A stretch of 64,000 bases of DNA from Halotalea alkalilenta (lineage in GTDB: Bacteria; Pseudomonadota; Gammaproteobacteria; Pseudomonadales; Halomonadaceae), in contig NZ_CP015243.1 of NCBI RefSeq assembly GCF_001648175.1, positions 992,001 to 1,056,000 of the forward strand, given 5' to 3'. Position 1 is the stretch's first letter. Every line of letters starts with the position of its first letter. The position numbers and the translations under genes are program-made. Below, one piece after another: positions 1-64,000 of this stretch. The notes under the pieces were generated by a model, which made no database searches, was not told the origin of the DNA, and worked only from the letters and a program-made list of their open reading frames with translations.

Positions 1-2578
1 CGCGATTCGAATCTGGCTCGACCCGCATAGGCTCACCGCCCATGGGTTGACCACCGAGGACGTGGTTTCGGCGATCGAGGCCCAGAACAGCCAGATTTCC
101 GCCGGCGAGATCGGCGCTGCGCCGAGCGTCGAGGGCCAGGCGCTGAATGCGACGGTCACCGCGATGTCGCTTTTGCAGACCCCGGAGCAGTTCGAACGGA
201 TCGTGCTTTTGGCGCAGAGCGGCGGGGGCAGCGTAAGGCTCGGGGACGTGGCGCGGATCGAGCGGGGCGCGGAGGACTACCGCACCCGTACGCGGCTCAA
301 CGGCTATCCGGCCTCGGGGATCTCGATCCAGCTCAGCCCCGGCGCCAACGCCCTGGATACCGCGCTCGAAGTGAAGGCGACCCTCGAGCGGCTGAGAGGC
401 ACCTTCCCTGCCTCCTACAAAGTCGCCTATCCCCGCGATACGACACCGTTCATCGAGGTATCGATCCGTAACGTGTTCTCCACCTTGGTCGAGGCGATCC
501 TGCTGGTGACCGCGGTGATGTACCTCTTCCTGCAGAGTTGGCGTGCGACGCTGATACCGCTGCTCACCATCCCGGTCGTGCTGCTCGGTACCTTCGGTAT
601 CCTCGCGGTGGCGGGATTCACCATCAATACCCTGACCCTGTTCGGGCTGGTGCTGGCGATCGGCCTGCTGGTCGACGACGCCATCGTGGTGGTCGAGAAC
701 GTCGAGCGGCGGATGGAGGAGAACAGGCTCGAACCGCGCGAGGCGACGATTCGTTCGATGGGGGACATCACCGGGGCGTTGGTCGGTATCACCACCGTGC
801 TCAGCGCCGTGTTCCTGCCGATGGCCTGGTTCGGCGGTGCGACCGGGACCATCTACAAGCAGTTCTCGATCACTTTGGTCTCGGCGATGGCGCTCTCGCT
901 GTTCGTCGCGCTCAGCCTGACGCCGGCGCTCTGCGCGCTGCTGCTTCGTCGTGCACAGCCGCGCTCGCCGCGGTCGTTCTTCGGGCTATTCAACCGGATG
1001 GTCAAGGGCAGCGAGCGGGCCTATCAGCGCGGGCTGTTCAGGGTGCTGAGACGACCGCTTGCGATGCTTGCGATATTCACCGTGCTGGCGGCGGCGATGT
1101 TCCATCTGTACGGCAGACTGCCTACGGCCTTCCTCCCCGAAGAGGACCAGGGCATGGTGATGGTGCGCTATACCCTGCCGGAAGGCGCCACGCTCCAGGC
1201 CGCCGAGCGGGTCGCCGACGATCTCGCCGCCTACTTCCAGCGTGAAGAGGCGGAGAACCTCGATATCCTGCTGCTCGCCTCCGGACGCCATGGCTGGATA
1301 CGCGCGCAGAACGTCGGCCAGGCCTTCATCAGGTTGAAACCCTGGTCGGAGCGTCCGGGCTACCAGCGCTCCGCCCAGGCGATCATCGAGCGGGCCAGCC
1401 GGGCCTTCGCCGACTACACCGAAGCCAATGTGGTGGTGATGTCGCCAGCGCTGGTGAGCGGGCTGGGGCAATCCTCGGGGTTCGAATTCTGGCTCCAGGA
1501 CATCACCGCAACGGGCCAGCAAGCGTTGCAGACGGCGCAGCGATCGCTGATCGCGCGCGCCGGCGAGGACCCGCGTCTCACCAGGGTGCGTCTCGACGGG
1601 CTGGGGCACAGCCCGCAGCTGCAGGTGAATCTCGACCATGAGCTGATCAGCGTCCAGCAGATAGACGTCGACCAGGTCAACCAGACCATCGCGACCGCCT
1701 GGGGGGGACGCTACGTCAACGATTTCCTCGACCGTGGCCGGGTCAAACCGGTGTACGTCCAAGGTGACGCGCCCTTCCGCTCGGCCCAGGAGGACCTCGG
1801 CGAATGGCGCGTGCGCGGTGTGGGGGGCGAGATGCTGCCGCTTGCGCTGTTCGCCTCGAGTGAATGGACGCTGGGGCCGCAGATGCTGCAGCGCTTCAAC
1901 GGTATCCCCGCGGTGCAGATTCAAGGCGATGCCTCCAGCGGCGAAAGCTCCGGCACGGCGATGGCGCTGATCCAATCGATGGTCGATGAACTCGGCGACT
2001 ACCAGCTCGCCTGGAGCGGGCTGTCCTATCAGGAGCAGCAGGCGGGCAACCAGGCGCTGTTTTTGTACCTGGTCTCGATCGCCTTCATCTTCCTTTGCCT
2101 TGCGGCGCTCTACGAGAGCTGGTCGGTACCGGCCGCGGTGATGCTGGTGGTGCCGCTGGGCGTGCTGGGTGCGGTATCGGCGGCGAATCTGGCCGGGCTG
2201 GACAACGATGTGTACTTCCAGATCGCAGTGCTGACCACGATCGGGCTTGCGACCAGGAATGCGATCCTGATCGTCGAGTTCGTCAGTGCGGCTCGGCTCC
2301 AGGGCGCCTCCCTCGCCCATGCGACGCTGGAGGGGGCGAGGCGGCGCCTGCGGCCGATCGCGATGACCTCTCTGGCCTTCGTCGCGGGTGTCCTCCCGCT
2401 GGCCTTCGCCGTCGGTGCCGGGGCCGCTGGCCAGCGAGTGATCGGCATCAGCGTGATCGGCGGCGTGGTCACCGGCACGCTGCTGACGATCTTCTTCGTG
2501 CCGTTGTTCTACGCCGGGATGCTCACCCTGCGCCGGAACTTGGCCGCCCGTCGCAGAGCCGGTTCAGGACTCGATTAG
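1..2578 (+). CDS. RND efflux transporter, AcrB/MexB (HAE1) type, N-terminus missing
   Basis: Inner-membrane proton-driven drug/solvent exporter that would work with a periplasmic adaptor and outer-membrane channel outside the window. The frame is open to the left edge (first complete codon at 2) and starts in the periplasmic pore domain, matching AcrB from about residue 184, so roughly 180 residues are missing. The TM4 motif GLLVDDAIVVVENVER carries the proton-relay Asp pair, and RLRPIAMTSLAF keeps the R971/T978-equivalent residues. The K940 equivalent is Arg (GLATRNAILIVEF, codon 2255-2257). The stop codon region overlaps the convergent downstream gene by 15 bp. Family assignment is secure; substrate is unknown. 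Confidence 0.95.
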   Translation, partial: AIRIWLDPHRLTAHGLTTEDVVSAIEAQNSQISAGEIGAAPSVEGQALNATVTAMSLLQTPEQFERIVLLAQSGGGSVRLGDVARIERGAEDYRTRTRLNGYPASGISIQLSPGANALDTALEVKATLERLRGTFPASYKVAYPRDTTPFIEVSIRNVFSTLVEAILLVTAVMYLFLQSWRATLIPLLTIPVVLLGTFGILAVAGFTINTLTLFGLVLAIGLLVDDAIVVVENVERRMEENRLEPREATIRSMGDITGALVGITTVLSAVFLPMAWFGGATGTIYKQFSITLVSAMALSLFVALSLTPALCALLLRRAQPRSPRSFFGLFNRMVKGSERAYQRGLFRVLRRPLAMLAIFTVLAAAMFHLYGRLPTAFLPEEDQGMVMVRYTLPEGATLQAAERVADDLAAYFQREEAENLDILLLASGRHGWIRAQNVGQAFIRLKPWSERPGYQRSAQAIIERASRAFADYTEANVVVMSPALVSGLGQSSGFEFWLQDITATGQQALQTAQRSLIARAGEDPRLTRVRLDGLGHSPQLQVNLDHELISVQQIDVDQVNQTIATAWGGRYVNDFLDRGRVKPVYVQGDAPFRSAQEDLGEWRVRGVGGEMLPLALFASSEWTLGPQMLQRFNGIPAVQIQGDASSGESSGTAMALIQSMVDELGDYQLAWSGLSYQEQQAGNQALFLYLVSIAFIFLCLAALYESWSVPAAVMLVVPLGVLGAVSAANLAGLDNDVYFQIAVLTTIGLATRNAILIVEFVSAARLQGASLAHATLEGARRRLRPIAMTSLAFVAGVLPLAFAVGAGAAGQRVIGISVIGGVVTGTLLTIFFVPLFYAGMLTLRRNLAARRRAGSGLD

Positions 2579-3418
2579 CCGAGTCATGGCCTCGGGGCGG
2601 GATGAGGCGTCGTCGCGGATTTCCAGCTGCCGGGCGGCGAGCAGGCGATAGAACTCACCGTGGCGGCCGCCCAGCTGGTCGAGAGCGGCAAGATGCTTGC
2701 GTACCGTGCCGAGATCGTGACGGGCGATGGGCCCGGTGATCGCCTCCTCGAGGCTGCCTCGTTCGAGCGCGCCGAGGGTGCCGCGCAGCAGCGGCAGCAG
2801 GGCCGCCAGCGCGTCCTCTCGGCTGGCGCCCCAGCTGGCCCAGATCCGCGTCGCCTCATCGAGCAGCGCGAGCATGAACGGCGAGGCATAGCTGGCGGCG
2901 GCGTGGTAGCGGGCGCGGGCACCCGGCGGCAGGCGGTTGACTCGTCCGCCCAGGCGCTGGGCGATGGCTTCGAGCCGTGACAGCAGCGCCCCTTCGGCTT
3001 CGATCGTCAGGGTGCAGCCGGGGAGCGAGGCGATCGCCGTGTCGGGGTCGCTGAAACTCTGCATCGGGTGGAAGCCGCCGATCGCCGCGCCGGCGCGGGC
3101 GGCTTTGGCCAATACGCTGATCTCGGTGGCACCGCTGGCGTGCACCACCGCATTGCCGGGCCGCCAGTCGAGCGCCTCGACAGTGGCGGCGATGGCGTCG
3201 TCGGCGGCGGTGACGAAGACCAGCTCGCAGCGCTCGACCAGCGCCTGGGCCGGCAGCGCCTCGCAGTCGGGCAACCGTTCGGCGAGCGCCTGCGCACGCG
3301 CGTGGCTGCGCCCGGCGATGGCGGCGACATGCTCGCCGTTGCCGGCGAGCGCGCGTGAAAGCGCCGTGGCGAGACGCCCCGGGCCGATGAAGCCGATGGT
3401 GGCGTAGGTGCTGGACAT
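2564..3418 (-). CDS. DUF2520 / Rossmann-like NAD(P)-binding oxidoreductase
   Basis: About 284 aa. An N-terminal Rossmann motif (IGFIGPGRLATAL) is followed by a short-chain P5C-reductase-like fold and a helical DUF2520 C-terminal domain beginning near GGFHPMQSF and NRLPPGARARYHAAA. The family is annotated as a predicted dehydrogenase; no substrate is established. Start chosen at 3418 because AGGAAA lies a few bases upstream; 23 further codons are open upstream but have no comparable ribosome-binding site. It is convergent with the RND gene and divergent from the DUF2780 gene. Confidence 0.85.
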   Translation of the reverse strand: MSSTYATIGFIGPGRLATALSRALAGNGEHVAAIAGRSHARAQALAERLPDCEALPAQALVERCELVFVTAADDAIAATVEALDWRPGNAVVHASGATEISVLAKAARAGAAIGGFHPMQSFSDPDTAIASLPGCTLTIEAEGALLSRLEAIAQRLGGRVNRLPPGARARYHAAASYASPFMLALLDEATRIWASWGASREDALAALLPLLRGTLGALERGSLEEAITGPIARHDLGTVRKHLAALDQLGGRHGEFYRLLAARQLEIRDDASSRPEAMTRLIES

Positions 3419-3553
3419 GGTTTTTCCTGATCGAAAAATGTACTGATCGACGGCAATGCGGGACAGGAGCGTTCGATGATACGCCATCGCCGTGCGGCGT
3501 TGGCCGGCAATGCTATGCTGGGGCGGTGTTTAGATTCCCATCAGGATGTCTTC

Positions 3554-4171
3554 ATGAAGAAATGCGTCATCTCCCTCGCGCTCTGCAGCCTGCCGCTGAT
3601 CGGTTCGCAGGCCTTCGCTTTCAGTCTCAACGACGTCAACGAGGCGATGAATCGCGCCGACTCTGCGTCGCAGCAGGGTGCCAGCGCGCTCCAGCAGGGT
3701 AACCAGCGCTTCCAGCAACTGCAGCAAGGCTCCCAGCAGCAGGCGGCGCAGGTCGGCACCACCGAAGGCAACTTGAACGATGCAAGCCAGCTGGTGGACT
3801 CCCTCACCAGCCAGCTTGGTGTCAACCGCCAGCAGGCGATCGGCGGGGCCGCTGCGATGCTGGCCCAGGCCAAGGGCGCGCTCGGCGACAATCAGTTCAG
3901 CCAGCTTTCCAACCAGGCGCCTGGGATCGACGGCCTGCTGTCGAGCGCCAACGCCACCGGCGGTGGCTCGTTGCTTTCGCAGGTCACGAGCCTCGCCGGC
4001 GGACAAGGGCAGTCCCAGGGCGGCGATGGGATGGTCGATGCCGCCTTCAAAGCGCTTGGCATGGATAGCTCGATGACCAGCCAGTTCGCCCCGGTGATGC
4101 TGCAGTACTTCGGCGGGCAGGGCGTATCGAGCGGTCTGCTTTCGTCGCTGTCGAGTCTCTGGGGCGCCTGA
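3554..4171 (+). CDS. DUF2780 exported protein
   Basis: 205 aa. A typical Sec signal peptide (MKKCVISLALCSLPLIGSQ then AFA) is followed by a Gln-rich low-complexity segment (about residues 35-75, rich in QQG repeats). The C-terminal domain matches the VcgC/VcgE-like DUF2780 family (QLVDSLTSQLGVNRQQAIGGA, ending in small Gly/Ser-rich helices). Start chosen at 3554, with AGGA 8 nt upstream and the signal peptide beginning there. Periplasmic location is likely; function is unknown. It is single and monocistronic between divergent and convergent neighbours. Confidence 0.85.
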   Translation: MKKCVISLALCSLPLIGSQAFAFSLNDVNEAMNRADSASQQGASALQQGNQRFQQLQQGSQQQAAQVGTTEGNLNDASQLVDSLTSQLGVNRQQAIGGAAAMLAQAKGALGDNQFSQLSNQAPGIDGLLSSANATGGGSLLSQVTSLAGGQGQSQGGDGMVDAAFKALGMDSSMTSQFAPVMLQYFGGQGVSSGLLSSLSSLWGA

Positions 4172-4182
4172 GCGCTCGCTGC

Positions 4183-5280
4183 TCAGCCGGCTTCGATCAC
4201 CTCCGCCACCGCGCGGCCGAGGGTCTCGGTGCCGGCTTTGCCGCCGAGATCGCCGGTGAGCAGCGCCGGGTCGCCGCTGGCCAGCACCTGCTCGATCGCC
4301 TCGACCACGGCGGCGCCCGCCTCTGCATGGCCGAGGTGCTCGAGCATCATCGCGCCGCACCAGATCTGTCCGATCGGGTTGGCGATCCCACGTCCGGCGA
4401 TGTCCGGCGCAGAGCCGTGGACCGGCTCGAACAGCGAGGGGAATTGGCGTTCCGGGTTGATGTTGGCCGAGGGCGCGATGCCGATGGTGCCGGTGCAGGC
4501 GGGACCGAGGTCTGAAAGGATGTCGCCGAACAGGTTGCTCGCCACCACCACGTCGAACCAGTCGGGGTGGAGCACGAACTGGGCGGTGAGGATGTCGATG
4601 TGGAACTTGTCCACGCTGATCCCGGGATAATGCTTGGCCATCTCGACCACGCGCTCGTCCCAGTAGGGCATGGTGATCGAGATGCCGTTGGACTTGGTCG
4701 CCGAGGTCAGTTTCTTGCGCGGCCGGGTCTGGGCCAGCTCGAAGGCGAACTTGAGCACCCGGTCGATGCCGCGCCTGCTCATCACCGTCTCCTGCATTAC
4801 CAGCTCGCGCTCGGTGCCTTCGAACATCTTGCCGCCGATGCTCGAATACTCCCCTTCGGTGTTCTCGCGCACCACGTAGAAATCGATGTCGCCCGGCTCG
4901 CGGCCGGCCAGCGGTGCCTTGACTCCGGGCATCAGCCGGCAAGGGCGCAGGTTGACGTACTGGTCGAAGTGGCGGCGGAACTGGAGCAGCGATTCCCACA
5001 GCGAAACATGGTCGGGGACGACGTCAGGCCAGCCGACCGCGCCGAAGTAGATCGCATCCACTCCTTCGAGCTGGTCGCGCCAGTCCGCCGGCATCATCCG
5101 GCCATGGGTCTGCCAGTACTCGGCGCAGGCCCAGTCGAGGGTCTGCCACTGCCACTCGATGCCGAATCGCCGGCCGGCGGCCTCCATCGCGCGCACACCT
5201 TCCGGCATCACCTCTTTGCCGATGCCGTCGCCGGCGATCACTGCGATGCGTGGACGTTGGATGGGCATGATCTTGTTCAT
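4183..5280 (-). CDS. ttuC: Tartrate dehydrogenase/decarboxylase or D-malate dehydrogenase
   Basis: 365 aa, full length for the isocitrate/isopropylmalate dehydrogenase superfamily. Features of the tartrate/D-malate branch are an N-terminal VIAGDGIGKEV, substrate loop RENTEGEYSS, the Lys of SATKSNG, the metal-binding Asp region ASNLFGDILSDLG and the NAD-binding EPVHGSAPDIAG. It oxidises tartrate or D-malate with NAD+, giving oxaloglycolate/glycerate or pyruvate. ATG at 5280 overlaps the stop of the upstream dehalogenase-like gene as ATGA, with GAGGA just ahead, so the two genes are translationally coupled. The ttuC symbol rests on similarity; dmlA is an equally possible name. Confidence 0.9.
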   Translation of the reverse strand: MNKIMPIQRPRIAVIAGDGIGKEVMPEGVRAMEAAGRRFGIEWQWQTLDWACAEYWQTHGRMMPADWRDQLEGVDAIYFGAVGWPDVVPDHVSLWESLLQFRRHFDQYVNLRPCRLMPGVKAPLAGREPGDIDFYVVRENTEGEYSSIGGKMFEGTERELVMQETVMSRRGIDRVLKFAFELAQTRPRKKLTSATKSNGISITMPYWDERVVEMAKHYPGISVDKFHIDILTAQFVLHPDWFDVVVASNLFGDILSDLGPACTGTIGIAPSANINPERQFPSLFEPVHGSAPDIAGRGIANPIGQIWCGAMMLEHLGHAEAGAAVVEAIEQVLASGDPALLTGDLGGKAGTETLGRAVAEVIEAG

Positions 5281-6170
5281 GGAGTCCTCATGAAGTCGTG
5301 GAGTTCATCGAGCAGCCGGTCAGGCCGCTCCTCGGGGATGTAGTGACCGCAGTCCAGTGCCCGGCCTTCGACCCGCCGGGCGACCTTGCGCCACTCACGC
5401 ATTGGATCGAAGCAGCGCCCGACCGTGCCGTGGGCGCCCCACAGCACCTTGAGCGGCAGCTCGAGCCGTCGTCCCTGGTCGAGATCGAATCGGTCATGCT
5501 CGAGATCGATCGTCGCGCTGGCGCGGTAGTCCTCGCACATGCCGTGCACCGCGGCGGGATCCTCGAGCTGGGTGCGATAGCTCTCCAGCGCCTCGGGGGC
5601 GAAGACCGACAGCCCCGCGTGGCGGCCGCCCATCACGCCGTCGACCCAGGCGTGCGGGGCGGCCGAGATCAGCCGCTCCGGCAGCGGCGATGGCTGAATC
5701 AGCAAGAACCAATGGAAGTAGGCGGTGGCGAAGGCACGATCGGTGGCTTCGTACATCGCCAGGGTCGGCGCGATGTCGAGCAGCATCATCCGCTCGACCG
5801 CCTGGGGATGATCGAGAGCGAGGCGGTGGGCGACGCGCGCGCCCCGGTCATGGGCGCAGATCGAGTAGCGCTCGAAGCCGAGCCGGCGCATGACCTCATG
5901 CTGGTCGCGGGCCATCGCGCGCTTCGAGTAGTTGGCGTGATTCGGCATGCCGGGGGGCTTGGACGATGCGCCATAGCCGCGCAGGTCGGTGAGCACCACG
6001 GTGAAACGCTCGGCCAGCGGTGCACTGATCCGATGCCAGATTCGGTGGTTCTGCGGATGACCGTGGAGCAACAGTAGCGCCGGTCCGTCACCCTTGATCA
6101 GGCCGCTGATCCGCACCTCATCGATCGGGTCACCGACGTCGATCTCGAACGGCTTGAATCCCTCGAACAT
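5277..6170 (-). CDS. Haloacetate dehalogenase-like alpha/beta hydrolase
   Basis: 297 aa. The cap-domain alpha/beta hydrolase shows the fluoroacetate dehalogenase signature: oxyanion-region HGHPQNHRIW (36-45), LRGYGASSKP, nucleophile Asp108 within CAHDRGARVAHRL with the carboxylate-binding Arg109/Arg112 pair, cap HW at 153-154, and catalytic His276 in CGHYIPEERP. A nucleophilic Asp (not Ser) supports hydrolytic dehalogenation or an epoxide-hydrolase-like reaction. It is the first gene of a two-gene unit with the tartrate/malate dehydrogenase and is divergent from a LysR gene. The coupling suggests the product hydroxyacid feeds the dehydrogenase; that is inference. Confidence 0.85.
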   Translation of the reverse strand: MFEGFKPFEIDVGDPIDEVRISGLIKGDGPALLLLHGHPQNHRIWHRISAPLAERFTVVLTDLRGYGASSKPPGMPNHANYSKRAMARDQHEVMRRLGFERYSICAHDRGARVAHRLALDHPQAVERMMLLDIAPTLAMYEATDRAFATAYFHWFLLIQPSPLPERLISAAPHAWVDGVMGGRHAGLSVFAPEALESYRTQLEDPAAVHGMCEDYRASATIDLEHDRFDLDQGRRLELPLKVLWGAHGTVGRCFDPMREWRKVARRVEGRALDCGHYIPEERPDRLLDELHDFMRTP

Positions 6171-6235
6171 GGGCAGGCTCCCCGATCAATGATGGGAGTC
6201 GATTCTAGTCCTTGGAGAAAACGATACAATCAGGC

Positions 6236-6257
6236 TTGAGTTCAATTCATACTTGAA
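6236..6257. promoter_or_regulatory. Inverted repeats between divergent hydrolase and LysR genes
   Basis: The 93-bp divergent spacer holds TTGA-GT-TCAA (6236-6245), overlapping TTCAA-N7-TTGAA (6241-6257). Repeats of this size and location are typical LysR operators. Binding is not proven. Confidence 0.45.
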
Positions 6258-6263
6258 TACAGG

Positions 6264-7178
6264 TTGATAATCTTGCCCGTCATCGATGATCTCGCCTTCT
6301 TCCAGCGCCTCGCCCGTGCTGAGAGCATGACCGCCACCGCGCGTGATCTCGGCCTCTCGCTGGCCGCGGTGAGCAAGCGACTGGCCCAGCTCGAGCGCCG
6401 CCTCGGTGTGACCCTGATGCAGCGCTCGACCCGCAAGCTCAGCCTCACCGCCGAGGGGGAGCTCTACCTCGAGCGCGGCGCCTCGATCCTCGCCGAGCTG
6501 GCCGAGCTCGAAGGGGCGCTGAGCGACCCGCGGCAGAGCCTGCGCGGCTCGCTCAGGGTCAGCGCCACCTTCGGCTTCGGTCGTCGCCACATAGCGCCTT
6601 TGCTGTCGAGCTTCGCCCAGCGCCACCCCGAGCTCGAGCTACAGCTCGAACTGGGCAACTACCCGCCGAGCCTTGACGACGGTTTCGACCTGGTGATCCG
6701 GGTCGGGCCACCGCCGGATGCCCGGCTCGTTGCCCGCAGGCTGCTCGCCAACCGGCGCGTGCTGTGCGCCGCCCCGGCCTACCTCGAAGCCCATGGGGCC
6801 CCTGCTGATCTCGATGCGCTGGCCGCGCACCGCTGCATCGTGCTGCGCGAGAACTCGAGCGACCATGGGATCTGGCGCTTCATCGACCAGGACCGCGAGC
6901 GAGCGGTGCGCATCAAAGGCACGCTCTCGACCAACGACGGCGAGGTGGCGGTGGGTCTCGCCCTTGACGGTCATGGACTGCTGCTGCGCTCTTGGTGGGA
7001 TGTGCAGGCGCACCTGGCGCAGGGTCGATTGGTCGAGCTGCTGCCAGGGATCACCACGCCGAGCGCCGACTTCTACGCGGTCTACCGGCCGAGACGGCAT
7101 CCGTCGCGGCGGCTGGAGGCCCTGCTCGGCTGGCTGAGCGATGCGCTGCCCGCGCGAGTACCGACGTCTAGGGCGTAA
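6264..7178 (+). CDS. LysR family transcriptional regulator
   Basis: 304 aa. N-terminal winged HTH (FFQRLARAESMTATARDLGLSLAAVSKRLAQLERRLG, written here only as location residues 12-45) and a C-terminal substrate-binding domain (from about residue 90, GSLRVSATFGFG). It resembles the CrgA/DsdC-like subgroup with an SSWW-type late segment LLRSWWDV. No ATG fits; TTG at 6264 or TTG at 6273 (AGG 9 nt ahead) is the start. It is divergent from the dehalogenase/ttuC pair and is the obvious candidate regulator of it. Confidence 0.85.
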   Translation: MIILPVIDDLAFFQRLARAESMTATARDLGLSLAAVSKRLAQLERRLGVTLMQRSTRKLSLTAEGELYLERGASILAELAELEGALSDPRQSLRGSLRVSATFGFGRRHIAPLLSSFAQRHPELELQLELGNYPPSLDDGFDLVIRVGPPPDARLVARRLLANRRVLCAAPAYLEAHGAPADLDALAAHRCIVLRENSSDHGIWRFIDQDRERAVRIKGTLSTNDGEVAVGLALDGHGLLLRSWWDVQAHLAQGRLVELLPGITTPSADFYAVYRPRRHPSRRLEALLGWLSDALPARVPTSRA

Positions 7179-7261
7179 CGCATCCCGCGGGTAAGCGTTA
7201 ACACGCCCTGGTCACGGTGGAGTGCTATGGTTCAGTGACAGCAACCGATGGGGAGACCGCC

Positions 7262-8179
7262 ATGAACCAGAGCGAGGAGACCTTCTCCTGGCAATGGCAG
7301 GGGAAGTCAATGACGGTAGGGGTGACGCGCTGCGGCGCAGGCCCGACGCTTTTGATGCTGCCTGCGTTGTCGACTATCTCGACCCGTCACGAGATGCTCG
7401 CGCTGCAGCGCCTGCTCGGTGCCCGCTATGCCACCGTGGCGGTGGATTGGCCCGGCTTCGGCGAGCTGCCACGTCCGCGGATGCGCTGGACGCCGGATGT
7501 GCTCGGCGCCTTCGTCATCGCGCTGCTGGCGCACTACGCGCCGCGCTATGCGGTGGCCGCGGGGCACGGCGCGGGCTATCTGCTCGAGGCGCTGTCGCGC
7601 GAAGACGCCGTAGCGTTGAGCTCGGTCGAGGCGGCGGCGCTGCTGGCTCCGACCTGGCGAGGGCCGCTGCCGACCATGGCCAATTGCCCGCAGACCCGTC
7701 GTGACCGCCCGCTCTATCGTCGGCTGCGCCGGGCGGTCGATGCGCCGCTGCTCGGCCCGTTGCTCTACCGGCTGAACGTCTGTGGGCCGCTGGTGCGCAA
7801 GATGAGCACCGAGCACGTCTACGAAGACCCACACTGGCTCGATGATCCGCAGCGCATGGCGTCCAAGCGGGCGGTGCTCGAGGCCGAGAACGCCCGCTTC
7901 GCCTCGGTTCGCTTCGTCACCGGTGCGCTCGATCCGTTCATCTCCCGTGAAGCCTTCCTCGATGCGGCGAGCGCCGCGGGAATCCCGCTGCTGGCGCTGG
8001 TGCCGGAACTCGCGCCGAAGCGCTCCAAAGCCGAGATGCTCGCGCTCGGCACGCTCGACCGGGTCACCCTCGAGCTGCTCCCGCACGGTCGACTGGCGAG
8101 TCATGAGGAGTTTCCCGCCCAAGCGGCGCGGTGCATCGAGGAGTGGGGGCAGTTCTCATACGATCGACCGGGGGATTAG
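7262..8179 (+). CDS. Alpha/beta-fold hydrolase with altered nucleophile elbow
   Basis: 305 aa. Alpha/beta hydrolase core (TLLMLPALSTISTRHEM oxyanion strand, VAVDWPGFGELPRP, VRFVTGALDPFI for the acid strand, and a late His in LLPHGRLASHEEF). The nucleophile elbow reads GHGAG at residues 101-105, so the usual Ser/Asp/Cys at position 103 is Gly (codon 7568-7570). The protein may be non-catalytic or use another residue. Start set at 7262 with GGGGAG upstream; a longer frame from 7217 lacks a ribosome-binding site. It stands alone downstream of the LysR gene in the same direction. Confidence 0.75.
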   Translation: MNQSEETFSWQWQGKSMTVGVTRCGAGPTLLMLPALSTISTRHEMLALQRLLGARYATVAVDWPGFGELPRPRMRWTPDVLGAFVIALLAHYAPRYAVAAGHGAGYLLEALSREDAVALSSVEAAALLAPTWRGPLPTMANCPQTRRDRPLYRRLRRAVDAPLLGPLLYRLNVCGPLVRKMSTEHVYEDPHWLDDPQRMASKRAVLEAENARFASVRFVTGALDPFISREAFLDAASAAGIPLLALVPELAPKRSKAEMLALGTLDRVTLELLPHGRLASHEEFPAQAARCIEEWGQFSYDRPGD

Positions 8180-8226
8180 CGCAAAAATCGCGGGCATGAG
8201 ACTTTAGTCGCGCGCGACCCCTGTCC

Positions 8227-8277
8227 TATACTCGCCCCATTGTTGACTATGCGACGGCCGCTTTGGCGGCGGCCGTC
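8227..8277 (+). promoter_or_regulatory. Putative promoter and leader hairpin ahead of MFS gene
   Basis: A TATACT -10-like box at 8227-8232 is followed by a 9-bp perfect stem (GACGGCCGC at 8253-8261, GCGGCCGTC at 8269-8277, 7-nt loop) ending 37 nt before the MFS start. The -35 box is poor. The hairpin could be an attenuator, or the terminator of the upstream hydrolase gene although no real T-run follows. Confidence 0.45.
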
Positions 8278-8313
8278 TTGCGTCCGTGACCTACCTTGCT
8301 GAGCGGGACCTCG

Positions 8314-9504
8314 ATGCCTCTACCGATTATCGCGCTGGCCATTGCCGCCTTTGGCATTGGCACGACCGAATTTGTCATCATGGGCCTTCTGCCCGAGATG
8401 GCAGCGGACCTACAGGTCACGATTCCCCAGGCCGGCATGCTGGTGACGGGCTATGCGCTGGGGGTCGTGGTCGGCGGCCCGATCCTTGCGGTGATCTCGG
8501 CGCGCTGGCCGCGCAAGCCGACGCTGATCGCGCTGACCTGCATGTTCGTCATCGGTAACGTCGCCTGCGCGCTGGCGCCGGGCTACTACACGCTGATGGC
8601 CGCGCGGGTGCTGACCTCGCTCTCCCACGGCGCCTTCTTCGGCATCGGTGCGGTGACCGCGGCGAGCTTGGTGCCGCCGGAGAAGCGCGGGCATGCGATC
8701 TCGCTGATGTTCGCGGGGCTCACCCTGGCCAACGTGCTCGGGGTGCCGTTCGGTACCGCGCTCGGCCAGGCCTTCGGCTGGCGCTCGACCTTCGCCGCGG
8801 TCACATTGATCGGCGTGGTCGCATTGGTCGCGCTGTGGCGTTGGGTGCCGGGCCGGCTGCCGCGCAGCCACGGGCGGATCATCGGCGAGTTCACCGTGCT
8901 GCGCCAGAAGCCGGTGCTGCTGGCGCTGGGGATGAGCGTGCTCGCTTCGGTGAGCATGTTCTCGGTGTTCACCTACATCACCCCGATGCTCAATCAGGTC
9001 ACCGGCGTCGGTGGCCACACGGTGACGCTGTTCCTCCTGGTCTATGGCGTCGGCCTGACCTTCGGCAGCCTGCTCGGCGGGCGGCTTTCCGGTGGCAAGC
9101 TGATGCCGCCGATGATCAAGCTGATGGCGGGCGTCGTTGCGATCCTGGTGATCTTCTGGCTGACCTTGGCCGATTTCTGGATCGCGCTGGCCACCATGTT
9201 CATTTGGGGCATGTTCGCCTTCGCCCTGGTGCCGCTGCTGCAGCTTTTGATCGTCGACCAGTCCGCGGAGGCGCCGAATCTGGCCTCGACGCTGAACCAG
9301 AGCGCTTTCAATCTCGGTAACGCGATCGGTGCCACGCTCGGTGGCGTGGTGATCGATGCAGGCCTGCCGTATGGCCGGCTGCCGCTGTTCGGCGCGTTGC
9401 TGATGCTGTTCGCGCTCGGTGTCGCCGTCTACACCCTCAGGATGTTCAAGCACCGCGCCGCACGCGAGCGGGCGTCGATGCAGATCGCTGAAAACCGGGC
9501 GTGA
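8314..9504 (+). CDS. MFS transporter, DHA1 family (YdhP/AraJ/NepI-like)
   Basis: 396 aa with 12 predicted membrane segments. The first reads ALAIAAFGIGTTEFVIMGLLP, a signature of the YdhP/NepI/AraJ exporters. Motif A-like segments occur after TM2 (ARWPRKPT) and motif C-like VLGVPFGTALGQAFGWR in TM5. These proteins export sugars, purine ribonucleosides or drugs by proton antiport; the substrate cannot be read from sequence. Start at ATG 8314 with AGCGGGA ahead; an in-frame TTG at 8296 is less likely. Single gene with its own leader. Confidence 0.9.
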   Translation: MPLPIIALAIAAFGIGTTEFVIMGLLPEMAADLQVTIPQAGMLVTGYALGVVVGGPILAVISARWPRKPTLIALTCMFVIGNVACALAPGYYTLMAARVLTSLSHGAFFGIGAVTAASLVPPEKRGHAISLMFAGLTLANVLGVPFGTALGQAFGWRSTFAAVTLIGVVALVALWRWVPGRLPRSHGRIIGEFTVLRQKPVLLALGMSVLASVSMFSVFTYITPMLNQVTGVGGHTVTLFLLVYGVGLTFGSLLGGRLSGGKLMPPMIKLMAGVVAILVIFWLTLADFWIALATMFIWGMFAFALVPLLQLLIVDQSAEAPNLASTLNQSAFNLGNAIGATLGGVVIDAGLPYGRLPLFGALLMLFALGVAVYTLRMFKHRAARERASMQIAENRA

Positions 9505-9646
9505 GACGCGCAGGCGATGCGCGCTTTACCCCGTCGCCGGGGCTTGATCCTTGTGCGCGGCTTAAACTCTCGCCGCTCGGCTAGCGCGAGCGGCATCGCC
9601 GGTTAGGCTGGAAGAGGTTCTCAATCCATCCTGGCCGGAGTTTCCT

Positions 9647-10792
9647 ATGCTGCGTTTTCCGTGCGCGCTTGCGCTCCTCCTCTGTGCTGCCCCGAGTCTT
9701 GCGCTGACGCCTCCCGAGGGGGCCGATTCCAGCGAGTATCCAAGCGAGCGTGGCACGCTTCGCGTCACCTCGATCGTGGAAGGTCTCGAGCGCCCCTGGG
9801 CGCTCGCCTTTCTCCCCGACGGCCGGGCGCTGGTCAGCGAGAAGCCCGGCCGGCTGCGTCTGGTCTCCGACGCAGGCGAGCTCTCCGCGCCGCTCGAAGG
9901 GCTCCCCGAGGTCTGGGCGCAGCGGCAGGGTGGGCTGCTCGACATCGCCGTGCCGCCCGATTTCGAGCACGATCCGTGGATCTACTTCACCTACGCGGAG
10001 GCGGGCGACGATGGCCGTGCCGGCACTGCGCTGGCGCGTGCGCGGCTCGAGGGCGAGAGGCTGAACGGGGTCGAGGTGCTGTTCCGCCAGGCCGACAAGC
10101 TCTCCACCGGCAATCATTTCGGTTCCCGTATCGTGTTCGCCGATGACGGTACCTTGTTCGTCGCACTTGGCGAGAACAACCAGCGGCCCACTGCGCAGCG
10201 GCTCGATCTGCACCAGGGCAAGGTGGTGAGGCTCAATCGCGACGGCAGCGTGCCCACCGACAATCCCTTCGTCGGCGACGACGATGCGCTCGACGAGATC
10301 TGGTCCTACGGGCATCGCAATCCGCAGGGTGCCGCGCTGCATCCCGACAGCCGTGCGCTGTGGGTCAACGAGCACGGGCCGCGCGGCGGCGACGAGATCA
10401 ACCTGCCCCAGCCCGGCGCCAACTATGGCTGGCCGCTCGCTACCCATGGCATCGACTACTCGGGTCAGTCGATCGCGGAAGCCCAGGGCGCGGAGGTGGA
10501 GGGTACCGAGCCGCCGGACTACGTCTGGGAGATTTCGCCAGGGGTGAGCGGCATGGCGTTCGCCACCGATGAGCGCCTGGGCGAGTGGCAGGGCGATCTG
10601 TTCATCGGTGCGCTGGCGACCGAGGAGCTGATTCGGCTCGAGCTCGATGGCGATCGGGTCAGCCACGAGGAGCGGCTGCTCGCCGGGCGAGGGGAGCGCA
10701 TTCGCGATGTGCGCCAAGGCCCCGATGGCGCGCTCTACCTGCTCACCGATCACGACGACGGCAAGCTGCTCAAGCTCGAACTGCTCGACTGA
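9647..10792 (+). CDS. Secreted PQQ-dependent sugar dehydrogenase (YliI/Asd type)
   Basis: 381 aa. Signal peptide at residues 1-20 (MLRFPCALALLLCAAPSLA) then a six-bladed beta-propeller of the soluble aldose sugar dehydrogenase family. Family hallmarks are RPWALAFLPDGRALVSEKPGRL, catalytic-region HxG as STGNHFGSRI, YGHRNPQG, NEHGPRGGDEIN and GANYGWPL near the PQQ/Ca site. It would oxidise free aldoses in the periplasm using PQQ and donate electrons to the respiratory chain. It is convergent with tctE. GGAG lies 7 nt before the start. Confidence 0.92.
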   Translation: MLRFPCALALLLCAAPSLALTPPEGADSSEYPSERGTLRVTSIVEGLERPWALAFLPDGRALVSEKPGRLRLVSDAGELSAPLEGLPEVWAQRQGGLLDIAVPPDFEHDPWIYFTYAEAGDDGRAGTALARARLEGERLNGVEVLFRQADKLSTGNHFGSRIVFADDGTLFVALGENNQRPTAQRLDLHQGKVVRLNRDGSVPTDNPFVGDDDALDEIWSYGHRNPQGAALHPDSRALWVNEHGPRGGDEINLPQPGANYGWPLATHGIDYSGQSIAEAQGAEVEGTEPPDYVWEISPGVSGMAFATDERLGEWQGDLFIGALATEELIRLELDGDRVSHEERLLAGRGERIRDVRQGPDGALYLLTDHDDGKLLKLELLD

Positions 10793-10852
10793 ACGGGCAT
10801 CTTCATCAGGCGGGGCGGCTGCCCGCGGTTCGCGGTACGGCCCGAACTTGCC

Positions 10853-12301
10853 TCAGGCGGCTTGCAGCCGTTTCGGGGTGGGCGACGGCTCGACGGTGAC
10901 GAACATCACGCGGGCCAGCGTGCCGCCCTGCTGGCCTTCGCTGAGGGTGATCTCGGCGCCGTGGGCGTTGCAGATGCGCTGGGCGATCGCAAGCCCGAGG
11001 CCGGTACCGCTGATCGCGTTGCGCTCGTCGAAGCGCTCGCGATGGCGGCCGCGGTAGAACCGCTCGAACACCCGTTCCCGCTCCTCTTCGGGGATACCCG
11101 GCCCGTCGTCTTCGACCTCCAGCACGCCATCTCGTGCGACCTTCACCAGTATCTGCCCGCCCTTCGGCGTATAGGCCTGCGCGTTGCCGATCAGGATCGC
11201 CAACAGCTCGTTGATCAGCGCCGCGTCGGCAGCGATCCAGCACGGCCCATCCGCCTCGAAGGCGAGTCTCAGCCCGCGCTGATGGGCAAGCGAGGCCATG
11301 CCGAGGCAGAAGTCGCGGGTCAGGGCGGTGAGCTCGCAGGGAGCGAAGGCGCGTCGCTGGAGGTCGTTCTCGACCCGTGCCAGCGACAATAGCCGGTTGG
11401 AAAGCAGGGTGAGCTGCTCGAGATCGTGCTGGACGCGGGTGAGGATGGCGCGCAAATCACTCTGCGCACCGTTGCGCAAACCCAGCTCCAGCTGGGCACG
11501 CAAGGCGAAAAGAGGTGTGCGCAGCTGGTGGGCGGCGTCGGCGACGAAGGCGCGCTGGGCGCTGAGTACCTCCTCGAGCCGCACGGTCAGGTGATTGATC
11601 GCCTCGATCAGCCCGCGTACTTCACGCTGCACGCCGTCTAGCGGCAGCGGGCCGAGGTCGTTGGCGTCGCGGCTCTGGATCATCCGCGCGACCCGTTCGA
11701 GCGGGCGCAGCGCAGTGCTGATCGCGGCGGCGAAGAGCAGGAAGGCGACCAGCGCGAAGAGGGCTAGCTGCAGCATCGAGCGCTCCAGCAGCTGGCGCAT
11801 CAGCTGGCGGTGAATGTCGCGATGCTCGGCGACCCGGATTTCCGCCATGCCGTTGAGACGTGCGTCGGAGAGCGGTACCAGCAGCGAGACCACTCGTACC
11901 TCACGGTTGCCGTAGTCGGCATTGAAAAAGCGCGCCAGCGCTGGATAGCGCCGGGTGAACGCGAGCCCTTCGGGGGGCGCGGGCAGATCGACGAAACCGG
12001 CGGCCTGGCGACCGCGCGGGTCGATCACCTGGTAGTAGGCGCTACCGCCGCTGTCCAGCGAGAAGGGGTCGAGCACCGAGTAGGGCGCATTGGCGATCAG
12101 CTGCTCGCCCTCGACCTGTAGGGAGTCGCCGATCACCCTTGCGGCGGTCAGCAGCGAGCGGTCGTAGGCGATCTCGGCGTTGGCGCGAGCGTCGAGCCAG
12201 CTTTTCAGCGCGGCGAGCCCGAGCAGCGCCAGCAGCGCCAGGCCGATCCAACCCAGCAGCCTGCCACGCAGCGAGGGAGTGCGAACCGAGCCGGGGCTCA
12301 C
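10853..12301 (-). CDS. tctE: Sensor histidine kinase of tricarboxylate transport
   Basis: 482 aa. TM1 at about residues 13-32, a periplasmic 2CSK-type sensor domain (40-170), TM2 at about 177-197, a HAMP-like linker, H-box FVADAAHQLRTPL with His258, N-box around ILIGNAQAYTP, G1 EDDGPGIP and G2 GTGLGLAI. It starts with GTG at 12301, sharing GTGA with the tctD stop, so the kinase is translationally coupled to the regulator. By family and by adjacency to tctCBA it senses a citrate/tricarballylate-like acid and phosphorylates the regulator. Confidence 0.92.
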   Translation of the reverse strand: MSPGSVRTPSLRGRLLGWIGLALLALLGLAALKSWLDARANAEIAYDRSLLTAARVIGDSLQVEGEQLIANAPYSVLDPFSLDSGGSAYYQVIDPRGRQAAGFVDLPAPPEGLAFTRRYPALARFFNADYGNREVRVVSLLVPLSDARLNGMAEIRVAEHRDIHRQLMRQLLERSMLQLALFALVAFLLFAAAISTALRPLERVARMIQSRDANDLGPLPLDGVQREVRGLIEAINHLTVRLEEVLSAQRAFVADAAHQLRTPLFALRAQLELGLRNGAQSDLRAILTRVQHDLEQLTLLSNRLLSLARVENDLQRRAFAPCELTALTRDFCLGMASLAHQRGLRLAFEADGPCWIAADAALINELLAILIGNAQAYTPKGGQILVKVARDGVLEVEDDGPGIPEEERERVFERFYRGRHRERFDERNAISGTGLGLAIAQRICNAHGAEITLSEGQQGGTLARVMFVTVEPSPTPKRLQAA

Positions 12302-12984
12302 TCGGCGATGGCCTCACGGGTCATCGCCTCGAGCTGATAGCCCAGGCCGCGGAAGGTGACGATGCGTACGTCGGCGCTGGCGAGCTTCTTGCGCAGCCGG
12401 TGGATGTAGACCTCGATCGCATCGAACGAGCCCGACTCCTCATTGCAGAACACCTGGCCCGCGAGCTGCTCCTTGCTGACGATCCTGCCGCTGCGGCTGA
12501 TCAGGATCTCGAGCACCGCGAGTTCACGCTGGGTCAGCGCGAGCGGGCGCTGGCCGAGGGTGAACTGGCGATCCTCGGTGTCGTAGGCGAGCGCGCCGCA
12601 GTGGTGCAGGCGCTGGCCGTCGTGACGGGTACGCCTGAGTACGGCGTTGATCCGCGCCTCCAGCTCGGAGAGCGAGAAGGGTTTGACCAAGTAGTCGTCA
12701 GCGCCGAGGTTGAGCCCCTTGACCCGGTCGTTGATGTTGCCGCGGGCCGAGATCAGGAGCACCGGCAGCCGGCTGTCGCGGCGCCTGAGCCAGGACAGCA
12801 GTGCGAAGCCATCGAGCCCGGGCAGGCCGATGTCGAGCAGCAGCATGGTATAGCGCTCGGTCTCGAGCATGGTCTGTGCGGTCAGTCCGTCTCCACAGGC
12901 ATCCACCGCCCAGTTCGATGCGCGCAGCGCATCGGTGAGGGTGACCGACAGCGAAGGGTGGTCTTCGACCAATAGGATACGCAT
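12298..12984 (-). CDS. tctD: OmpR-type response regulator of tricarboxylate transport
   Basis: 228 aa. Receiver domain with phosphoacceptor Asp51 (LLLDIGLPGLDGF), acidic pair ED at 7-8 and Lys101 (YLVKPF), followed by a winged-helix DNA-binding domain ending ADVRIVTFRGLGYQLE. Start at 12984 is supported by AGGAGAG immediately upstream. It is divergent from tctC across a 199-bp region and is expected to activate tctCBA when phosphorylated. Confidence 0.93.
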   Translation of the reverse strand: MRILLVEDHPSLSVTLTDALRASNWAVDACGDGLTAQTMLETERYTMLLLDIGLPGLDGFALLSWLRRRDSRLPVLLISARGNINDRVKGLNLGADDYLVKPFSLSELEARINAVLRRTRHDGQRLHHCGALAYDTEDRQFTLGQRPLALTQRELAVLEILISRSGRIVSKEQLAGQVFCNEESGSFDAIEVYIHRLRKKLASADVRIVTFRGLGYQLEAMTREAIAE

Positions 12985-12995
12985 CGCGGCTCTCC

Positions 12996-13012
12996 TGAAA
13001 GCTTGTTGAAAG
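12996..13012. promoter_or_regulatory. Direct repeat TGAAAG-N5-TGAAAG in the tctD/tctC divergent spacer
   Basis: Two TGAAAG copies start 11 bp apart (12996 and 13007), one helical turn, as expected for tandem OmpR-family half-sites. They lie just upstream of the tctD ribosome-binding site, so autoregulation is plausible. The rest of the 12985-13183 spacer shows no clear promoter. Confidence 0.3.
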
Positions 13013-13183
13013 TCTCGCTCGATAGCCTGGACGCCGAGTGAATCGTCGGCCGCGTCAACCGCGCGGCAGCCCATGTGAGGGTATCGGGCGGGGGAGAAAA
13101 AGATAATCGACATCCCCCTAGCACTTTGGTCTCGGTCCGTTGCCGAGCCGGCGCCCGCTGCCCGAAGAATCCAGGAGAACCCG

Positions 13184-14191
13184 ATGTCCCCGTCCACCTT
13201 CCAACCCCTTCCCGTCGGCCGCTTGCTGCTGTCGGTGGCGTGTCTTCTCGGCCTCGTCATCGCGCAGCCGGCGATGTCCCAGGAGCCGCGTCGTCCCGAG
13301 TGCATCGCCCCCGCCTCGCCCGGCGGTGGCTTCGACCTGACCTGCAAGCTGGCCCAGAGCGCGCTGCTGCAGCAGGGCCTGCTGTCATCGCCGATGCGCG
13401 TCACCTACATGCCGGGTGGGATCGGTGCGGTGGCCTACAACGCGGTCGCCGCGCAGCGTTCTGGCGAGGAGGGCACCATCGTCGCCTGGTCCAGCGGCTC
13501 GCTGCTCAACCTCGCCCAGGGCAAGTTCGGCCGCTTCGATGAGCAGGCAGTGAAGTGGCTCGCAGGCGTTGGTACCACCTACGGTGCGCTGGTGGTGCGT
13601 GCTGATTCACCTTTCCAGGATCTCGATGACCTGGTCGAGGCATTGAGGAGCAATCCGGGCGCGGTGGTGATCGGCGCCGGTGGCACGGTGGGCAGCCAGG
13701 ACTGGATGCAGACCGCGCTGATGGCCAGGGCCGCTGGTATCGATCCGCGGGCGATGCGCTACGTCGCGATGGAAGGCGGTGGCGAACTGATCACCGCGCT
13801 GCTCGGCAGCCATATCCAGGTCGCGAGCTCCGACATCGCCGACACCATGCCGCATGTCGAATCCGGCGACGTTCGGGTGCTGGCGGTGTTCGCCGAGGAG
13901 CGTCTGCCTGGTGAACTGGCCTCCCAGGTACCTACCGCGATCGAACAGGGCTACGACATCAATTGGCCGGTAGTCCGCGGCTTCTACGTCGGCCCGGATG
14001 TCTCCGAGGAGGCCTACGACTGGTGGGTCGAGGCCTTCGACACGCTGCTTGAGACCGAGGAGTTCGCCCAGCTGCGCGCGGATCGCGACATGTTCCCCTT
14101 CGCCATGACCGGCGATGAGCTGCGCCAGTACGTCGACGAACAAGTCGGCCTGTACCGGCAGATGGCCACTGAGTTCGGCCTGATCCAGTAA
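13184..14191 (+). CDS. tctC: Tricarboxylate-binding periplasmic protein
   Basis: 335 aa with a signal peptide (cleavage near residue 33, QPAMSQ). Typical Bug/TctC binding protein: the PECIAPASPGGGFDLTCK start of the mature domain, a PGG loop, YMPGGIGAVAYN and a GSQDW segment. It captures a tricarboxylate in the periplasm and hands it to TctAB. AGGAGA precedes the start. First gene of the tctCBA operon, divergent from tctDE. Confidence 0.93.
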   Translation: MSPSTFQPLPVGRLLLSVACLLGLVIAQPAMSQEPRRPECIAPASPGGGFDLTCKLAQSALLQQGLLSSPMRVTYMPGGIGAVAYNAVAAQRSGEEGTIVAWSSGSLLNLAQGKFGRFDEQAVKWLAGVGTTYGALVVRADSPFQDLDDLVEALRSNPGAVVIGAGGTVGSQDWMQTALMARAAGIDPRAMRYVAMEGGGELITALLGSHIQVASSDIADTMPHVESGDVRVLAVFAEERLPGELASQVPTAIEQGYDINWPVVRGFYVGPDVSEEAYDWWVEAFDTLLETEEFAQLRADRDMFPFAMTGDELRQYVDEQVGLYRQMATEFGLIQ

Positions 14192-14260
14192 TCGTCGCTG
14201 CGGGTGTGTCCATCGGATGCGCCCGCCTGGGCTCTCATCGCTTCCACGGAGGTCATCCCG

Positions 14261-14719
14261 ATGATCTACCAACGCGTCTTTCTCGCCGTGCTGCTGCTGG
14301 TCTGCGCCATCCTGGCGGTGATCGCTTTCGGCTATCACGCGCCTTTCTCCTACGAGCCGGTCGGGCCGCGCGCCTATCCGCTGCTGCTGTTGACGCTGAT
14401 CATGGCGGGTACCCTCTACCTGCTGTTCCGGCCGGGTACGATCACCCTCGGCGAGGGAGACGAACACCTCGACCGGCACGTGCTGGTCAAGATCACGCTC
14501 TGCGTGGTGCTGTTCACGATCTTCGCCGCCTGCTACGAGGTGCTCGGCTTCATCGTCTCGAGCTTCGGCTTCGCGGTGCTGATGGGGCGGCTCTATGGCG
14601 GTACCTGGGTCACCAGCCTGATCGGCGGCGCGCTGATGTCGGTCGGCTTCTATTGGCTGTTCGATCGCATCCTTGATGTGCCCCTGCCGCTGGGCATCCT
14701 CTCTTCCCTGGAGTTTTAG
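14261..14719 (+). CDS. tctB: Small membrane subunit of tripartite tricarboxylate transporter
   Basis: 152 aa with four hydrophobic segments (about 5-25, 38-55, 75-95, 105-140). It matches TctB, the small poorly conserved membrane subunit, in position and topology, including the FSYEPVGPRAYPLLL loop. Start at 14261 is set by GGAGG 9 nt upstream. It lies 69 bp after tctC and ends 4 bp before tctA, consistent with one transcript. Confidence 0.9.
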   Translation: MIYQRVFLAVLLLVCAILAVIAFGYHAPFSYEPVGPRAYPLLLLTLIMAGTLYLLFRPGTITLGEGDEHLDRHVLVKITLCVVLFTIFAACYEVLGFIVSSFGFAVLMGRLYGGTWVTSLIGGALMSVGFYWLFDRILDVPLPLGILSSLEF

Positions 14720-14723
14720 AACC

Positions 14724-16232
14724 ATGGAAACCTTGTCCTACCTGGGCCAGGGATTCGGTGTCGCGACGACGCCGTTCAACCTGTTCACCGCCCTCTGCGG
14801 CACCCTGATCGGCACCATCGTAGGCCTCTTGCCCGGCCTCGGTCCGATCAACGGCGTAGCGCTTCTGATCCCGATTGCTTTCGCTCTCGGTCTACCGCCC
14901 GAGACCGCGCTGATCCTGCTTGCCGCGGTCTATCTCGGCTGCGAGTACGGCGGCCGTATCTCCTCGATCCTGCTCAACATCCCGGGCGAAGCCTCGGCGG
15001 TGATGACCACCCTCGACGGCTATCCGCTGGCGCGCCAGGGCAAAGGTGGGATCGCGCTTTCGATCTCGGCCTGGAGCTCGTTCGTCGGTGGCCTGATGGC
15101 CACCATCGGGGTGGTGATCTTCGCCCCACTGCTGGCGCGCTGGGCGGTCGCCTTCGGCCCGGCGGAGTACTTCGCGCTGATGGTGTTCGCGATCGTCTGC
15201 CTTGCCGGCATGGCCGGCAACAAGCCGCTCAAGACCGCGGTCGCGGCGATGATCGGGCTGTTCCTATCGAGCGTGGGCATCGACTCCAACAGCGGTGTCT
15301 ATCGCTTCACCTTCGGCAGTCTCGGGCTCTCCGACGGCATCCAGTTCGTCGTCCTGGTGCTCGGGCTGTTCAGCGTCAGCGAGATCCTGGTGCTGCTCGA
15401 ACGCACCCACCGCGGCCAGAAGGCGATCCAGGCCAGCGGACGGATGCTGTTCAATCTCAAGGAGGGGGCGTCGGTCTTCTTGACCAATCTGCGCGGCGGG
15501 GCGATCGGCTTCTTCCTCGGCATCCTGCCCGGTGCGGGAGCAACGCTTGCAAGTGCCGTGGCCTACATGTCCGAAAAGCGGATCAACGACAAAGAGGGCA
15601 CCTTCGGCAAGGGCGACCTGCGCGGCCTCGCCGCCCCGGAGACCGCCAACAGTGCCTCTGCCTGTGGTTCGATGGTGCCGATGCTGACGCTCGGGGTGCC
15701 TGGCTCAGGCACCACCGCGGTGATGCTCGGCGCGCTGACGCTCTACAACATCACACCGGGGCCATTATTGTTCCAGAACCAGCCGGACATCGTCTGGGGG
15801 CTGATCGCATCGCTGTTCATCGCCAACCTGATGCTGATCGTGATGAACGTACCGATGATCCGGATCTTCACCAAGATCCTCGCCGTGCCCTACTGGGCGC
15901 TGGTGCCAGCGATCGCGATCATCACCTCGATCGGGGTGTACGCGGTGCATGCCACCACGTTCGATCTGTTTTTGATGATCGCGATCGGCGTGATCGGCTA
16001 CATCCTGCGCAAGTTCGACTTCCCGCTGTCGGCGATCCTGCTCGGTTTCATCCTCGGCGGACTGATGGAGCAGAACCTGCGTCGAGCGCTTTCGATCTCC
16101 AACGGCGATCTCGGCATCCTCTTCTCCAGCCCGATCTGCTGGGGCGTCTGGGCGGTGACCGCGCTGATGATCGTGCTGCCGATGCTGCGCGGCTGGCGTC
16201 GTCGGCTGCGTACCGTGCGCGCCGGAGGCTGA
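14724..16232 (+). CDS. tctA: Large membrane subunit of tripartite tricarboxylate transporter
   Basis: 502 aa with about 11-12 membrane segments. Carries the duplicated TctA signatures GLLPGLGPINGVALLIP and GILPGAGATLASAVAYM, plus YGGRISSILLNIPGEA and the late TLGVPGSGTTAVMLGAL. It moves the acid into the cell with sodium or protons using TctC as receptor. The start at 14724 follows GGAG; an earlier in-frame codon would overlap tctB. The operon ends at a strong terminator 19 bp downstream. Confidence 0.94.
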   Translation: METLSYLGQGFGVATTPFNLFTALCGTLIGTIVGLLPGLGPINGVALLIPIAFALGLPPETALILLAAVYLGCEYGGRISSILLNIPGEASAVMTTLDGYPLARQGKGGIALSISAWSSFVGGLMATIGVVIFAPLLARWAVAFGPAEYFALMVFAIVCLAGMAGNKPLKTAVAAMIGLFLSSVGIDSNSGVYRFTFGSLGLSDGIQFVVLVLGLFSVSEILVLLERTHRGQKAIQASGRMLFNLKEGASVFLTNLRGGAIGFFLGILPGAGATLASAVAYMSEKRINDKEGTFGKGDLRGLAAPETANSASACGSMVPMLTLGVPGSGTTAVMLGALTLYNITPGPLLFQNQPDIVWGLIASLFIANLMLIVMNVPMIRIFTKILAVPYWALVPAIAIITSIGVYAVHATTFDLFLMIAIGVIGYILRKFDFPLSAILLGFILGGLMEQNLRRALSISNGDLGILFSSPICWGVWAVTALMIVLPMLRGWRRRLRTVRAGG

Positions 16233-16250
16233 GCCGCTGGGCTGAAGACT

Positions 16251-16289
16251 CCGCCCCACCGCGTAATCGATTAGCGGTGGGGCGGTTTT
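16251..16289 (+). terminator. Rho-independent terminator of tctCBA
   Basis: Perfect 12-bp stem CCGCCCCACCGC / GCGGTGGGGCGG (16251-16262 and 16274-16285) followed by TTTT. The 11-nt loop contains the palindrome TAATCGATTA. Confidence 0.9.
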
Positions 16290-16315
16290 CGTTGATGGGG
16301 GTGAAAAAATGGCCT

Positions 16316-18589
16316 TTAGCGCCGCTTAGCCGGTCGATAATCGAAGCCGACGCACTGGGTACGCTGGCAGTCGGGGCCGATATGGAGCTCGAAGCGGCCG
16401 GGCTCGACTCGCCAGGCGAGGTCATGACCGAGGAAGCCTAGCTGGCCGAGGCTCACGACGAAGCTGACCTCCCGGCTCTCCCCGGGTTCGAGGGTAACGC
16501 GGTCGAAGTCGATCAGCTCGCGCACGGGCCGGCTGATACTGGCCACGGGATCGCGCAGGTAGAGCTGGACCACCTCCACTCCGGGGCGCTCGCCCTGGTT
16601 GGAAAGCTCTATGCGTAGTTCGATGGTGTCGTGCTCGCCTTCGATCAGATCACGGTCGAGGCGGGGCGTGCCGTATTCGATGCGGGTGTAGCCAAGGCCG
16701 TGGCCGAAGGGATACAGCGGGGTGTTGGCGACATCGAGATACTTCGAGGTGTAGCGTTCATCGGCGTCGAATGGGCGGCCGGTCGGCGCTTGAGCGTAGT
16801 ACAGCGGCAGCTGGCCGACCGCACGGGGAAAGCTCATCGGCAGTCGCGCGCAGGGCGCGTGGTCGCCGAACAGCAGCTCGACCAGCGCCGCGGCGCCCTC
16901 GGTCCCCGGCCACCAAGCATGCAGCAACGCCTGGGCCTTGGGGGCCAGTTCGCTGAGTACCAGTGGTCGACCGCTCATCGTCACCACCACGGTTGGCGTA
17001 CCGGTGCCGATCACCTTCAGCGCCAGCTCGAGCTGGTGGCCCGGCAGCCCTATGTCGGCGCGGCTCGCCGCCTCGCCGCTCATGGATTCGCGTTCCCCGA
17101 GTACAAGGATCGCGACCTGTGCTTGGCTTGCCTCGCGTACCGCTGCGTCGATCGCTTCCTTCACTTTGCGCCGATGGCCGTGCTCGGTCGTCTTCGGTAC
17201 GCCTCGGCTATGGGTGATCAACGCATCGGGCAGGCGGTCGCCGAGCGCTTCGAGCACGCTGGTCACCTCTTCCGCCCGGCCGTCGCCGTGCCAGGGACCG
17301 AGCAGGTCCGCATGCGAGTCGGCCAGCGGGCCGATCAGCGCCACTCGCTCGAGCTCGGAGGAGAGCGGCAGCAGGCCATCGTTTTCGAGCAGCACCATCG
17401 AGTCGCGCGCGATCGAGCGCGCGGTCTCGAGATGCTCGGGGGTGAGCAGGGTCGTGCGCTCGCGCTGTTCGTCGCTGTAGCGGTAAGGGTCGTCGAACAG
17501 CCCGAGGGCGTACTTGAGCACCAGGATACGCTTCACCGCCTGGTCGATGCGTGCGCCATCGACGGCTTCCTCGGCGACCAGTTCGGCGAGGTGGTCGAGG
17601 AAGTAGCCATCCTGCATGTCCATGTCGACCCCGGCATTGACCGCCAGCCGGGCGGCGTCCTTCGAATCCTCGGCGACGCCGTGGTGGATCAGCTCCATCA
17701 CCGCGGTGTAGTCGGTCACCACCAGGCCCTCGAAGCCCCATTCGCGGCGCAGGATCTGGTCCAGCAGCAAGGAGTTGCAGCTCGCCGGCACGCCGTCGAG
17801 CGCGTTGAAGGCGGTCATCAGCGTGGCGACGCCGGAGTCGACCGCCGCCTTGAACGGCGGCAGGTAGACGCTCCTCAGCAGCCGTTCGGAGATATCCACG
17901 CCGTTGTAGTCGCGTCCTGCTTCGGCCGCGCCGTAGGCGGCGTAGTGCTTGACGCAGGCTGCGACGCTGTCGAGTGCCTCGATCGATTCTCCTTGCAGTC
18001 CGCGTACCTGGGCGGCGGCGACCAGGCTTCCGAGCAGCGGGTCCTCTCCCGCGCCTTCCATCACTCGGCCCCAGCGTGGGTCGCGGCTGATATCGACCAT
18101 CGGTGTGAACACCCAATGGATGCCAGCCGAGGCGGCCTCGCGCGCGGCGACCCTGGATGCCGCTTCTATCGCCTCCAGGTGCCAGCTCGAAGCCATCGCC
18201 AGCGGGATCGGGAAGATGGTGCGAAAGCCGTGGATCACGTCATAGCCGAACAGCAGCGGGATGCCGAGGCGGCTGCCCTCGACCGCGAGGCGTTGCATTC
18301 GTCGAGTGAAGTCGGCGTCGAAGCTGTTGAATACCGACCCGACCCGGCCGGCGCGGATGTCCTGCTCGTAGTCATCGCGCACCGAGGGCCCGGTGACATC
18401 ACGTTCACTGGTGAACTGGGTCATCTGGCCGATTTTCTCTTCGAGCGTCATGCGCGCCAGCAGCGCCTCGGCACGACGCTCGAGCTCGGCCAGTCGCGCC
18501 GGCGCCAGGCCGAGATAGGGAACCTTGAGTGCGCTGGGAGCGTGGATGGACATCTCGTTCTCCACCATCTGCGAAGTTTCAACGAGCAT
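16316..18589 (-). CDS. bglX: GH3 beta-glucosidase, BglX-like
   Basis: 757 aa. Domains in order: GH3 N-terminal TIM barrel (about 35-350) with KHYAAYGAAEAGRDYN and nucleophile Asp293 in LVVTDYTAVMEL; GH3 C-terminal alpha/beta sandwich (about 400-600); fibronectin-III-like domain (about 660-745, ELSNQGERPGVEVVQLYL). Full length for BglX but with no signal peptide, whereas Escherichia BglX is periplasmic; a cytoplasmic enzyme acting on imported oligosaccharides is therefore likely. An alternative start at 18553 (745 aa, GGAGA ahead) is at least as good as 18589. It hydrolyses terminal beta-linked glucose residues. Confidence 0.9.
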   Translation of the reverse strand: MLVETSQMVENEMSIHAPSALKVPYLGLAPARLAELERRAEALLARMTLEEKIGQMTQFTSERDVTGPSVRDDYEQDIRAGRVGSVFNSFDADFTRRMQRLAVEGSRLGIPLLFGYDVIHGFRTIFPIPLAMASSWHLEAIEAASRVAAREAASAGIHWVFTPMVDISRDPRWGRVMEGAGEDPLLGSLVAAAQVRGLQGESIEALDSVAACVKHYAAYGAAEAGRDYNGVDISERLLRSVYLPPFKAAVDSGVATLMTAFNALDGVPASCNSLLLDQILRREWGFEGLVVTDYTAVMELIHHGVAEDSKDAARLAVNAGVDMDMQDGYFLDHLAELVAEEAVDGARIDQAVKRILVLKYALGLFDDPYRYSDEQRERTTLLTPEHLETARSIARDSMVLLENDGLLPLSSELERVALIGPLADSHADLLGPWHGDGRAEEVTSVLEALGDRLPDALITHSRGVPKTTEHGHRRKVKEAIDAAVREASQAQVAILVLGERESMSGEAASRADIGLPGHQLELALKVIGTGTPTVVVTMSGRPLVLSELAPKAQALLHAWWPGTEGAAALVELLFGDHAPCARLPMSFPRAVGQLPLYYAQAPTGRPFDADERYTSKYLDVANTPLYPFGHGLGYTRIEYGTPRLDRDLIEGEHDTIELRIELSNQGERPGVEVVQLYLRDPVASISRPVRELIDFDRVTLEPGESREVSFVVSLGQLGFLGHDLAWRVEPGRFELHIGPDCQRTQCVGFDYRPAKRR

Positions 18590-18693
18590 AGCGTATCGCC
18601 TTCGAGGGGCGTTGCGGCATGCGGCAAAGAGTCGTCTGGCGCCGCGGAGGAAGGGGCGATACTATCTTTATATTGAATTAAGGTAGGTTTGCA

Positions 18694-18966
18694 ATGGATA
18701 CGCCTTCGCGTGGTCGCCGGTCGATACGTTTTCGGACGTCGTGGAACGAGATGAGATACGAGATGAGGATCACCAACAGGCTGCGATTGCCACTCGCGAC
18801 AGGTTGCCTGGTGCTGGTGACGGGCTATGCATTCGTAGCGTTGCTCAAGTGGGAACCCAATTTCACCGCCTGGCCTCATGTGCTCCAGCTGGGCGTAGTG
18901 TGCCTGGCGTCCATCGCAGCCTTGGTCTCCGCCACCGTGCTGAGGTTGTTCGGCGCCGACGACTGA
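18694..18966 (+). CDS. Small two-helix membrane protein, hypothetical
   Basis: 90 aa (or 71 aa from the ATG at 18751). After a basic N-terminus there are two hydrophobic segments, about residues 33-51 and 65-85. AAGG/GTAGG precedes the first ATG. No family recognised. It is divergent from bglX and convergent with the following LysR gene, whose stop lies 7 bp away. Confidence 0.5.
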   Translation: MDTPSRGRRSIRFRTSWNEMRYEMRITNRLRLPLATGCLVLVTGYAFVALLKWEPNFTAWPHVLQLGVVCLASIAALVSATVLRLFGADD

Positions 18967-18972
18967 GCGGAC

Positions 18973-19887
18973 TCATTCCTCCCGCGCGAGGCAGAATTCG
19001 ATGAAGCGCTTGACCAGCGCGCTTCGATACTTGTCGCGGTGAACCAACAGGTGGAACAAACGCTCGATCACGAGCCTCGAACCATCCTCGAGCATGATCT
19101 CCAGTTCCACCAACCGACCGTCGCGCAGGGCATGGCTCGCCTCCCGCTCGGAAACGCAGGTCAAGCCGAGCCCCGCCGCGGTGGCATTGATGATCGCTTC
19201 CGCCGAGTTGAGCTCCAGGCTCGCCTCCCAGCGCTCGAGGCGCGTCGACAGTGCGCGCATGAACTGCTCCCGGGTACCCGAACCCTGCTCGCGCAGCACC
19301 CACGCCTGCCCCTCCAGCGCGCTCACCGGCAGCGGCCCTTCCTGCTCCCACGAGGCTAGCGGGTGATCGTGGCCGGCGACCACCAGCAGCCGGTCACGGC
19401 ACCAATCGATCACCTCGAGCTCGCCCGACTGGGCCTCCCCCTCGATCAGGCCGATATCGAGTTCGAAGCGCTCCAGTGCCGCGCAAACGTCACGGCTATT
19501 GGCCAGGCTCACCCGCTGATCACGATGGCCGGTGGCATCACGGAAATCGCGCAGCAGCCACGGCAGCAGCTGGTTGCCGATGGTATGGCTGGCACCGATC
19601 CGCAGCTGGCCGCGAAGCACATCGCCATCGCTCGAGAACAGCGCCTCCACCTCCCGATGGCGGGCCAGCAGCTCATCCGCCATCGGCAGCAAGCGTTTAC
19701 CCAGGTCATTGATGTAGAGGCGATTCTTATGGCGATCGAAGAGCACATGACCAAGCTGGCGCTCGAGCTCCGACAGCGCCATGCTGACCGCCGGCTTGGT
19801 CAGGTAAAGCCGCTCGGCCGCCGCAGTGATACTGCCTTCGCTAGCGATGGCGACGAAGATACTGAGCTGACGCGGGGCGATTTTCAT
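18973..19887 (-). CDS. LysR family transcriptional regulator (YeiE/CbbR-like)
   Basis: 304 aa. HTH at residues 5-60 (FVAIASEGSITAAAERLYLTKPAVS), effector domain from about 92 (GQLRIGASHTIGNQLLP). The GASHTIG segment and EQGSGTREQF are typical of the CysB/YeiE/CbbR-like group that respond to small inorganic or organic anions. No obvious target gene is divergent from it; the tRNA gene follows on its upstream side. Confidence 0.88.
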   Translation of the reverse strand: MKIAPRQLSIFVAIASEGSITAAAERLYLTKPAVSMALSELERQLGHVLFDRHKNRLYINDLGKRLLPMADELLARHREVEALFSSDGDVLRGQLRIGASHTIGNQLLPWLLRDFRDATGHRDQRVSLANSRDVCAALERFELDIGLIEGEAQSGELEVIDWCRDRLLVVAGHDHPLASWEQEGPLPVSALEGQAWVLREQGSGTREQFMRALSTRLERWEASLELNSAEAIINATAAGLGLTCVSEREASHALRDGRLVELEIMLEDGSRLVIERLFHLLVHRDKYRSALVKRFIEFCLAREE

Positions 19888-20012
19888 CGTTCAGTCCGAA
19901 TGAATTTCCTGCCATCCTACGCTACTCGCACTGAACGTTTCAGCTCGATTCTCCCGACCGAGTGCAAGGGCTTCTCAGCCTGGAGCGAAGCGATTAAAAT
20001 ACGCGCCGGCTC

Positions 20013-20088
20013 GCCGGTATAGCTCAGTTGGTAGAGCAGCGCATTCGTAATGCGAAGGTCGTAGGTTCGACTCCTATTACCGGCACCA
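20013..20088 (+). tRNA. thrW: tRNA-Thr (CGT anticodon)
   Basis: 76 nt including encoded CCA. Acceptor GCCGGTA pairs with TACCGGC; D-arm GCTC/GAGC; anticodon loop TTCGTAA gives CGT (reads ACG); T-arm GTAGG-TTCGACT-CCTAT. It closely resembles the thrW tRNA, a frequent integration target. The gene stays intact because the island carries the same 3' end. Confidence 0.97.
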
Positions 20089-20145
20089 CCCCATCTCCCA
20101 AGGCCTCCTCAGGTGTCGTTACAAAACCTGCGGAGGCCTTGTCGT
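20072..20145 (+). repeat. Left attachment repeat of the island (attL)
   Basis: 74-bp segment starting in the T-arm of tRNA-Thr and running through its terminator. Repeated at 31699-31772 with four substitutions; the first 24 bp (tRNA 3' end plus CCCCATC) are identical and define the likely crossover core. Confidence 0.9.
20100..20145 (+). terminator. Terminator hairpin downstream of tRNA-Thr
   Basis: Stem AAGGCCTCC-x-CAGGT / ACCTG-x-GGAGGCCTT with one internal mismatch, followed by a T-rich stretch (GTCGTTTCTGGCTTT). The hairpin is part of the duplicated attachment repeat and recurs at 31727-31767. Confidence 0.8.
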
Positions 20146-20201
20146 TTCTGGCTTTCTCCCCCCATGGCCTCTCGAGGTTTCACCACGCCACCCCGTGGAT
20201 T

Positions 20202-20252
20202 TATGTATGCGATCGTGTATGCTTTCAGGTACTAACTTTCTTCGCATACATA
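20202..20252 (+). promoter_or_regulatory. GTATGC motif cluster near attL
   Basis: TGTATGCGATCGTGTATGC (20204-20222) holds two GTATGC copies 12 bp apart, and CGCATACATA (20243-20252) is a perfect inverse of TATGTATGCG (20202-20211). A near-identical pair lies next to the right repeat at 31620-31638. The placement suggests integrase arm-type or excisionase sites; it also sits over the integrase promoter. Confidence 0.6.
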
Positions 20253-20262
20253 GATCGCCGCC

Positions 20263-21498
20263 ATGAAACGCTCCGAGATCAAAGCCCGTCCCCTGGCAGA
20301 GAAGACCGTCGCCGCCCTCGAGCCTGAGGAGAAGGCTTACCGTGAGCGCGATGGTGGTGGTCTCTATCTCTATGTCCGCCCCGACGGTGGAAAAAGCTGG
20401 GAGCTGCGCTACCGGAAGCCCGACGGCAAGTACAGCTGGCTCGGCCTTGGTGCCTATCCCGAGGTGAAACCAAAGGAGGCGAGACAGAAGGCCCAGGAAG
20501 CGCGCGACTTGATCGCCCAGGGCACCACACCTCGTCAGCACCAGAAGCAGCAGGAAGCCTTAGCGAATGCCGCGCGTAGCGAGACCGTCGAAGCGCTGAT
20601 GCTGGAATGGCAAAAGATGAAGGCTAACGCGCTGGCGCCTAGCACCCTCAACAAGCTATGGCTGTCGATCACCAAGCATGTGCTGCCCACGATGGGGCGC
20701 ATGCCGATTACCCGCATACAGCCCGCATACATGTTGGAGTTCTTCCGCGGCCTAGAGGCTCAGGGCATCCATGAGACTAGCGCCAAGATACGCCGTGCGT
20801 TGGTGGAAGCATTCGATCTGGCCGCCTTCGCCGGACGGGTGCAGGCAAACCCGGTGCGCGGTGCCGAGCGTTTCGTCGAGTCGCCCAAGAACACCAACTA
20901 CGCCCATGTCTCCCTGCGCGAGCTCCCCGCCCTTATCCGCTCTATTGACCAGTACCCGCGCAGTGCCCATGTGCGCGCAGCCATGCTGCTGCTGGCGCTC
21001 AATGGATGCCGTCCTACTGAGTTGAGGGAGTCGCGCTGGGAGGAGTTCGACCTGGATCGCGGAATCTGGCTGATCCCTGCCGAGCGGATGAAGAAGCGTC
21101 GCCCGCACACAGTTCCGCTGGCACCCATAAGCGTCGAGCTATTGCGAGAGCAGATGGGCCGCACCAGCGCTTATGGCTACGTCTTCCCCAACCGTAACGA
21201 TCCACGCAAACCGATGAGCAACATGGCGATTAACAAGGGCCTGGCGTACCTTGGCTATGCAGGGCGCCAGACCGGCCACGGCTTTCGCCATGTCCTTTCC
21301 ACCGCCCTCCATGAGCGTGGCTATCCCGAGGCCCATATCGAGGCACAGCTAGCTCACCAGAAAGGCGGTGTCGCTGGCGTCTACAACAAAGCCGCCTACC
21401 TCGAGCAGCGCCGAGCCATGATGAACGCATGGGCGGACGAAATCGCCAGCATGATCGAAGGCAAGTCCAACGTGGTGCCGATCAAAGCCAAAGTGTGA
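20263..21498 (+). CDS. int: Tyrosine recombinase (P4-type integrase)
   Basis: 411 aa. N-terminal DUF4102 arm-binding domain (residues 1-90, DGGGLYLYVRPDGGKSW), SAM-like core-binding domain (about 105-200) and a catalytic domain with Arg250 (NGCRPTELR), His339-x-x-Arg342 (HGFR), His365 and Tyr374 (GVYNKAAY). All catalytic positions are present, so the enzyme is probably active at the tRNA-Thr core. It is encoded 118 bp inside the left repeat and reads inward. Confidence 0.95.
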   Translation: MKRSEIKARPLAEKTVAALEPEEKAYRERDGGGLYLYVRPDGGKSWELRYRKPDGKYSWLGLGAYPEVKPKEARQKAQEARDLIAQGTTPRQHQKQQEALANAARSETVEALMLEWQKMKANALAPSTLNKLWLSITKHVLPTMGRMPITRIQPAYMLEFFRGLEAQGIHETSAKIRRALVEAFDLAAFAGRVQANPVRGAERFVESPKNTNYAHVSLRELPALIRSIDQYPRSAHVRAAMLLLALNGCRPTELRESRWEEFDLDRGIWLIPAERMKKRRPHTVPLAPISVELLREQMGRTSAYGYVFPNRNDPRKPMSNMAINKGLAYLGYAGRQTGHGFRHVLSTALHERGYPEAHIEAQLAHQKGGVAGVYNKAAYLEQRRAMMNAWADEIASMIEGKSNVVPIKAKV

Positions 21499-21502
21499 GG
21501 AT

Positions 21503-21624
21503 TTCTTTCGACTTCATTTCTTTTCGACGGAACCAACGGAACCGGCGGAACCGGCGGAACCGTCAGCAGCGGCGCGGCCTCCAGAGGTTCCGTCTGTTTT
21601 TTGGGTGACGGAACCGACGGAACC
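21503..21624 (-). repeat. Left arm of internal inverted repeat (VPP/VPS-coding)
   Basis: This segment, read on the minus strand, matches 26805-26917 on the plus strand. A 27-bp stretch (21592-21618 region) is identical, and the rest differs by a few substitutions and one extra 9-bp GGAACC-containing unit. It decodes to PSPKKQTEPLE followed by VPP/VPS triplets, i.e. a detached copy of the N-terminal part of the gene at 26764. The rest of the 21499-21881 gap shows nothing else convincing. Confidence 0.85.
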
Positions 21625-21881
21625 AGAGCACCCGGCAATAGAGCCTGATCCGACCGGCATACAGCACTCAGCCTTGATCGTTCGATGTGGTCCAGGGACC
21701 GCGTGGTGCGGCTTTGGGTGGCAATGCGGGACGTTCGGTGGTGGAATATCAGTCATGGATATACAGCCAGTGGCAGCGTCCGTTGGCGGCAAGGTTGGCT
21801 GGCTAGGGTCGCTCCCGAAAACGCAGTACTCTACTGCGCCCGCTAGCCTCTTCATTGTGGAGAGCGTGAGGAGTGGCGCGA

Positions 21882-22199
21882 ATGACACTAGAAGAGACAA
21901 TAGCTGAGCGCTATAGAAGTTTTATTTCAGTTGAAGATTTGATTAATGCAATAGCTCGTCAATATAAATGCTCCGAGCAAGACGCCCGTCATGTGCTATC
22001 GGCGGCATTAAGAATTAGTGATCATCCAGAAGTACCTTCTTTATATCGAAGAGAAAAACTTGGTCCGGAGCTTGTCAAAACTTACAAGTATAATGAAATA
22101 TTTGTAAATATTTCGAATGCTGACAGGGACGTAGAGGAAGCATTAGCAAATGATACAAAAGACTTAGAGGAGCTTTTCTCTGATGACATACCATTCTGA
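21882..22199 (+). CDS. Unknown AT-rich island protein, 105 aa
   Basis: 105 aa, mostly helical and acidic at its end (DLEELFSDDIPF). No recognised domain. Start at 21882 is set by AGGAG 8 nt upstream. Base composition is much more AT-rich than its surroundings, with AAA/ATA-type codons, indicating separate origin. It overlaps the next gene by 17 bp, so the two are co-translated. It occupies the slot between integrase and AlpA, a common cargo position in such islands. Confidence 0.75.
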   Translation: MTLEETIAERYRSFISVEDLINAIARQYKCSEQDARHVLSAALRISDHPEVPSLYRREKLGPELVKTYKYNEIFVNISNADRDVEEALANDTKDLEELFSDDIPF

Positions 22200-22998
22200 T
22201 TATAAAAACCTCTTATTTTCAAAGGATGAAATATTTTCTTTATTGTCAAAGGCCGGATTTCCTCTGTCTGATACAAACTTTTTCTCCGCTGATCAGAGTC
22301 AAGCACCTTACAAACCTGTCCAGCAATGGATGAGGCTTTACGCAGCAAAAGGGGCGCTTAGGATTCATGAGGCGGCTTGGATTCTAGCAAATGAAGAGCC
22401 AATCGATCATTATCCCAATACAAATATATTAGGGAAAGAAAATTTAATTAAAAATATATGGTTTTTTGTTGATCTTGTAGAAGCGGGAGAGGTCGAGTGT
22501 CTAAATACGAGTTCCCATATTGATGATGAGCCGCAAACATGGTTGATTGATCACAAGTCTATTTTGAGGTGGGGCCAAAAAACGAGATATGAATGGCCGC
22601 TTGCTGAGCTGATGCAAAATTCATCTGAGCCATCTAGCCTTTCTATTTCCTCGAAGCCCAATTCTGAGATTGATATAGAGACCAGTATTCCGGAAATGGA
22701 TATATTGAGAAAAAAAGTGGATGAACTTGAAGAAGAAATCGCCCAACTAAGATCTAAAATTGAGGAGATAGGGCAATTCCGTCCTCTTCATCCCGAGTAT
22801 CTCTTAGGAGCTGCCATCGCCACTCAAAGAAAATATTGGGCCAGTTGGGATGGAGCACGTGCCGGTGGTACCAAGTCGATCGCTATTAAGGACTACATAC
22901 GCAGTACTTTTCTTGGGCAAGATGGGAAAAACTTGTCTACTGCGGAAGTGAATGCCATTGAAAAGGTTGCCTGCCCATTCAGAAGAGGAAACTCTTAG
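22183..22998 (+). CDS. Unknown AT-rich island protein with coiled coil, 271 aa
   Basis: 271 aa. N-terminal helical region (1-150) with Trp/Tyr-rich patches (QQWMRLYAAKGALRIHEAAWILANEEP), a Ser-rich linker (150-175), a strong heptad coiled coil (about 178-205, LRKKVDELEEEIAQLRSKIEEI) and a C-terminal helical domain (GAAIATQRKYWASWDG). The C-terminal region resembles small DNA-associated prophage proteins only in general character. AT-rich and paired with the preceding gene. Function unknown; a defence, regulatory or partition role is speculative. Confidence 0.75.
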   Translation: MTYHSDYKNLLFSKDEIFSLLSKAGFPLSDTNFFSADQSQAPYKPVQQWMRLYAAKGALRIHEAAWILANEEPIDHYPNTNILGKENLIKNIWFFVDLVEAGEVECLNTSSHIDDEPQTWLIDHKSILRWGQKTRYEWPLAELMQNSSEPSSLSISSKPNSEIDIETSIPEMDILRKKVDELEEEIAQLRSKIEEIGQFRPLHPEYLLGAAIATQRKYWASWDGARAGGTKSIAIKDYIRSTFLGQDGKNLSTAEVNAIEKVACPFRRGNS

Positions 22999-23047
22999 GA
23001 TTTCACCCTAAGGATGAGAGCGTAGCAACCGCGCGCCTTGCAGCTTG

Positions 23048-23112
23048 CCCTTAGGGTAGAATCTATGCCCTGAGGGTGCTCATCCTAAGCCCTAAGGGTA
23101 TTGCCCTGAGGG
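23048..23112. repeat. Four CCCTNAGGG palindromes upstream of AlpA-like gene
   Basis: Copies at 23048-23056 (N=T), 23068-23076 (G), 23090-23098 (A) and 23104-23112 (G), each preceded by G or A and followed by T; degenerate half copies at 23005-23012 and 23083-23089. Centre spacings are 20, 22 and 14 bp. They lie 66-122 bp before the regulator start. They look like an operator array or replication iterons. Confidence 0.8.
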
Positions 23113-23177
23113 TTATGCAGTAGCTCAGCATTGCAATCGTCCATAACGCCACACGGCGTAATCAGGAGATGACTGTG

Positions 23178-23447
23178 ATGCGAACTGATCGAGATAAAGC
23201 CTCAGGAAAGATACCCTTCGGCAACTTTGACCCCAAGTATGTGCAAATCGGCAAGCGCCAAGCGTGTGCGATCCTCGGCATGCCTTCCACTTCGTTCGAC
23301 CGTGCGCGCAAAGAAGACCCTGATTTCCCCGCCGCGATACGCCAAGGAAACAGCCAGAATGCACCTCTGCGCTTCATCTTGGCCGAGGTCTACGCTTATA
23401 GCGCCAAGCTGATCGAAGCTGCACGGGTTCAGGACGGTGCAGTATGA
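23178..23447 (+). CDS. AlpA-like excisionase/transcriptional regulator
   Basis: 89 aa. MerR-like winged HTH of the phage AlpA type: VQIGKRQACAILGMPSTSFDRARKEDPDFPAAI contains the helix-turn-helix and the typical RAR-DPDFP wing. AlpA proteins activate integrase or act as recombination directionality factors. The start at 23178 has AGGAG 9 nt ahead; an ATG at 23169 is too close to the same site. Its stop shares ATGA with the next gene. The palindrome array just upstream is its probable target. Confidence 0.8.
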   Translation: MRTDRDKASGKIPFGNFDPKYVQIGKRQACAILGMPSTSFDRARKEDPDFPAAIRQGNSQNAPLRFILAEVYAYSAKLIEAARVQDGAV

Positions 23448-24106
23448 GCCCATCTCTCATCATCAAGGAGTTTTACGATCATAGAATCGCCTTCAATGCA
23501 GAGGCATGGATTCCTGCTACCCAGGCCACAGCAATGTTTTGGGAAGCGCCCGACGGTTGGTTACGACTTCCTGACATGCGCCGCAATCTCACGGCCTTAG
23601 AAAATAGATACGGGAAAATTCTTTCTTTAAAAAGCTGTCGCGCTCGACTGGATCGAGGTGATGGCACTTTGCTGCATCCTCGACTCGCTATGAGGCCAGC
23701 TCGCTGGTTGTCGATCGAGTCTGCATTGTGGTGTGACAAAAACATCAGCGTCGGCTATTCGTTCATCTGCTTTTACCTGACGGCCCAGAAGATGCAGGAG
23801 CTTGCTGCACTGCTGAAGGTTCGCGAAGCCCAACCATGGCTAAGGGGTGTCGGGCTGAGCACCAAGTCGCGCGGCCAGTTCCATTCAGCGCGTTTAATCG
23901 AGACCCGTGTTCCTAGCTCGCCTCTGATTAGGAGGGGGGCATCCAACCTTGATGCTGTGTTGCAGCAGGCAAAGACCAACGCCTGGTGTACGACGGCGCG
24001 AGATCAGCGTTCAGTCGAGTTGCATTTGATTCTTGGCGCCCACCGGATTGAAGCACTGGAGAAAGCGTTAGCATGGATCGCATGCCCGGGGGTGAGCGAT
24101 GGCTAG
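23444..24106 (+). CDS. Unknown island protein, 220 aa
   Basis: 220 aa, starting in ATGA overlap with the AlpA-like gene. The N-terminal part (residues 15-60, with TQATAMFWEAPDGWLRLP) faintly resembles KilA-N-type DNA-binding modules; this is weak. The centre is basic and hydrophobic, and no catalytic motif is visible. It ends inside the Toprim gene (8-bp overlap), placing it in the replication operon. Probably an operon-linked replication or control protein. Confidence 0.7.
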   Translation: MSPSLIIKEFYDHRIAFNAEAWIPATQATAMFWEAPDGWLRLPDMRRNLTALENRYGKILSLKSCRARLDRGDGTLLHPRLAMRPARWLSIESALWCDKNISVGYSFICFYLTAQKMQELAALLKVREAQPWLRGVGLSTKSRGQFHSARLIETRVPSSPLIRRGASNLDAVLQQAKTNAWCTTARDQRSVELHLILGAHRIEALEKALAWIACPGVSDG

Positions 24107-25001
24107 TCCAAAAAAAAGCCCTGCGGTGGCGGCACGGGGCATCGGAGACATGTTTCGAAAGTTGGCAGATTCGATGCTAGAGCACCATGGAGCCGCGGTC
24201 ACACCAGATAACGATGGTGCTGTGCACCGGCTTGACCACCCAGACGGGCACCGTGGCAATAAGCGTCTTTGGTACGTCCTGCACCATGACTTTGGTGTGC
24301 ATGGCGACTGGTCCACCGGCAAGCGGCACCTCATGTTCGCCGATGGCAGTCCTGACCCTGCTATGGCTCAGAAAGCCCGTGAAAGGGCGGAGCAGGCCAA
24401 GCGTGAGCGAGAGGCTGAGCGCGCGCGCCAGCATGCCCTGGTGGCCGATATGTGCCGTCAGGAATGGCCTTCGCTCGCCAAGGCCGATCCACTGCATCCC
24501 TACCTTGTCCACAAGTGCATTGGGCCAGCCTATCTGCGACAGCAGGGTAATCGTCTGGTGGTGCCATTGAGCGACGGCGAGCGGTTGATGAACTTCCAAT
24601 TCATCGGTCCGCAGGGCACCAAGCGGTTCCGGCCTGGTGGACGCGTGACGGGCTGCTACCACTCCTTTGGAGAATTTTCGCTCGATCGCCCGCTGCTGAT
24701 TGCCGAGGGCTGGGCTACGGCCATGACGCTTCATGAAGCCACGGGCCTTCCGGTAGCTGCAGCCATGAACGCAGGGAACCTTCGCTCGGTCGCAGAGAGC
24801 CTGCGTGCCCGGTATCCATCCATCGCCATCATCGTCTGTGCCGACAACGATCACAGTACTACCGGCAACCCCGGTGTCACCAAGGGCAAGGATGCCGCCA
24901 GTGCTGTGGGAGGTATTTGCATCTGGCCGGAGTTTGCCGCGGGAGATCCGGGAAGCGACTTCAATGATGCCGTGCTGAGCGGTGCGAAGGTGGTGCTATG
25001 A
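24099..25001 (+). CDS. Toprim-domain primase-like protein
   Basis: 300 aa. An N-terminal zinc-ribbon-lacking region, a helical Arg/Glu-rich linker (90-112, KARERAEQAKREREAERAR) and a C-terminal Toprim domain: LLIAEGWATAMTLHEATGLPV supplies the conserved Glu and IAIIVCADND the D-x-D. It corresponds to the primase half of P4 alpha/TraC-like proteins. It probably acts with the DUF927 protein whose start overlaps its stop (ATGA). Confidence 0.85.
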   Translation: MASPKKSPAVAARGIGDMFRKLADSMLEHHGAAVTPDNDGAVHRLDHPDGHRGNKRLWYVLHHDFGVHGDWSTGKRHLMFADGSPDPAMAQKARERAEQAKREREAERARQHALVADMCRQEWPSLAKADPLHPYLVHKCIGPAYLRQQGNRLVVPLSDGERLMNFQFIGPQGTKRFRPGGRVTGCYHSFGEFSLDRPLLIAEGWATAMTLHEATGLPVAAAMNAGNLRSVAESLRARYPSIAIIVCADNDHSTTGNPGVTKGKDAASAVGGICIWPEFAAGDPGSDFNDAVLSGAKVVL

Positions 25002-26767
25002 CCCACGAAGAGATCAAGGCAACGGTGGATGAGGCCGCGCTCAAAGCTCAAAGCGATGAGGTGGTAAATGGCAATCTCGACGCATCGAAGAAAAGGCGAG
25101 TTGCACTCCAACGGCCATCATTCGCGGTCTATGACGAGCCTACCGAGATAGGAGGGAAGGTGCATCAGGCAGGCGTTTGGCACCACGACACCAAGGATGG
25201 CGAGCCGCATGATAGGTTAGTTTGCTCGCCGTTGAAGGTAGAGGCGATCACGTCAAACGGCGATGCTGGATTTGGCCGATTGATCCGCTTTCGCAACAGC
25301 TTGGGTAACTGGCGAGAGTGGGCGATGCCGATGCAATTGCTGGCGGGATCGGGTGAATCGATGCGGGCCGAGTTGCTCGGCTTGGGTGTGGAAATCGACC
25401 CGAATGCTCATCGCCTCCTGAATAGTTACCTGCAAGGCCAGCGTCCCAAGCGTTGCGTCATTGCCGCCACATCCACCGGCTGGCATACACCAGAGCTGTT
25501 CATTATGCCGCGGCAGAGCATCGGCCAGGGTGATGCCATTTTCCAGAGTGAGGCAGGTAATACCGATGACTATCGGCACGGCGGCACGCTGGGAGCATGG
25601 CGGGAGGAGATCGGTGAGAAATGCGAGGGTAACCCGCTATTGATGCTGGCTGTATGTGCGGCGCTGGCAGGGCCGCTTCTGTACCACCTGCAACGTCCCG
25701 GTGGTGGTTTCCACATCCGGGGCGACTCCTCGAGTGGGAAGACCACCTGCCTTTCGGTATCGGCCTCGGTATGGGGGGAGCCGGGTCAGTTCGTCAGGAC
25801 ATGGCGGGCAACAGGGAATGGCTTGGAAGGTGTCGCTAGCCAGCGCAATGATGGCCTGCTGGCGCTGGACGAGATCGGAGAGGCATCACCGAAAGAGATT
25901 GGTGCCATCATCTATCAGCTCTCTAACGGTACTGGCAAAGCCCGGGCGACCCGTTCGGGGGCGGCACGGCCAACTCGGCGGTGGCGCGTGGTGGTGCTTT
26001 CCAGTGGTGAGTTGACCCTGCGTGGTCATATGAATGAGAGCGGGCAGCAGTCTCGAGCCGGCCAGGAAATCCGCCTGCTGGACGTGTCCGCCAGGAGAAC
26101 TCATGGGGCTTGGGACGAGCTTCATGGATTAGCTGACGGAAGAACCTTCTCCGATGCGCTCCAGCGATCAGCATCTCTTCACTACGGGCATGTCGGCCCG
26201 CTGTTCGTCGAGAAGCTGATCGAATCTGGCGAAGCATCGAAACTCAAGGACATGCTTGCCACCCTGCAATCGCAGTTCCAGGCTGACAGCGGCCAGGAAA
26301 TGCGAGGGGCGGAGCGGTTCGCCATCGTAGCGTTGGCGGGGGAAATAGCCATTGAGTTCGGCATCCTTCCCTTGGGACATGGGGTGCCAACTGCCGCTAT
26401 GCAGGAGTTGTTCAATGCCTGGCAATCCGAGCGAGGCAAAGGGCAGTCCGAAGATACTAAGGTGCTCGACAGCATTCGCGACTTTCTCGATCGCCATGGT
26501 GACTCGGCGTTCTCAGCGCTGGGCGATGACGTGCTAGTGGTTCGCGATCGCGCTGGTTGGTACCGAGACACTACGGAAGGACGAATCTGGATGTTCACCT
26601 CTGAGGGGCTTCGCAGAGCTGCCCCAGGATATGAGATCACCCGTATTTCCGAGGCGCTGGAGGTCGCTGGATGGCTGGCGGATAGAGGCCCTAAGGGGCG
26701 TGCTAAAAAGGTGAAGGTAAGCGGTTCCTCGAAGTGGCTTTATCATCTTCGGGAAGTCGAATCATGA
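24998..26767 (+). CDS. DUF927 replicative helicase-like ATPase
   Basis: 589 aa. The DUF927 domain spans about 35-420 with Walker A HIRGDSSSGKTT and Walker B LLALDEIGE, a sensor-like VVVLSSGE and a C-terminal winged-helix-like tail (RISEALEVAGWLADRGPKG). In P4-like islands the separate Toprim and DUF927 proteins replace the fused alpha primase-helicase. Translationally coupled upstream (ATGA with the Toprim gene) and downstream (ATGA with 26764). Confidence 0.88.
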   Translation: MTHEEIKATVDEAALKAQSDEVVNGNLDASKKRRVALQRPSFAVYDEPTEIGGKVHQAGVWHHDTKDGEPHDRLVCSPLKVEAITSNGDAGFGRLIRFRNSLGNWREWAMPMQLLAGSGESMRAELLGLGVEIDPNAHRLLNSYLQGQRPKRCVIAATSTGWHTPELFIMPRQSIGQGDAIFQSEAGNTDDYRHGGTLGAWREEIGEKCEGNPLLMLAVCAALAGPLLYHLQRPGGGFHIRGDSSSGKTTCLSVSASVWGEPGQFVRTWRATGNGLEGVASQRNDGLLALDEIGEASPKEIGAIIYQLSNGTGKARATRSGAARPTRRWRVVVLSSGELTLRGHMNESGQQSRAGQEIRLLDVSARRTHGAWDELHGLADGRTFSDALQRSASLHYGHVGPLFVEKLIESGEASKLKDMLATLQSQFQADSGQEMRGAERFAIVALAGEIAIEFGILPLGHGVPTAAMQELFNAWQSERGKGQSEDTKVLDSIRDFLDRHGDSAFSALGDDVLVVRDRAGWYRDTTEGRIWMFTSEGLRRAAPGYEITRISEALEVAGWLADRGPKGRAKKVKVSGSSKWLYHLREVES

Positions 26768-27198
26768 GCTTGATGGACGTCATTAGTGCCATCGCGGCTG
26801 GTCAGGTTCCATCGGCTCCGTCACCCAAAAAACAGACGGAACCTCTAGAGGCCCCGTCGTTGCCGGTGGTTCCGTCGGTTCCATTGGTTCCGTCGGAACA
26901 GAAAGAAGTCGAGAAAGATTCAGGGCTGCAGTACAGCGACTCTCACCCCTTGCCCGTTAGCCAGGGCGTCGCGTGGATCGCCGAGCGCTGCCCTTTGCTG
27001 CCAGAGGACCGACGGCACATTGATTGTGGCATGCAGCGCGTCCATCCGAGGACGCAGGGGCGGTTAGCAGAGCAGTACTGCGAAGCTTGGCGTGGGGCAT
27101 TCGATGCTGAGCCATTCGCCATCCGGAAGGACAATGCTGGCCGCCGAGCGGCCAACTTAATCGTCACCAGACTGCTTAATGGGTTAGACGCGCGATGA
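26764..27198 (+). CDS. Accessory protein of the island replication operon with Pro/Val repeat
   Basis: 144 aa. Residues 1-16 are a short helix (MSLMDVISAIAAGQVPSA), residues 17-50 a low-complexity linker PSPKKQTEPLE plus VPS/VPL units, and 65-144 a compact domain (VAWIAERCPLLPEDRRHI ... NAGRRAANLIVTRLL). The nucleotides 26805-26917 are the right arm of the internal inverted repeat. ATG overlaps the DUF927 stop. Function unknown; co-translation suggests a role in island replication. Confidence 0.75.
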   Translation: MSLMDVISAIAAGQVPSAPSPKKQTEPLEAPSLPVVPSVPLVPSEQKEVEKDSGLQYSDSHPLPVSQGVAWIAERCPLLPEDRRHIDCGMQRVHPRTQGRLAEQYCEAWRGAFDAEPFAIRKDNAGRRAANLIVTRLLNGLDAR

Positions 27199-27362
27199 TC
27201 GCATATGAATTGTTTCGCAAGGCACTGGGCATGTTCGAAGAGTAGTTACTCAAGGAAGGCGATCGACGAGGAATGTCGGATTAACTGCACGGCGGTAGAG
27301 CCAATACCATCCACTACCTATTCAAGCCCCGTCGGCGTGAGGGGATTTCATCAGAGGCCAGC

Positions 27363-27539
27363 ATGAGCAAGAACCCACGTAAGTTAAGCCAACCTAACCG
27401 CCTGATCGTTAGCGTCGAGCAGTCCACCGTGGATGCGATCGACAAACTTATGAATCGTGGTCAGTACCATACCCATCGCAACCGTGCCGAATTCGTTCGA
27501 CAAGCCATCGAGCAAGAGTTACAGCGCTGCCAGGAATGA
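27363..27539 (+). CDS. Small ribbon-helix-helix (CopG/Arc-like) protein
   Basis: 58 aa, short enough to be missed by length cut-offs. The sequence RLIVSVEQSTVDAIDKLM supplies the beta strand and first helix, and RNRAEFVRQAIEQEL the second helix, a clear RHH dimer fold. AGAGG sits 7 nt before ATG 27363. It may autoregulate the replication operon or be an orphan antitoxin; no toxin gene follows directly. Confidence 0.75.
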   Translation: MSKNPRKLSQPNRLIVSVEQSTVDAIDKLMNRGQYHTHRNRAEFVRQAIEQELQRCQE

Positions 27540-28021
27540 TGACTCCGAGTTCCCTAAAGGACTTTTCCTTGACGCAAGAGGGTGGAAAACGATGGGATGG
27601 GTGACCCGATCAGGCAGTCGGTATGCTATAAAATATGGTGAAGGGCTTAGACTTAGGAGGTGAAATCCATTCATGAAGAATTTGCGACCTGCAATATGGT
27701 GGAGAGATAAGGAGGAATGCTCTATTCACTAAACCACAAGTGGATTCATTGCACCGAAATCAGGATCGAAGGCGAAGCGTGTAGGGCCGCCAGTACAGAG
27801 CGGCGCTATGACCCAGTGCCCATCCTGCGGTCATGGCGGTTCTGTGCCAGTATGGAACTAAAATCCAGAGGCCGTCACAAAAGTTTACAGGGGAAGGCTC
27901 GTTCCAAGCACTATGAGACTGTAGGCGACGGTGCGGGATCACTCGGGCGAGTGAGAACTCGATCTTCTATTTTTTGTCTATGACGACAGTTCTGGTGGCG
28001 GTAGTGATGTCAGGAGAGCAT
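27540..28021 (+). other. Gap with no convincing gene
   Basis: Contains a strong AGGAGGTGA at 27655-27663 ahead of a 19-codon reading frame starting at 27673, and a 17-codon frame at 27810 whose start (MTQCPSCGHGGS) resembles a truncated zinc-ribbon. An 88-codon frame at 27717 has no usable ribosome-binding spacing. It is likely decayed island sequence. Confidence 0.4.
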
Positions 28022-28336
28022 ATGAAAGTCAGTGCTTGGCCAGCGGGTAAGAAAGGCCCCAACATGATAGTTGGCATTTCGATCAAGAAGCGAGATCGAG
28101 ATCAGTACTTTGCACCTTCCTGGAAGGAGGTCGCCATCGAGATGGATGGAAAGACGGAGATTTTTCACCTGAGGGGCGGCTTTTGGCGTACCTGTAATGA
28201 GATCGCGGATAATCCAAACCGGGCTATTCGCACTTGGCTGTTACGCCACCATCCTCCAATTCCTTGGGAGCGAAATAAGCCACCTCAGTTTGAACTTGAT
28301 CCTTTGGGTGGCGGCAGGTTCAAGTTGCTTCCATAA
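28022..28336 (+). CDS. Hypothetical island protein, 104 aa
   Basis: 104 aa. ATG 28022 preceded by AGGAG with good spacing. Basic and aromatic, beta-rich (GISIKKRDRDQYFAPSWKEVAIEMDGKTEIFHLRGGFWRTC), ending in a Pro-rich tail. No family recognised. It is isolated on the plus strand between gene-poor stretches. Confidence 0.6.
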   Translation: MKVSAWPAGKKGPNMIVGISIKKRDRDQYFAPSWKEVAIEMDGKTEIFHLRGGFWRTCNEIADNPNRAIRTWLLRHHPPIPWERNKPPQFELDPLGGGRFKLLP

Positions 28337-28743
28337 TCTTTTATCCATTGCCCTAACCATTTTTGCAAAAAGCCATACGCGGAGCGGCGCTACGAAACTC
28401 TCGCAGCGCCGCTGGCGCTCAGTGAATTCTATGCGGACTTGTGGCACATATTATCAATTTTCAATGGGGCATCTCCATTCTTGATAGACAGGCGGCTTGT
28501 TGCATAGCTATTGATCCTCTGACCTCAGACTCTTCACCTGCCTTATCTCGCGGTGCTAACTCTCCGATCCGCTTGCGCCAGCTATAAGATGCTCAGCGCA
28601 TAGATATCGTGCTTAGTCACGTTAGCGACCAGCTTGTAGTCTGCCGTACGTACATAACGTGCTCTTCATTACGGCGAATTTTCCATCGATCATAAGCGTC
28701 ACTGAGTTTTTATAGATCATGTTGTGAAAAATTCCTGAAGCAG
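28337..28743. other. Gene-poor stretch with one inverted repeat
   Basis: A 9-bp stem AGCGGCGCT/AGCGCCGCT spans about 28382-28418. No coding frame with a ribosome-binding site is visible. Composition shifts from GC-rich to AT-rich across it. Confidence 0.4.
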
Positions 28744-29364
28744 TCATGGGGCTCTATATGTTGCTATATATTTATCAATTTCTTTCGTGAATTTACTATA
28801 ACGTTTTTTAGATATTTTACTCAATAGAGGGCCTTCTTCTGAATGTTTTATTTTTCTATATAATTCCTCATGATGAGGATTCATTCCCTCGCTTTTAATG
28901 AGTCCGCAGAGATAAAGAGTGGCAATATACATTGCGCATTCCTCTGTAGTCATTTTTACCTTGCGGGCAGTGTCTACTAGTTCGCCATATGCTAACACGG
29001 CTGGAAATTTTGAATTGATTCGTGAATCAGTGGTTATAGAATATTTTCTATTTAACAAAAAATTAACCTCTTTGCTGTATTTGGTTAAATTAGGCCTGTC
29101 ACGCAAAATGCCCATTAAAATCAATGTTATTACAGATAAAAAAAGCTGGATTAAATACATTTCATAGGCATTGGCTTGATAGTACGCGACACTTTTGAAT
29201 GGTAATGCTATGCCGGTTAATAACCAAGCGAAAATGAATGAGGAAAAAATGGTCTTTTTGCTTAGAGCTTTGATGGGGCTCAAAAGGCTGAGAGGAAAAA
29301 GGACTAAAACAAAAATAAATATAGCACTTGGTAGCGCATAAGCTAATGACATAGATAGAATCAT
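28744..29364 (-). CDS. AT-rich island membrane protein, hypothetical
   Basis: 206 aa. Three membrane segments in the first half (about 5-28, 38-57, 66-86), then a soluble Lys-rich helical domain (100-206, TTEECAMYIATLYLCGLIK). Very AT-rich with many ATA/AAA codons, unlike the chromosome. No family recognised. It may be cargo; it reads opposite to the replication operon. Confidence 0.7.
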   Translation of the reverse strand: MILSMSLAYALPSAIFIFVLVLFPLSLLSPIKALSKKTIFSSFIFAWLLTGIALPFKSVAYYQANAYEMYLIQLFLSVITLILMGILRDRPNLTKYSKEVNFLLNRKYSITTDSRINSKFPAVLAYGELVDTARKVKMTTEECAMYIATLYLCGLIKSEGMNPHHEELYRKIKHSEEGPLLSKISKKRYSKFTKEIDKYIATYRAP

Positions 29365-29490
29365 CTTTTTTCTCTAAGTAAGCGATGGAGGAAATGATCG
29401 TCGAATTTTATTATATGCTAGGCTATAGTAAATATTATGGTGGCTTCAAAAATCAGCGGAACTTTTCTATTTTCAAAAATGAGTTTAAAT

Positions 29491-29904
29491 TTAATCTATC
29501 CATCCAAGGTTATACATGCAGCCTTTGTAAATTTTCTCTCTTGCTTGTGCTGCACTGAAAGCCATGCCGAAATTCATACCATTCGCCATTCCTCCAGTGA
29601 AAGCGTTGGCAGGTGAAGGTATAGTTGTTACGACTCCATGATATTGATTATAGGTTGTGCCATTCTTTGCATTGAATGACGAACCAGATGCGGTAAAGTT
29701 CGTACTTCCAGAATAGACATTGTTATAATGAACTTGTGGCATAGGTACAGAGCCGTAAGATGCTTGAGTGCAGTAGGTATCATCTATAGTTAGTTGGCGC
29801 TTGGCATACGTTGGGTCGGAGATCTGAGGATGTTTCCAATTGGTGGTACACCCACTCAAAAGTGGAATGAAAATAGCAGGAACAATCAATATGCGAGGAA
29901 GCAT
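29491..29904 (-). CDS. Small outer-membrane-type lipoprotein, hypothetical
   Basis: 137 aa. Signal peptide with lipobox LLSGC (Cys at residue 19), then a Thr/Asn/Ser/Gly-rich segment and a Cys-containing tail (KIYKGCMYNLGWID). AT-rich. The start at 29904 places the signal sequence first; a frame from 29934 would put ten polar residues ahead of it. Function unknown; same strand as the membrane protein at 28744 with a 126-bp gap. Confidence 0.75.
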   Translation of the reverse strand: MLPRILIVPAIFIPLLSGCTTNWKHPQISDPTYAKRQLTIDDTYCTQASYGSVPMPQVHYNNVYSGSTNFTASGSSFNAKNGTTYNQYHGVVTTIPSPANAFTGGMANGMNFGMAFSAAQAREKIYKGCMYNLGWID

Positions 29905-30118
29905 CAAATTTCTCACTCTTATGGATGGCGGCAAGATTAAGTCAACTCCAATTATATTTAAACTACGTCATGTGAGCTCGACCACCTGTCATCGCACTGT
30001 TAGATGCAAGAGGGCAGTCGGCGTGTCCTGCTGGAGTGTAATCGATTTTTGCTGAGATTCAAAAGCAGTAGAGTTAGATGCTGTAGATACCCTGGCGGTA
30101 GAGCGCGACGATGCCGCC

Positions 30119-30373
30119 ATGGACAACACTCCTCAAGCCCCTCAGATTTCGCAACCCGCCCGAGAGCGGATCGCTGCCAATCTCAAGCGGCTACGCAAAG
30201 AGCGGCAGCTTAGCCAAGAGCGCATGGCTGAATTGGCTGGTTTTCACCGTACCTACGTATCTCAGTTGGAGCGGTGTGTGACCAACATCAGCATCGATGG
30301 TCTAGAGCGATTGGCTAGTGCGCTAGGAGTCGATGTTCAGGCCCTACTGGCTCCTTTCATTCCCTGCGAATGA
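30119..30373 (+). CDS. XRE-family helix-turn-helix regulator
   Basis: 84 aa. HTH_XRE domain from residue 14 to 75: RIAANLKRLRKERQLSQERMAELAGFHRTYVSQLERCVTNIS with the classic LSQ..LA..aG.....S.lE pattern. No effector domain. Such repressors control island or restriction-type genes; no methylase or endonuclease is adjacent. Upstream ribosome-binding site is weak. Confidence 0.85.
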   Translation: MDNTPQAPQISQPARERIAANLKRLRKERQLSQERMAELAGFHRTYVSQLERCVTNISIDGLERLASALGVDVQALLAPFIPCE

Positions 30374-30445
30374 TGATTTCGCGACCGGTCTTACGCGCGC
30401 GCACGTAGCTCGACGTGATCTTACCGAGCAATCGTGGACACCGAT

Positions 30446-30590
30446 CTAAGCGATCATTCGAGCCTCGAAGGCCTCCGGGCTGATCATCCCAATGGCACTG
30501 TGCCGGCGTTGCCGGTTGTAGTCCATCCTGATGTACTCGAACACTTGTCGCCGCGGCATCCCGGGTCTCGAATCGCTCGCCATGGGTCAC
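30446..30590 (-). pseudogene. IS3-family transposase C-terminal fragment
   Basis: Minus-strand residues HGERFETRDAAATS, then after a one-base frameshift VFEYIRMDYNRQRRHSAIG and ISPEAFEARMIA with stop TAG at 30446-30448. This is the end of an OrfB of the IS3 family, opposite in direction to the second remnant that follows. Only about 48 codons remain. Confidence 0.8.
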
Positions 30591-30647
30591 CTTGCCTCAG
30601 TGTACTGTCTTAACGAGGTGTCCACTGCTGTAGGGCAAGATCACTCG

Positions 30648-31459
30648 CCGCGGCTACTACGCCTAGCGACAGCGTGGCGGTGAGCCGTCCTCGAGACGCC
30701 GCTAGCAGGCGGTTCTCGTCCAGCGAGTGGCCCAGGCCTACGAACGTCGGAAGGGGCGCTCAGGTCCCCCGGATTGATGCTGGATCTGGTTGGCGATGGC
30801 CTGGCAGTGAATCGCAAGACCGTCGCTGCCAGCCTGCTACGCCAGGGGCTTCGCGCCAAGGCGGCGCGCAAGTTCAAGATGACGATGAACTCGCGACACT
30901 CGCTGCCGGTGGCGCCCAACTTGCTGGGGCAAGACTTCACCGCCATGTTGCCGAACCAGAAATGGGCCGGCTACATCACCTAACTGGCGACCTGTGAAGG
31001 ATGGCTCTACTTGTCGGTGCGATCGACCTATTCTCACGCAAGGTGATCGACTGGGCGATGGGTGAGCGGATGACCGCCGACCTAGCCGGGGAGGCGCTCC
31101 AGATGGCGCTGTGGTGCCGTCAGATGCCCAAGAAGGTGATCGTACATTCGGATCGCGGCAGCCAATACGTCTCGATCCGCTATACCAAGCGCTTGGCTGA
31201 AGTTGGGGTCGAGCCTTCGGTGGGCAGCGTGGGCGACTCCTATGACAATGCCATGGCCGAGACCATCAATGGCCTGTACAAGGCCGAGGTGATCCATCGT
31301 CGTTTCTGGCAGAATCGGGAGGCCGTGGAGCTGGCGACGCTGGAGTGGGTGGACTGGTTCAACCACCGGCGGTTACTGGAGACCATCGGAAATATGCCGC
31401 TGGCAGAAGCCGAAGCTATCTATTATCAGCAAATTACCGAGTCGGCCCAAGCGGCATGA
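30648..31459 (+). pseudogene. Decayed IS3-family transposase (OrfB)
   Basis: Plus-strand remnant. The HTH/zinc-like N-terminal part (RKTVAASLLRQGLRAKAARKF) and NSRHSLPVAPNLLGQDFT are readable, then a TAA nonsense codon at 30981-30983 replaces a Tyr codon (GYIT-stop-LATCEGWLYL), followed by a one-base frameshift near 31017. The DDE core is still visible: IDLFSRKVIDW, VHSDRGSQY and SYDNAMAETING. At least one more frameshift lies near 30765. Not functional. Confidence 0.85.
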
Positions 31460-31470
31460 CTCACACCAAA

Positions 31471-31498
31471 TAGCCTCCGGAATTCCCGGGGTGGTTCA
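31471..31498 (+). mobile_element. Right terminal inverted repeat of the IS3 remnant
   Basis: Reads on the minus strand as TGAACCACCCCGGGAATTCC followed by GGAGGCTA, a typical IS3-family end. No matching left end is visible; 30590-30650 carries unrelated sequence, so the element is truncated or recombined with another IS. Confidence 0.65.
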
Positions 31499-31619
31499 AG
31501 ATCGAAGATGATGTCGAGCGCTGCTGAGCTTCGGTCTTGGTAACGATGGTGGCTACCGCCCCCTCGGTGCGCTGCCCTGACTCTCTCACAGTCCCAAGAG
31601 GCCCTAGCAGCCGATAAAA

Positions 31620-31638
31620 TGTATGCGCTAGCGTATGC
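31620..31638 (+). promoter_or_regulatory. GTATGC motif pair near attR
   Basis: TGTATGCGCTAGCGTATGC: two GTATGC copies 12 bp apart, same orientation and length as the pair at 20204-20222. Likely integrase arm site at the right island end. Confidence 0.6.
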
Positions 31639-31698
31639 TTATTTTGATTTCCTGATTGATTTGTGATTTCTATCAGTGGGTTATGAGACAGGTACGGT

Positions 31699-31772
31699 TC
31701 CTATTACCGGCACCACCCCATCCCCCAAGGCCTCCCCAGGTGTCGTCACGAAACCTGCGGAGGCCTTGTCGT
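31699..31772 (+). repeat. Right attachment repeat of the island (attR)
   Basis: Copy of 20072-20145 with four substitutions. It contains only the last 17 bases of tRNA-Thr plus the terminator hairpin, so it is a remnant and not a tRNA gene. Confidence 0.9.
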
Positions 31773-31861
31773 GTCAGGGCCAACTACGAGTCGCAGCAAT
31801 TCTCGAAACGAGATGCCGCTGCAAGAACCTGCCGCTTGAGCGGGCATATGAATTTCCGCGC

Positions 31862-32161
31862 CTAGCTGTCACAGGCACAACCGGGCGGCCTGCGGCAGGT
31901 GTAGTTTCGACTTATGCAGCTGTTGCCGCACGCCTTTCCTGTGCTGCACATCCTGCAGCACGACTGGGCAAGCAGCATCGCGCCCTCCGCTTCCTGGATC
32001 TCTGGACAGCCTCCATCGAACTGGATTTCTTGGACAAACGAGAAGGGTAGTGGTGATTGGACGGCGGCAAGGTCCTGAATTGGCGATGCCGTGGGAAGTG
32101 CGGCAAGCGCGCTCAAGGAGAGCAGCGCTGCGAAGAGCACTGTCAGTATTCTAGTTATCAT
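31862..32161 (-). CDS. Secreted Cys-rich small protein
   Basis: 99 aa. Signal peptide (1-21, cleavage after ALSLSALA) and a mature domain whose second half is Cys-dense: CCRMCSTGKACGNSC, then SRNYTCRRPPGCACDS. The C-C-x2-C-x4-K-x-C-x3-C ... C-x5-GCAC pattern recurs in small exported proteins of many proteobacteria, with unknown function; disulfide or metal binding is likely. AGGGA precedes the start. It lies just outside the island. Confidence 0.8.
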   Translation of the reverse strand: MITRILTVLFAALLSLSALAALPTASPIQDLAAVQSPLPFSFVQEIQFDGGCPEIQEAEGAMLLAQSCCRMCSTGKACGNSCISRNYTCRRPPGCACDS

Positions 32162-32447
32162 GATTGTCCCTATGGCAGGAGGCTGCTCTAGCGGCAGCCG
32201 AGCTTACAACATAGCAACAAAAGGAGTGGGATGGGACGATATAAAGGTCTTGGGGAACTGTGCCGCAAACAACCGCGTTCCATGCGAGTCGATAAATGTT
32301 TCTTCGCGGCTTCAATCTTGAAGTCTTCACCGTATCTCGCCATGAAAAACATCCCTAAGGTCGGACTTGCTTCGTCCGACTTTTGTGGTGCAGTTCATGC
32401 GGCGGGCTGGATGGAATTCCGCAAGTGGAACGCAAGCATTAATTCCA
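32162..32447. terminator. Intergenic stretch with hairpin terminator
   Basis: GTCGGAC (32360-32366), loop, GTCCGAC (32374-32380) followed by TTTTG forms a plus-strand terminator. The only plus-strand frame ahead of it (a 77-codon frame at 32231) has no recognisable content, so nothing else is called here. Confidence 0.6.
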
Positions 32448-33626
32448 CTACTCAGTGGGCATGATCCGCATCATGAATTCATCGAACAAGGGTACTGTGA
32501 ATGCGGTGTCGCCGTGGCTGGGGCTCCATACCATGCCCTTCGAAATCAGATTATTTCTTGTGGGCCCGAGCGACGTAACCTTAACGTTTAATTGGCTGGC
32601 TATATCTCCCGAGCGGTGTGGTCCTGGCCCAAGCTCGGCCATTGCTCGCATGTAGCGTTTTTCTGCAGGCGTAAGTCGGTCAAATCTCACCCGGAAAAAG
32701 CTTTCATCTAGTGCTGCTAGCGCAGTGACAGTCGCAGACTGTACATCTTTCGCTGTTATTGGAGATTCCTCAGCAACATCCCAAGCGTGCTTTCCCCATT
32801 CCTGGAGAAAATAGGGGTACCCGTGGGTATGTTCTACAATTCTTTCAATAGCTTCGGCCTCAAACTCGACCCCCTCTTCAATAGCAGGCTTCGAGATGGC
32901 CACTCCGGCTGATTCAGAATCTAGCGGGCCAATCATTGGGAAGTCAAAAAGCCGTTCGGCATATGATTTTGCGTTTCCTGCTCGCGCAAGAAGCTGAGGA
33001 AGTCCGGCGCCGATGACGGTGAGTGGTAGCTCTTTCTGGTTACATCGATGCAGCGCAGAAATCAGTGCCCCAAACTGTAGTTCCTCTATGTATTGCATCT
33101 CGTCGATGAAAATAACTAGAGCAGTTTCAGCACTTTTGGCTGCTTGACCACAGGTTTCGAGAAGATCCGATAAGTCAGATTCTAAATCACCATTATCTGC
33201 CAAGCCTGGAATGGCCTCCGCATCAATCCCAACTTGAATGTCCTTATATGTAACTTTCATAGCGGAAACGAATCCAGCCAAGGCCTGAAGACCACGCTTG
33301 GCCAAGCCTTTAGCTGATTCGACCCGGCTGAGGCTGAGTAGAGCCACACGCAGCTGTGGCGACAGGATCGCAGGTAGGGAGCGATCTTCGGGGGCCTCTA
33401 TGCGGATAGTTCTGGCGCCTATAGCTTCAACGTCTTTGCGCATCTGATCCAGCAGCACGGTTTTCCCAACCCCACGCAGCCCTACCATCAAGACACTTTT
33501 ATCTGACCTACCTCTAATCAGCCTTGCAATACATGTGGTTACTCGTCTTCTGATCTCGTCGCGGCCAGCCAGCTCTGGTGGCCTCGTGCCAGCGCCAGGG
33601 GCGTAAGGGTTAGTGACTGGATCCAT
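32448..33626 (-). CDS. Orphan AAA ATPase (archaeal-ATPase/ORC-like)
   Basis: 392 aa. Walker A GLRGVGKT at residues 49-56, Walker B ALVIFIDEMQY, sensor region LPLTVIGAGLPQL and a C-terminal winged-helix (PHRSGDIASQLNVKVTSLGPTRNNLISKGMV). This fold is close to STAND/ORC-type NTPases with a DNA-binding wHTH. Start 33626 has GGAGG 6 nt ahead. No partner gene; its location beside an island edge suggests acquired DNA. Role unknown. Confidence 0.8.
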   Translation of the reverse strand: MDPVTNPYAPGAGTRPPELAGRDEIRRRVTTCIARLIRGRSDKSVLMVGLRGVGKTVLLDQMRKDVEAIGARTIRIEAPEDRSLPAILSPQLRVALLSLSRVESAKGLAKRGLQALAGFVSAMKVTYKDIQVGIDAEAIPGLADNGDLESDLSDLLETCGQAAKSAETALVIFIDEMQYIEELQFGALISALHRCNQKELPLTVIGAGLPQLLARAGNAKSYAERLFDFPMIGPLDSESAGVAISKPAIEEGVEFEAEAIERIVEHTHGYPYFLQEWGKHAWDVAEESPITAKDVQSATVTALAALDESFFRVRFDRLTPAEKRYMRAMAELGPGPHRSGDIASQLNVKVTSLGPTRNNLISKGMVWSPSHGDTAFTVPLFDEFMMRIMPTE

Positions 33627-33941
33627 GAATACCTCCAATTTGAGCACTTTTAGGGAGTTTATCATAAAAAGATAAATTGACTAAAATTGGCCAAAAAGAC
33701 CATGTGGTCGCACCAGCCTCGGTCCTCGCTTTTAGCCCCCTTCTTCCTATGGCACGTACCTAGCGTTCTTCACGTCGCTCCGCTTTTCCCACCCATACCT
33801 ATCCCCGCGATCTCTTGGTCGTCCATGTCGGGCCTCTACGAGACCTGATCGAGCAGCTCTGCCGTAGCCTTGGCGGTTTGCCCCGGGGCTTGGGCCTGCC
33901 TGGGTCATCCTAGGGGCTTGGGCGCAAGTCAAAAATATCGC

Positions 33942-33972
33942 TTGAACCTGTACCTGCTATAGGTTTTACGCT
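33942..33972 (+). promoter_or_regulatory. MerR-family metal-responsive promoter
   Basis: TTGAAC (-35, 33942-33947) and TACGCT (-10, 33967-33972) are 19 bp apart, the overlong spacer used by MerR regulators. The spacer carries the dyad AACCT (33945-33949) / AGGTT (33961-33965), with inner GTA/TAT resembling CadR/PbrR-type half-sites more than CueR. It lies 53 bp before the HMA gene. No merR-type gene is in the window. The rest of 33666-34025 is empty. Confidence 0.75.
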
Positions 33973-34025
33973 CCGGTCATAAGTAGTGGCTGCTGAGGCC
34001 TTCACCCCTGTTCAGGAGTACCACC

Positions 34026-34262
34026 ATGACCCAGAACTCGAACCTGCGAAGCATCACCCTGCCGGTCATTGGCATGGACTGCGGCGGCTGCGCGCGCGGC
34101 GTGGACAAGGCGGTGCGCGCGCTGTCCGGCGTCGATGACGTGCAGGTCTCGCTCGACCCTGCCCAAGTGGTGGTGCGGATCGATCCAGCCCTGGTCAGCC
34201 GCGAGGCGCTGGTCACGGCGATCGAGGATGCCGGGTTCGACGTGCCAGCATCGCAGCCGTGA
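34026..34262 (+). CDS. Heavy-metal-associated (HMA) metallochaperone
   Basis: 78 aa. Single ferredoxin-like HMA domain with metal ligands in GMDCGGC (residues 16-22) and the standard VSLDPAQVVVRIDP strand and AIEDAGF end. It would carry a soft metal ion to the adjacent ATPase. AGGAG lies about 8 nt upstream. Stop overlaps the ATPase GTG start as GTGA. First gene under the MerR-type promoter. Confidence 0.9.
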   Translation: MTQNSNLRSITLPVIGMDCGGCARGVDKAVRALSGVDDVQVSLDPAQVVVRIDPALVSREALVTAIEDAGFDVPASQP

Positions 34263-36385
34263 TCCAGATCCTCGAACTGCCGGTGGCGGGCATGGACTGC
34301 GCGGCGTGTGCGCGAAAGGCCCAGCGTGCGCTGATGAAAGTGCCCGGTGTGCAGAGCGCCGATGTGCTGCTCAACGCTGAGAAGGCGGTCATCATGTTCG
34401 ATACTGGCATGGCGACGGCTGGTGCGCTGCGCGCGACGATCGAGAAGGTCGGCTTCTCGGTCCCGCAGCCGACGCCGGTCGGGGATGGGGCCGACGCAAC
34501 GCCACGCCATGTGCTGGAAGCCAAGACGCTGCAGCGTCAGCTATTCACCACGCTAGGCATTCTGTTCGGTGCCATCCTGTTCGTGGTGGTGATCGGCGAG
34601 GGCCTTGGGGTGTTCGACCAGCTCACCGCGCGCGTGCCCTGGTGGGCTGGCGTGCTGGCGGTGGTGGCTTTCGGCTACCCGGTCTTCGCGGGCGTGCTGC
34701 GCTGCGCGCTGCGACGCGAGGTGACCAGTCACACTTTGATGACGGTAGGTGCGATCGCTGCGCTGGCCATCGGCCAGTGGGCCACTGCTGCGATCGTTGT
34801 GTTCTTCATGCGCGTTGGTGAGTTCACCGAGCGCTTCACGAGCGAGCGTGCGCGCCGGCTGCTCAAGGAGCTGACGGCGCTGGCACCGCAAACCGCCCGC
34901 GTGCTGCGCGATGGCGTCGAGCGCGAAGTCGCCGTCGAGACCATCTCGCCGGGCGAGGTGGTCATCGTGCGCCCAGGTGAGCGCGTACCTGTGGATGGCG
35001 TGGTGCTGGAGGGCCAAGCGACGTTCGACCAGGCCGCGATCACTGGCGAAAGCATGCCGGTGGAGGCCGAGCCTGGAGACAAGGTCTATGCGGCGACCCT
35101 GGCCAAGCTCGGCCACGTCAAGCTGCGCGCCGAGCGTATTGGCCGCGACACCACCTTCGGGCGCGCGGTGCAGCTGGTCGAGGATGCCGAGGCCAACCGT
35201 GGCAAGGTCCAGCGGGTGGCCGACCGGTTCAGCGCCTGGTACCTGCCAGTGGTCGCCTCCATCGCCCTTCTGACCTGGCTGCTCAGTGGCAACATCCTGG
35301 CCACCGTGGCGGTGCTGGTGGTGGCCTGCTCGTGCTCGTTCGCACTGGCCACGCCGATCGCGATGATGGCCTCGGTCGGTGCCGCTGCGCGCCAGGGCCT
35401 GCTGATCAAGGGCGGCAGGGTCATCGAAGCCTTGGTAGGTTGCGACGTGATGCTGGTGGACAAGACCGGCACGCTGACCACGGGGCGCCCGCGCGTCACC
35501 GACGTAGTGCCACTTGGCGAGTGGAATGAGGCGGCGCTGCTGTGCCTGGCGGCGACGGCCGAACGCCATTCGGAACATCCGCTCGCCGAGGCGGTACGGC
35601 GGCTGGCCGAGGAGCGGACCATGGCGCCGGATGAACCTGCACGCTTCGAGTCCTTGCCCGGGCGCGGCGTGCGCGCGGTGATCGACGGGCGGACGGTCGA
35701 GATCGGCAATCGCCGCATGCTGCCCGCGGGAGCCGAGGTGGACGCTGTCGCAGGCATCGCTGAGCGGCTCGAAGCCGAGGGGAAGAGTCTGTTGTTCATG
35801 GTGGTGGATGGGCAACTGGCCGGCCTGTTCGCGGCGCAGGACACGCTGCGTGCGGAGGTGGCCGATGCGCTGGTCGCCGTGCGGGCCGCGGGTATCGGCC
35901 GCATCGAGCTTCTGACCGGCGACAACGAGCGTACCGCCGCCGCCCTCGCCGCGCCGCTGGGCCTGGGCTATCGCGCGGGTTTGCTGCCGGAGGACAAGAT
36001 TCGCATCGTGCGTGAACTGCAGCAGCGGGGCCATCGCGTCGTGATGGTCGGCGACGGGGTCAACGACGCGCCGGCGTTGGCCCAGGCCGATGTCGGCATC
36101 GCCATGGGGGGCGGTACCGACGTCGCCATGGAGGCCGCTCACATCGTGTTGATGCGCGAGGACTGGCGGCTCGTCGCCGAGTCGGTCCACATCGCGCGGC
36201 GCACCATGGGGGTGGTGCGCACCAACATAGGTTTCACCGCGCTGTATAATCTCGTGGGCCTGTCGCTCGCGGCCTTCGGTTTGCTGCCGCCTATCTATGC
36301 GGCGGCGCTGCAGTCGATCCCGGACATCGGCATACTGGCCAATTCGTCCAGGTTGATCCGCAACAGGAAGGCCGCCAATGACTGA
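34259..36385 (+). CDS. P1B-type heavy-metal ATPase with CSC membrane motif
   Basis: 708 aa, GTG start. N-terminal HMA domain (GMDCAAC at 11-17), six to eight membrane helices, actuator TGES at 262-265, phosphorylation site Asp401 in DKTGTLT, HP motif in SEHPLAEAV, ATP-binding GDGVNDAP. The TM metal motif is CSC at 357-359 (VVACSCSFALATP) where the family norm is CPC, SPC or TPC. The last helix has SIPDIGILANSSRL, with an Asp placed like the Zn/Cd/Pb subgroup. Exports a soft metal from the cytoplasm; specificity uncertain. Confidence 0.92.
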   Translation: MIQILELPVAGMDCAACARKAQRALMKVPGVQSADVLLNAEKAVIMFDTGMATAGALRATIEKVGFSVPQPTPVGDGADATPRHVLEAKTLQRQLFTTLGILFGAILFVVVIGEGLGVFDQLTARVPWWAGVLAVVAFGYPVFAGVLRCALRREVTSHTLMTVGAIAALAIGQWATAAIVVFFMRVGEFTERFTSERARRLLKELTALAPQTARVLRDGVEREVAVETISPGEVVIVRPGERVPVDGVVLEGQATFDQAAITGESMPVEAEPGDKVYAATLAKLGHVKLRAERIGRDTTFGRAVQLVEDAEANRGKVQRVADRFSAWYLPVVASIALLTWLLSGNILATVAVLVVACSCSFALATPIAMMASVGAAARQGLLIKGGRVIEALVGCDVMLVDKTGTLTTGRPRVTDVVPLGEWNEAALLCLAATAERHSEHPLAEAVRRLAEERTMAPDEPARFESLPGRGVRAVIDGRTVEIGNRRMLPAGAEVDAVAGIAERLEAEGKSLLFMVVDGQLAGLFAAQDTLRAEVADALVAVRAAGIGRIELLTGDNERTAAALAAPLGLGYRAGLLPEDKIRIVRELQQRGHRVVMVGDGVNDAPALAQADVGIAMGGGTDVAMEAAHIVLMREDWRLVAESVHIARRTMGVVRTNIGFTALYNLVGLSLAAFGLLPPIYAAALQSIPDIGILANSSRLIRNRKAAND

Positions 36386-36821
36386 TGCAGCAGTATCGGA
36401 TCGCGCAAAGAGCGGCTGGGCGCTGCTGTTCGCCGCGTGGCTCGTAGCACTGGGGGCTTCCCTGGTAGTGCTCTTCGTCGGCGAGGTGATGGGCCAGGCA
36501 CCGTGCAATCTATGCTGGTTCCAACGCGCCTTCATGTTCCCACTGGCCATCGTGCTCGGGGTGGCCTGCCTGCGCACCGACTTGGCGAGCTGGCGCTATG
36601 CGCTGCCGCTGGCCGTCGCTGGTCTGCTGGTGGCGGGTTTCCACAGCCTGCTCTACCTGGGGGTGATCCCTGAGCGGATCACGCCCTGCAGCCAGGGCGT
36701 ATCCTGCACCAGTGCCGATATGACCATCCTGAGCGGCCTGCCGCTGCCCCTGCTGGCGTTGGCCGCCTTCGGTGCCATCGTCGTACTGCTTTTAATCACC
36801 CGTGCCAGGAATTTTGCATGA
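36378..36821 (+). CDS. DsbB-family disulfide oxidoreductase
   Basis: 147 aa with four membrane helices. Both redox pairs of DsbB are present: Cys43-x-x-Cys46 (PCNLCWFQR) and Cys104/Cys110 (PCSQGVSC). It would reoxidise a DsbA-like partner using quinone. It overlaps the ATPase by 8 bp and the next gene by ATGA. Shorter than the E. coli DsbB, like the BdbC group that pairs with dedicated thioredoxin-fold partners. Confidence 0.92.
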   Translation: MTDAAVSDRAKSGWALLFAAWLVALGASLVVLFVGEVMGQAPCNLCWFQRAFMFPLAIVLGVACLRTDLASWRYALPLAVAGLLVAGFHSLLYLGVIPERITPCSQGVSCTSADMTILSGLPLPLLALAAFGAIVVLLLITRARNFA

Positions 36822-37468
36822 CCCGACGTACCAAGATCGTCATCGCCACTGCCTTCATCGCCCTGGTGGCCTTCGCCGTGGCGGCCATTGTCTATGATCG
36901 CATTAGCCGGCAGCAGGCCGCCGACCAGGCTGCCGCCCAGCTCGATGTCATGGTCCGGGATCATTCGCCGGCCATAGGGTCCGCCGACGCTGCGGTCACT
37001 ATCGTTGAGTTCTTCGACCCCGCCTGCGAGGCTTGCCGGGCCTTCTACCCCTACGTCAAGCAGATCCTGGCTGCCTATCCGCGCGAGGCGCGCCTGGTGA
37101 TCCGATACACGCCATTTCATCGCGAGGCCTCGATCGTAGGGGTGCAGGTCATGGAGGCGGCGCGGGACCAGGGGCGCTTCGAACCCGTGCTGGAGGCACT
37201 GCTCGAAACGCAGCCGGTGTGGGCCAGCCACGAGGCGCCGGCGACAGAGCGTGCTTGGGAGTTCGCCGAGGCCGCTGGGCTGGATTTGCAGCGTGCCCGC
37301 ACCTACATCGCTTCCGGCGCGGTGGACAAGCTGCTCGAGCAGGATGTCGCCGACCTGCAGGCCGTTGGCGTGCGGGGAACACCTACGTTCTTCGTCAATG
37401 GCAAGCCGCTGGCCGAGCTGAACCCTCGGTCGCTGTACGAAATGGTGAAAAGTGAGGCCGAGCGCTAA
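36818..37468 (+). CDS. Membrane-anchored DsbA-like thiol oxidoreductase
   Basis: 216 aa. One N-terminal anchor (about 7-26), then a thioredoxin fold with active site Cys70-E-A-Cys73 (FFDPACEACRAF), a helical insertion and cis-Pro loop VRGTPTFFVNG. This is the BdbD/DsbA-DsbG type that stays membrane-tethered. ATG overlaps the DsbB-like stop. Together with DsbB it forms a redox relay within the metal operon. Confidence 0.92.
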   Translation: MTRRTKIVIATAFIALVAFAVAAIVYDRISRQQAADQAAAQLDVMVRDHSPAIGSADAAVTIVEFFDPACEACRAFYPYVKQILAAYPREARLVIRYTPFHREASIVGVQVMEAARDQGRFEPVLEALLETQPVWASHEAPATERAWEFAEAAGLDLQRARTYIASGAVDKLLEQDVADLQAVGVRGTPTFFVNGKPLAELNPRSLYEMVKSEAER

Positions 37469-37578
37469 ATCCGTGATCCATCCTGGGATTTGACTTCTTC
37501 TTCGATGAAACCGCGCGAATGATTGGCATCGGCGAGGGGTTGGCCCTGCGCTTACCATCCGCAAGGCCAACCAAGTGC

Positions 37579-38445
37579 TTAGTCGCTTATCCGGCCGAAG
37601 TGTCCGCTGGTGAAATCGCGTGCGGCCTGGACGATTTCTTCGCTGCTGTTCATCACGAACGGGCCGCGCCCGACGATCGGTTCATCGATCGGCTCGCCAC
37701 TGAGCAACAGCACCGTGGCCCCGTTGTTGGCTTCGAGTTCGATATCGCGACCCGCGCGGTCGAACTGCACCAACTGGCCATCCCGCGCGATCTTGACACC
37801 GTTGACCAGCACCGTGCCATGCAGCACCACCAGCGCCAGCGTGCGACCCTTGGCGATCTCGAAGCGGGTGTTGGCCCCCGGATTCATCCGCAGGTCCCAC
37901 ACATCCATCGGGGTGCGGGTCAGGGCTGGGCCGCTCGAATCCTTGTAGCGTCCGGCGATGACGCGCACCTTGCCACCGTCGTCCGGCAGGGCGACCGAGG
38001 GGATCTCGGCATCGCGCAGGGTCTGGTAGCCGGGGGCGGTCATCTTTTCCCTGGCTGGCAGATTGACCCACAGCTGCACCATCTCCAGCACACCGCCTTG
38101 CTCGGTGAAGGTGGGGGAGTGGAACTCCTCGTGCAGGATGCCACCGGCGGCGGTCATCCACTGCACATCGCCCGGACCGATCGTTCCGCCCGCGCCGGTC
38201 GAGTCCCGGTGCGCCACTTCACCTTGGTAGACGATGGTCACCGTCTCGAAGCCGCGATGAGGGTGCTGGCCGACGCCCCGGGGGCGTGAGGCGGGTTCGA
38301 ATCTCACCGGGCCCGCGTAGTCGAGCAGCAAGAACGGACTCAGGTGGCGGCCCAGGCCTTCGTAATCGAACAGAGTGCGAACCGGGAAGCCGTCTCCGAC
38401 CCAGTGCGGGTTGGGAGCGGTGTAGACGCCGAGAATCTTTTTCAT
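37579..38445 (-). CDS. Pirin family protein
   Basis: 288 aa. Bicupin pirin: N-terminal metal site HPHRGFETV with the partner His and Glu in GGILHEEFHSP, C-terminal cupin with a weaker site (VVLHGTVLVNG). Pirins bind iron and in some bacteria act as quercetinases or redox sensors. Start 38445 (GGAG 7 nt ahead) is preferred over the adjacent ATG at 38448. Divergent from the following LysR gene, so probably regulated by it. Confidence 0.92.
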   Translation of the reverse strand: MKKILGVYTAPNPHWVGDGFPVRTLFDYEGLGRHLSPFLLLDYAGPVRFEPASRPRGVGQHPHRGFETVTIVYQGEVAHRDSTGAGGTIGPGDVQWMTAAGGILHEEFHSPTFTEQGGVLEMVQLWVNLPAREKMTAPGYQTLRDAEIPSVALPDDGGKVRVIAGRYKDSSGPALTRTPMDVWDLRMNPGANTRFEIAKGRTLALVVLHGTVLVNGVKIARDGQLVQFDRAGRDIELEANNGATVLLLSGEPIDEPIVGRGPFVMNSSEEIVQAARDFTSGHFGRISD

Positions 38446-38565
38446 CATAGGGCTCCTATCGCTCGAGGCGCTGCTGCCTCGATATGTGTCGACTATAGAA
38501 GCGCGACGATGAGACGGGTAGATGGCAGTATTTGCCTTCAGCGTTCCATAGGGTGAACGATATCC

Positions 38566-39471
38566 ATGCGAGACTTGAACGATCTCTATTACTTCGTCCA
38601 GGTAGTGGAGCAACGCGGTTTTGCGCCCGCCGGGCGCTTCCTGGGCGTGCCGAAGTCGAAATTGAGCCGTCGCATCGCGCTGCTGGAGGAGCGCCTGGGG
38701 GTACGGTTGATCCAGCGTTCGTCCCGGCGTTTCACCGTCACCGATATAGGCCTGACCTATTATGGGCACTGCAAGGCCATGCTGATCGAGGCGGAGGCGG
38801 CGGAAGACGCCGTGGCGATGACGCATTCCGAGCCTTGTGGGACGGTCAGGGCGACCTGCCCCGTGGCCATGCTCGAGACCCGGGTCGGAGAGATGGTCGC
38901 TGCATTCATGACCCGGTATCCCCGTGTCCAGCTGCAGATCGAAGCCACCAATCGCCGCGTGGATGTGGTCGGCGAAGGTATCGATGTCGCGATTCGGGTG
39001 AGGCCGCCGCCTTTGGAAGATAGTGAGCTGGTGATGCGCGTGCTGTCCGATCGCAGCCAGTGCATCGTCGCGAGCCCTTCCCTGCTTGGCGATGAGCGGA
39101 CGTTGCGCTCACCCGCGGATCTGTCTGGCTTGCCAAGTCTCGATCTCGGCCCCTCTCACGGTGAGCACGCCTGGCGGCTGCTCGGCCCTGATGGTGCCGA
39201 GGCGGTGGTCAATCACCAGCCGCGTCTGATCACTCGCAGCATGCTGGCGCTGCGTATGGCGGCGGTTCGCGGCGTCGGCGTCGTCCAGCTACCGACGATG
39301 ATGGTGAGTGAGGAGTTGGCCGATGGGCGTCTGGTCAAGATCATGCCCGATTGGGCGCCACGTAAGGAGATCGTGCATGCGGTGTTCGCATCGAGGCGAG
39401 GGCAGCTCCCGGCGGTCAGAGCCTTGATCGACTTTCTTGTCAGCGGGTTCGAGCAGCTGGAGGAAGATTGA
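38566..39471 (+). CDS. LysR family regulator, divergent from pirin
   Basis: 301 aa. HTH at residues 4-60 (FVQVVEQRGFAPAGRFLGVPKSKLSRRIALLEERLG), effector domain from about 90. Typical of LysR genes next to pirins that respond to oxidants or aromatics. The 120-bp divergent spacer would hold its operator; no clean dyad was picked out. Confidence 0.9.
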   Translation: MRDLNDLYYFVQVVEQRGFAPAGRFLGVPKSKLSRRIALLEERLGVRLIQRSSRRFTVTDIGLTYYGHCKAMLIEAEAAEDAVAMTHSEPCGTVRATCPVAMLETRVGEMVAAFMTRYPRVQLQIEATNRRVDVVGEGIDVAIRVRPPPLEDSELVMRVLSDRSQCIVASPSLLGDERTLRSPADLSGLPSLDLGPSHGEHAWRLLGPDGAEAVVNHQPRLITRSMLALRMAAVRGVGVVQLPTMMVSEELADGRLVKIMPDWAPRKEIVHAVFASRRGQLPAVRALIDFLVSGFEQLEED

Positions 39472-39536
39472 GGGCGTAAGGCTTTCAGTGGCCAAACCCA
39501 GCGGCGTTGATCACCCAGTGGCCTATATATGAAGGG

Positions 39537-39716
39537 TCACGCCACCCGGCGCGGGGGAAGTTTCACCACTTGGGTGCGCAGAGGGAGGAGGATCAGGCTG
39601 ACGGGTGCCAGGATCAGCAAGGCCGCCTTGAGCAGTCCAAGGTTCAGCAAGCTGGAAAGTATCCCGGTGATCGCGCCGGCGGAGAACGCCGTGACCAGGA
39701 CGAGAGTAGTTAGCAT
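39537..39716 (-). CDS. Small two-helix membrane protein
   Basis: 59 aa, nearly all hydrophobic: MLTTLVLVTAFSAGAITGIL and LLKAALLILAPVSLILLPL segments with a basic tail KLPPRRVA. AAGGAT lies 9 nt before ATG 39716. No family recognised. Convergent with the LysR gene. Confidence 0.55.
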   Translation of the reverse strand: MLTTLVLVTAFSAGAITGILSSLLNLGLLKAALLILAPVSLILLPLRTQVVKLPPRRVA

Positions 39717-40156
39717 AGGATTCGTATCCTTACAAGCACCTTCGTGCATCATGACGCACATGAATGCCTTGGGACATTCCGTGGGACATAACCACTCAAT
39801 ACTGAGGCAGGGACGAATACCGCTGGACGGCTGGGACGTAAAGATTGGCGATAGAGGATCAGGCGCTGGTGGTGCGACCCTATGGCGGGAATGTCAGAAC
39901 CCTGGCGGTGGGCAGCGGCGCAAGGAGATGAGGTCGGCGTCCTTGCCGGTTGCTGCTCCTTATGCGTTCGATATTAGCCACGAACTTCGTTATCCCACGA
40001 TAACAAAAGACAAGAATGCACCAATGTGTATGTAGAACGTTTCATAAAGGTAAGCGAGCCCTCGAGCCCCGCCCCGCTCGATCCCGCTTCGCTGCATTCG
40101 GGACGAACGGGTAGGGGAGGCGCCAAGGCTGAATCCCTCGGTAGGCCTTTCGTTGG
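39717..40156. other. Intergenic stretch, no gene seen
   Basis: 440 bp with mixed composition. Short frames have no ribosome-binding sites. The segment near 40060-40095 is rich in GAGCCC/CGCTCG inverted pieces that may end transcription of the FNT gene. Confidence 0.4.
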
Positions 40157-41011
40157 TTACTTCGACATTACCTCGGTCTGGCGCGCGCGTTGATGCTGCT
40201 CGGCCAGGCTCTCGCTTTTGGGCGCTTGGTGATGAGCGGATGCCGTCTCGCCGGGGCGATAGGCGACGAAATACGCCAAACCGACGAAGATCGCACCGCC
40301 CACGGCATTGCCGAGGAAAACGGCAATGAAGTTCGGCACGTATTCGGCCCAGGTCATCTCACCGGCGAAGATCGCGGCAGGCACGATGAACATGTTGGCG
40401 ACGACGTGCTGGAAGCCGATGGCGACGAAGGCCATGACCGGGAACCACATGCCCAGTATCTTGCCGGCGACGTCCTTGCTGGCATAGGCCAGCCACACGC
40501 CCAGGCAGACCAGCCAGTTGCAGCCGATCGCCGAGACGAAGGCGTGGGAGAAGTCGGCGCTGACTTTTGCCTCAGCGATACCGACGGTGGTCGAGAGGAA
40601 GGCGCCTTCGGTCAGGCCAAGGTAGTGGCCGAAGCCCCAGGCGATCGCCACGCTGCCGAGGAAGTTGGCGAAGGTCACGATGCCCCAGTTCCGCAGCAGT
40701 CCCGCCACGCCGATTTTCTTCGAGAACAGCGCCATCGGCAGCGTCATCATATTGCCGGTGAGCAGCTCGCCACCGGCCAGGATGGTCAGTATCAGCCCGA
40801 TTGGGAACACCGATGCGCCGATGAAGCTCTTGAACGAGCCCCACTCGTCCGGCATCGTGCCGGTGATGCGGATATCGAGCAGAAAGCCGATGGCGATGAA
40901 GGCTCCGGCGAGAAAGCCAAGGATCAGCAGCGAGACCAGCGGCATCTGGTCTTTCTTGACGCCGGCCGCGATAGCGATAGCGGCCGTTTCCTGAGGCGTG
41001 TTAAATGACAT
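40157..41011 (-). CDS. Formate/nitrite transporter family protein (FocA/NirC)
   Basis: 284 aa with six membrane helices. FNT hallmarks: ILAGGELLTGNMMTLPMALFSKK, WLVCLGVWLAYASKD, GFQHVVANMFIVPAAIFAGE and LGNAVGGAIFVGLAYF, including the central His. It is a pentameric channel for formate, nitrite or a related monovalent acid. Start chosen at 41011; a 33-codon extension has no homologous content. No pyruvate-formate lyase or nitrite reductase gene is nearby to tell the substrate. Confidence 0.92.
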   Translation of the reverse strand: MSFNTPQETAAIAIAAGVKKDQMPLVSLLILGFLAGAFIAIGFLLDIRITGTMPDEWGSFKSFIGASVFPIGLILTILAGGELLTGNMMTLPMALFSKKIGVAGLLRNWGIVTFANFLGSVAIAWGFGHYLGLTEGAFLSTTVGIAEAKVSADFSHAFVSAIGCNWLVCLGVWLAYASKDVAGKILGMWFPVMAFVAIGFQHVVANMFIVPAAIFAGEMTWAEYVPNFIAVFLGNAVGGAIFVGLAYFVAYRPGETASAHHQAPKSESLAEQHQRARQTEVMSK

Positions 41012-41506
41012 GGTCCCTTCTCTGGTTGCGCTCACAGCCGGGCCCTTACGCAAGAGCCGAGGGGCAGGGGCGAGGTTGGCGGCGCAGCTGAAGGATGTGA
41101 CGAGGCGCATTCCAGGCGCGGTTGGGCCGCTCGGAGCGCGCAGCCCGTCTCCAAACGGGTGGCGTCCTCCGAGGGCCGTTTCTTGCCGGAGGCGATGACG
41201 CTTCAGGCTTCAGGCTGCGTCAAGATGTCGCACGATGTTACGACTTTCGTTGACTGCTCGCTAGCGGAACATTGCCATTCGCTCGGTTCGATAGGCCGCG
41301 CATGCTGCGGCGCGCTGAAAGCCATTCCTGCGTACGGTTCGTCTGCAAAACGCCTGCGCTCGCGCGAATGGGCGCCCGTTGCCAGCGGCCTCAGGGGTGC
41401 CAATGGCGCGTTAGAAATAGTGTTGTTTTTCAACTGCGTACGCGGACATAAAAGATAAAAAAATAAGTTGGCATGGATAGGATTGCTAGTCTACTAGTGG
41501 AAGCCT
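41012..41506. other. Upstream region of the FNT gene, no gene seen
   Basis: About 495 bp, GC-rich near the FNT gene and AT-rich from 41420 on (AAAAGATAAAAAAATAAG). No promoter could be set with confidence. Confidence 0.35.
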
Positions 41507-41653
41507 ATGCTGAACATGTCACTGAAGAAATACCCGAAGTTTCGCTCGGATCTTTACCTCTCCCATGATGGTCATGGACGGTATCTCAGAAGAATATTTA
41601 AAAAGTTCCATTCGCAAGCACTGTCCATCGAATCGACAGGAGGTGAGCAATGA
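41507..41653 (+). CDS. Small basic protein coupled to the next gene
   Basis: 48 aa, Lys/Arg/His-rich (MSLKKYPKFRSDLYLSHDGH, RRIFKKFHSQALSIES). GGAAG precedes ATG 41507. Its stop codon overlaps the ATG of the next gene as ATGA, which is the main argument that it is real. Confidence 0.45.
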   Translation: MLNMSLKKYPKFRSDLYLSHDGHGRYLRRIFKKFHSQALSIESTGGEQ

Positions 41654-41976
41654 AAGCATCGCATCAAAGCGTATATGTTCGCCAGCATGATTCCGGACTG
41701 CCAGCGTATACCAAGCTTCTGGTCCACGAAGATCGCCGCCAGGTTCAGGACGAACGCCTCTTGCAGGGAGTGGAAGAGGCTGCAATCGACCGGCGTGACG
41801 AGGATGCATGGGCGAGCGAGGGCGGTACACCGGCCGCCGCGCGGGACGATGCGAGCGGTCCGAAAGATGATGTCGACATGCAAAGCGCGGGCACATTGAT
41901 CAATGTGAGACGCTATCCCAGGGACTCCGGCATGTATGAAGGCGTGAGGTTCGTGAATGGAAAAGTAATATCATGA
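41650..41976 (+). CDS. Hypothetical protein, 108 aa
   Basis: 108 aa, hydrophilic, charged and Asp/Arg-rich in the middle (EEAAIDRRDEDAWASEGGTPA). AGGAGGTGA is an unusually perfect Shine-Dalgarno 5 nt before ATG 41650. No family recognised. Probably cytoplasmic. Confidence 0.6.
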   Translation: MKASHQSVYVRQHDSGLPAYTKLLVHEDRRQVQDERLLQGVEEAAIDRRDEDAWASEGGTPAAARDDASGPKDDVDMQSAGTLINVRRYPRDSGMYEGVRFVNGKVIS

Positions 41977-42074
41977 CATCGTGCTAGATTCGCTCTCCTC
42001 AGCGTTTCGACTGAATATCGATGGCTGCCGAGAATCCAACATTCATTGCGTGATGAATGCTTGACGAGGCCACC

Positions 42075-42440
42075 ATGAAAAAAGCGACCGAATACCTTGC
42101 CGATAGAATATTGAACCTCGCATACACGGCTTATCCTGACGAAGCCAGCATGGATATATTGTCGCAATTCTACGATAAAGCGCTGGTGGTTAAATCGGCA
42201 CTTTATTTAGAAGAGAAAAGACTCATCTTCGCTACTTATCGTCGACGCATCGGTAATAATCACGACAGCTGCTATGGCGCGCGATTGACGACGATGGGTT
42301 ATCAGCACCTCAGCCAGTTCACCTTGCAACCTCCTTCGTCAGTGCCCGCCGGTGCTGCCGACCTGGTCTTCACCCAGAGCCTGTCCAAGTTCGAGCTCTC
42401 TCCTTTGATTCATCCGCGGGGCAAGACGCTGGAGATTTGA
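42075..42440 (+). CDS. Hypothetical protein, 121 aa
   Basis: 121 aa. Helical N-terminal half (KKATEYLADRILNLAYTAYPDEASMDILSQFY) and a beta-rich C-terminal half. GAGG lies 5 nt before ATG 42075; an in-frame ATG at 42057 is the alternative. No family recognised. Convergent with the glucan synthase gene, which ends 90 bp away. Confidence 0.55.
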   Translation: MKKATEYLADRILNLAYTAYPDEASMDILSQFYDKALVVKSALYLEEKRLIFATYRRRIGNNHDSCYGARLTTMGYQHLSQFTLQPPSSVPAGAADLVFTQSLSKFELSPLIHPRGKTLEI

Positions 42441-42529
42441 TTTCCCTCCCAGCGGATGAAGGCAACCCTCTGCGCTTTACTTCAATCTCATGGGCACGGG
42501 CTCGCGCCCATGCCTTTGCACGCCATCGA

Positions 42530-45500
42530 TCATTCGCTCTCCTCGGGCAGCACGATGGCGAGCCGATGATCGCCGCCATCTAGCGGCGCGCTGACCCTTC
42601 CATGCACGCAGGCTATCGACTGCCCATCGAGCTGGGCCGAGTGGCGTGCATCGCTTTTTTGTCGCGACACCTCCACTTCATAGCTGGTCGAGGCGATTCG
42701 CAGGGTCGCGGTGAATCCTGGCCAGGTCGGCGGTATGCAGGGTGCGACCACCAGCCGATCGCCTTTACGGTGGATGCCGAGGATGCCCTCAATGCCCGCG
42801 CGATACATCCAGCCGGCGGCACCGGTGTACCAGGTCCAGCCGCCGCGGCCGACGTGCGGGGCGACGGCGTAGACGTCGGCGGCGATGACGTAGGGTTCGA
42901 CCTTGTAGCGCTCGGTCGCCTCCGGGGTGAGAGCATGGTTGATCGGGTTGAGCAGCGAGAACAGCTCACTGGCCTTGGCGGCTTCGCCGAGGCGGCAATA
43001 GGCCAGGACCGCCCATATCGCGGCGTGGGTGTATTGGCCGCCGTTCTCGCGTAACCCCGGCGGATAGCCCTTGATGTATCCGGGGTCGAGCGCAGTGGCA
43101 TCAAACGGTGGGGTGAAGAGCAGCGCGATGCCGTCATCGTGGCGCACCAAGTGCCTGCCGACCGAGGCCATCGCTTCTCGAGCACGCCTGGGGTCAGCGG
43201 CTCCCGACAGCACCGCCCAGCTCTGGGCGATCGAATCGATCCGGCATTCTTCGCTCGCCGCCGAGCCGAACCAGCGCCCGTCATCGAAGGTGCCGCGGCG
43301 ATACCACTCGCCGTCCCAGCCCCGGCGCTCGATCGCCTCGCGCACTGTATTCGCGTGGTTCTTCCAGCGTGCCGCGCGCGCGGGGTCGCGAACCTCCGCA
43401 TAGGGGAGCAGGAGCTCGATCGCAGTGATCAGCAGCCAGCCCAACCACACGCTCTCGCCCTTTCCACCCACACCTACCCGGTTCATGCTGTCGTTCCAGT
43501 CGCCGGTGCCGATCAGCGGTATCCGGTTCTGGCCGGTGAGCGCGATGCTCTGGTCCAGTGCTCGTGCGCAATGCTCGAACAGCGAAGCGGACTGCTCGGC
43601 TATCGTCGGTTGGAAGAACGCCTCATGTTCGTCTTCGCCCAGCTCCGGCCCGTCCAGGAACGCAAGCGTCTCGTCCAGGATCGCGACATCGTTGGTGCAG
43701 CCGATGTAGCTGGCGGTGGCGAAGGCGAGCCAGACCCTGTCATCGGAGATCCGCGTACGTACGCCCTGGCCCGAATGGGGCAGCCACCAGTGCTGCACAT
43801 CGCCCTCGGGGAACTGCCGCGAGGCCGCGCGCAGGATGTGGGCCCGCGCCTGCTCTGGTTCGGCGAGCATCAGCGACATGCGATCCTGCAACTGATCGCG
43901 AAAACCATAGGCGCCACTGGCCTGGTAGAAGGCCGAGCGCGCAGTCAGCCGGCAGGCTCTGGTCTGGTAGGGCAGCCAACCGTTGAGCAGGATGTCCATC
44001 GCTCGGTCGGGTGTCTGCACCTGTGTCGTGGCGAACAGTCGCCGCCAGTCGTCACTGACCTCTTCGAGCGATGCATCGAGGTCTGCCTCGCGATAGCGCA
44101 GGATGAGTGCGCGGGCCTCGTCGGCCGAGTCGGATTGGCCGAGCAGCGAGACGACCTCGACGCTCTCGCCGACCTCGAGCTCGATCACGCATTGCAGCAC
44201 CGCGCAGGGATCGAGGCCAGCGCCGAGCGTGCCGGAGAGCGGGGCGTTGCCGAGCAGCGCCGCGGGCGCGTCGGGGCCGCTGTTGCGACCGAGAAACTCG
44301 GTGCGATCGGCGGTCCAGCTCGACTGCCGTCCGCCGAGGTCGGCGAAGGCGACCCGTGATGAGAACGGAATACTCCACCGGTTGCGCGCCAAGAGCGCCC
44401 CGGTGGACGCTTCGCACTCGGTGACGATGAACGGTGCCGAGGTGCCCGACGAAGCCCCCAGCAGCCACTGTGCGTAGCTTGTGACCGAAATCCGGCGCCG
44501 TGTCGATGACAGGTTGCGCAGCGTCAGCCGCGAGACCTTGATCGGGTCGTGCAGCGGCACGAATTGCAAAAGCGTTGAGCCGATGCCATGGGCCTCATGC
44601 TCGAAGCTGCTGTAGCCGAAGCCATGGCGGGCGACATAGACTCCCGTGTTGCGGATCGGCCGCGCCGTCGCGCACCAGAGCGTCCGGTCGTGTTCGTCGC
44701 GCAGATAGAGCGCCTCGCCCGCAGGGTCCTCGACCGGGTCGTTGGACCAGGGCGTCAGCTGATTTTCGCGGCTGCTCTCGGCCCAGGTGTAGCCGCTGCC
44801 CTCCGCCGAGACCTGAAAGCCGAAGCCTGGGTTGGCGATCACGTTGATCCACGGCGCGGGGGTGGTGCGGCCATCGGCGAGAATGGTGACGTACTCGAGG
44901 CCGTTGCGGTCGAAACCGCCGAGGCCGTTGAAGAACTCGAGTGCCTGGGATTGCACTATTGGCCGCTGCCGCGTCGGCTCCAGTTTCGGCTTGCAGCGCG
45001 GCACCGGCGGCAGCCGCCTGGGCGGAGCTACGATCCGCAGCAGCTGGTCGCCGATCGGGCCGCTTCTCGCCATCAGCGAGACCCTGGCGCAGGCGCGTAG
45101 CTGCGCCTGGAAGGCCGCGCTGAGCATGTCGGCGCGCAGCGCGTGGACTTCGCCCCGGGCCATAGGCTCCTCGACGCGTGGTCGCGACTGGCTGCGGCGC
45201 ACCGCGACCTCGATCGCGATCTGCAATTCCTGCATGTAGGAGGAGGTGCGCTCGTTGACGATCACCAGGTCGACGTCGAGGCGCTTCATCCGCCAGTACT
45301 CATGCGCGCGCAGGAGCTGGCGCACCTGGGCGATGTCCTCGATGTCGTCGATATGCAGCAGCACGATGGGCAGGTCGCCGGAGATGCCGTGGGCCCAGAG
45401 CTCGGACTGTTTGTCGATGCCCAGGGCGATGGTCGCCACGGGCGCACGGAAGCGTGCATCGGGGTATACGATCGGCGCCGCCAGGCGCTGGAAGTCGGCC

Positions 45501-48500
45501 GCCTCCTCTGAATCGATATCCAGATGGCGCAGCTGCACCTGCGCCTGGGTCCAGGCCAGGGTCCTGGCCCGGGCGAAGGCGCTGCGGTCGTGGTGCTTGT
45601 CGATCAATCCCAGCAGTTCTTCCCGGGTCGATGCGACCACGGTCCAGAACGAGATCCTGGCCACCTTGCCGGGGGGGATCTCGATGCGCCGGCGCAGCGA
45701 GAAGATCGGATCGAGCACGGTGCCAACGGTGCCGGACAGGGGCTGTCCTTCGACGATCGCCAGCGCGCTGGAGAGGCCGCGACCCCGGCCGATGAAGCGC
45801 CTTCGGTCGGATTCGTACTGCGGCGGCGCGCTCGGCTTGCCCTCCATCACTGCGAAATGGCCGGCCCAGACGCGTTGCTCGTTGGCTGCGCGCGGGCGTC
45901 GGGTGGCGATCAATGCGCCGCTGTCGGCGAGATGCTCGGTCTCGACGAACATCTTCGAGAACGCCGGATGGGCGGCGTCGGCGGCAGGCAGGGCGAGTAC
46001 CACCTCAGCGTAGGAGGTCAGCTCGAGTTCGCGGGAGTGCCGGCTGGTATTGGTCACCGACAGTCGGCGCACCTCGGCGTCATCCTCGCCCGAGACCATC
46101 ACTTCGAGCACCGTGGTCAGACCATGGGCGCGGTGTTCGAAGCTCGCCTGGTCCTCGGCGAAGACCACCTTCCGCTGGGCTTTGTCCCGGCCCCAGACGT
46201 GACCGCCGGCCGACCAGACGCGCTGTTCGCGGATATCGCGCAGGAAGACGAAGGTGCCGAGCTCATCGCGGGTCGGATCCTCTCGCCAGCGGGTCACCGC
46301 CAGCTCCCGCCAGCGGCTGTAGCCCGCGCTGGTACTGGTCAGCATCACCGCGTAGCGGCCGTTGGAAAGCAGGTGGGTGAGCGGGGCCCCCGGGACCGGC
46401 GCGACATGACGACGTACCACCGGCGTGTCCTGCCCGGCTGCGCCGGCGGAGATTTCCAGCGCCTCGGCCCGCGCCCGTTCGATCACCACTTCCCGTGGCA
46501 CCCGCTCCTGCAGCAGCAGCTCGGTGGCCTGGATCATCGGTTCGCGGTGGAAGCGGTCCCGCATCCGCCCGCCGTCGAGAGCGTTGGCGATGGCGACGAT
46601 GGTCATCCCCTGGTGGTGGGCCATGAAGCTGCCGACGATCGCGACCTTTTCTCCTTCGGGCACCCGCGTGCGGGTGAAATCGAGGGCTTCGAAGAAGCCG
46701 TAGCGGCCGAGCGCACCGAGTGCGGCGAGGCGCTGGTAGTTGCGGTGCGCGCCGCGTGGATCGACCATCGTCGCCAGCCCGGTCGCGTAGGGGGCGATCA
46801 CCAGGTTGTCCGAGAGCCCCCGATTGAGGCCGAGCGAAGGGACGCCGAAGTTCGAGTACTGATAGGTGAACTCGATATCGCGGGCGTTGTAGGCCGACTC
46901 CGAGATTCCCCATGGCACCCCGTGGGCATGGCCGTACTGCGCTTGGCGGCTGACCATCCAGCGGTTGCTCTGTTCGAGCAGGCTGCCGAGCGAGTCACGC
47001 AGTACAAGCGATGGCATCAGGTATTCGAACATCGAGCCCGACCAGGAGATCAGCGCCACGCCGCCGCCGATCGGAATCGCCCGGCGGCCGAGGCGGAACC
47101 AGTGCCGGGTCGGCGCATCGCCCTTGGCGATGGCGAACAGGCTGGCGAGCCGGGCCTCCGAGGCCAGAAGGTCGTAGCGGCTGGGGTCGAGCTCGTCGCT
47201 GGCGACCGAGTAGCCGATCGAGAACAGCTCCCGCTCGGTATCGAACAGGAAGGCGAAGTCCATTTCCAAAGCGAAAGCACGGGCGGTGTCGGCGAGCCTG
47301 CCCAGGCGCCGCTCCAGCGCCTTGGGCGGGTCGGAGCAGTGATGGCGGTCGCGCTCTCGTTCGATCAGTCGCCGTCGCAGCGCCTCGACCCAGAAGCGAA
47401 CGTCTTCGGCTGCGCCATCGTCGCCGTAGGCCGCCAATCGATGGGCCGCCTCGCAAGCGCTATCGGCCCGCTGCGCCAGCAGCGGCCAGGGCGTCTGATC
47501 GTCGGCTCGCAGCTGCCCCAGGTCGAGTTCGAACGCATCGAGTGCTGCGACGAGACGAGCTTCGGCCGCGCTTCGCAGCTCGCTTTCGCGATCGTCGATC
47601 TCCTCCGCGCCATGGTTCGCGGTGACCTGGGCGGAAAGGCTCGTGCGGGCCAAAGCCAGGGCGTCCTCCAGGGCGTGGCGGATCTCGACCGGGGATACGG
47701 GGCGGTGCCATTCGGTGCAGGCGTTGGCCAGTGCGATCAGGTGGCCGGCAAGGTTGCCGCTATCGACGGTGGATACGTAGGCGGGAGCGAGCGGCGCGAG
47801 GGTGCGCGTCTCGTACCAGTTGAACAAGTGCCCCCGGTGTCGGGCCAGCCCGTGCAGGGTGTCGAAGGTCTTCTCGACCCGCTCGATGGTCTCGAGGGTA
47901 CCGCTCCAGCCATAGTCCCGCGCGGTGACGGCGGAAAGCAGATAGAGCCCGATGTTGGTCGGCGAGGTGCGATGGGCGACCACCGCCTTGGGCATCTGCT
48001 GGAAATTGTCCGGTGGCAGGTTGTGACTTTCGGCGGTGACGAAGGTTTCGAAGTAGCGCCAGGTGCGGCGTGCGATGCGACGCAGGTCGCGTCTCACCAG
48101 TGCCGATACCTCGAGCTCTCTGCGTCGCGCCGGGGTACGGCTGGCCCACCATGCCGCGGCTGGAGCAATCAGCCATCCGAGCAGGAAGGGGAGCGCCAGC
48201 GGCCAGCTGCTCGGTGTCCAGGCGAGTGCCACTACCGTGATCGAGAGCCCCAGCGCCGCGCCACCGGCCATTTGCCGGTACTGCTCGACCAGGTTCGGGC
48301 GCGCCCGGCTCTGGGTATGCGCCGAGGTGGTCCATTCGAGCAGGTGGCTGTGGGTCACGAACAGGCGGATCAGGGTGCGCACGATGGCGTCCACTGCCCG
48401 CCAGGCGCGATCGGCGAGCAGGATCGCCGACAGTACCGCACGCAGCGCGGCGAAGCCGAGCTCGCCACCGAGGATGGTGAGATGGTGGCGCACACTCACG

Positions 48501-51118
48501 GCAGTGCGCGGTGGCATCACTGCGGAGAGGCTGGGCAGGGCGATCGGAATCATGATCGCCGCGAGCAGCCAGGCCACGCCCAGCGCCGCTGCTGGCAGCG
48601 GCAGCAGCCAGCTCAGGCCCAGACAGGCCAGCATCATCGGGGCGATCAACGAGCGGCGCAGATTGTCGAGCATCTTCCAGCGGCCGATCGGCGCCAATCC
48701 ACGACCGAAGGCCCAGGGCAGCAGCTGCCAGTCGCCGCGGATCCAGCGGTGCTGGCGCTTGGCATCGACGTCGTAGCGCGACGGGAATGCTTCGACCAGT
48801 TCGATGTCCGAGGCAATCCCGGCGCGGGCGAAGATACCTTCGAACAGATCGTGGCTGAGCAGGGTGTTGTCCGGCACGCGTCCGTGGAGCGCGGCCTCGA
48901 CCGCATCGACGTCGTAGATGCCCTTGCCGATGAACGAGCCCTCGCCGAACAGGTCCTGATAGACGTCCGAGATCGCCGAGGCATAAGGGTCCATGCCGCC
49001 GGGCGCGGAGAACACGCGCTGGTAGATGGAGCCCTGGCTTGCATCGGTCAGCTCGGGGGTGACACGTGGCTGGAGAATCGCGTATCCACGTTCGATCCGC
49101 TGCTGATCTTGGCTGAATCGCGCACGATTGAGCGGATGCGCCATTTTGCCGATCAGCCGCTGCGCGGCGTCCCTCGGCAGGCGGGTGTCGACGTCGAGGG
49201 TGATGACGAAACGTACTCCAGAGGGGAGACGCTCATCGTTGGCGGCATCGAGGACGAAGGAGGTATCGGTAGCGCCGCGCAGCAGCCGGTTGAGCTCGTG
49301 CAGCTTGCCGCGCTTGCGCTCCCAGCCCATCCAACGCTGTTCGCTCGGATTGAAGATGCGTCGGCGGCGCAGCAGCAGGAATCGGCTGCCGCTGGGGCCG
49401 GGGCCGTGGCGCAGATTGAGCCGCCGGATCTCATCGACCGCGGTGGCGAGGATGATGCTCTCGTCCTCGAGCGTCTCGCGGTCCGCATCGGTGCCATCGA
49501 CCAGCAAGGCGTAGTAGAGCTCGCCGCCGGCGCTGGCGAGGTGGTGCACCTCCAGACGGCCGATCTGTTCGAGCAGGTCGGTGCTGGTGGTCAGAAGCGT
49601 CGGCACCGCCACCAGGGTTCGCAGCTGCGGCGGTATCCCGTCCTTCAGCTCGAGCTCCGGCAGCGCGCGGTGGGCGAGGCCGGAGGCGACCGCGCGGTTG
49701 ACGACCGCTGTCGCCACTTCGCTCGCCGGCAGCAAGCCGAGCAGCGCGAACGGCAGCCACCAGGCGGGGCCGACCCCCAGCGCCGAGAGCCCCCATATCG
49801 CGAACCCTACCCACGCCAGGGTGAGCAGCGCCAGTGCGCCGACGTAGCCGGTGATGCCTAAGTTGAGTGCCACTCGCCGAGCGCGCAGATACAGCGGCGG
49901 CCTGAAGCCGATACGCTGTTCCAGCGCCTTGCGCCCTTCGGCGAGCAGATGGTAGCCGGGGTCGCTCCGCGCTGGGTCGTCGTCGGCCTGGCGCTGGGAA
50001 GCTTCCAGCACCTGCTCGACGATCTTGAGTTCGCTTTGGGCCGAGCCGCGGGCCAGCGATTCGATCGCGCCGCGGTAGGTATCGCGGGTGGGAAAGTCCA
50101 TCTCGGCAAAGCCGCCGTGCTCGCGCAGTCGTGCATCCACCAGGCTCATACGCTCGAACAGAGCGGACCAGTCGACGCCTGAGATCGCGCGCATGCTGGT
50201 GATCACGTTGCGCACGCTGACGTAGGAGGCGCCCAGGCGCTGCTGGGCATGCTGCACCGCGAGCTCGACCGAACTGCCCTGGCGGCCCAGCCGCTCGTCG
50301 AGCCAGCCGAGCGCGGGCATCTCGTTGGGGTCCTGGCCGCGCAAGCGCTTGGCGAGCTGGGCGGCGAACCGCTCCGACAGCCGTCTCCCTTCATGCAGGG
50401 AGATTTCCTGTGCGAAGGCGGCGCTCGCCTGCGTTGGGTCCAGCAGTTGGTCGGCCAGGGCATCGGCGGCGGCGCGCGCTTTCCTGCCGGAGGTGATCTG
50501 GTCGGCCAGGCGGCGCAGGTTCTCGAGCAGCACGATGCGCAGCGTGATCGCCAGCGCCCAGAGTTCGCCGATGGTCAACGGTACTTCCCGCTGGTAGGCG
50601 GCGACGAAGCGAGTCAGCGCCTCGGGGTCGAACTGACTGTCGGTGTGGGCGACGAATGCCCAAGCGATGCCGAATACGCGCGGATAGCCGATGAAGGGGC
50701 CTTCCGCCAGTTTGGGCAGCTGTCGATAGTAGCCAGGGGGGAGGTCAGCGCGGACCTCGTTGATCTGTATTTCGATCAGGGAAAAGTTGTCGAGCAGCCA
50801 TTTCGCTGCGGGAACGATGGTTCGGCCTTGCTGGATCTCGGTGGCACTGGCGCGGTAGGTGGATAGCAGCTGACCGGCATTGTCTTCCAGGCGCGCTTGC
50901 AGCGGCAGCACTGGTGGGGGCCTTGCCATCACCGATTGGGCGATGGCAAGGCTCTGGCCGTGCTGTTCGAGGCGCTCGGTGCTGAACAGCTCCTCTCGTA
51001 TCGGCGCCTCGTCGTTCCATGGCGGCTTGGCCGATGCCGGGCGCCGGCTGTGGTGCGCCTCTCCCCAGCTTTTGCGCTGCCAGGCTCTGACGGTGGCGGT
51101 CAACGAGAAACGATCCAT
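42530..51118 (-). CDS. ndvB: Cyclic beta-1,2-glucan synthase
   Basis: 2862 aa, the family's usual size. N-terminal cytoplasmic/membrane region, then GT84 glycosyltransferase with TLDVDTRLPRDAAQRLIGKM (near residue 641) and QHRWIRGDWQLLPW (near 791), multiple membrane helices (about 420-460, 850-1000), a glycoamylase-like middle domain and the C-terminal GH94 phosphorylase domain with general acid Asp in IGTGDWNDSMNRVG (near 2539). It polymerises UDP-glucose into a beta-1,2 chain, controls length by phosphorolysis, and cyclises it, giving periplasmic osmoregulated glucans. Start 51118 (AGGTGACC ahead) is preferred over an open frame reaching 51301. Confidence 0.95.
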   Translation of the reverse strand: MDRFSLTATVRAWQRKSWGEAHHSRRPASAKPPWNDEAPIREELFSTERLEQHGQSLAIAQSVMARPPPVLPLQARLEDNAGQLLSTYRASATEIQQGRTIVPAAKWLLDNFSLIEIQINEVRADLPPGYYRQLPKLAEGPFIGYPRVFGIAWAFVAHTDSQFDPEALTRFVAAYQREVPLTIGELWALAITLRIVLLENLRRLADQITSGRKARAAADALADQLLDPTQASAAFAQEISLHEGRRLSERFAAQLAKRLRGQDPNEMPALGWLDERLGRQGSSVELAVQHAQQRLGASYVSVRNVITSMRAISGVDWSALFERMSLVDARLREHGGFAEMDFPTRDTYRGAIESLARGSAQSELKIVEQVLEASQRQADDDPARSDPGYHLLAEGRKALEQRIGFRPPLYLRARRVALNLGITGYVGALALLTLAWVGFAIWGLSALGVGPAWWLPFALLGLLPASEVATAVVNRAVASGLAHRALPELELKDGIPPQLRTLVAVPTLLTTSTDLLEQIGRLEVHHLASAGGELYYALLVDGTDADRETLEDESIILATAVDEIRRLNLRHGPGPSGSRFLLLRRRRIFNPSEQRWMGWERKRGKLHELNRLLRGATDTSFVLDAANDERLPSGVRFVITLDVDTRLPRDAAQRLIGKMAHPLNRARFSQDQQRIERGYAILQPRVTPELTDASQGSIYQRVFSAPGGMDPYASAISDVYQDLFGEGSFIGKGIYDVDAVEAALHGRVPDNTLLSHDLFEGIFARAGIASDIELVEAFPSRYDVDAKRQHRWIRGDWQLLPWAFGRGLAPIGRWKMLDNLRRSLIAPMMLACLGLSWLLPLPAAALGVAWLLAAIMIPIALPSLSAVMPPRTAVSVRHHLTILGGELGFAALRAVLSAILLADRAWRAVDAIVRTLIRLFVTHSHLLEWTTSAHTQSRARPNLVEQYRQMAGGAALGLSITVVALAWTPSSWPLALPFLLGWLIAPAAAWWASRTPARRRELEVSALVRRDLRRIARRTWRYFETFVTAESHNLPPDNFQQMPKAVVAHRTSPTNIGLYLLSAVTARDYGWSGTLETIERVEKTFDTLHGLARHRGHLFNWYETRTLAPLAPAYVSTVDSGNLAGHLIALANACTEWHRPVSPVEIRHALEDALALARTSLSAQVTANHGAEEIDDRESELRSAAEARLVAALDAFELDLGQLRADDQTPWPLLAQRADSACEAAHRLAAYGDDGAAEDVRFWVEALRRRLIERERDRHHCSDPPKALERRLGRLADTARAFALEMDFAFLFDTERELFSIGYSVASDELDPSRYDLLASEARLASLFAIAKGDAPTRHWFRLGRRAIPIGGGVALISWSGSMFEYLMPSLVLRDSLGSLLEQSNRWMVSRQAQYGHAHGVPWGISESAYNARDIEFTYQYSNFGVPSLGLNRGLSDNLVIAPYATGLATMVDPRGAHRNYQRLAALGALGRYGFFEALDFTRTRVPEGEKVAIVGSFMAHHQGMTIVAIANALDGGRMRDRFHREPMIQATELLLQERVPREVVIERARAEALEISAGAAGQDTPVVRRHVAPVPGAPLTHLLSNGRYAVMLTSTSAGYSRWRELAVTRWREDPTRDELGTFVFLRDIREQRVWSAGGHVWGRDKAQRKVVFAEDQASFEHRAHGLTTVLEVMVSGEDDAEVRRLSVTNTSRHSRELELTSYAEVVLALPAADAAHPAFSKMFVETEHLADSGALIATRRPRAANEQRVWAGHFAVMEGKPSAPPQYESDRRRFIGRGRGLSSALAIVEGQPLSGTVGTVLDPIFSLRRRIEIPPGKVARISFWTVVASTREELLGLIDKHHDRSAFARARTLAWTQAQVQLRHLDIDSEEAADFQRLAAPIVYPDARFRAPVATIALGIDKQSELWAHGISGDLPIVLLHIDDIEDIAQVRQLLRAHEYWRMKRLDVDLVIVNERTSSYMQELQIAIEVAVRRSQSRPRVEEPMARGEVHALRADMLSAAFQAQLRACARVSLMARSGPIGDQLLRIVAPPRRLPPVPRCKPKLEPTRQRPIVQSQALEFFNGLGGFDRNGLEYVTILADGRTTPAPWINVIANPGFGFQVSAEGSGYTWAESSRENQLTPWSNDPVEDPAGEALYLRDEHDRTLWCATARPIRNTGVYVARHGFGYSSFEHEAHGIGSTLLQFVPLHDPIKVSRLTLRNLSSTRRRISVTSYAQWLLGASSGTSAPFIVTECEASTGALLARNRWSIPFSSRVAFADLGGRQSSWTADRTEFLGRNSGPDAPAALLGNAPLSGTLGAGLDPCAVLQCVIELEVGESVEVVSLLGQSDSADEARALILRYREADLDASLEEVSDDWRRLFATTQVQTPDRAMDILLNGWLPYQTRACRLTARSAFYQASGAYGFRDQLQDRMSLMLAEPEQARAHILRAASRQFPEGDVQHWWLPHSGQGVRTRISDDRVWLAFATASYIGCTNDVAILDETLAFLDGPELGEDEHEAFFQPTIAEQSASLFEHCARALDQSIALTGQNRIPLIGTGDWNDSMNRVGVGGKGESVWLGWLLITAIELLLPYAEVRDPARAARWKNHANTVREAIERRGWDGEWYRRGTFDDGRWFGSAASEECRIDSIAQSWAVLSGAADPRRAREAMASVGRHLVRHDDGIALLFTPPFDATALDPGYIKGYPPGLRENGGQYTHAAIWAVLAYCRLGEAAKASELFSLLNPINHALTPEATERYKVEPYVIAADVYAVAPHVGRGGWTWYTGAAGWMYRAGIEGILGIHRKGDRLVVAPCIPPTWPGFTATLRIASTSYEVEVSRQKSDARHSAQLDGQSIACVHGRVSAPLDGGDHRLAIVLPEESE

Positions 51119-51713
51119 ATAGCGGTCACCTATGGCTGAGCGGAGATAAGGAGAATCGAGGCGAGATCGTGGGAGGGCTTCGCGATCGTTGACCGTTGTG
51201 CGCGGCGCCTTGGCGGCTGGTGATCCTTTCCGCTGGATTGCTTTCAGTCTGGTCAATGCCACTGCCGACTGCCAGCGGATGCACGGAGGCCAGCCGGGCA
51301 TGCGTTGTTTTCATTGCATATTATTTTGTTATGCTTTGGTCGCATTCGCCCATGGAGTTGGCATGGGCAGCGGCGCCCGGATGAGCGTGCCCGCTTCGAC
51401 CTATGAGGGGTGGAATGAATCGTGCGGGCCTGGAACGATGGCCAGCGAAAGGGAGGTGGTAGAGGTGTGCCGAGCGCGTCAGAAGGGCATGAAAAGATGC
51501 GTCCAGGTTCCTCTCATCTCATCGGGATTACAATCAAAAAGCGCCGGCCTCACCGGCCAGGCTTTGCATTGCGATCTTCCGCGACTTGGCTGGCGGATTC
51601 TGCGAGGCAAGAAAACCCCGGAGCAGATGGCTGAGCCGCCTTCGATAGTGTTAGCTGCATGGCGCAATGATCAGCTCCCCGTTACTCTGGAACAAATCTA
51701 CGAGGAGGAGTCG
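51119..51713. other. Upstream region of ndvB, no convincing gene
   Basis: 595 bp. A plus-strand frame runs through from 51189 into the next small gene but its first 175 codons look non-coding. A TATGCT -10-like box lies near 51333. The ndvB promoter should be within the first 200 bp. Confidence 0.4.
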
Positions 51714-51890
51714 ATGAAGAAACTCACGGCATACGCGTCGGTCGCCCTGGTCGCAGCTCTGGCCAGCCTGCTGATTCAGGGCTTCGTCGAGCTCACTTTC
51801 CTGCCGCGCTTCGTGCTCACCTTCGGGGTCATTGGGCTGTCCTGCTACATTTCCTATAGCCTGCTTCGCGTCCGCCCGGGTAATCGCTGA
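51714..51890 (+). CDS. Small two-helix membrane protein
   Basis: 58 aa. Two hydrophobic stretches (residues 6-26, 30-50) with a basic tail LLRVRPGNR. GGAGGAG just before ATG 51714 is a very strong ribosome-binding site. Family unknown. Confidence 0.65.
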   Translation: MKKLTAYASVALVAALASLLIQGFVELTFLPRFVLTFGVIGLSCYISYSLLRVRPGNR

Positions 51891-52288
51891 TCCAGGCTTC
51901 CGGCGCAGTCGCTGATGCCCAGACGCCGTCCGGCGGCGTCGCGCATTCGGGTAGAAACCCTGTCGGCGATGCCCAGGCTTTAGGCCTGCTCCCCCTTTCA
52001 AGATCGATTGCCGTGCCCACGCTGCGGGAGTGCTGGGTGTCGCTCTAGGATGGCGATGTGGTCGAAACGATGAGAGGTGATGATAGTGGGAAAAGTAGGG
52101 ACGATGAGCGGGGCGCGGTGAAGGGCGAGAAGAAGTGAAAGAGCAGTGCGTGGAGAAATGCGAGGAGAAAATTGGGGGCATCCCTGCCCGCTATTGCTCC
52201 CTGGAGGGCACCGTAGCAGAACCTGAAGTTTGAGCAACGCTTAAGAGGGCTGCGTGCACTAAAATACACGCTTTTTACATCGTGAAAC

Positions 52289-52320
52289 GCCGGCGCGAAT
52301 ACCCTGCGCCGGCGCCTTTT
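52289..52320 (+). terminator. Hairpin terminator in the 51891-52355 gap
   Basis: GCCGGCGC (52289-52296), 9-nt loop, GCGCCGGC (52306-52313) followed by GCCTTTTC. The rest of the 465-bp gap contains no supported gene. Confidence 0.7.
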
Positions 52321-52355
52321 CATACTAACGGCTTAAAAATTTTCAACGAAGCGTT

Positions 52356-52556
52356 TCAGTGCAATGAGCCCGGGTTCGTTTCCTCCAGGGTCTTGCGCAG
52401 CGCGGCCTTCAATCCCTGGATCATGCCTTCCGCCTGCTGGGCGGATAGGGCAAGGAGAATGGGACCAGCACCAAGATCGAACTTCAGGGCTACGGTACCA
52501 AAGTCGGTGGAGCCAACGTCCCAGGTGCCGACGGGATGCAGGTTTTCATTCGGCAT
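52356..52556 (-). CDS. Small hypothetical protein, 66 aa
   Basis: 66 aa: beta-rich first half (GTWDVGSTDFGTVALKFDLG), amphipathic second half (LLALSAQQAEGMIQGLKAAL). AGGAGA lies 9 nt before ATG 52556. Conserved in feel with no named family. 52557-52924 (368 bp) shows nothing further. Confidence 0.6.
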   Translation of the reverse strand: MPNENLHPVGTWDVGSTDFGTVALKFDLGAGPILLALSAQQAEGMIQGLKAALRKTLEETNPGSLH

Positions 52557-52924
52557 GGCTGCAATCTCCTATCGTTGGAAAACTTCGGATTTGCGACAAG
52601 CCCTGCACATATTCGACGCCAAACCGATGGACGCCGAGCCTCGTTTCATCAACTGATGCGACGACGAAAGTATGGGCGGGGCGGCATTGACTGTCCAGCA
52701 TGTCGCTTGCGATCCATAAGGAGGGGGGTTCAGCCGTCGAGCCGATGCCTGGGCGAAAATGACCTTGGCGCGAGAATCGGCAGGCTGGGCAGGCGCCGGC
52801 AGGGCCTTTGCGGGTCACCGGCGATGGGTGCTTGCGGAAGGATCAGTTCGAGGGGGCGATCGATCGCCCCCGGAGGCGATGGCGCTGTGGTGGAATCATT
52901 CATCCGCATGAAAGAAGGCGGTAC

Positions 52925-53089
52925 TCAAAGAGGATTCTCCTGCTCATAGTCCGCACAGGCGCGTTCGGCTTCATCGCGGCTATCGAATTCACCGATCACT
53001 ACCTCTCCATCGCCCTCGACGGCGATCGCGATGAAAGTGGGCGAGCCGGGGTGCAGCTCGTTGGGGTCGATCCTGGTTCTCTGCGTCAT
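52925..53089 (-). CDS. Small acidic hypothetical protein, 54 aa
   Basis: 54 aa: MTQRTRIDPNELHPGSPTFI, then IAVEGDGEVVIGEFDSRDEAERACADYEQENPL, i.e. a compact beta-alpha fold. AAGGAGA lies 9 nt ahead of ATG 53089. No family recognised; an open frame further upstream is not credible. Confidence 0.6.
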   Translation of the reverse strand: MTQRTRIDPNELHPGSPTFIAIAVEGDGEVVIGEFDSRDEAERACADYEQENPL

Positions 53090-53329
53090 GTTCAGTGTCT
53101 CCTTTGGGGGTTCGAGAAGAGTCCATGGGCCTGGGCGCTTGGTGCGGAATTCATGGCTACGCTCTTGAGGGTAGGACGGCTGGCTCTGTGATGCTAAGTT
53201 CGCGCGATCCCCGGCGGATTGGCAGGACAAGAGCGGCCGGGATGAAAAGGCCACAATGGCCGGTCCTCCGGCCATGGGATGAGGCGGGTGGCATCGGCGG
53301 CGGACCGTTCGTTTCGACAGGAGCAGTTG

Positions 53330-53569
53330 ATGATTCTTTCGCGCACATTGAACGTCATCGTCGCCACGCTTTTACTGGGCGGCTGCGCCTCGCTCGATCG
53401 CGGCGACGGCTCGTTTGGCGCCAACACCGGGTCGCACTGGGTCAGTGCGACCAACTATCGCGACTTTCGCTCCCGCGCTGAGGCGCTGTGTCCCGAGGGC
53501 TACCATGTGAGCAGCCGGGACCGCGATGGTCCCTTCGATTGGAGCGCCCATATCCAATGCAGGCGCTGA
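53330..53569 (+). CDS. Small lipoprotein, hypothetical
   Basis: 79 aa. Lipobox LLGGC at the end of the signal peptide, then a short domain with Cys in LCPEGYHV and C at HIQCRR, probably one disulfide. AGGAG is 6 nt before ATG 53330. Function unknown. Confidence 0.75.
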   Translation: MILSRTLNVIVATLLLGGCASLDRGDGSFGANTGSHWVSATNYRDFRSRAEALCPEGYHVSSRDRDGPFDWSAHIQCRR

Positions 53570-53670
53570 AGGATCAGTGCGCTGTCATCGTTTGGAAACA
53601 TTAACGCAACATTCCGGCGCCAGACTCTCGTCGATGTGCACTCGACAGGATCCTGGATCGGGAGACCAAC

Positions 53671-53877
53671 GTGATGATTACCAGCGATATGATTTGGCGG
53701 GCCGAGCGTGAGATCGCCGAGGGATCGGTGGAAGGACCGGAGCTTGCCTGGTTGGGAGAGCGGCTGGTGGCGCTCGAGCGCCAGGCCTCAGCGGTGGGGA
53801 TGGCCGAAGAGCGTCGGCGTGCCGGCGTCAGCGATGAACTGGCGACCTGGGCAGTCGATGCCTATCGTGCCAGCTGA
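53671..53877 (+). CDS. Small helical hypothetical protein, 68 aa
   Basis: 68 aa, entirely helical and charged (RAEREIAEGSVEGPELAWLG, LVALERQASAVGMAEERRRAG). GGGAG lies upstream of the ATG pair at 53671/53674. No family recognised. Confidence 0.55.
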   Translation: MMITSDMIWRAEREIAEGSVEGPELAWLGERLVALERQASAVGMAEERRRAGVSDELATWAVDAYRAS

Positions 53878-53935
53878 ATGCGACTATGCCGCCCCGCTCG
53901 CCGGGGTGGCTCGTGAGTCGCCTTCGAACCTTGGG

Positions 53936-54085
53936 TCAGTGTGAGTTCGGGGTGTGTTTCTTGGCCGCCGCCGCATGCGTGCCGGCCTCTCGTCCGCCGC
54001 GCCCGGCGAATACGGTCCAGACACCGAAGCCCACCAACAGTGGCGCGATGATCCAGATCAACGCCCATACGCTTATACCGACCAT
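53936..54085 (-). CDS. Very small single-helix membrane protein
   Basis: 49 aa: one long hydrophobic helix (VGISVWALIWIIAPLLVGFG and VWTVFA) then a His/Lys-rich tail. GGAGG is 8 nt before ATG 54085; the nearer ATG is too close to the Shine-Dalgarno. Coding support is good despite its length. Confidence 0.65.
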   Translation of the reverse strand: MVGISVWALIWIIAPLLVGFGVWTVFAGRGGREAGTHAAAAKKHTPNSH

Positions 54086-54181
54086 TTCCATTTCCTCCAC
54101 CCGGTACTGAACTTAAATCAAGATTACGCCGCCGTGGGTGGAGGTGCCGTCATTCAATGGTCGTAGGCTCGACATTGCATG

Positions 54182-54226
54182 ACGACCACCACGGCGTCCC
54201 ATAGGGACGCCGTGGTGGTCGTTTTT
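54182..54226 (+). terminator. Strong intrinsic terminator
   Basis: Perfect 19-bp stem ACGACCACCACGGCGTCCC / revcomp at 54204-54222, 3-nt loop, followed by TTTTT. The upstream plus-strand gene is the one at 53671. Confidence 0.92.
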
Positions 54227-54266
54227 GATCCGCCTTTGGGAATGGCTACGGCTTGCCAGGCAAGCC

Positions 54267-54371
54267 CTAGAGGGTCAGGGCGAGTGCCAGTGCGAGCACT
54301 CCGAGAATCGTCAGACTCAACGTATTCCAGGGTTCATCGGTGTGTCTGCCGTCGTTGCGTGCTGCGAACAT
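54267..54371 (-). CDS. Tiny membrane peptide, 34 aa
   Basis: MFAARNDGRHTDEPWNTLSL then TILGVLALALALTL: polar head and one hydrophobic helix. AAAGGAGT lies 9 nt before ATG 54371. Probably a real small membrane protein; no family named. Confidence 0.55.
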   Translation of the reverse strand: MFAARNDGRHTDEPWNTLSLTILGVLALALALTL

Positions 54372-54622
54372 GTGCGATGACTCCTTTCTATTGTGATTGT
54401 GGACTGCGATTGGTCGAGGGCGCTGGACCAAGGCCTACCGATCATAGCGCCCACTGCGATCGGACATCGAGCGCCTGAGGTAGTTCCAGGTCGAGATATG
54501 ACCTTAGGTGGACGCTTCGTTAGGGCGTGCGCAAACGGCGCAGGGAACCTGACGGCGCTTGTGGTAGCGTAATCACAACACCTCGATGATGTCCCTTACG
54601 TAGTAGATGGAGAGTTCCCGGC

Positions 54623-55090
54623 ATGTCGCGCATCGTCGCCGCCTACATCACAGCCCATGGGCTCTTCCACCGCACCAACGAGACCACCAAGGTTCAGGTC
54701 GCGGCCGATTGGTTGCACATCGTGTTCGAAAACACCCGTAGCGCCGATTTCCGCCTCAATGCACTCTCGATCGAGTATGGGCAAGGACGCTTGAGCTTCT
54801 CGCCCAGCGCCTGCGATACCATCGATGAAGTGTTCGCATCGCTCAGGATCGCCCAGGAAAGCCGGATTCACCTCGCGCGCAGTCTCGATGCGACCTGCAT
54901 TCGCCTGATGAACCAGTTCATCGAAGCGGGCTTTGCGCATTACAATCGATCTCTGCACGCGCGCCGGACCCAGCCCGGCAAGCCCATCACGTTCTGGCAC
55001 GAGGATCTCGACCTGATGGAGACCTTCGATCCAGTGAATGCGTTGCTCACGCTCTGGAGCAGCAGGCCTACGACGGACTATCAAGCCTGA
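54623..55090 (+). CDS. Hypothetical protein, 155 aa
   Basis: 155 aa, mixed alpha/beta, cytoplasmic. GGAGAG 9 nt before the start. The segment TKVQVAADWLHIVFENTRSAD is the most ordered part; no motif recognised. Followed by another unknown gene 24 bp later in the same direction. Confidence 0.6.
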   Translation: MSRIVAAYITAHGLFHRTNETTKVQVAADWLHIVFENTRSADFRLNALSIEYGQGRLSFSPSACDTIDEVFASLRIAQESRIHLARSLDATCIRLMNQFIEAGFAHYNRSLHARRTQPGKPITFWHEDLDLMETFDPVNALLTLWSSRPTTDYQA

Positions 55091-55114
55091 GCGGCCCAGA
55101 CGAGGAGAGTTTGC

Positions 55115-55483
55115 ATGCGATTGCCACCGGTCAAGGCGCTCATCCTGTACAGTGAGCGTGATGCCTTCTCGCCGCAGCTGATCGATGCCGGTGCCGATGT
55201 GACCCTGCCGGCCGGCACCGATGGCGCTGGCCGGGTCAGTGACATTCGTGCGGTCAACGACGGGCGCTACGAGCTGCGCGAGCTGCGTCCCAGCGATCGG
55301 CTGCGTGGCTGGGCACGGCGCCGGGCGCGCTTCATCCATGGCCCGTACGGGCTCGCCCAGGTGTGGCTTGCGCAGGAGTTGATCGCCTCGGCGGACTCCG
55401 CCGACCACGAGGCGACCCGGCTCGACGCTGAGGAGAGCCTCTACCTCGATGCCCTGGCGCGCTGGAAAGCGCGCCAGGGCTGA
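55115..55483 (+). CDS. Hypothetical protein, 122 aa
   Basis: 122 aa. N-terminal strand-turn ([20 protein letters not shown]) then a basic middle and an acidic helical end. A perfect 12-bp inverted repeat covers its last codons and reaches the stop codon. GAGGAG precedes the start. No family recognised. Confidence 0.6.
55451..55480 (+). repeat. 12-bp inverted repeat at the end of the 122-aa gene
   Basis: GCCCTGGCGCGC (55451-55462), 6-nt loop, GCGCGCCAGGGC (55469-55480), ending one base before the stop codon TGA. No T-run follows. Confidence 0.85.
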
Positions 55484-55512
55484 GTGTGATCTTCGTCAAT
55501 CAAGGAAACCCG

Positions 55513-55875
55513 ATGAACATTAAGCGTCACGACACCGGCGCGCGGATGAGCCGCGCAGTGATCCACAACGGTGCTGCCTATCTCTGCGGCCAAGTGGCGA
55601 GCCCCGAGGCCCGCGGCGGCGATGTTACCGAGCAGACCAAGAGCACGCTGGCGCAAATCGATGCGCTGCTCGAGGAGATCGGCTCGAGCCGCGAACGGCT
55701 TCTCACCGCGACCCTCTACATCAAGCATGCCGAGGATTTCGCCGCGATGAACGCAGTGTGGGACGCCTGGGTTCCCGAGGGCCATGCGCCCGCTCGCACC
55801 TGCGTGCTCGGACCGATGCCGGCCGAGGAGCTGTTGGTCGAGATCACCGTCACTGCCGCCGTCGATCAAGGCTGA
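55513..55875 (+). CDS. ridA: RidA family protein (imine/enamine deaminase-like)
   Basis: 120 aa, YjgF/RidA fold. [19 protein letters not shown] carries the conserved Arg of the active site, and [19 protein letters not shown] the subfamily's trimer interface. Members hydrolyse reactive imines such as 2-aminoacrylate. It is 32 bp upstream of eda in the same direction, so the two may share a transcript. Start 55513 has AAGGAAA upstream. Confidence 0.85.
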
Positions 55876-55907
55876 GCCTGGTCGCGATCCGTTTCGAGGA
55901 GTCCTAC

Positions 55908-56567
55908 ATGAGTGAACACAACACCCTGCCACCGGCGATGACCGAGGCGCTCGATGAAATCTGCGCCCAGGCCAAGGTGATTCCGGTGATCGTCATCGAG
56001 CGCCTCGAAGACGCGGTACCGCTCGGTCGTGCGCTGGTCGAAGGCGGCCTGCCGATACTCGAAGTGACCTTGCGCAGCGACTGTGCGCTGGAGGCCATCG
56101 CCGCGATGCGCGAAGCGCTGCCGGAAGCGAGCGTCGGTGCGGGCACGGTGATCACCGTCGAACAGTACAAGCAGGTCGAGGCGCTGGGGGTCGATTTCGT
56201 CGTCACCCCGGGGGCGACCCCCGCCCTGCTCGACTATGCGGTGACCAGCGGTTCACCAGTGCTGCCAGGGATCGCGACCATCTCCGAACTGATGCTCGGC
56301 ATGGAGTACGGCCTGCGCCGGTTCAAGTTCTTCCCGGCGGAATCGAGCGGCGGTGCGGCGGCGATCAAGTCGTTCGGCGGCCCGATCCCGCAGGTGCGTT
56401 TCTGCCCCACCGGTGGCATCGGTCTCGCCAACGCAGGCGACTACCTGAAGCTGCCCAACGTGATGTGCGTCGGTGGCTCCTGGGTCACTCCGAAGGCGCT
56501 GATCGATGCCAAGGATTGGGCGGGGATCACCAAGCTGGCTCGCGAAGCGGTCGAACGCTTCGCCTGA
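55908..56567 (+). CDS. eda: KDPG aldolase (2-keto-3-deoxy-6-phosphogluconate aldolase)
   Basis: 219 aa. Entner-Doudoroff aldolase: catalytic Lys140 in FKFFPAE (Schiff base), general base Glu52 in ILEVTLRS and the family phosphate site CPTGGIG. It cleaves KDPG to pyruvate and glyceraldehyde-3-phosphate. CGAGGAG is 8 nt upstream. It ends in a long hairpin shared with the convergent edd gene. Confidence 0.95.
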   Translation: MSEHNTLPPAMTEALDEICAQAKVIPVIVIERLEDAVPLGRALVEGGLPILEVTLRSDCALEAIAAMREALPEASVGAGTVITVEQYKQVEALGVDFVVTPGATPALLDYAVTSGSPVLPGIATISELMLGMEYGLRRFKFFPAESSGGAAAIKSFGGPIPQVRFCPTGGIGLANAGDYLKLPNVMCVGGSWVTPKALIDAKDWAGITKLAREAVERFA

Positions 56568-56582
56568 TCGGGGCGCTCGAGC

Positions 56583-56624
56583 GTAACGCAAACACCCGGG
56601 CTTCGGCCCGGGTGTTTGCGTTAC
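56583..56624. terminator. Shared bidirectional terminator of eda and edd
   Basis: Perfect 19-bp stem GTAACGCAAACACCCGGGC with TTCG tetraloop. The T/A-rich base of the stem supplies the run on both strands. It lies between the convergent eda and edd stops. Confidence 0.9.
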
Positions 56625-56638
56625 CAGAAGTCAGCGTC

Positions 56639-58510
56639 TCAAAGCGACGGCTCGGCGACTCGTGGGGCTTCCTTGGCGCCGATCTCGGCCGCCTCGAAGC
56701 CGCCGAAGGTGCTCGCGCCTTCTTCCGCGCCGCCGACCAGCTGGCGGAAGCCCGCGAACATCTCGCGGCCGAGCCCATGGTGATAGGCGCTGAGATCGAC
56801 GGTGGCGCACTCCCGTGAGGCCCACTCCTGCTCATCGACCAGCACCTCGAGGTGCCCTTCGATCGAGTCCAGTCTCACCATGTCGCCGTCGCGCAGCTTC
56901 GCCAGCGGGCCGCCGTCGATCGCCTCCGGGGTCATGTGGATCGCCGCAGGTACCTTGCCCGAGGCGCCGGACATCCGCCCATCGGTGATCAGCGCGACGC
57001 GGAAGCCACGATCGAGCAGCGAGCCGAGGTAGGGGGTCAGCTTGTGTAGCTCCGGCATGCCATTGGCACGCGGCCCTTGGAAGCGCACCACCGCGATGAA
57101 GTCATGCTCAAGCTCACCGGCGGTGAAGGCGTGCTTGAGTGCTTCCTGGTCGGCGAACACCCGCACCGGCGCCTCGATCACCCGGAACTCCTGCTTCACC
57201 GCCGAGACCTTCATCACCCCCCGGCCGAGCTTGCCATCCATCACCACCAGCCCACCGCTTTTCGAGAACGGCTTGGCGGCGCTGGACAATACCTCTGGGT
57301 CGAGGCTTTCGCTGGGACCGTCGCGCCACACCAGCCTGCCATCGTCGAGGAACGGCTCGAGGGTGTAGCTCTCGGCGAACGTCGTGCCCATGATCGTCTG
57401 GATGTCGCCATGCAGGAGACCCGCACCGAGCAGCTCCCGGATCAGCACGCTCATTCCACCGGCGGCGTGGAAGTGGTTCACGTCGGCCTGACCATTGGGG
57501 TAGACGTGCATCATGCTTGGCACCACTTTGGAGAGCTCGGCGAAGTCGTCCCAGTTCAGGGTGATACCGGCCGCAGCGGCCATCGCCACCAGGTGCAGGG
57601 TGTGGTTGGTCGAGCCGCCAGAGGCGAGCAGGCCGACCATTGCATTGACGATCGCGCGTTCGTCGATCTGCCGCCAGAACGGCAGGTAGCTGCCGGCCGG
57701 CTCGGAGTTCTTCACCGCCCGCTCGGTGGCGAACGCGGTCAGCGCATCGCGCAGCGGGGTGTCCGGGTTGACGAAGGAAGATCCCGGCAGGTGCAGCCCC
57801 ATGATCTCCATCATCAGCTGATTGGAGTTGGCGGTGCCGTAGAAGGTGCAGGTGCCAGGGGAGTGGTAGGAGGCGGATTCCGCCTCGAGCAGCTCGGCGC
57901 GGCCCAGCTTGCCCTCGGCGAACTTCTGGCGTACCCGTGCTTTCTCCTTGTTCGGCAGTCCGCTGGGCATTGGGCCTGCGGGAACGAACACGGTGGGCAG
58001 ATGGCCGAAGCGCGCCGCGGCGATGAACAGTCCCGGGACGATCTTGTCGCATACGCCCAGGTAGAGGGCGGCATCGAACATGTTGTGCGAAAGCCCGATC
58101 GCCGCTGCACGGGCGATGTTGTCACGCGAGAACAGTGACAGCTCCATCCCCGGCTGGCCTTGGGTCACCCCGTCGCACATCGCCGGTACGCCACCGGCGA
58201 ACTGCGCGGTCGAGCCCAATGCGCGCGCCGCCTCGCGGATCAGCTCCGGGAAGCGCTCGAACGGCTGGTGCGCCGAAAGCATGTCGTTGTATGAGGAGAT
58301 GATGCCGAGATTGGCGGCATTCATCAGCTTCAACTGCTGCTTGTCCGACGCGCCGCAGGCAGCGAAGCCGTGGGCGAGGTTGCCGCAGTCGAGCGCGCCG
58401 CGATGGACGCCCTGCCGATGCTGGGCTTGCATGCGCTGCTCGTAGAGCGCGCGGCGCGCCTTCGAGCGCTGCTGGATGCGCTGAGTGACGCTAGTCAGGG
58501 TAGCGTGCAT
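56639..58510 (-). CDS. edd: 6-phosphogluconate dehydratase
   Basis: 623 aa, full length. IlvD/Edd family with iron-sulfur Cys residues in CDGVTQG and [10 protein letters not shown] plus the N-terminal [12 protein letters not shown]. It dehydrates 6-phosphogluconate to KDPG, which eda then cleaves. Start 58510 (GAGG ahead) is chosen over a GTG at 58531. Convergent with eda, so the two steps are not on one transcript here. A 16-bp perfect palindrome lies 37 bp upstream of its start. Confidence 0.96.
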
Positions 58511-58546
58511 GGGGGCAACCTCGTTTGTCACGGTCGGAAGATTATG

Positions 58547-58562
58547 TTGGTAAATTTACCAA
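58547..58562. promoter_or_regulatory. Palindromic operator upstream of edd
   Basis: TTGGTAAATTTACCAA is a perfect 16-bp palindrome 37 bp before the edd start, in the 207-bp spacer to the next gene. Location fits a repressor of the Entner-Doudoroff genes (HexR or another RpiR/LacI/GntR-type protein); it does not match a HexR consensus exactly. Confidence 0.65.
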
Positions 58563-58717
58563 AATTCTCCGCTGATTGACTCCTGCTGCGGCTAAGGTTG
58601 GGTAAAAAAACACTAAGTGCGGTCATCCACCGCAGGCCATGGTTCGAATATGGAGGGTAATCGGTTTGGTTACCACCCGCGGCTGGCGCGGGTGGTGGAG
58701 GAGCATCGCGACCAAAA

Positions 58718-60076
58718 TCAGCCAGCGGCGCACGCGAGCGCGGCAATCGAGCGAGCCTCGGTTTCGCCGTAGAGGGTGAATTCATCGAGCACCGGGCCGC
58801 CCAGCGCTTGCTCGAATGCCTCACGGTTGGCGTTGGCGGTGTAGTGGGCGCGATTGTCGCCGTCGAGATTCGATTGGAAGATTCCCGCCGCGCTGACCGG
58901 CAGGAAGTCCTCGTAGATCAGCGGCGTCGCCTCGACCGCGCCGCGAGCGATCAACGCATCCAACGTCTCGGCGGGGTCGATCGGTGCCTGGGGATCGGTG
59001 CGCCGATAGCGAAAGTAGGCCAACCCCTCGCGGCGCATCGTCTCCAGCTGATCGGGAAAGGCCTCGAAGGCCCGTGCCAGCGCACTTTCATAGTCGCCGC
59101 CGGTGGCGGTGCATGCCTGCTCGAGCAGCCGGTCGTACAGCGCGCGGCCCTTGGGCGTCAGCGCCGCACCGCGGGCCTCGATCTCGCCGAAGCGAGCGGT
59201 GTGCGAGCCGGACGTCTCGCTTGTCTGGGCGTGGAACGAGGGGGCCTGGAACATGATCGGCTCCTCCAGTGCCTTGAAACTGGTCTGGCGCAGCAGCAGC
59301 GGGCAGCGCCGCCTCGGCGGACCCTCGATCGTCGCCTTCGGCGTGATCCCACGCGCCGGCATCCCTTGTTGCACCGCATCGATATCCAGCGTGCGCGGGG
59401 TCAGGTGATTGATGTGCGGGCCCTTGAAGCAGACCACGTCGGCGACCAGCCGATGGGCTTCGTGCAGCACTTGGTAGGTCGCTCGATCCACCGTCGCCGA
59501 GCGATGCCAGCGGAAGGTCTCGAGCGACTCGTGCACGAATCGATCCGCCTCCTCATCGCTCAGCCCCCCGGCCCGCTCCGCCTTGTCGATCAGCCTACGT
59601 GCGCCGGGGGTGAAAATGTCCCGGTGCTCGAGGATGTCCGCCGCCCGCTCGCGCAGCTCAGGGTCGTCGATCAGCTCGAGGCGCAGGAGCGAGGTGAAGA
59701 CCCGGAACGGATTGCGCGACAGCGCATCGCTGCTGACCGGGCGGAATGCGGTCGAATGCACCGGCACCCCGGCCACCGAAAGATCGTAGTAGCCCACCGC
59801 GCTCATTCCCATCACCGTGAACAGCCGCCGGAGCATGAACAGCTCGTCCGGCTTGCCGACCCGGATCGCCCCGTGGCGTTCGAGCCCCAGCCGCTCGAGC
59901 TCTCCGTTCGAAGCCAGCTGCTCGGCGAGCGCCGGGTCCGCCGTCAGCACCGCCTGGTTGACCTCCGCCACCAGGTCCAGCAGCTCGCCATACTGCGGCA
60001 CCTCCTGCTGATACATCGCCGACATCGCTTGGGAAAATCGCGTACGGATCTCATCGGGGGAAACGAACGAAGGCAT
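58718..60076 (-). CDS. 2-oxoadipate dioxygenase/decarboxylase-like (DUF1338, HglS/YdcJ)
   Basis: 452 aa. DUF1338 VOC-type fold with the metal ligands expected near AGVPVHSTAFRP, INHLTPR and YEDFLPVSAAGIFQSN. The HglS enzyme converts 2-oxoadipate to D-2-hydroxyglutarate in D-lysine catabolism; orthology to that activity is by family only. It lies alone upstream of edd, in the same direction, with a 207-bp gap and its own promoter region. Confidence 0.88.
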   Translation of the reverse strand: MPSFVSPDEIRTRFSQAMSAMYQQEVPQYGELLDLVAEVNQAVLTADPALAEQLASNGELERLGLERHGAIRVGKPDELFMLRRLFTVMGMSAVGYYDLSVAGVPVHSTAFRPVSSDALSRNPFRVFTSLLRLELIDDPELRERAADILEHRDIFTPGARRLIDKAERAGGLSDEEADRFVHESLETFRWHRSATVDRATYQVLHEAHRLVADVVCFKGPHINHLTPRTLDIDAVQQGMPARGITPKATIEGPPRRRCPLLLRQTSFKALEEPIMFQAPSFHAQTSETSGSHTARFGEIEARGAALTPKGRALYDRLLEQACTATGGDYESALARAFEAFPDQLETMRREGLAYFRYRRTDPQAPIDPAETLDALIARGAVEATPLIYEDFLPVSAAGIFQSNLDGDNRAHYTANANREAFEQALGGPVLDEFTLYGETEARSIAALACAAG

Positions 60077-60276
60077 GGGAGGCTCGGCATCGACAAGTAA
60101 AGCTCCACTCTAGCCCTGCTCTGAGATGCCGCTCAATCCCCATTGGTCGCAGCGCGGCGCGGTGGCTGATCGCAACGGGGCGGCAGTTGATGCGTCGAAT
60201 GCGAATCAATTGATGAGAAGAGGATCGGAGAACCGGTCCTTTTTTCGTCGTTTCGCACCATGCGCGCGCGCCGAGG

Positions 60277-61848
60277 TCAGGACGCCGCTGGGGCATCTCC
60301 CTGCGCCGGTGTTTGCCGGTCGCGCTTGGAGAGCTCGGGATGCTGGTGAATCAAGCTGTCGCGACGTGCTTCGATACGCTTGAGCTCGCTTTCGATCTCC
60401 TCGAGCTGCTCTTCGATGCTGGCATGGTGCTCGGCGAGCAGCTCCTTCGCTTCGGCTGGATCGGAGGCCGAGGGGGAGGAGCCTTTCAGCGGCTTGCTCG
60501 CGGTTTCCGGCGTGACGAGGATGGTGGCGGCGCCGATCACCGCGGCGAGCATCAGATAGAAGGCCGGCATCATCAGGTTACCGCTGACGTCGACCAGCCA
60601 AGCGGTGAACAGCGGGGTGGTGCCGCCGAACAGCGAGACCGAGACGTTGAAGGCGATCGCCAGTGCGCCATAGCGGATCGCGGTGGGAAACAGCGCCGGT
60701 AGCGCCGCGGGCATTGCGCCAGTGAAGCAGTTGAGCAGCAGGCCGAGGACCATCAGGCCTGCGAAGATCAGCAGGGTGCTGCCGGTCTGGATCAGCATGA
60801 AGCTTGGGATCGAGAGCACCAGGAAGCCAATGCAGCCGGCGAGGATCACCGGTTTGCGTCCAACCCGGTCGCTGAGCAGCCCGACCAGCGGTTGCACCAC
60901 CATCATCACCAGCATCACCAAAAGCACCAGCAGCAGGCCGTGGTCGGCGTCGTAGCCCAGGTTGGCCGACAGGTAGCTGGGCATGTAGGAGAGCAGCATG
61001 TAGTCGGTGACGTTGAACACCAGCACCAGCCCAACGCAGACCAGCAGCGCCTTCCAGTTGCTGGTGATCATGTTGACGAATTCGTTCTTCGGCGTCGGCT
61101 CGCTGGTTTGCGCCTCGGCCTGCTGCTGAAACGCAGGCGTCTCTTCGAGCCTGAGCCGCAGGTAAAGACCGATCAGCCCCAAGGGGCCGGCGATGAAAAA
61201 CGGCACGCGCCAGCCCCAGGAGAGCAGCGTCTCGTCGTCGAGATAGCTGGTTAGGGCGGTGACGATCGCGGCGCCGAGCACGTAGCCGCCGAGGGTGCCG
61301 AACTCGAGCCAGCTGCCCATGAAGCCGCGCCGGCGGTCGGGGGAGTACTCGGCAATGAAGGTCGCCGCACCGCCGTATTCGCCGCCGGTGGAGAAGCCCT
61401 GGACCAGCCGGGCGAGCAGCAGCAGGATCGGCGCCCAGATGCCGATCGATGCGTAGCTCGGGATCAGTCCGATGCAGAAGGTACTGATCGCCATCATGAT
61501 CATCGTCGCGGCGAGCACCTTCTGGCGTCCGATCCGGTCGCCGAGCGGGCCGAAGAACATGCCGCCGAGCGGGCGAACCAGGAAGGCGACGGCGAAGGTC
61601 GCCAGTGTCGCCAGCAGCTGTACGCTGCCGCTGCTGTCGGGGTAGAAGACTCGACCGAGGGTGACCGCGATGTAGCTGTAGACGCCGAAGTCGAACCACT
61701 CCATCGCGTTGCCGAGCGCGGCGGCGGCGACCGCGCGCTTGAGCGTGGCGCGGTCGACCACGGTGATGTCCTCCAGGCGCAGCCGCTTCTTGCGTTTGCG
61801 CTGTTGGATGGCGGGCTCGCCGCCTGCTGAGAGGTCGCTTGTGCTCAT
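60277..61848 (-). CDS. proP: ProP-type osmosensing proline/betaine MFS transporter
   Basis: 523 aa, 12 membrane helices. Metabolite:H+ symporter motifs (GNAMEWFDFGVYSY, DRIGRQKVL, RRRGFMGSWLEFGTLGGY). The extra C-terminal segment (about 465-510, EHHASIEEQLEEIESELKRIEARRDSL) is an antiparallel coiled coil as in osmoregulated ProP. It imports proline, glycine betaine or ectoine-like solutes when osmolality rises. AAGGAG precedes the start. Confidence 0.93.
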   Translation of the reverse strand: MSTSDLSAGGEPAIQQRKRKKRLRLEDITVVDRATLKRAVAAAALGNAMEWFDFGVYSYIAVTLGRVFYPDSSGSVQLLATLATFAVAFLVRPLGGMFFGPLGDRIGRQKVLAATMIMMAISTFCIGLIPSYASIGIWAPILLLLARLVQGFSTGGEYGGAATFIAEYSPDRRRGFMGSWLEFGTLGGYVLGAAIVTALTSYLDDETLLSWGWRVPFFIAGPLGLIGLYLRLRLEETPAFQQQAEAQTSEPTPKNEFVNMITSNWKALLVCVGLVLVFNVTDYMLLSYMPSYLSANLGYDADHGLLLVLLVMLVMMVVQPLVGLLSDRVGRKPVILAGCIGFLVLSIPSFMLIQTGSTLLIFAGLMVLGLLLNCFTGAMPAALPALFPTAIRYGALAIAFNVSVSLFGGTTPLFTAWLVDVSGNLMMPAFYLMLAAVIGAATILVTPETASKPLKGSSPSASDPAEAKELLAEHHASIEEQLEEIESELKRIEARRDSLIHQHPELSKRDRQTPAQGDAPAAS

Positions 61849-62259
61849 TGCGTTAGCTCCTTGGCAGCCCGAGCTGGGCGACTGTTTGCTTTCTTAAAAC
61901 TTAACATTGTAGCGAGGGTGCGGGATTTTTTCGCCCAATCAGCGCAAATGGCGCGAATTATGCCTAATCAGGAAAGCAAAAAGGTTAAGTTTCGGTATGG
62001 CTTTAGGCGTGTGGTGGTGCGGTTCGCGGCCGCTTTGAGAGACGCGAGCGGGTGCAATCCTCGGTCGCGCCTGGGTGCGGGAAACGTCAGTGCAGCGGTG
62101 CGCTGTTCGGTGGGTTGGCCACCATTGGCGATACCATGATGGCGCTGGGGGGGACGAGCCCGGCCCGGCCCGTTCCAGGCATGATGTAGGCGAAGGCGAT
62201 CGGCTTGCCCGCCAGAGTTAGTCCGTCTCTCGATCCAACCACAACCATCAGGAGTGACG
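61849..62259. other. Divergent spacer between proP and deacetylase gene
   Basis: 410 bp. AT-rich block at 61890-61995 (TTAAAACTTAACATTG, TTAAGTTTCGG), with TTAAG/CTTAA pieces that may be promoter elements of proP. No small gene is supported. Confidence 0.4.
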
Positions 62260-63279
62260 ATGAAAGCGTTCTACCATCCCGACCAGGCGCTGCACCATCC
62301 ACGCAGCTACTTCTCGCGCGGCATGATGCGCACGCCGCAGGAGATACCGCAGCGCGTCGAGCATCTGGTCGCCGCAGCGCGCGGGCTCGGCTTCGAGCTG
62401 CGGGTGCCCGATGATGCGGGCGCGGCACCGATCGGTGCGGTGCACGGCTTCGACTACCTGCGCTTTCTCGAGAGCGCCTACCGGCGCTGGAAGGAGGTGC
62501 CGGAGGACTGGGGCGAAGAGGTGATTTCGAACATCTTCGTCCGCTCGCCCAACCCGCTGCGCGGGGTACTCGGCGAGGCGGCGCGCTACATCGCCGATGG
62601 CAGCGCGCCGATCGGCGAGCACACTTGGCGCTCCGCCTACTGGTCGGCGCAGAGCGCGATCGCCGGTGCCGATGCGCTGATCGAGGGTGATCGCCGCGCC
62701 TATTCGATCTGCCGCCCGCCCGGCCATCACGCAAGGATCGACGGCGCCGGCGGCTTCTGCTTTCTCAATAACGCGGCGATCGCCGCCCAGCGTCTGCGTG
62801 CCAGCGGCCTGGAGAGGGTCGCGGTGCTCGATACCGACATGCATCACGGGCAGGGCGTGCAGGAGATCTTCTATGCGCGCCGGGATGTGCTCTATGTCTC
62901 GATCCACGGCGATCCGGAGAACTTCTACCCCGCGGTCAGCGGCTTCGAGGAGGAGCGCGGGGAGGGCTTGGGCGAGGGCTACAATCTCAACCTGCCGATG
63001 CCCCACGGCTCGGATGAGGCGCTGTTCTTCTCGAAGCTCGACCAGTCGCTCAGCGCGCTCTCGCTCTATCAGCCACAGGTGCTGGTGCTGGCGCTGGGCT
63101 TCGATATCTTCGAGCGCGATCCGCAGGCCAAGGTGACGGTCTCCTCGGCCGGCTTCGAACGGCTGGGCCGTACGATCGGCGAGCTCGACATTCCGATCCT
63201 GGTGGTGCAGGAAGGGGGGTATTACCTCGAAGGCCTGGAGGAGAACGCGCGCCGCTTCTTCACCGGCCTCGGTGTCTGA
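62260..63279 (+). CDS. Acetylpolyamine amidohydrolase / HDAC-family deacetylase
   Basis: 339 aa. Histone deacetylase superfamily: charge-relay His156-His157 in RPPGHHA, zinc ligands Asp193 and His195 in LDTDMHHGQG and Asp282 in LGFDIFERDP, plus EGGYY at the end. The start at 62260 follows AGGAG (an earlier GTG at 62254 is inside it). Bacterial members deacetylate acetylated polyamines or small amides. Divergent from proP. Confidence 0.92.
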   Translation: MKAFYHPDQALHHPRSYFSRGMMRTPQEIPQRVEHLVAAARGLGFELRVPDDAGAAPIGAVHGFDYLRFLESAYRRWKEVPEDWGEEVISNIFVRSPNPLRGVLGEAARYIADGSAPIGEHTWRSAYWSAQSAIAGADALIEGDRRAYSICRPPGHHARIDGAGGFCFLNNAAIAAQRLRASGLERVAVLDTDMHHGQGVQEIFYARRDVLYVSIHGDPENFYPAVSGFEEERGEGLGEGYNLNLPMPHGSDEALFFSKLDQSLSALSLYQPQVLVLALGFDIFERDPQAKVTVSSAGFERLGRTIGELDIPILVVQEGGYYLEGLEENARRFFTGLGV

Positions 63280-63475
63280 GGGGCAGCACCCGGCTGAAGA
63301 CCCGATGCTGAGCCCGATTTAGGCCCTGTCCGCCTCGCGCTGAGGCCCGCCACAGCCGGGGCACGCTGGAATCGGGCTGGAGCGGTTCGCGCAACATAGA
63401 GAGGGGATGACAAGGCCCGAAGCGAACGTCCGGCTCACTGCGCGTCGCTCGAGAGCCGCTTCATCCCCGCTCGGA

Positions 63476-64000
63476 TCATCCTGCGGTGGTCGGTACCGGC
63501 GTGTTGAGCAGCTGCTGTTCCCACAGATACGCAACGCCGCTACCGGCGGCATGCTGCATGAGCACCTCCGTCAGCCCGTTCGCCGTCTCGGTCCGGGCCC
63601 AGTCGCGCTGCCATTCGCCCGCCAGCGCCAGCCACGTCATCATGTTCGCGCCGGCCGCGATCATGCGCTGGATGGCGACCTCGTGGGCCTCGACTGAAAC
63701 GCCGCCCGATGCGTCGGTAATCACGGTCACATCCCAGCCTTCGCCGAGGGCCTGGATCGCCGGCATCGCGACGCATATCTCGGTCCAAAGCCCTGCGATG
63801 ACCAGCTGCTTGCGGCCCGTCGCCTTCACCGCCTCCACTACCTTGCGATCCTCCCAGGTATTGATGAGCGTCCGATCGATCACCTCCTGGTCGGGAAACA
63901 CGTCGGTGATTTGCGAGAAGATGAGACCGCCGCGCTCGGCGATCACGCTGGTCAGGATGGTCGGGACCCCGAAGGCCTTGGCGGCCTTCGCTAGAGCCGT
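63476..64000 (-). CDS. Isochorismatase-like hydrolase (YcaC type), 5' end cut by the window
   Basis: The frame is open to the right edge, so the N-terminus (with the catalytic Asp) is missing; about 174 codons remain. Cys in LWTEICVAMPAIQALGEG is the catalytic residue, and TDASGGVSVEAHEVAIQRM and the long C-terminal extension ending WEQQLLNTP are typical of the YcaC group. YcaC-like proteins are octameric hydrolases of unknown physiological substrate. 63280-63475 between this gene and the deacetylase holds nothing recognisable. Confidence 0.88.
   Translation of the reverse strand, partial: TALAKAAKAFGVPTILTSVIAERGGLIFSQITDVFPDQEVIDRTLINTWEDRKVVEAVKATGRKQLVIAGLWTEICVAMPAIQALGEGWDVTVITDASGGVSVEAHEVAIQRMIAAGANMMTWLALAGEWQRDWARTETANGLTEVLMQHAAGSGVAYLWEQQLLNTPVPTTAG

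Follow-up and report, generated by a model that had tools for sequence, protein, structure and literature searches.

Why should an operon that appears to be devoted to metal export carry its own pair of thiol oxidases? The question is raised by four consecutive genes in a 64-kb stretch of the Halotalea alkalilenta genome (hereafter the window), which encode a small HMA-domain protein, a P1B-type ATPase, a DsbB-like protein and a DsbA-like protein (Table 1). We read them, with slightly better than even confidence, as a resistance operon that metal induces through an activator of CadR/PbrR type, and in which the DsbB-DsbA pair would shield thiols.

Table 1. Features of the four-gene operon, with positions counted from the first nucleotide of the window.
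Feature	Position	Strand	Evidence
Predicted CadR/PbrR-type promoter-operator	33942..33972	+	-35 TTGAAC, 19-bp spacer with dyad, -10 TACGCT
Small HMA-domain protein, 78 aa, GMDCGGC; putative cytosolic metallochaperone	34026..34262	+	PF00403, 54.7 bits (cut-off 24.8)
P1B-type metal ATPase, 708 aa, GTG start	34259..36385	+	E1-E2_ATPase 174.8, Hydrolase 120.1, TIGR01525 579 bits
DsbB-like thiol oxidase, 147 aa, resembles BdbC	36378..36821	+	PF02600, 37.4 bits (cut-off 22.1)
DsbA-like thiol oxidase, 216 aa	36818..37468	+	Thioredoxin_4 PF13462 84.8, DSBA PF01323 52.1 bits

In the list of open reading frames, the genes overlap in order by 4 bp (HMA/ATPase), 8 bp (ATPase/DsbB-like) and 4 bp (DsbB-like/DsbA-like), as a preliminary description of this DNA had it, and Pfam supports each of the four. 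Its word 'fusing' was loose, as the genes overlap while the proteins are separate. It also took the overlaps to show that the products are made together; they are compatible with coupled translation, which we infer for the four frames, but do not amount to proof of it. All four genes are under purifying selection, with dN 0 and dS 0.25 for the HMA gene against the sister species, and dN/dS values of 0.17 and 0.13 for the ATPase, 0.25 and 0.23 for the DsbB-like gene and 0.19 and 0.19 for the DsbA-like gene.

The same arrangement was found in H. alkalilenta DSM 17697 and in three betaproteobacterial loci, so the objection that no relative might share it, foreseen in the earlier account, falls away. 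The 8-bp overlap between the ATPase and DsbB-like genes is exact in all five four-gene loci, each of which also has an operator-like site upstream (at 33942 in the window, 3562 in L023, 6862 in L006, 2982 in L024 and 2494 in L025). Three relatives have a cadR homologue downstream of the four genes, in one case behind an IS5.

A promoter with a 19-bp MerR-type spacer, noted previously, is indeed present upstream, and the spacer holds an imperfect dyad, ACCTGTACCTGCTATAGGT. Scored against a consensus built from known CadR-type sites and from the window itself, and therefore not blindly, the operon site agrees at 23 of 25 positions, the top score on both strands of the 64-kb window; ten shuffles of the window gave a maximum of 18 twice and less than 18 eight times. 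The site combines a CadR-type dyad with a spacer of the 19- or 20-bp length sought. Its sequence is identical in DSM 17697, and the Diaphorobacter and Hylemonella operons have promoters similar to it. A generic sigma-70 scan did not return it because that scan permits spacers of 16-18 bp only.

A regulator gene adjoining the operon was considered and dropped after a MerR search of the organism's own genome: the operon has no MerR-type gene next to it, all five PF13411 matches are outside the window, and CadR queries found no match in its 64 kb. The cadR or pbrR gene at the locus by which CadR/PbrR operons are recognised is therefore absent from the window. Genome-wide, each of two Halotalea genomes has the operator pattern twice (a reversed control pattern has no match), once at the four-gene operon and once at a distant cadR adjoining a CDF transporter gene. 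This candidate regulator, about 2.0-2.3 Mb from the operon, matches the CadR-PbrR equivalog at 172.7 bits (cut-off 151.45). Since the pattern is confined to these two places, the operon is most likely part of a regulon of Cd(II)/Pb(II) type, with a regulator that would act in trans. The MerR-family control suggested earlier can accordingly be narrowed to a predicted CadR/PbrR type, judging from operator sites at the loci and genome-wide.

Regulators that neighbour the pair elsewhere point the same way in most cases. The cysteine associated with divalent metals, interpreted following the available part of PMC3431237, is present in 47 of 50 aligned rows, four rows without a recognisable HTH having been removed beforehand; the three rows without it look like fragments or chance ORFs. 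Among the regulators of the genome itself, the cysteine is present in L103 and L105 but not in L107; L104 and L106 lie outside the 50-row alignment. It is also present in the regulators of L006, L024 and L025 and in the distant Halotalea regulator, and the two of these cysteine-bearing proteins that were scored (L006, L103) exceed the CadR-PbrR cut-off. For two regulators, one next to a CSC ATPase in L044 and the other on Roseobacter plasmid L112, the best-scoring model is CueR (copper), with scores under the CueR and the CadR-PbrR cut-offs alike.

The pump itself is less easily placed. It is of P1B type, as first described, with one N-terminal HMA domain (GMDCAAC, 52.1 bits), CSC in M4, YN in M5 and PDIGILANSSRL in M6, but its portrayal as an ordinary soft-metal pump did not hold, with CSC in place of CPC and M5/M6 residues of neither the Cu(I) nor the Zn/Cd type. 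P1B-2 (Zn/Cd/Pb) pumps have CPC in M4, Lys in M5 and Asp-x-Gly in M6, a signature that was also seen in the CPC loci compared; the operon ATPase has CSC, YN and a PDIG that is closer to the conserved Asn by four residues, and falls in a separate clade (support 100/100). P1B-1 (Cu(I)) pumps combine CPC, YN and MxxSS, as in the CopA-like L002 of the same genome (CPC, YN, MALSS), and only YN is shared with the operon enzyme. A Zn/Cd assignment based on the M6 aspartate was abandoned when the aligned M5/M6 residues disagreed. As the transmembrane motifs match neither class, the metal is uncertain. CSC occurs in 120/120 of the best ATPase relatives listed; it is also the presumed mark of P1B-7 ATPases, to which the operon enzyme might belong. 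In the available parts of PMC4932525 and PMC7558416, P1B-7 is a subclass known from sequence alone, with an unknown substrate. A scan of viral contigs for relatives of the ATPase yielded one stretch that fitted the pattern, and none that was confirmed.

Both thiol oxidases have intact catalytic cysteines. The DsbB-like protein has the cysteine pairs C43xxC46 and C104...C110, all four conserved in 81/81 rows, and its model shows four long helices. With its Pfam score above the cut-off, it has the features of the PF02600 family, although the fold match is weak: the best four matches are all E. coli DsbB (best E 0.0096, none at or below 0.001). Its best NCBIfam match is PRK03113, presumably the BdbC model, at 87.5 bits against a cut-off of 124, so that it resembles BdbC while scoring short of it. 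The DsbA-like protein has a CEAC active site, a TPT cis-Pro loop and a thioredoxin-type fold with a helical insert, in keeping with its DsbA and Thioredoxin_4 scores above cut-off. Its model (pLDDT 96.5) has a long N-terminal helix that is probably a membrane anchor, and its fold matches include 3gyk, ScsC of Salmonella, Proteus and Caulobacter, and BdbD. A housekeeping DsbB (130-bit match) is encoded elsewhere in both Halotalea genomes, which makes this a second pair and bears out the earlier term 'private'.

The pair forms an independent module, found also alongside CPC and SPC ATPases as well as CDF, PCu(A)C, SCO and RND genes. Metal-type genes adjoin 36/40 pair loci but none of the 40 housekeeping dsbB loci taken from those genomes, counts that favour such neighbours because these were assigned with annotated query proteins drawn from pair-bearing loci (L006, L112, L114, L115 and L026); L026 and L029, the latter on a plasmid shared with L114, were also counted within both the 80 and the 40 loci. 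The neighbour counts over the 80 loci and those of the phylum-wide sample below were made with these queries too and lean in the same direction. In the control, 40 of 47 genomes supply a single housekeeping dsbB locus apiece, four of which are truncated at a contig end. The wider set comprises the best 80 of at least 354 confirmed pair loci, many from related strains. Within this best 80, operator-like sites lie upstream at 27 loci (0.5 per 80 in shuffles), compared with 0/40 upstream of housekeeping dsbB (where no score exceeds 16, and the upstream sequence of one locus is limited to 909 bases). When both strands of the entire loci are counted, the figures are 57 of this best 80 versus 4/40 control loci, and the latter indicate that sites of 18/25 do arise by chance. 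The DsbB and DsbA genes overlap by 4 bp in 71/78 pair loci.

The ATPases joined to the pair are varied. An ATPase-DsbB-DsbA order with a CPC ATPase is seen in L248, L250 and L252, and a DsbB-DsbA-ATPase order with an SPC ATPase in L044, L076 and L079; the label P1B_CSC, given to six loci, is a best-query label, which L050 carries by label alone and L091 despite being a copper-type CPC pump. In a phylum-wide sample of mostly more distant pairs (39 of 41 places, those outside the window's own genome), 19/39 loci have metal-type neighbours, nine of them counted through a weak CDF match in one family. An exclusive link to metal was therefore rejected for the pair family. In the openly licensed papers searched, no description of the pair as part of metal islands was found, and the literature search returned none linking bdbC/bdbD with cadA, yvgW or copZ.

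How might these parts work together? A soft divalent metal, most likely Cd, Pb or Zn, would rise in the cytosol, and the distant CadR homologue would then activate the 19-bp-spacer promoter. The small HMA protein may hand the metal to the ATPase for export into the periplasm, while the presumably co-translated pair would raise the capacity for making disulfides at the membrane. Exported proteins could thereby have their free cysteines oxidised before the incoming metal occupies them, and the housekeeping DsbA/DsbB relay would likewise be oxidised faster than metal can occupy its cysteines. Stafford (1999) reportedly found dsbA and dsbB mutants of E. coli to be more sensitive to Hg and Cd. In Burkholderia cepacia, the MICs of Cd and Zn fell when dsbA-dsbB was deleted, and the available part of that report suggests a thiol reaction as an unverified cause (PMC11253441). 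Several observations weigh against a Cd/Pb-type resistance reading: the lack of a regulator gene at the locus, ATPase motifs outside the Zn/Cd and Cu classes, the lean of the L044 and L112 regulators towards CueR, and the copper-type genes (PCu(A)C, SCO) in metal islands with the pair. So does the phylum sample, where metal-type neighbours at 19/39 loci show that the pair family is not tied to metal exclusively.

The copper-type genes invite two other readings, both of which we consider unlikely. The pair could be a dedicated folding catalyst for cysteine-bearing envelope metal proteins (PCu(A)C, SCO, ZIP, RND parts) rather than a general thiol shield: PCu(A)C occurs at 29 and SCO at 38 of the best 80 of at least 354 pair loci, and two Roseobacter-group plasmids have the order SCO-DsbB-DsbA-PCu(A)C-SCO. 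Yet neither the window nor the surroundings of the sister operon (L023) has a PCu(A)C or SCO match, while the pair there is under purifying selection, and L248, L250 and L252 join ATPase, DsbB and DsbA without such a match (the L250 flank ends at the contig). Alternatively, the operon could handle monovalent Cu(I)/Ag(I) instead of Cd/Pb/Zn, with the pair draining Cu(I) electrons or repairing copper-damaged thiols. The YN in M5, as in Cu(I) pumps, the CueR-leaning L044 regulator and copper-type genes beside the pair elsewhere, such as CopC-CopD-DsbA-DsbB in two Bacilli plasmids, would fit this, as would the Dsb-mediated Cu(I) oxidation proposed for Cupriavidus in the available part of PMC10304878. 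However, M6 lacks a Cu-type MxxSS, M4 lacks CPC, both HMA motifs read GMDCxxC, and the L006, L024, L025 and distant Halotalea regulators have the divalent-metal cysteine, with L006 and L103 above the CadR-PbrR cut-off.

That the DsbA-like protein binds metal or shuffles disulfides like ScsC, with DsbB merely resetting it, seems improbable to us: ScsC proteins are among its fold matches, but 3gyk is a better one and BdbD about equal, and its partner, with the recurrent 4-bp overlap, is a DsbB-type oxidase as opposed to the ScsB reductase. Least credible, and very improbable, is that the pair merely travels with mobile metal islands. Metal genes do cluster on plasmids, and 260 plasmid records match the pair; against this, the 8-bp overlap is exact in five loci, three ATPase subtypes are joined to pairs, the catalytic cysteines are conserved and the dN/dS of the pair is 0.19-0.25.

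In summary, thiol shielding in a Cd/Pb-type resistance operon remains the reading that we prefer. Its broader form, which we put a little short of even, is that a BdbC/BdbD-like pair is a recurring, mobile and regulated 'thiol lock' in the divalent soft-metal resistance of Pseudomonadota, induced together with export and protecting envelope cysteines from exported metal. The P1B ATPases joined to it span three or more subtypes, including a large clade for which no substrate was found in the literature consulted. The presence of close relatives of the pair in toxic-metal clusters of many bacteria suggests that metal resistance, usually framed in terms of export, sequestration and regulation, regularly includes extracytoplasmic thiol oxidation. 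Should a private pair share the regulon, envelope thiol oxidation would be a distinct layer of defence, and metal islands would provide the natural counterpart to the Cd/Hg sensitivity of dsbA/dsbB mutants. With four genes, the Halotalea operon is the system in minimal form, in which the idea can be tested directly, and its pump gives access to the ATPase clade.

Among known systems, the available parts of PMC1526738 and PMC3431237 describe CadR-cadA and pbr operons with a CadR-PbrR family regulator, a dyad in a 19-bp-spacer promoter and a soft-metal P-type ATPase. The Halotalea operon resembles these Pseudomonas and Cupriavidus systems in its predicted CadR-PbrR-type control, its 19-bp-spacer dyad promoter and its P-type metal ATPase, but its regulator is not adjacent, its ATPase belongs to the CSC clade, a putative HMA chaperone comes first, and the DsbB/DsbA pair stands where pbr has PbrB/PbrC. 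The pair itself resembles BdbC/BdbD of Bacillus, through the sub-threshold PRK03113 score and the BdbD fold match; bdbDC of B. subtilis presumably adjoins cadA-copA-copZ. Unlike that pair, the Halotalea genes overlap an ATPase gene, follow a MerR-type promoter and reside in a Gram-negative host with a housekeeping DsbB. The ScsABCD copper-sensitivity suppressors likewise tie a DsbA-fold protein to metal tolerance; ScsC, however, is a trimeric isomerase partnered by the DsbD-like reductase ScsB, whereas the Halotalea partner is a DsbB-type oxidase.

The preliminary description had read this stretch as a metal-responsive operon joining P1B export to a private DsbA/DsbB pair. Its four genes and promoter were placed correctly, the gene overlaps measuring 4, 8 and 4 bp, and its family calls for the four proteins are backed by Pfam and NCBIfam. 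The promoter is the highest-scoring CadR-type site of the window (23/25); the maximum was 18 in two of ten window shuffles and below 18 in the other eight. Purifying selection acts on each of the four genes (dN/dS 0 to 0.25 against the sister species, 0.13 to 0.23 against the Diaphorobacter copy). A GGGGCTA repeat, present in one or two copies in the window, is expanded 5' of the promoter in DSM 17697 (L023 3480-3560).

Features of the operon and its upstream flank
Feature	Window position	Strand	Remarks
AAA_16-type ATPase gene	32448-33665	minus	directly 5' of promoter region
CadR-type promoter	33942-33972		consensus match at 23/25 positions
HMA gene	34026-34262		ORF; overlaps ATPase gene by 4 bp
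ATPase gene	34259-36385		ORF; overlaps DsbB-like gene by 8 bp
DsbB-like gene	36378-36821		ORF; overlaps DsbA-like gene by 4 bp
DsbA-like gene	36818-37468		ORF; last of four

The four-gene arrangement, whose presence in relatives had been proposed as a check, was found in identical order in Halotalea alkalilenta DSM 17697 (L023), Diaphorobacter plasmid pDCB3 (L006), Hylemonella gracilis (L024) and a Burkholderiales MAG (L025), and the ATPase and DsbB genes overlap by exactly 8 bp in all five operons. On pDCB3, an operator-like site (6862) is followed by PCu(A)C-ICMT-HMA-ATPase-DsbB-DsbA, an IS5 element and then cadR. The MAG likewise has an operator-like site (2494), PCu(A)C, ICMT and a downstream cadR homologue, while the Hylemonella locus has the site (2982), ICMT and downstream cadR homologue, with no match for PCu(A)C. 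In Halotalea, the homologous promoter stands immediately 5' of the HMA gene, and query searches of the window and the sister locus gave no match for PCu(A)C, ICMT or cadR; the Halotalea form is therefore the minimal version of the operon.

The genome is a single contig of 4.39 Mb, of which the window covers 992001-1056000. The operon is bordered by the AAA ATPase gene on one side and a pirin gene on the other, and its near flanks are kept in DSM 17697 (370 bases upstream, about 500 downstream). A strong DsbB-like match (at least 281 bits) occurs in only two of 97 related genomes, both Halotalea; 14 of the other 95 match at no more than 33 bits and 81 have no match. This distribution speaks for acquisition in the genus. 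At synonymous sites the Halotalea copy has diverged from the Diaphorobacter one by just 0.6-1.0, which suggests a fairly recent transfer between distant lineages. Elsewhere in the window, GC is lower and uneven at about 22-34 kb, a region holding a remnant or short IS3-like transposase (30674-31459; rve domain 31001-31459), and positions 2-2575 match an RND-type efflux permease (27% to a Diaphorobacter plasmid permease).

None of the genome's five PF13411 (MerR_1) genes is inside the window. One, at 3368486, shares 50% identity with Diaphorobacter CadR and, at 172.7 bits, exceeds the 151.45-bit cut-off of the CadR-PbrR model; a CDF transporter gene lies next to it in divergent orientation. A whole-genome scan of two Halotalea genomes, allowing up to three mismatches, placed the operator pattern at two sites in each, the operon (no mismatches) and the cadR-CDF gap (two mismatches); the reversed control pattern occurred in neither. 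We infer that the two loci probably form a two-operon CadR regulon. The CDF transporter (L103 308-1378) has a His-rich N-terminus and is preceded by the genome's only other such operator found.

PMC3431237 describes one cysteine as indispensable in every divalent-metal MerR regulator examined to date; the distant Halotalea CadR homologue has it. Two regulators of related loci speak against a uniform Cd/Pb reading: the one adjoining a CSC ATPase in L044 has CueR as top model (126.2 bits, cut-off 147.4), and so has that of Roseobacter plasmid L112 (119.2 bits), neither reaching the CueR or CadR-PbrR cut-off. A MerR-type regulator (L104) adjoining a CopA-like gene (L002) has Zn-responsive models on top rather than CueR, far below cut-offs.

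Of 7947 relatives, the 120 best that were listed all carry the M4 motif CSC; two of these entries are the ATPase itself. The CSC clade stands apart from the CPC (Zn/Cd and Cu) and SPC types on a long stem with support of 100/100, in a tree of 51 hand-chosen rows for which the program warns that long-branch joins may be false. M5 resembles that of copper pumps in carrying YN; M6 lacks both a copper-type MxxSS and a zinc-type Asp at the usual position, and the operon's two HMA motifs each read GMDCxxC. Given these motifs and the separate clade, substrate is not fixed by sequence. If CSC distinguishes the P1B-7 class, as we assume, the clade may be that class. Passages of two papers report P1B-7 as substrate-unknown (PMC4932525, PMC7558416). 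A few listed CSC-ATPase relatives have C-terminal tails with many CGCC-like cysteine repeats.

The pair itself was followed through 80 genome loci that encode close relatives of the DsbB-like protein, the best 80 of 354 confirmed. DsbA is at the expected downstream place in 78, and in 71 of these the two genes overlap by 4 bp; the DsbB cysteines are invariant (81/81 rows) and the DsbA CxxC nearly so (78/79). Metal-type genes occur within the fetched flanks of 75 loci, including CadR-like regulators (47), SCO (38), CDF (33) and PCu(A)C (29), with best-query ATPase matches to CPC (21), SPC (13) and CSC (6) types. All 47 pair genomes searched also have a high-scoring DsbB (best match at least 89 bits), the low-scoring class with the pair's DsbB giving 26 to 52 bits. 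In the 40 of these genomes that were fetched, metal-type neighbours adjoin 36/40 pair loci versus 0/40 housekeeping dsbB loci with a strict gene set, and 38/40 versus 1/40 with a wider one. A CadR-type operator-like site is present no more than 1.2 kb upstream at 27/80 pair loci, compared with 0.5 per 80 in shuffles and 0/40 at housekeeping dsbB loci. The divalent-metal cysteine is present in 47 of 50 aligned regulator rows drawn from the 80 loci, four more without a recognisable HTH having been dropped.

A sample with less bias, 398 Pseudomonadota genomes, gave 40 with a match at E <= 1e-20, the window's own among them. DsbB and DsbA were both present at all 39 fetched places (of 41 others), and 19 had metal-type neighbours, nine of them through a weak CDF match alone (26-33%) in one small-genome family. 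That match lies repeatedly 5' of a more distantly related DsbB-DsbA pair (L229, L232-L234, L237, L239, L240, L242, L245). The three places with at least 54% identity (G517, G271, G446) all belong to metal islands; of two at 52%, G310 does and G181 does not. The wider pair family is thus not metal-specific, but the subfamily around the window is largely metal-linked.

Pairs are joined to three ATPase types. Besides the CSC operons, three loci (L248, L250, L252) have the order CadR-like regulator, CPC ATPase, DsbB, DsbA, with about 119, 7 and -4 bp from ATPase stop to aligned DsbB start; their regulators have the divalent cysteine, and that of L238 has Phe there. An SPC ATPase lies 26-32 bp 3' of DsbA in L044, L076 and L079. 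Plasmids carry further arrangements, including SCO-DsbB-DsbA-PCu(A)C (two Roseobacter-group plasmids), LspA-DsbB-DsbA 5' of an RND system (Enterobacter), cation transporter-DsbB-DsbA-ICMT adjoining ars genes (Pseudomonas), DsbB-DsbA adjoining dmeF (pCAR1) and CopC-CopD-DsbA-DsbB (two Bacilli plasmids). On one Paenibacillus plasmid, no metal gene is annotated near the pair.

The DsbA model (46 rows, pLDDT 96.5) opens with a helix at residues 3-45, read as a predicted anchor and stalk, before a DsbA-type fold; in the PDB it matches 3gyk, ScsC and BdbD best. Four long helices are seen in the DsbB model (41 rows, pLDDT 87.2), whose top four matches are all E. coli DsbB, none reaching E 0.001.

Soft divalent metals bind thiols, and a 1999 report by Stafford is said to have found that mutating dsbA or dsbB in E. 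coli heightens sensitivity to Hg and Cd. A pump moving metal into the periplasm would raise the risk of metal on periplasmic thiols, and co-production of the pair with it would probably serve to hold cysteines in the oxidised form. In B. cepacia, loss of dsbA-dsbB lowered Cd and Zn MICs, a thiol reaction being put forward as a possible explanation (PMC11253441). The pair could alternatively serve the folding of PCu(A)C or SCO, but the minimal Halotalea form keeps it with neither nearby, which speaks for a general shield. The parts of the open-licence literature consulted yielded no description of the combination, the trans regulon or the repeated pairing with three kinds of pump; the separate ingredients (CadR-type operons, P1B pumps, Dsb pairs) are already known.
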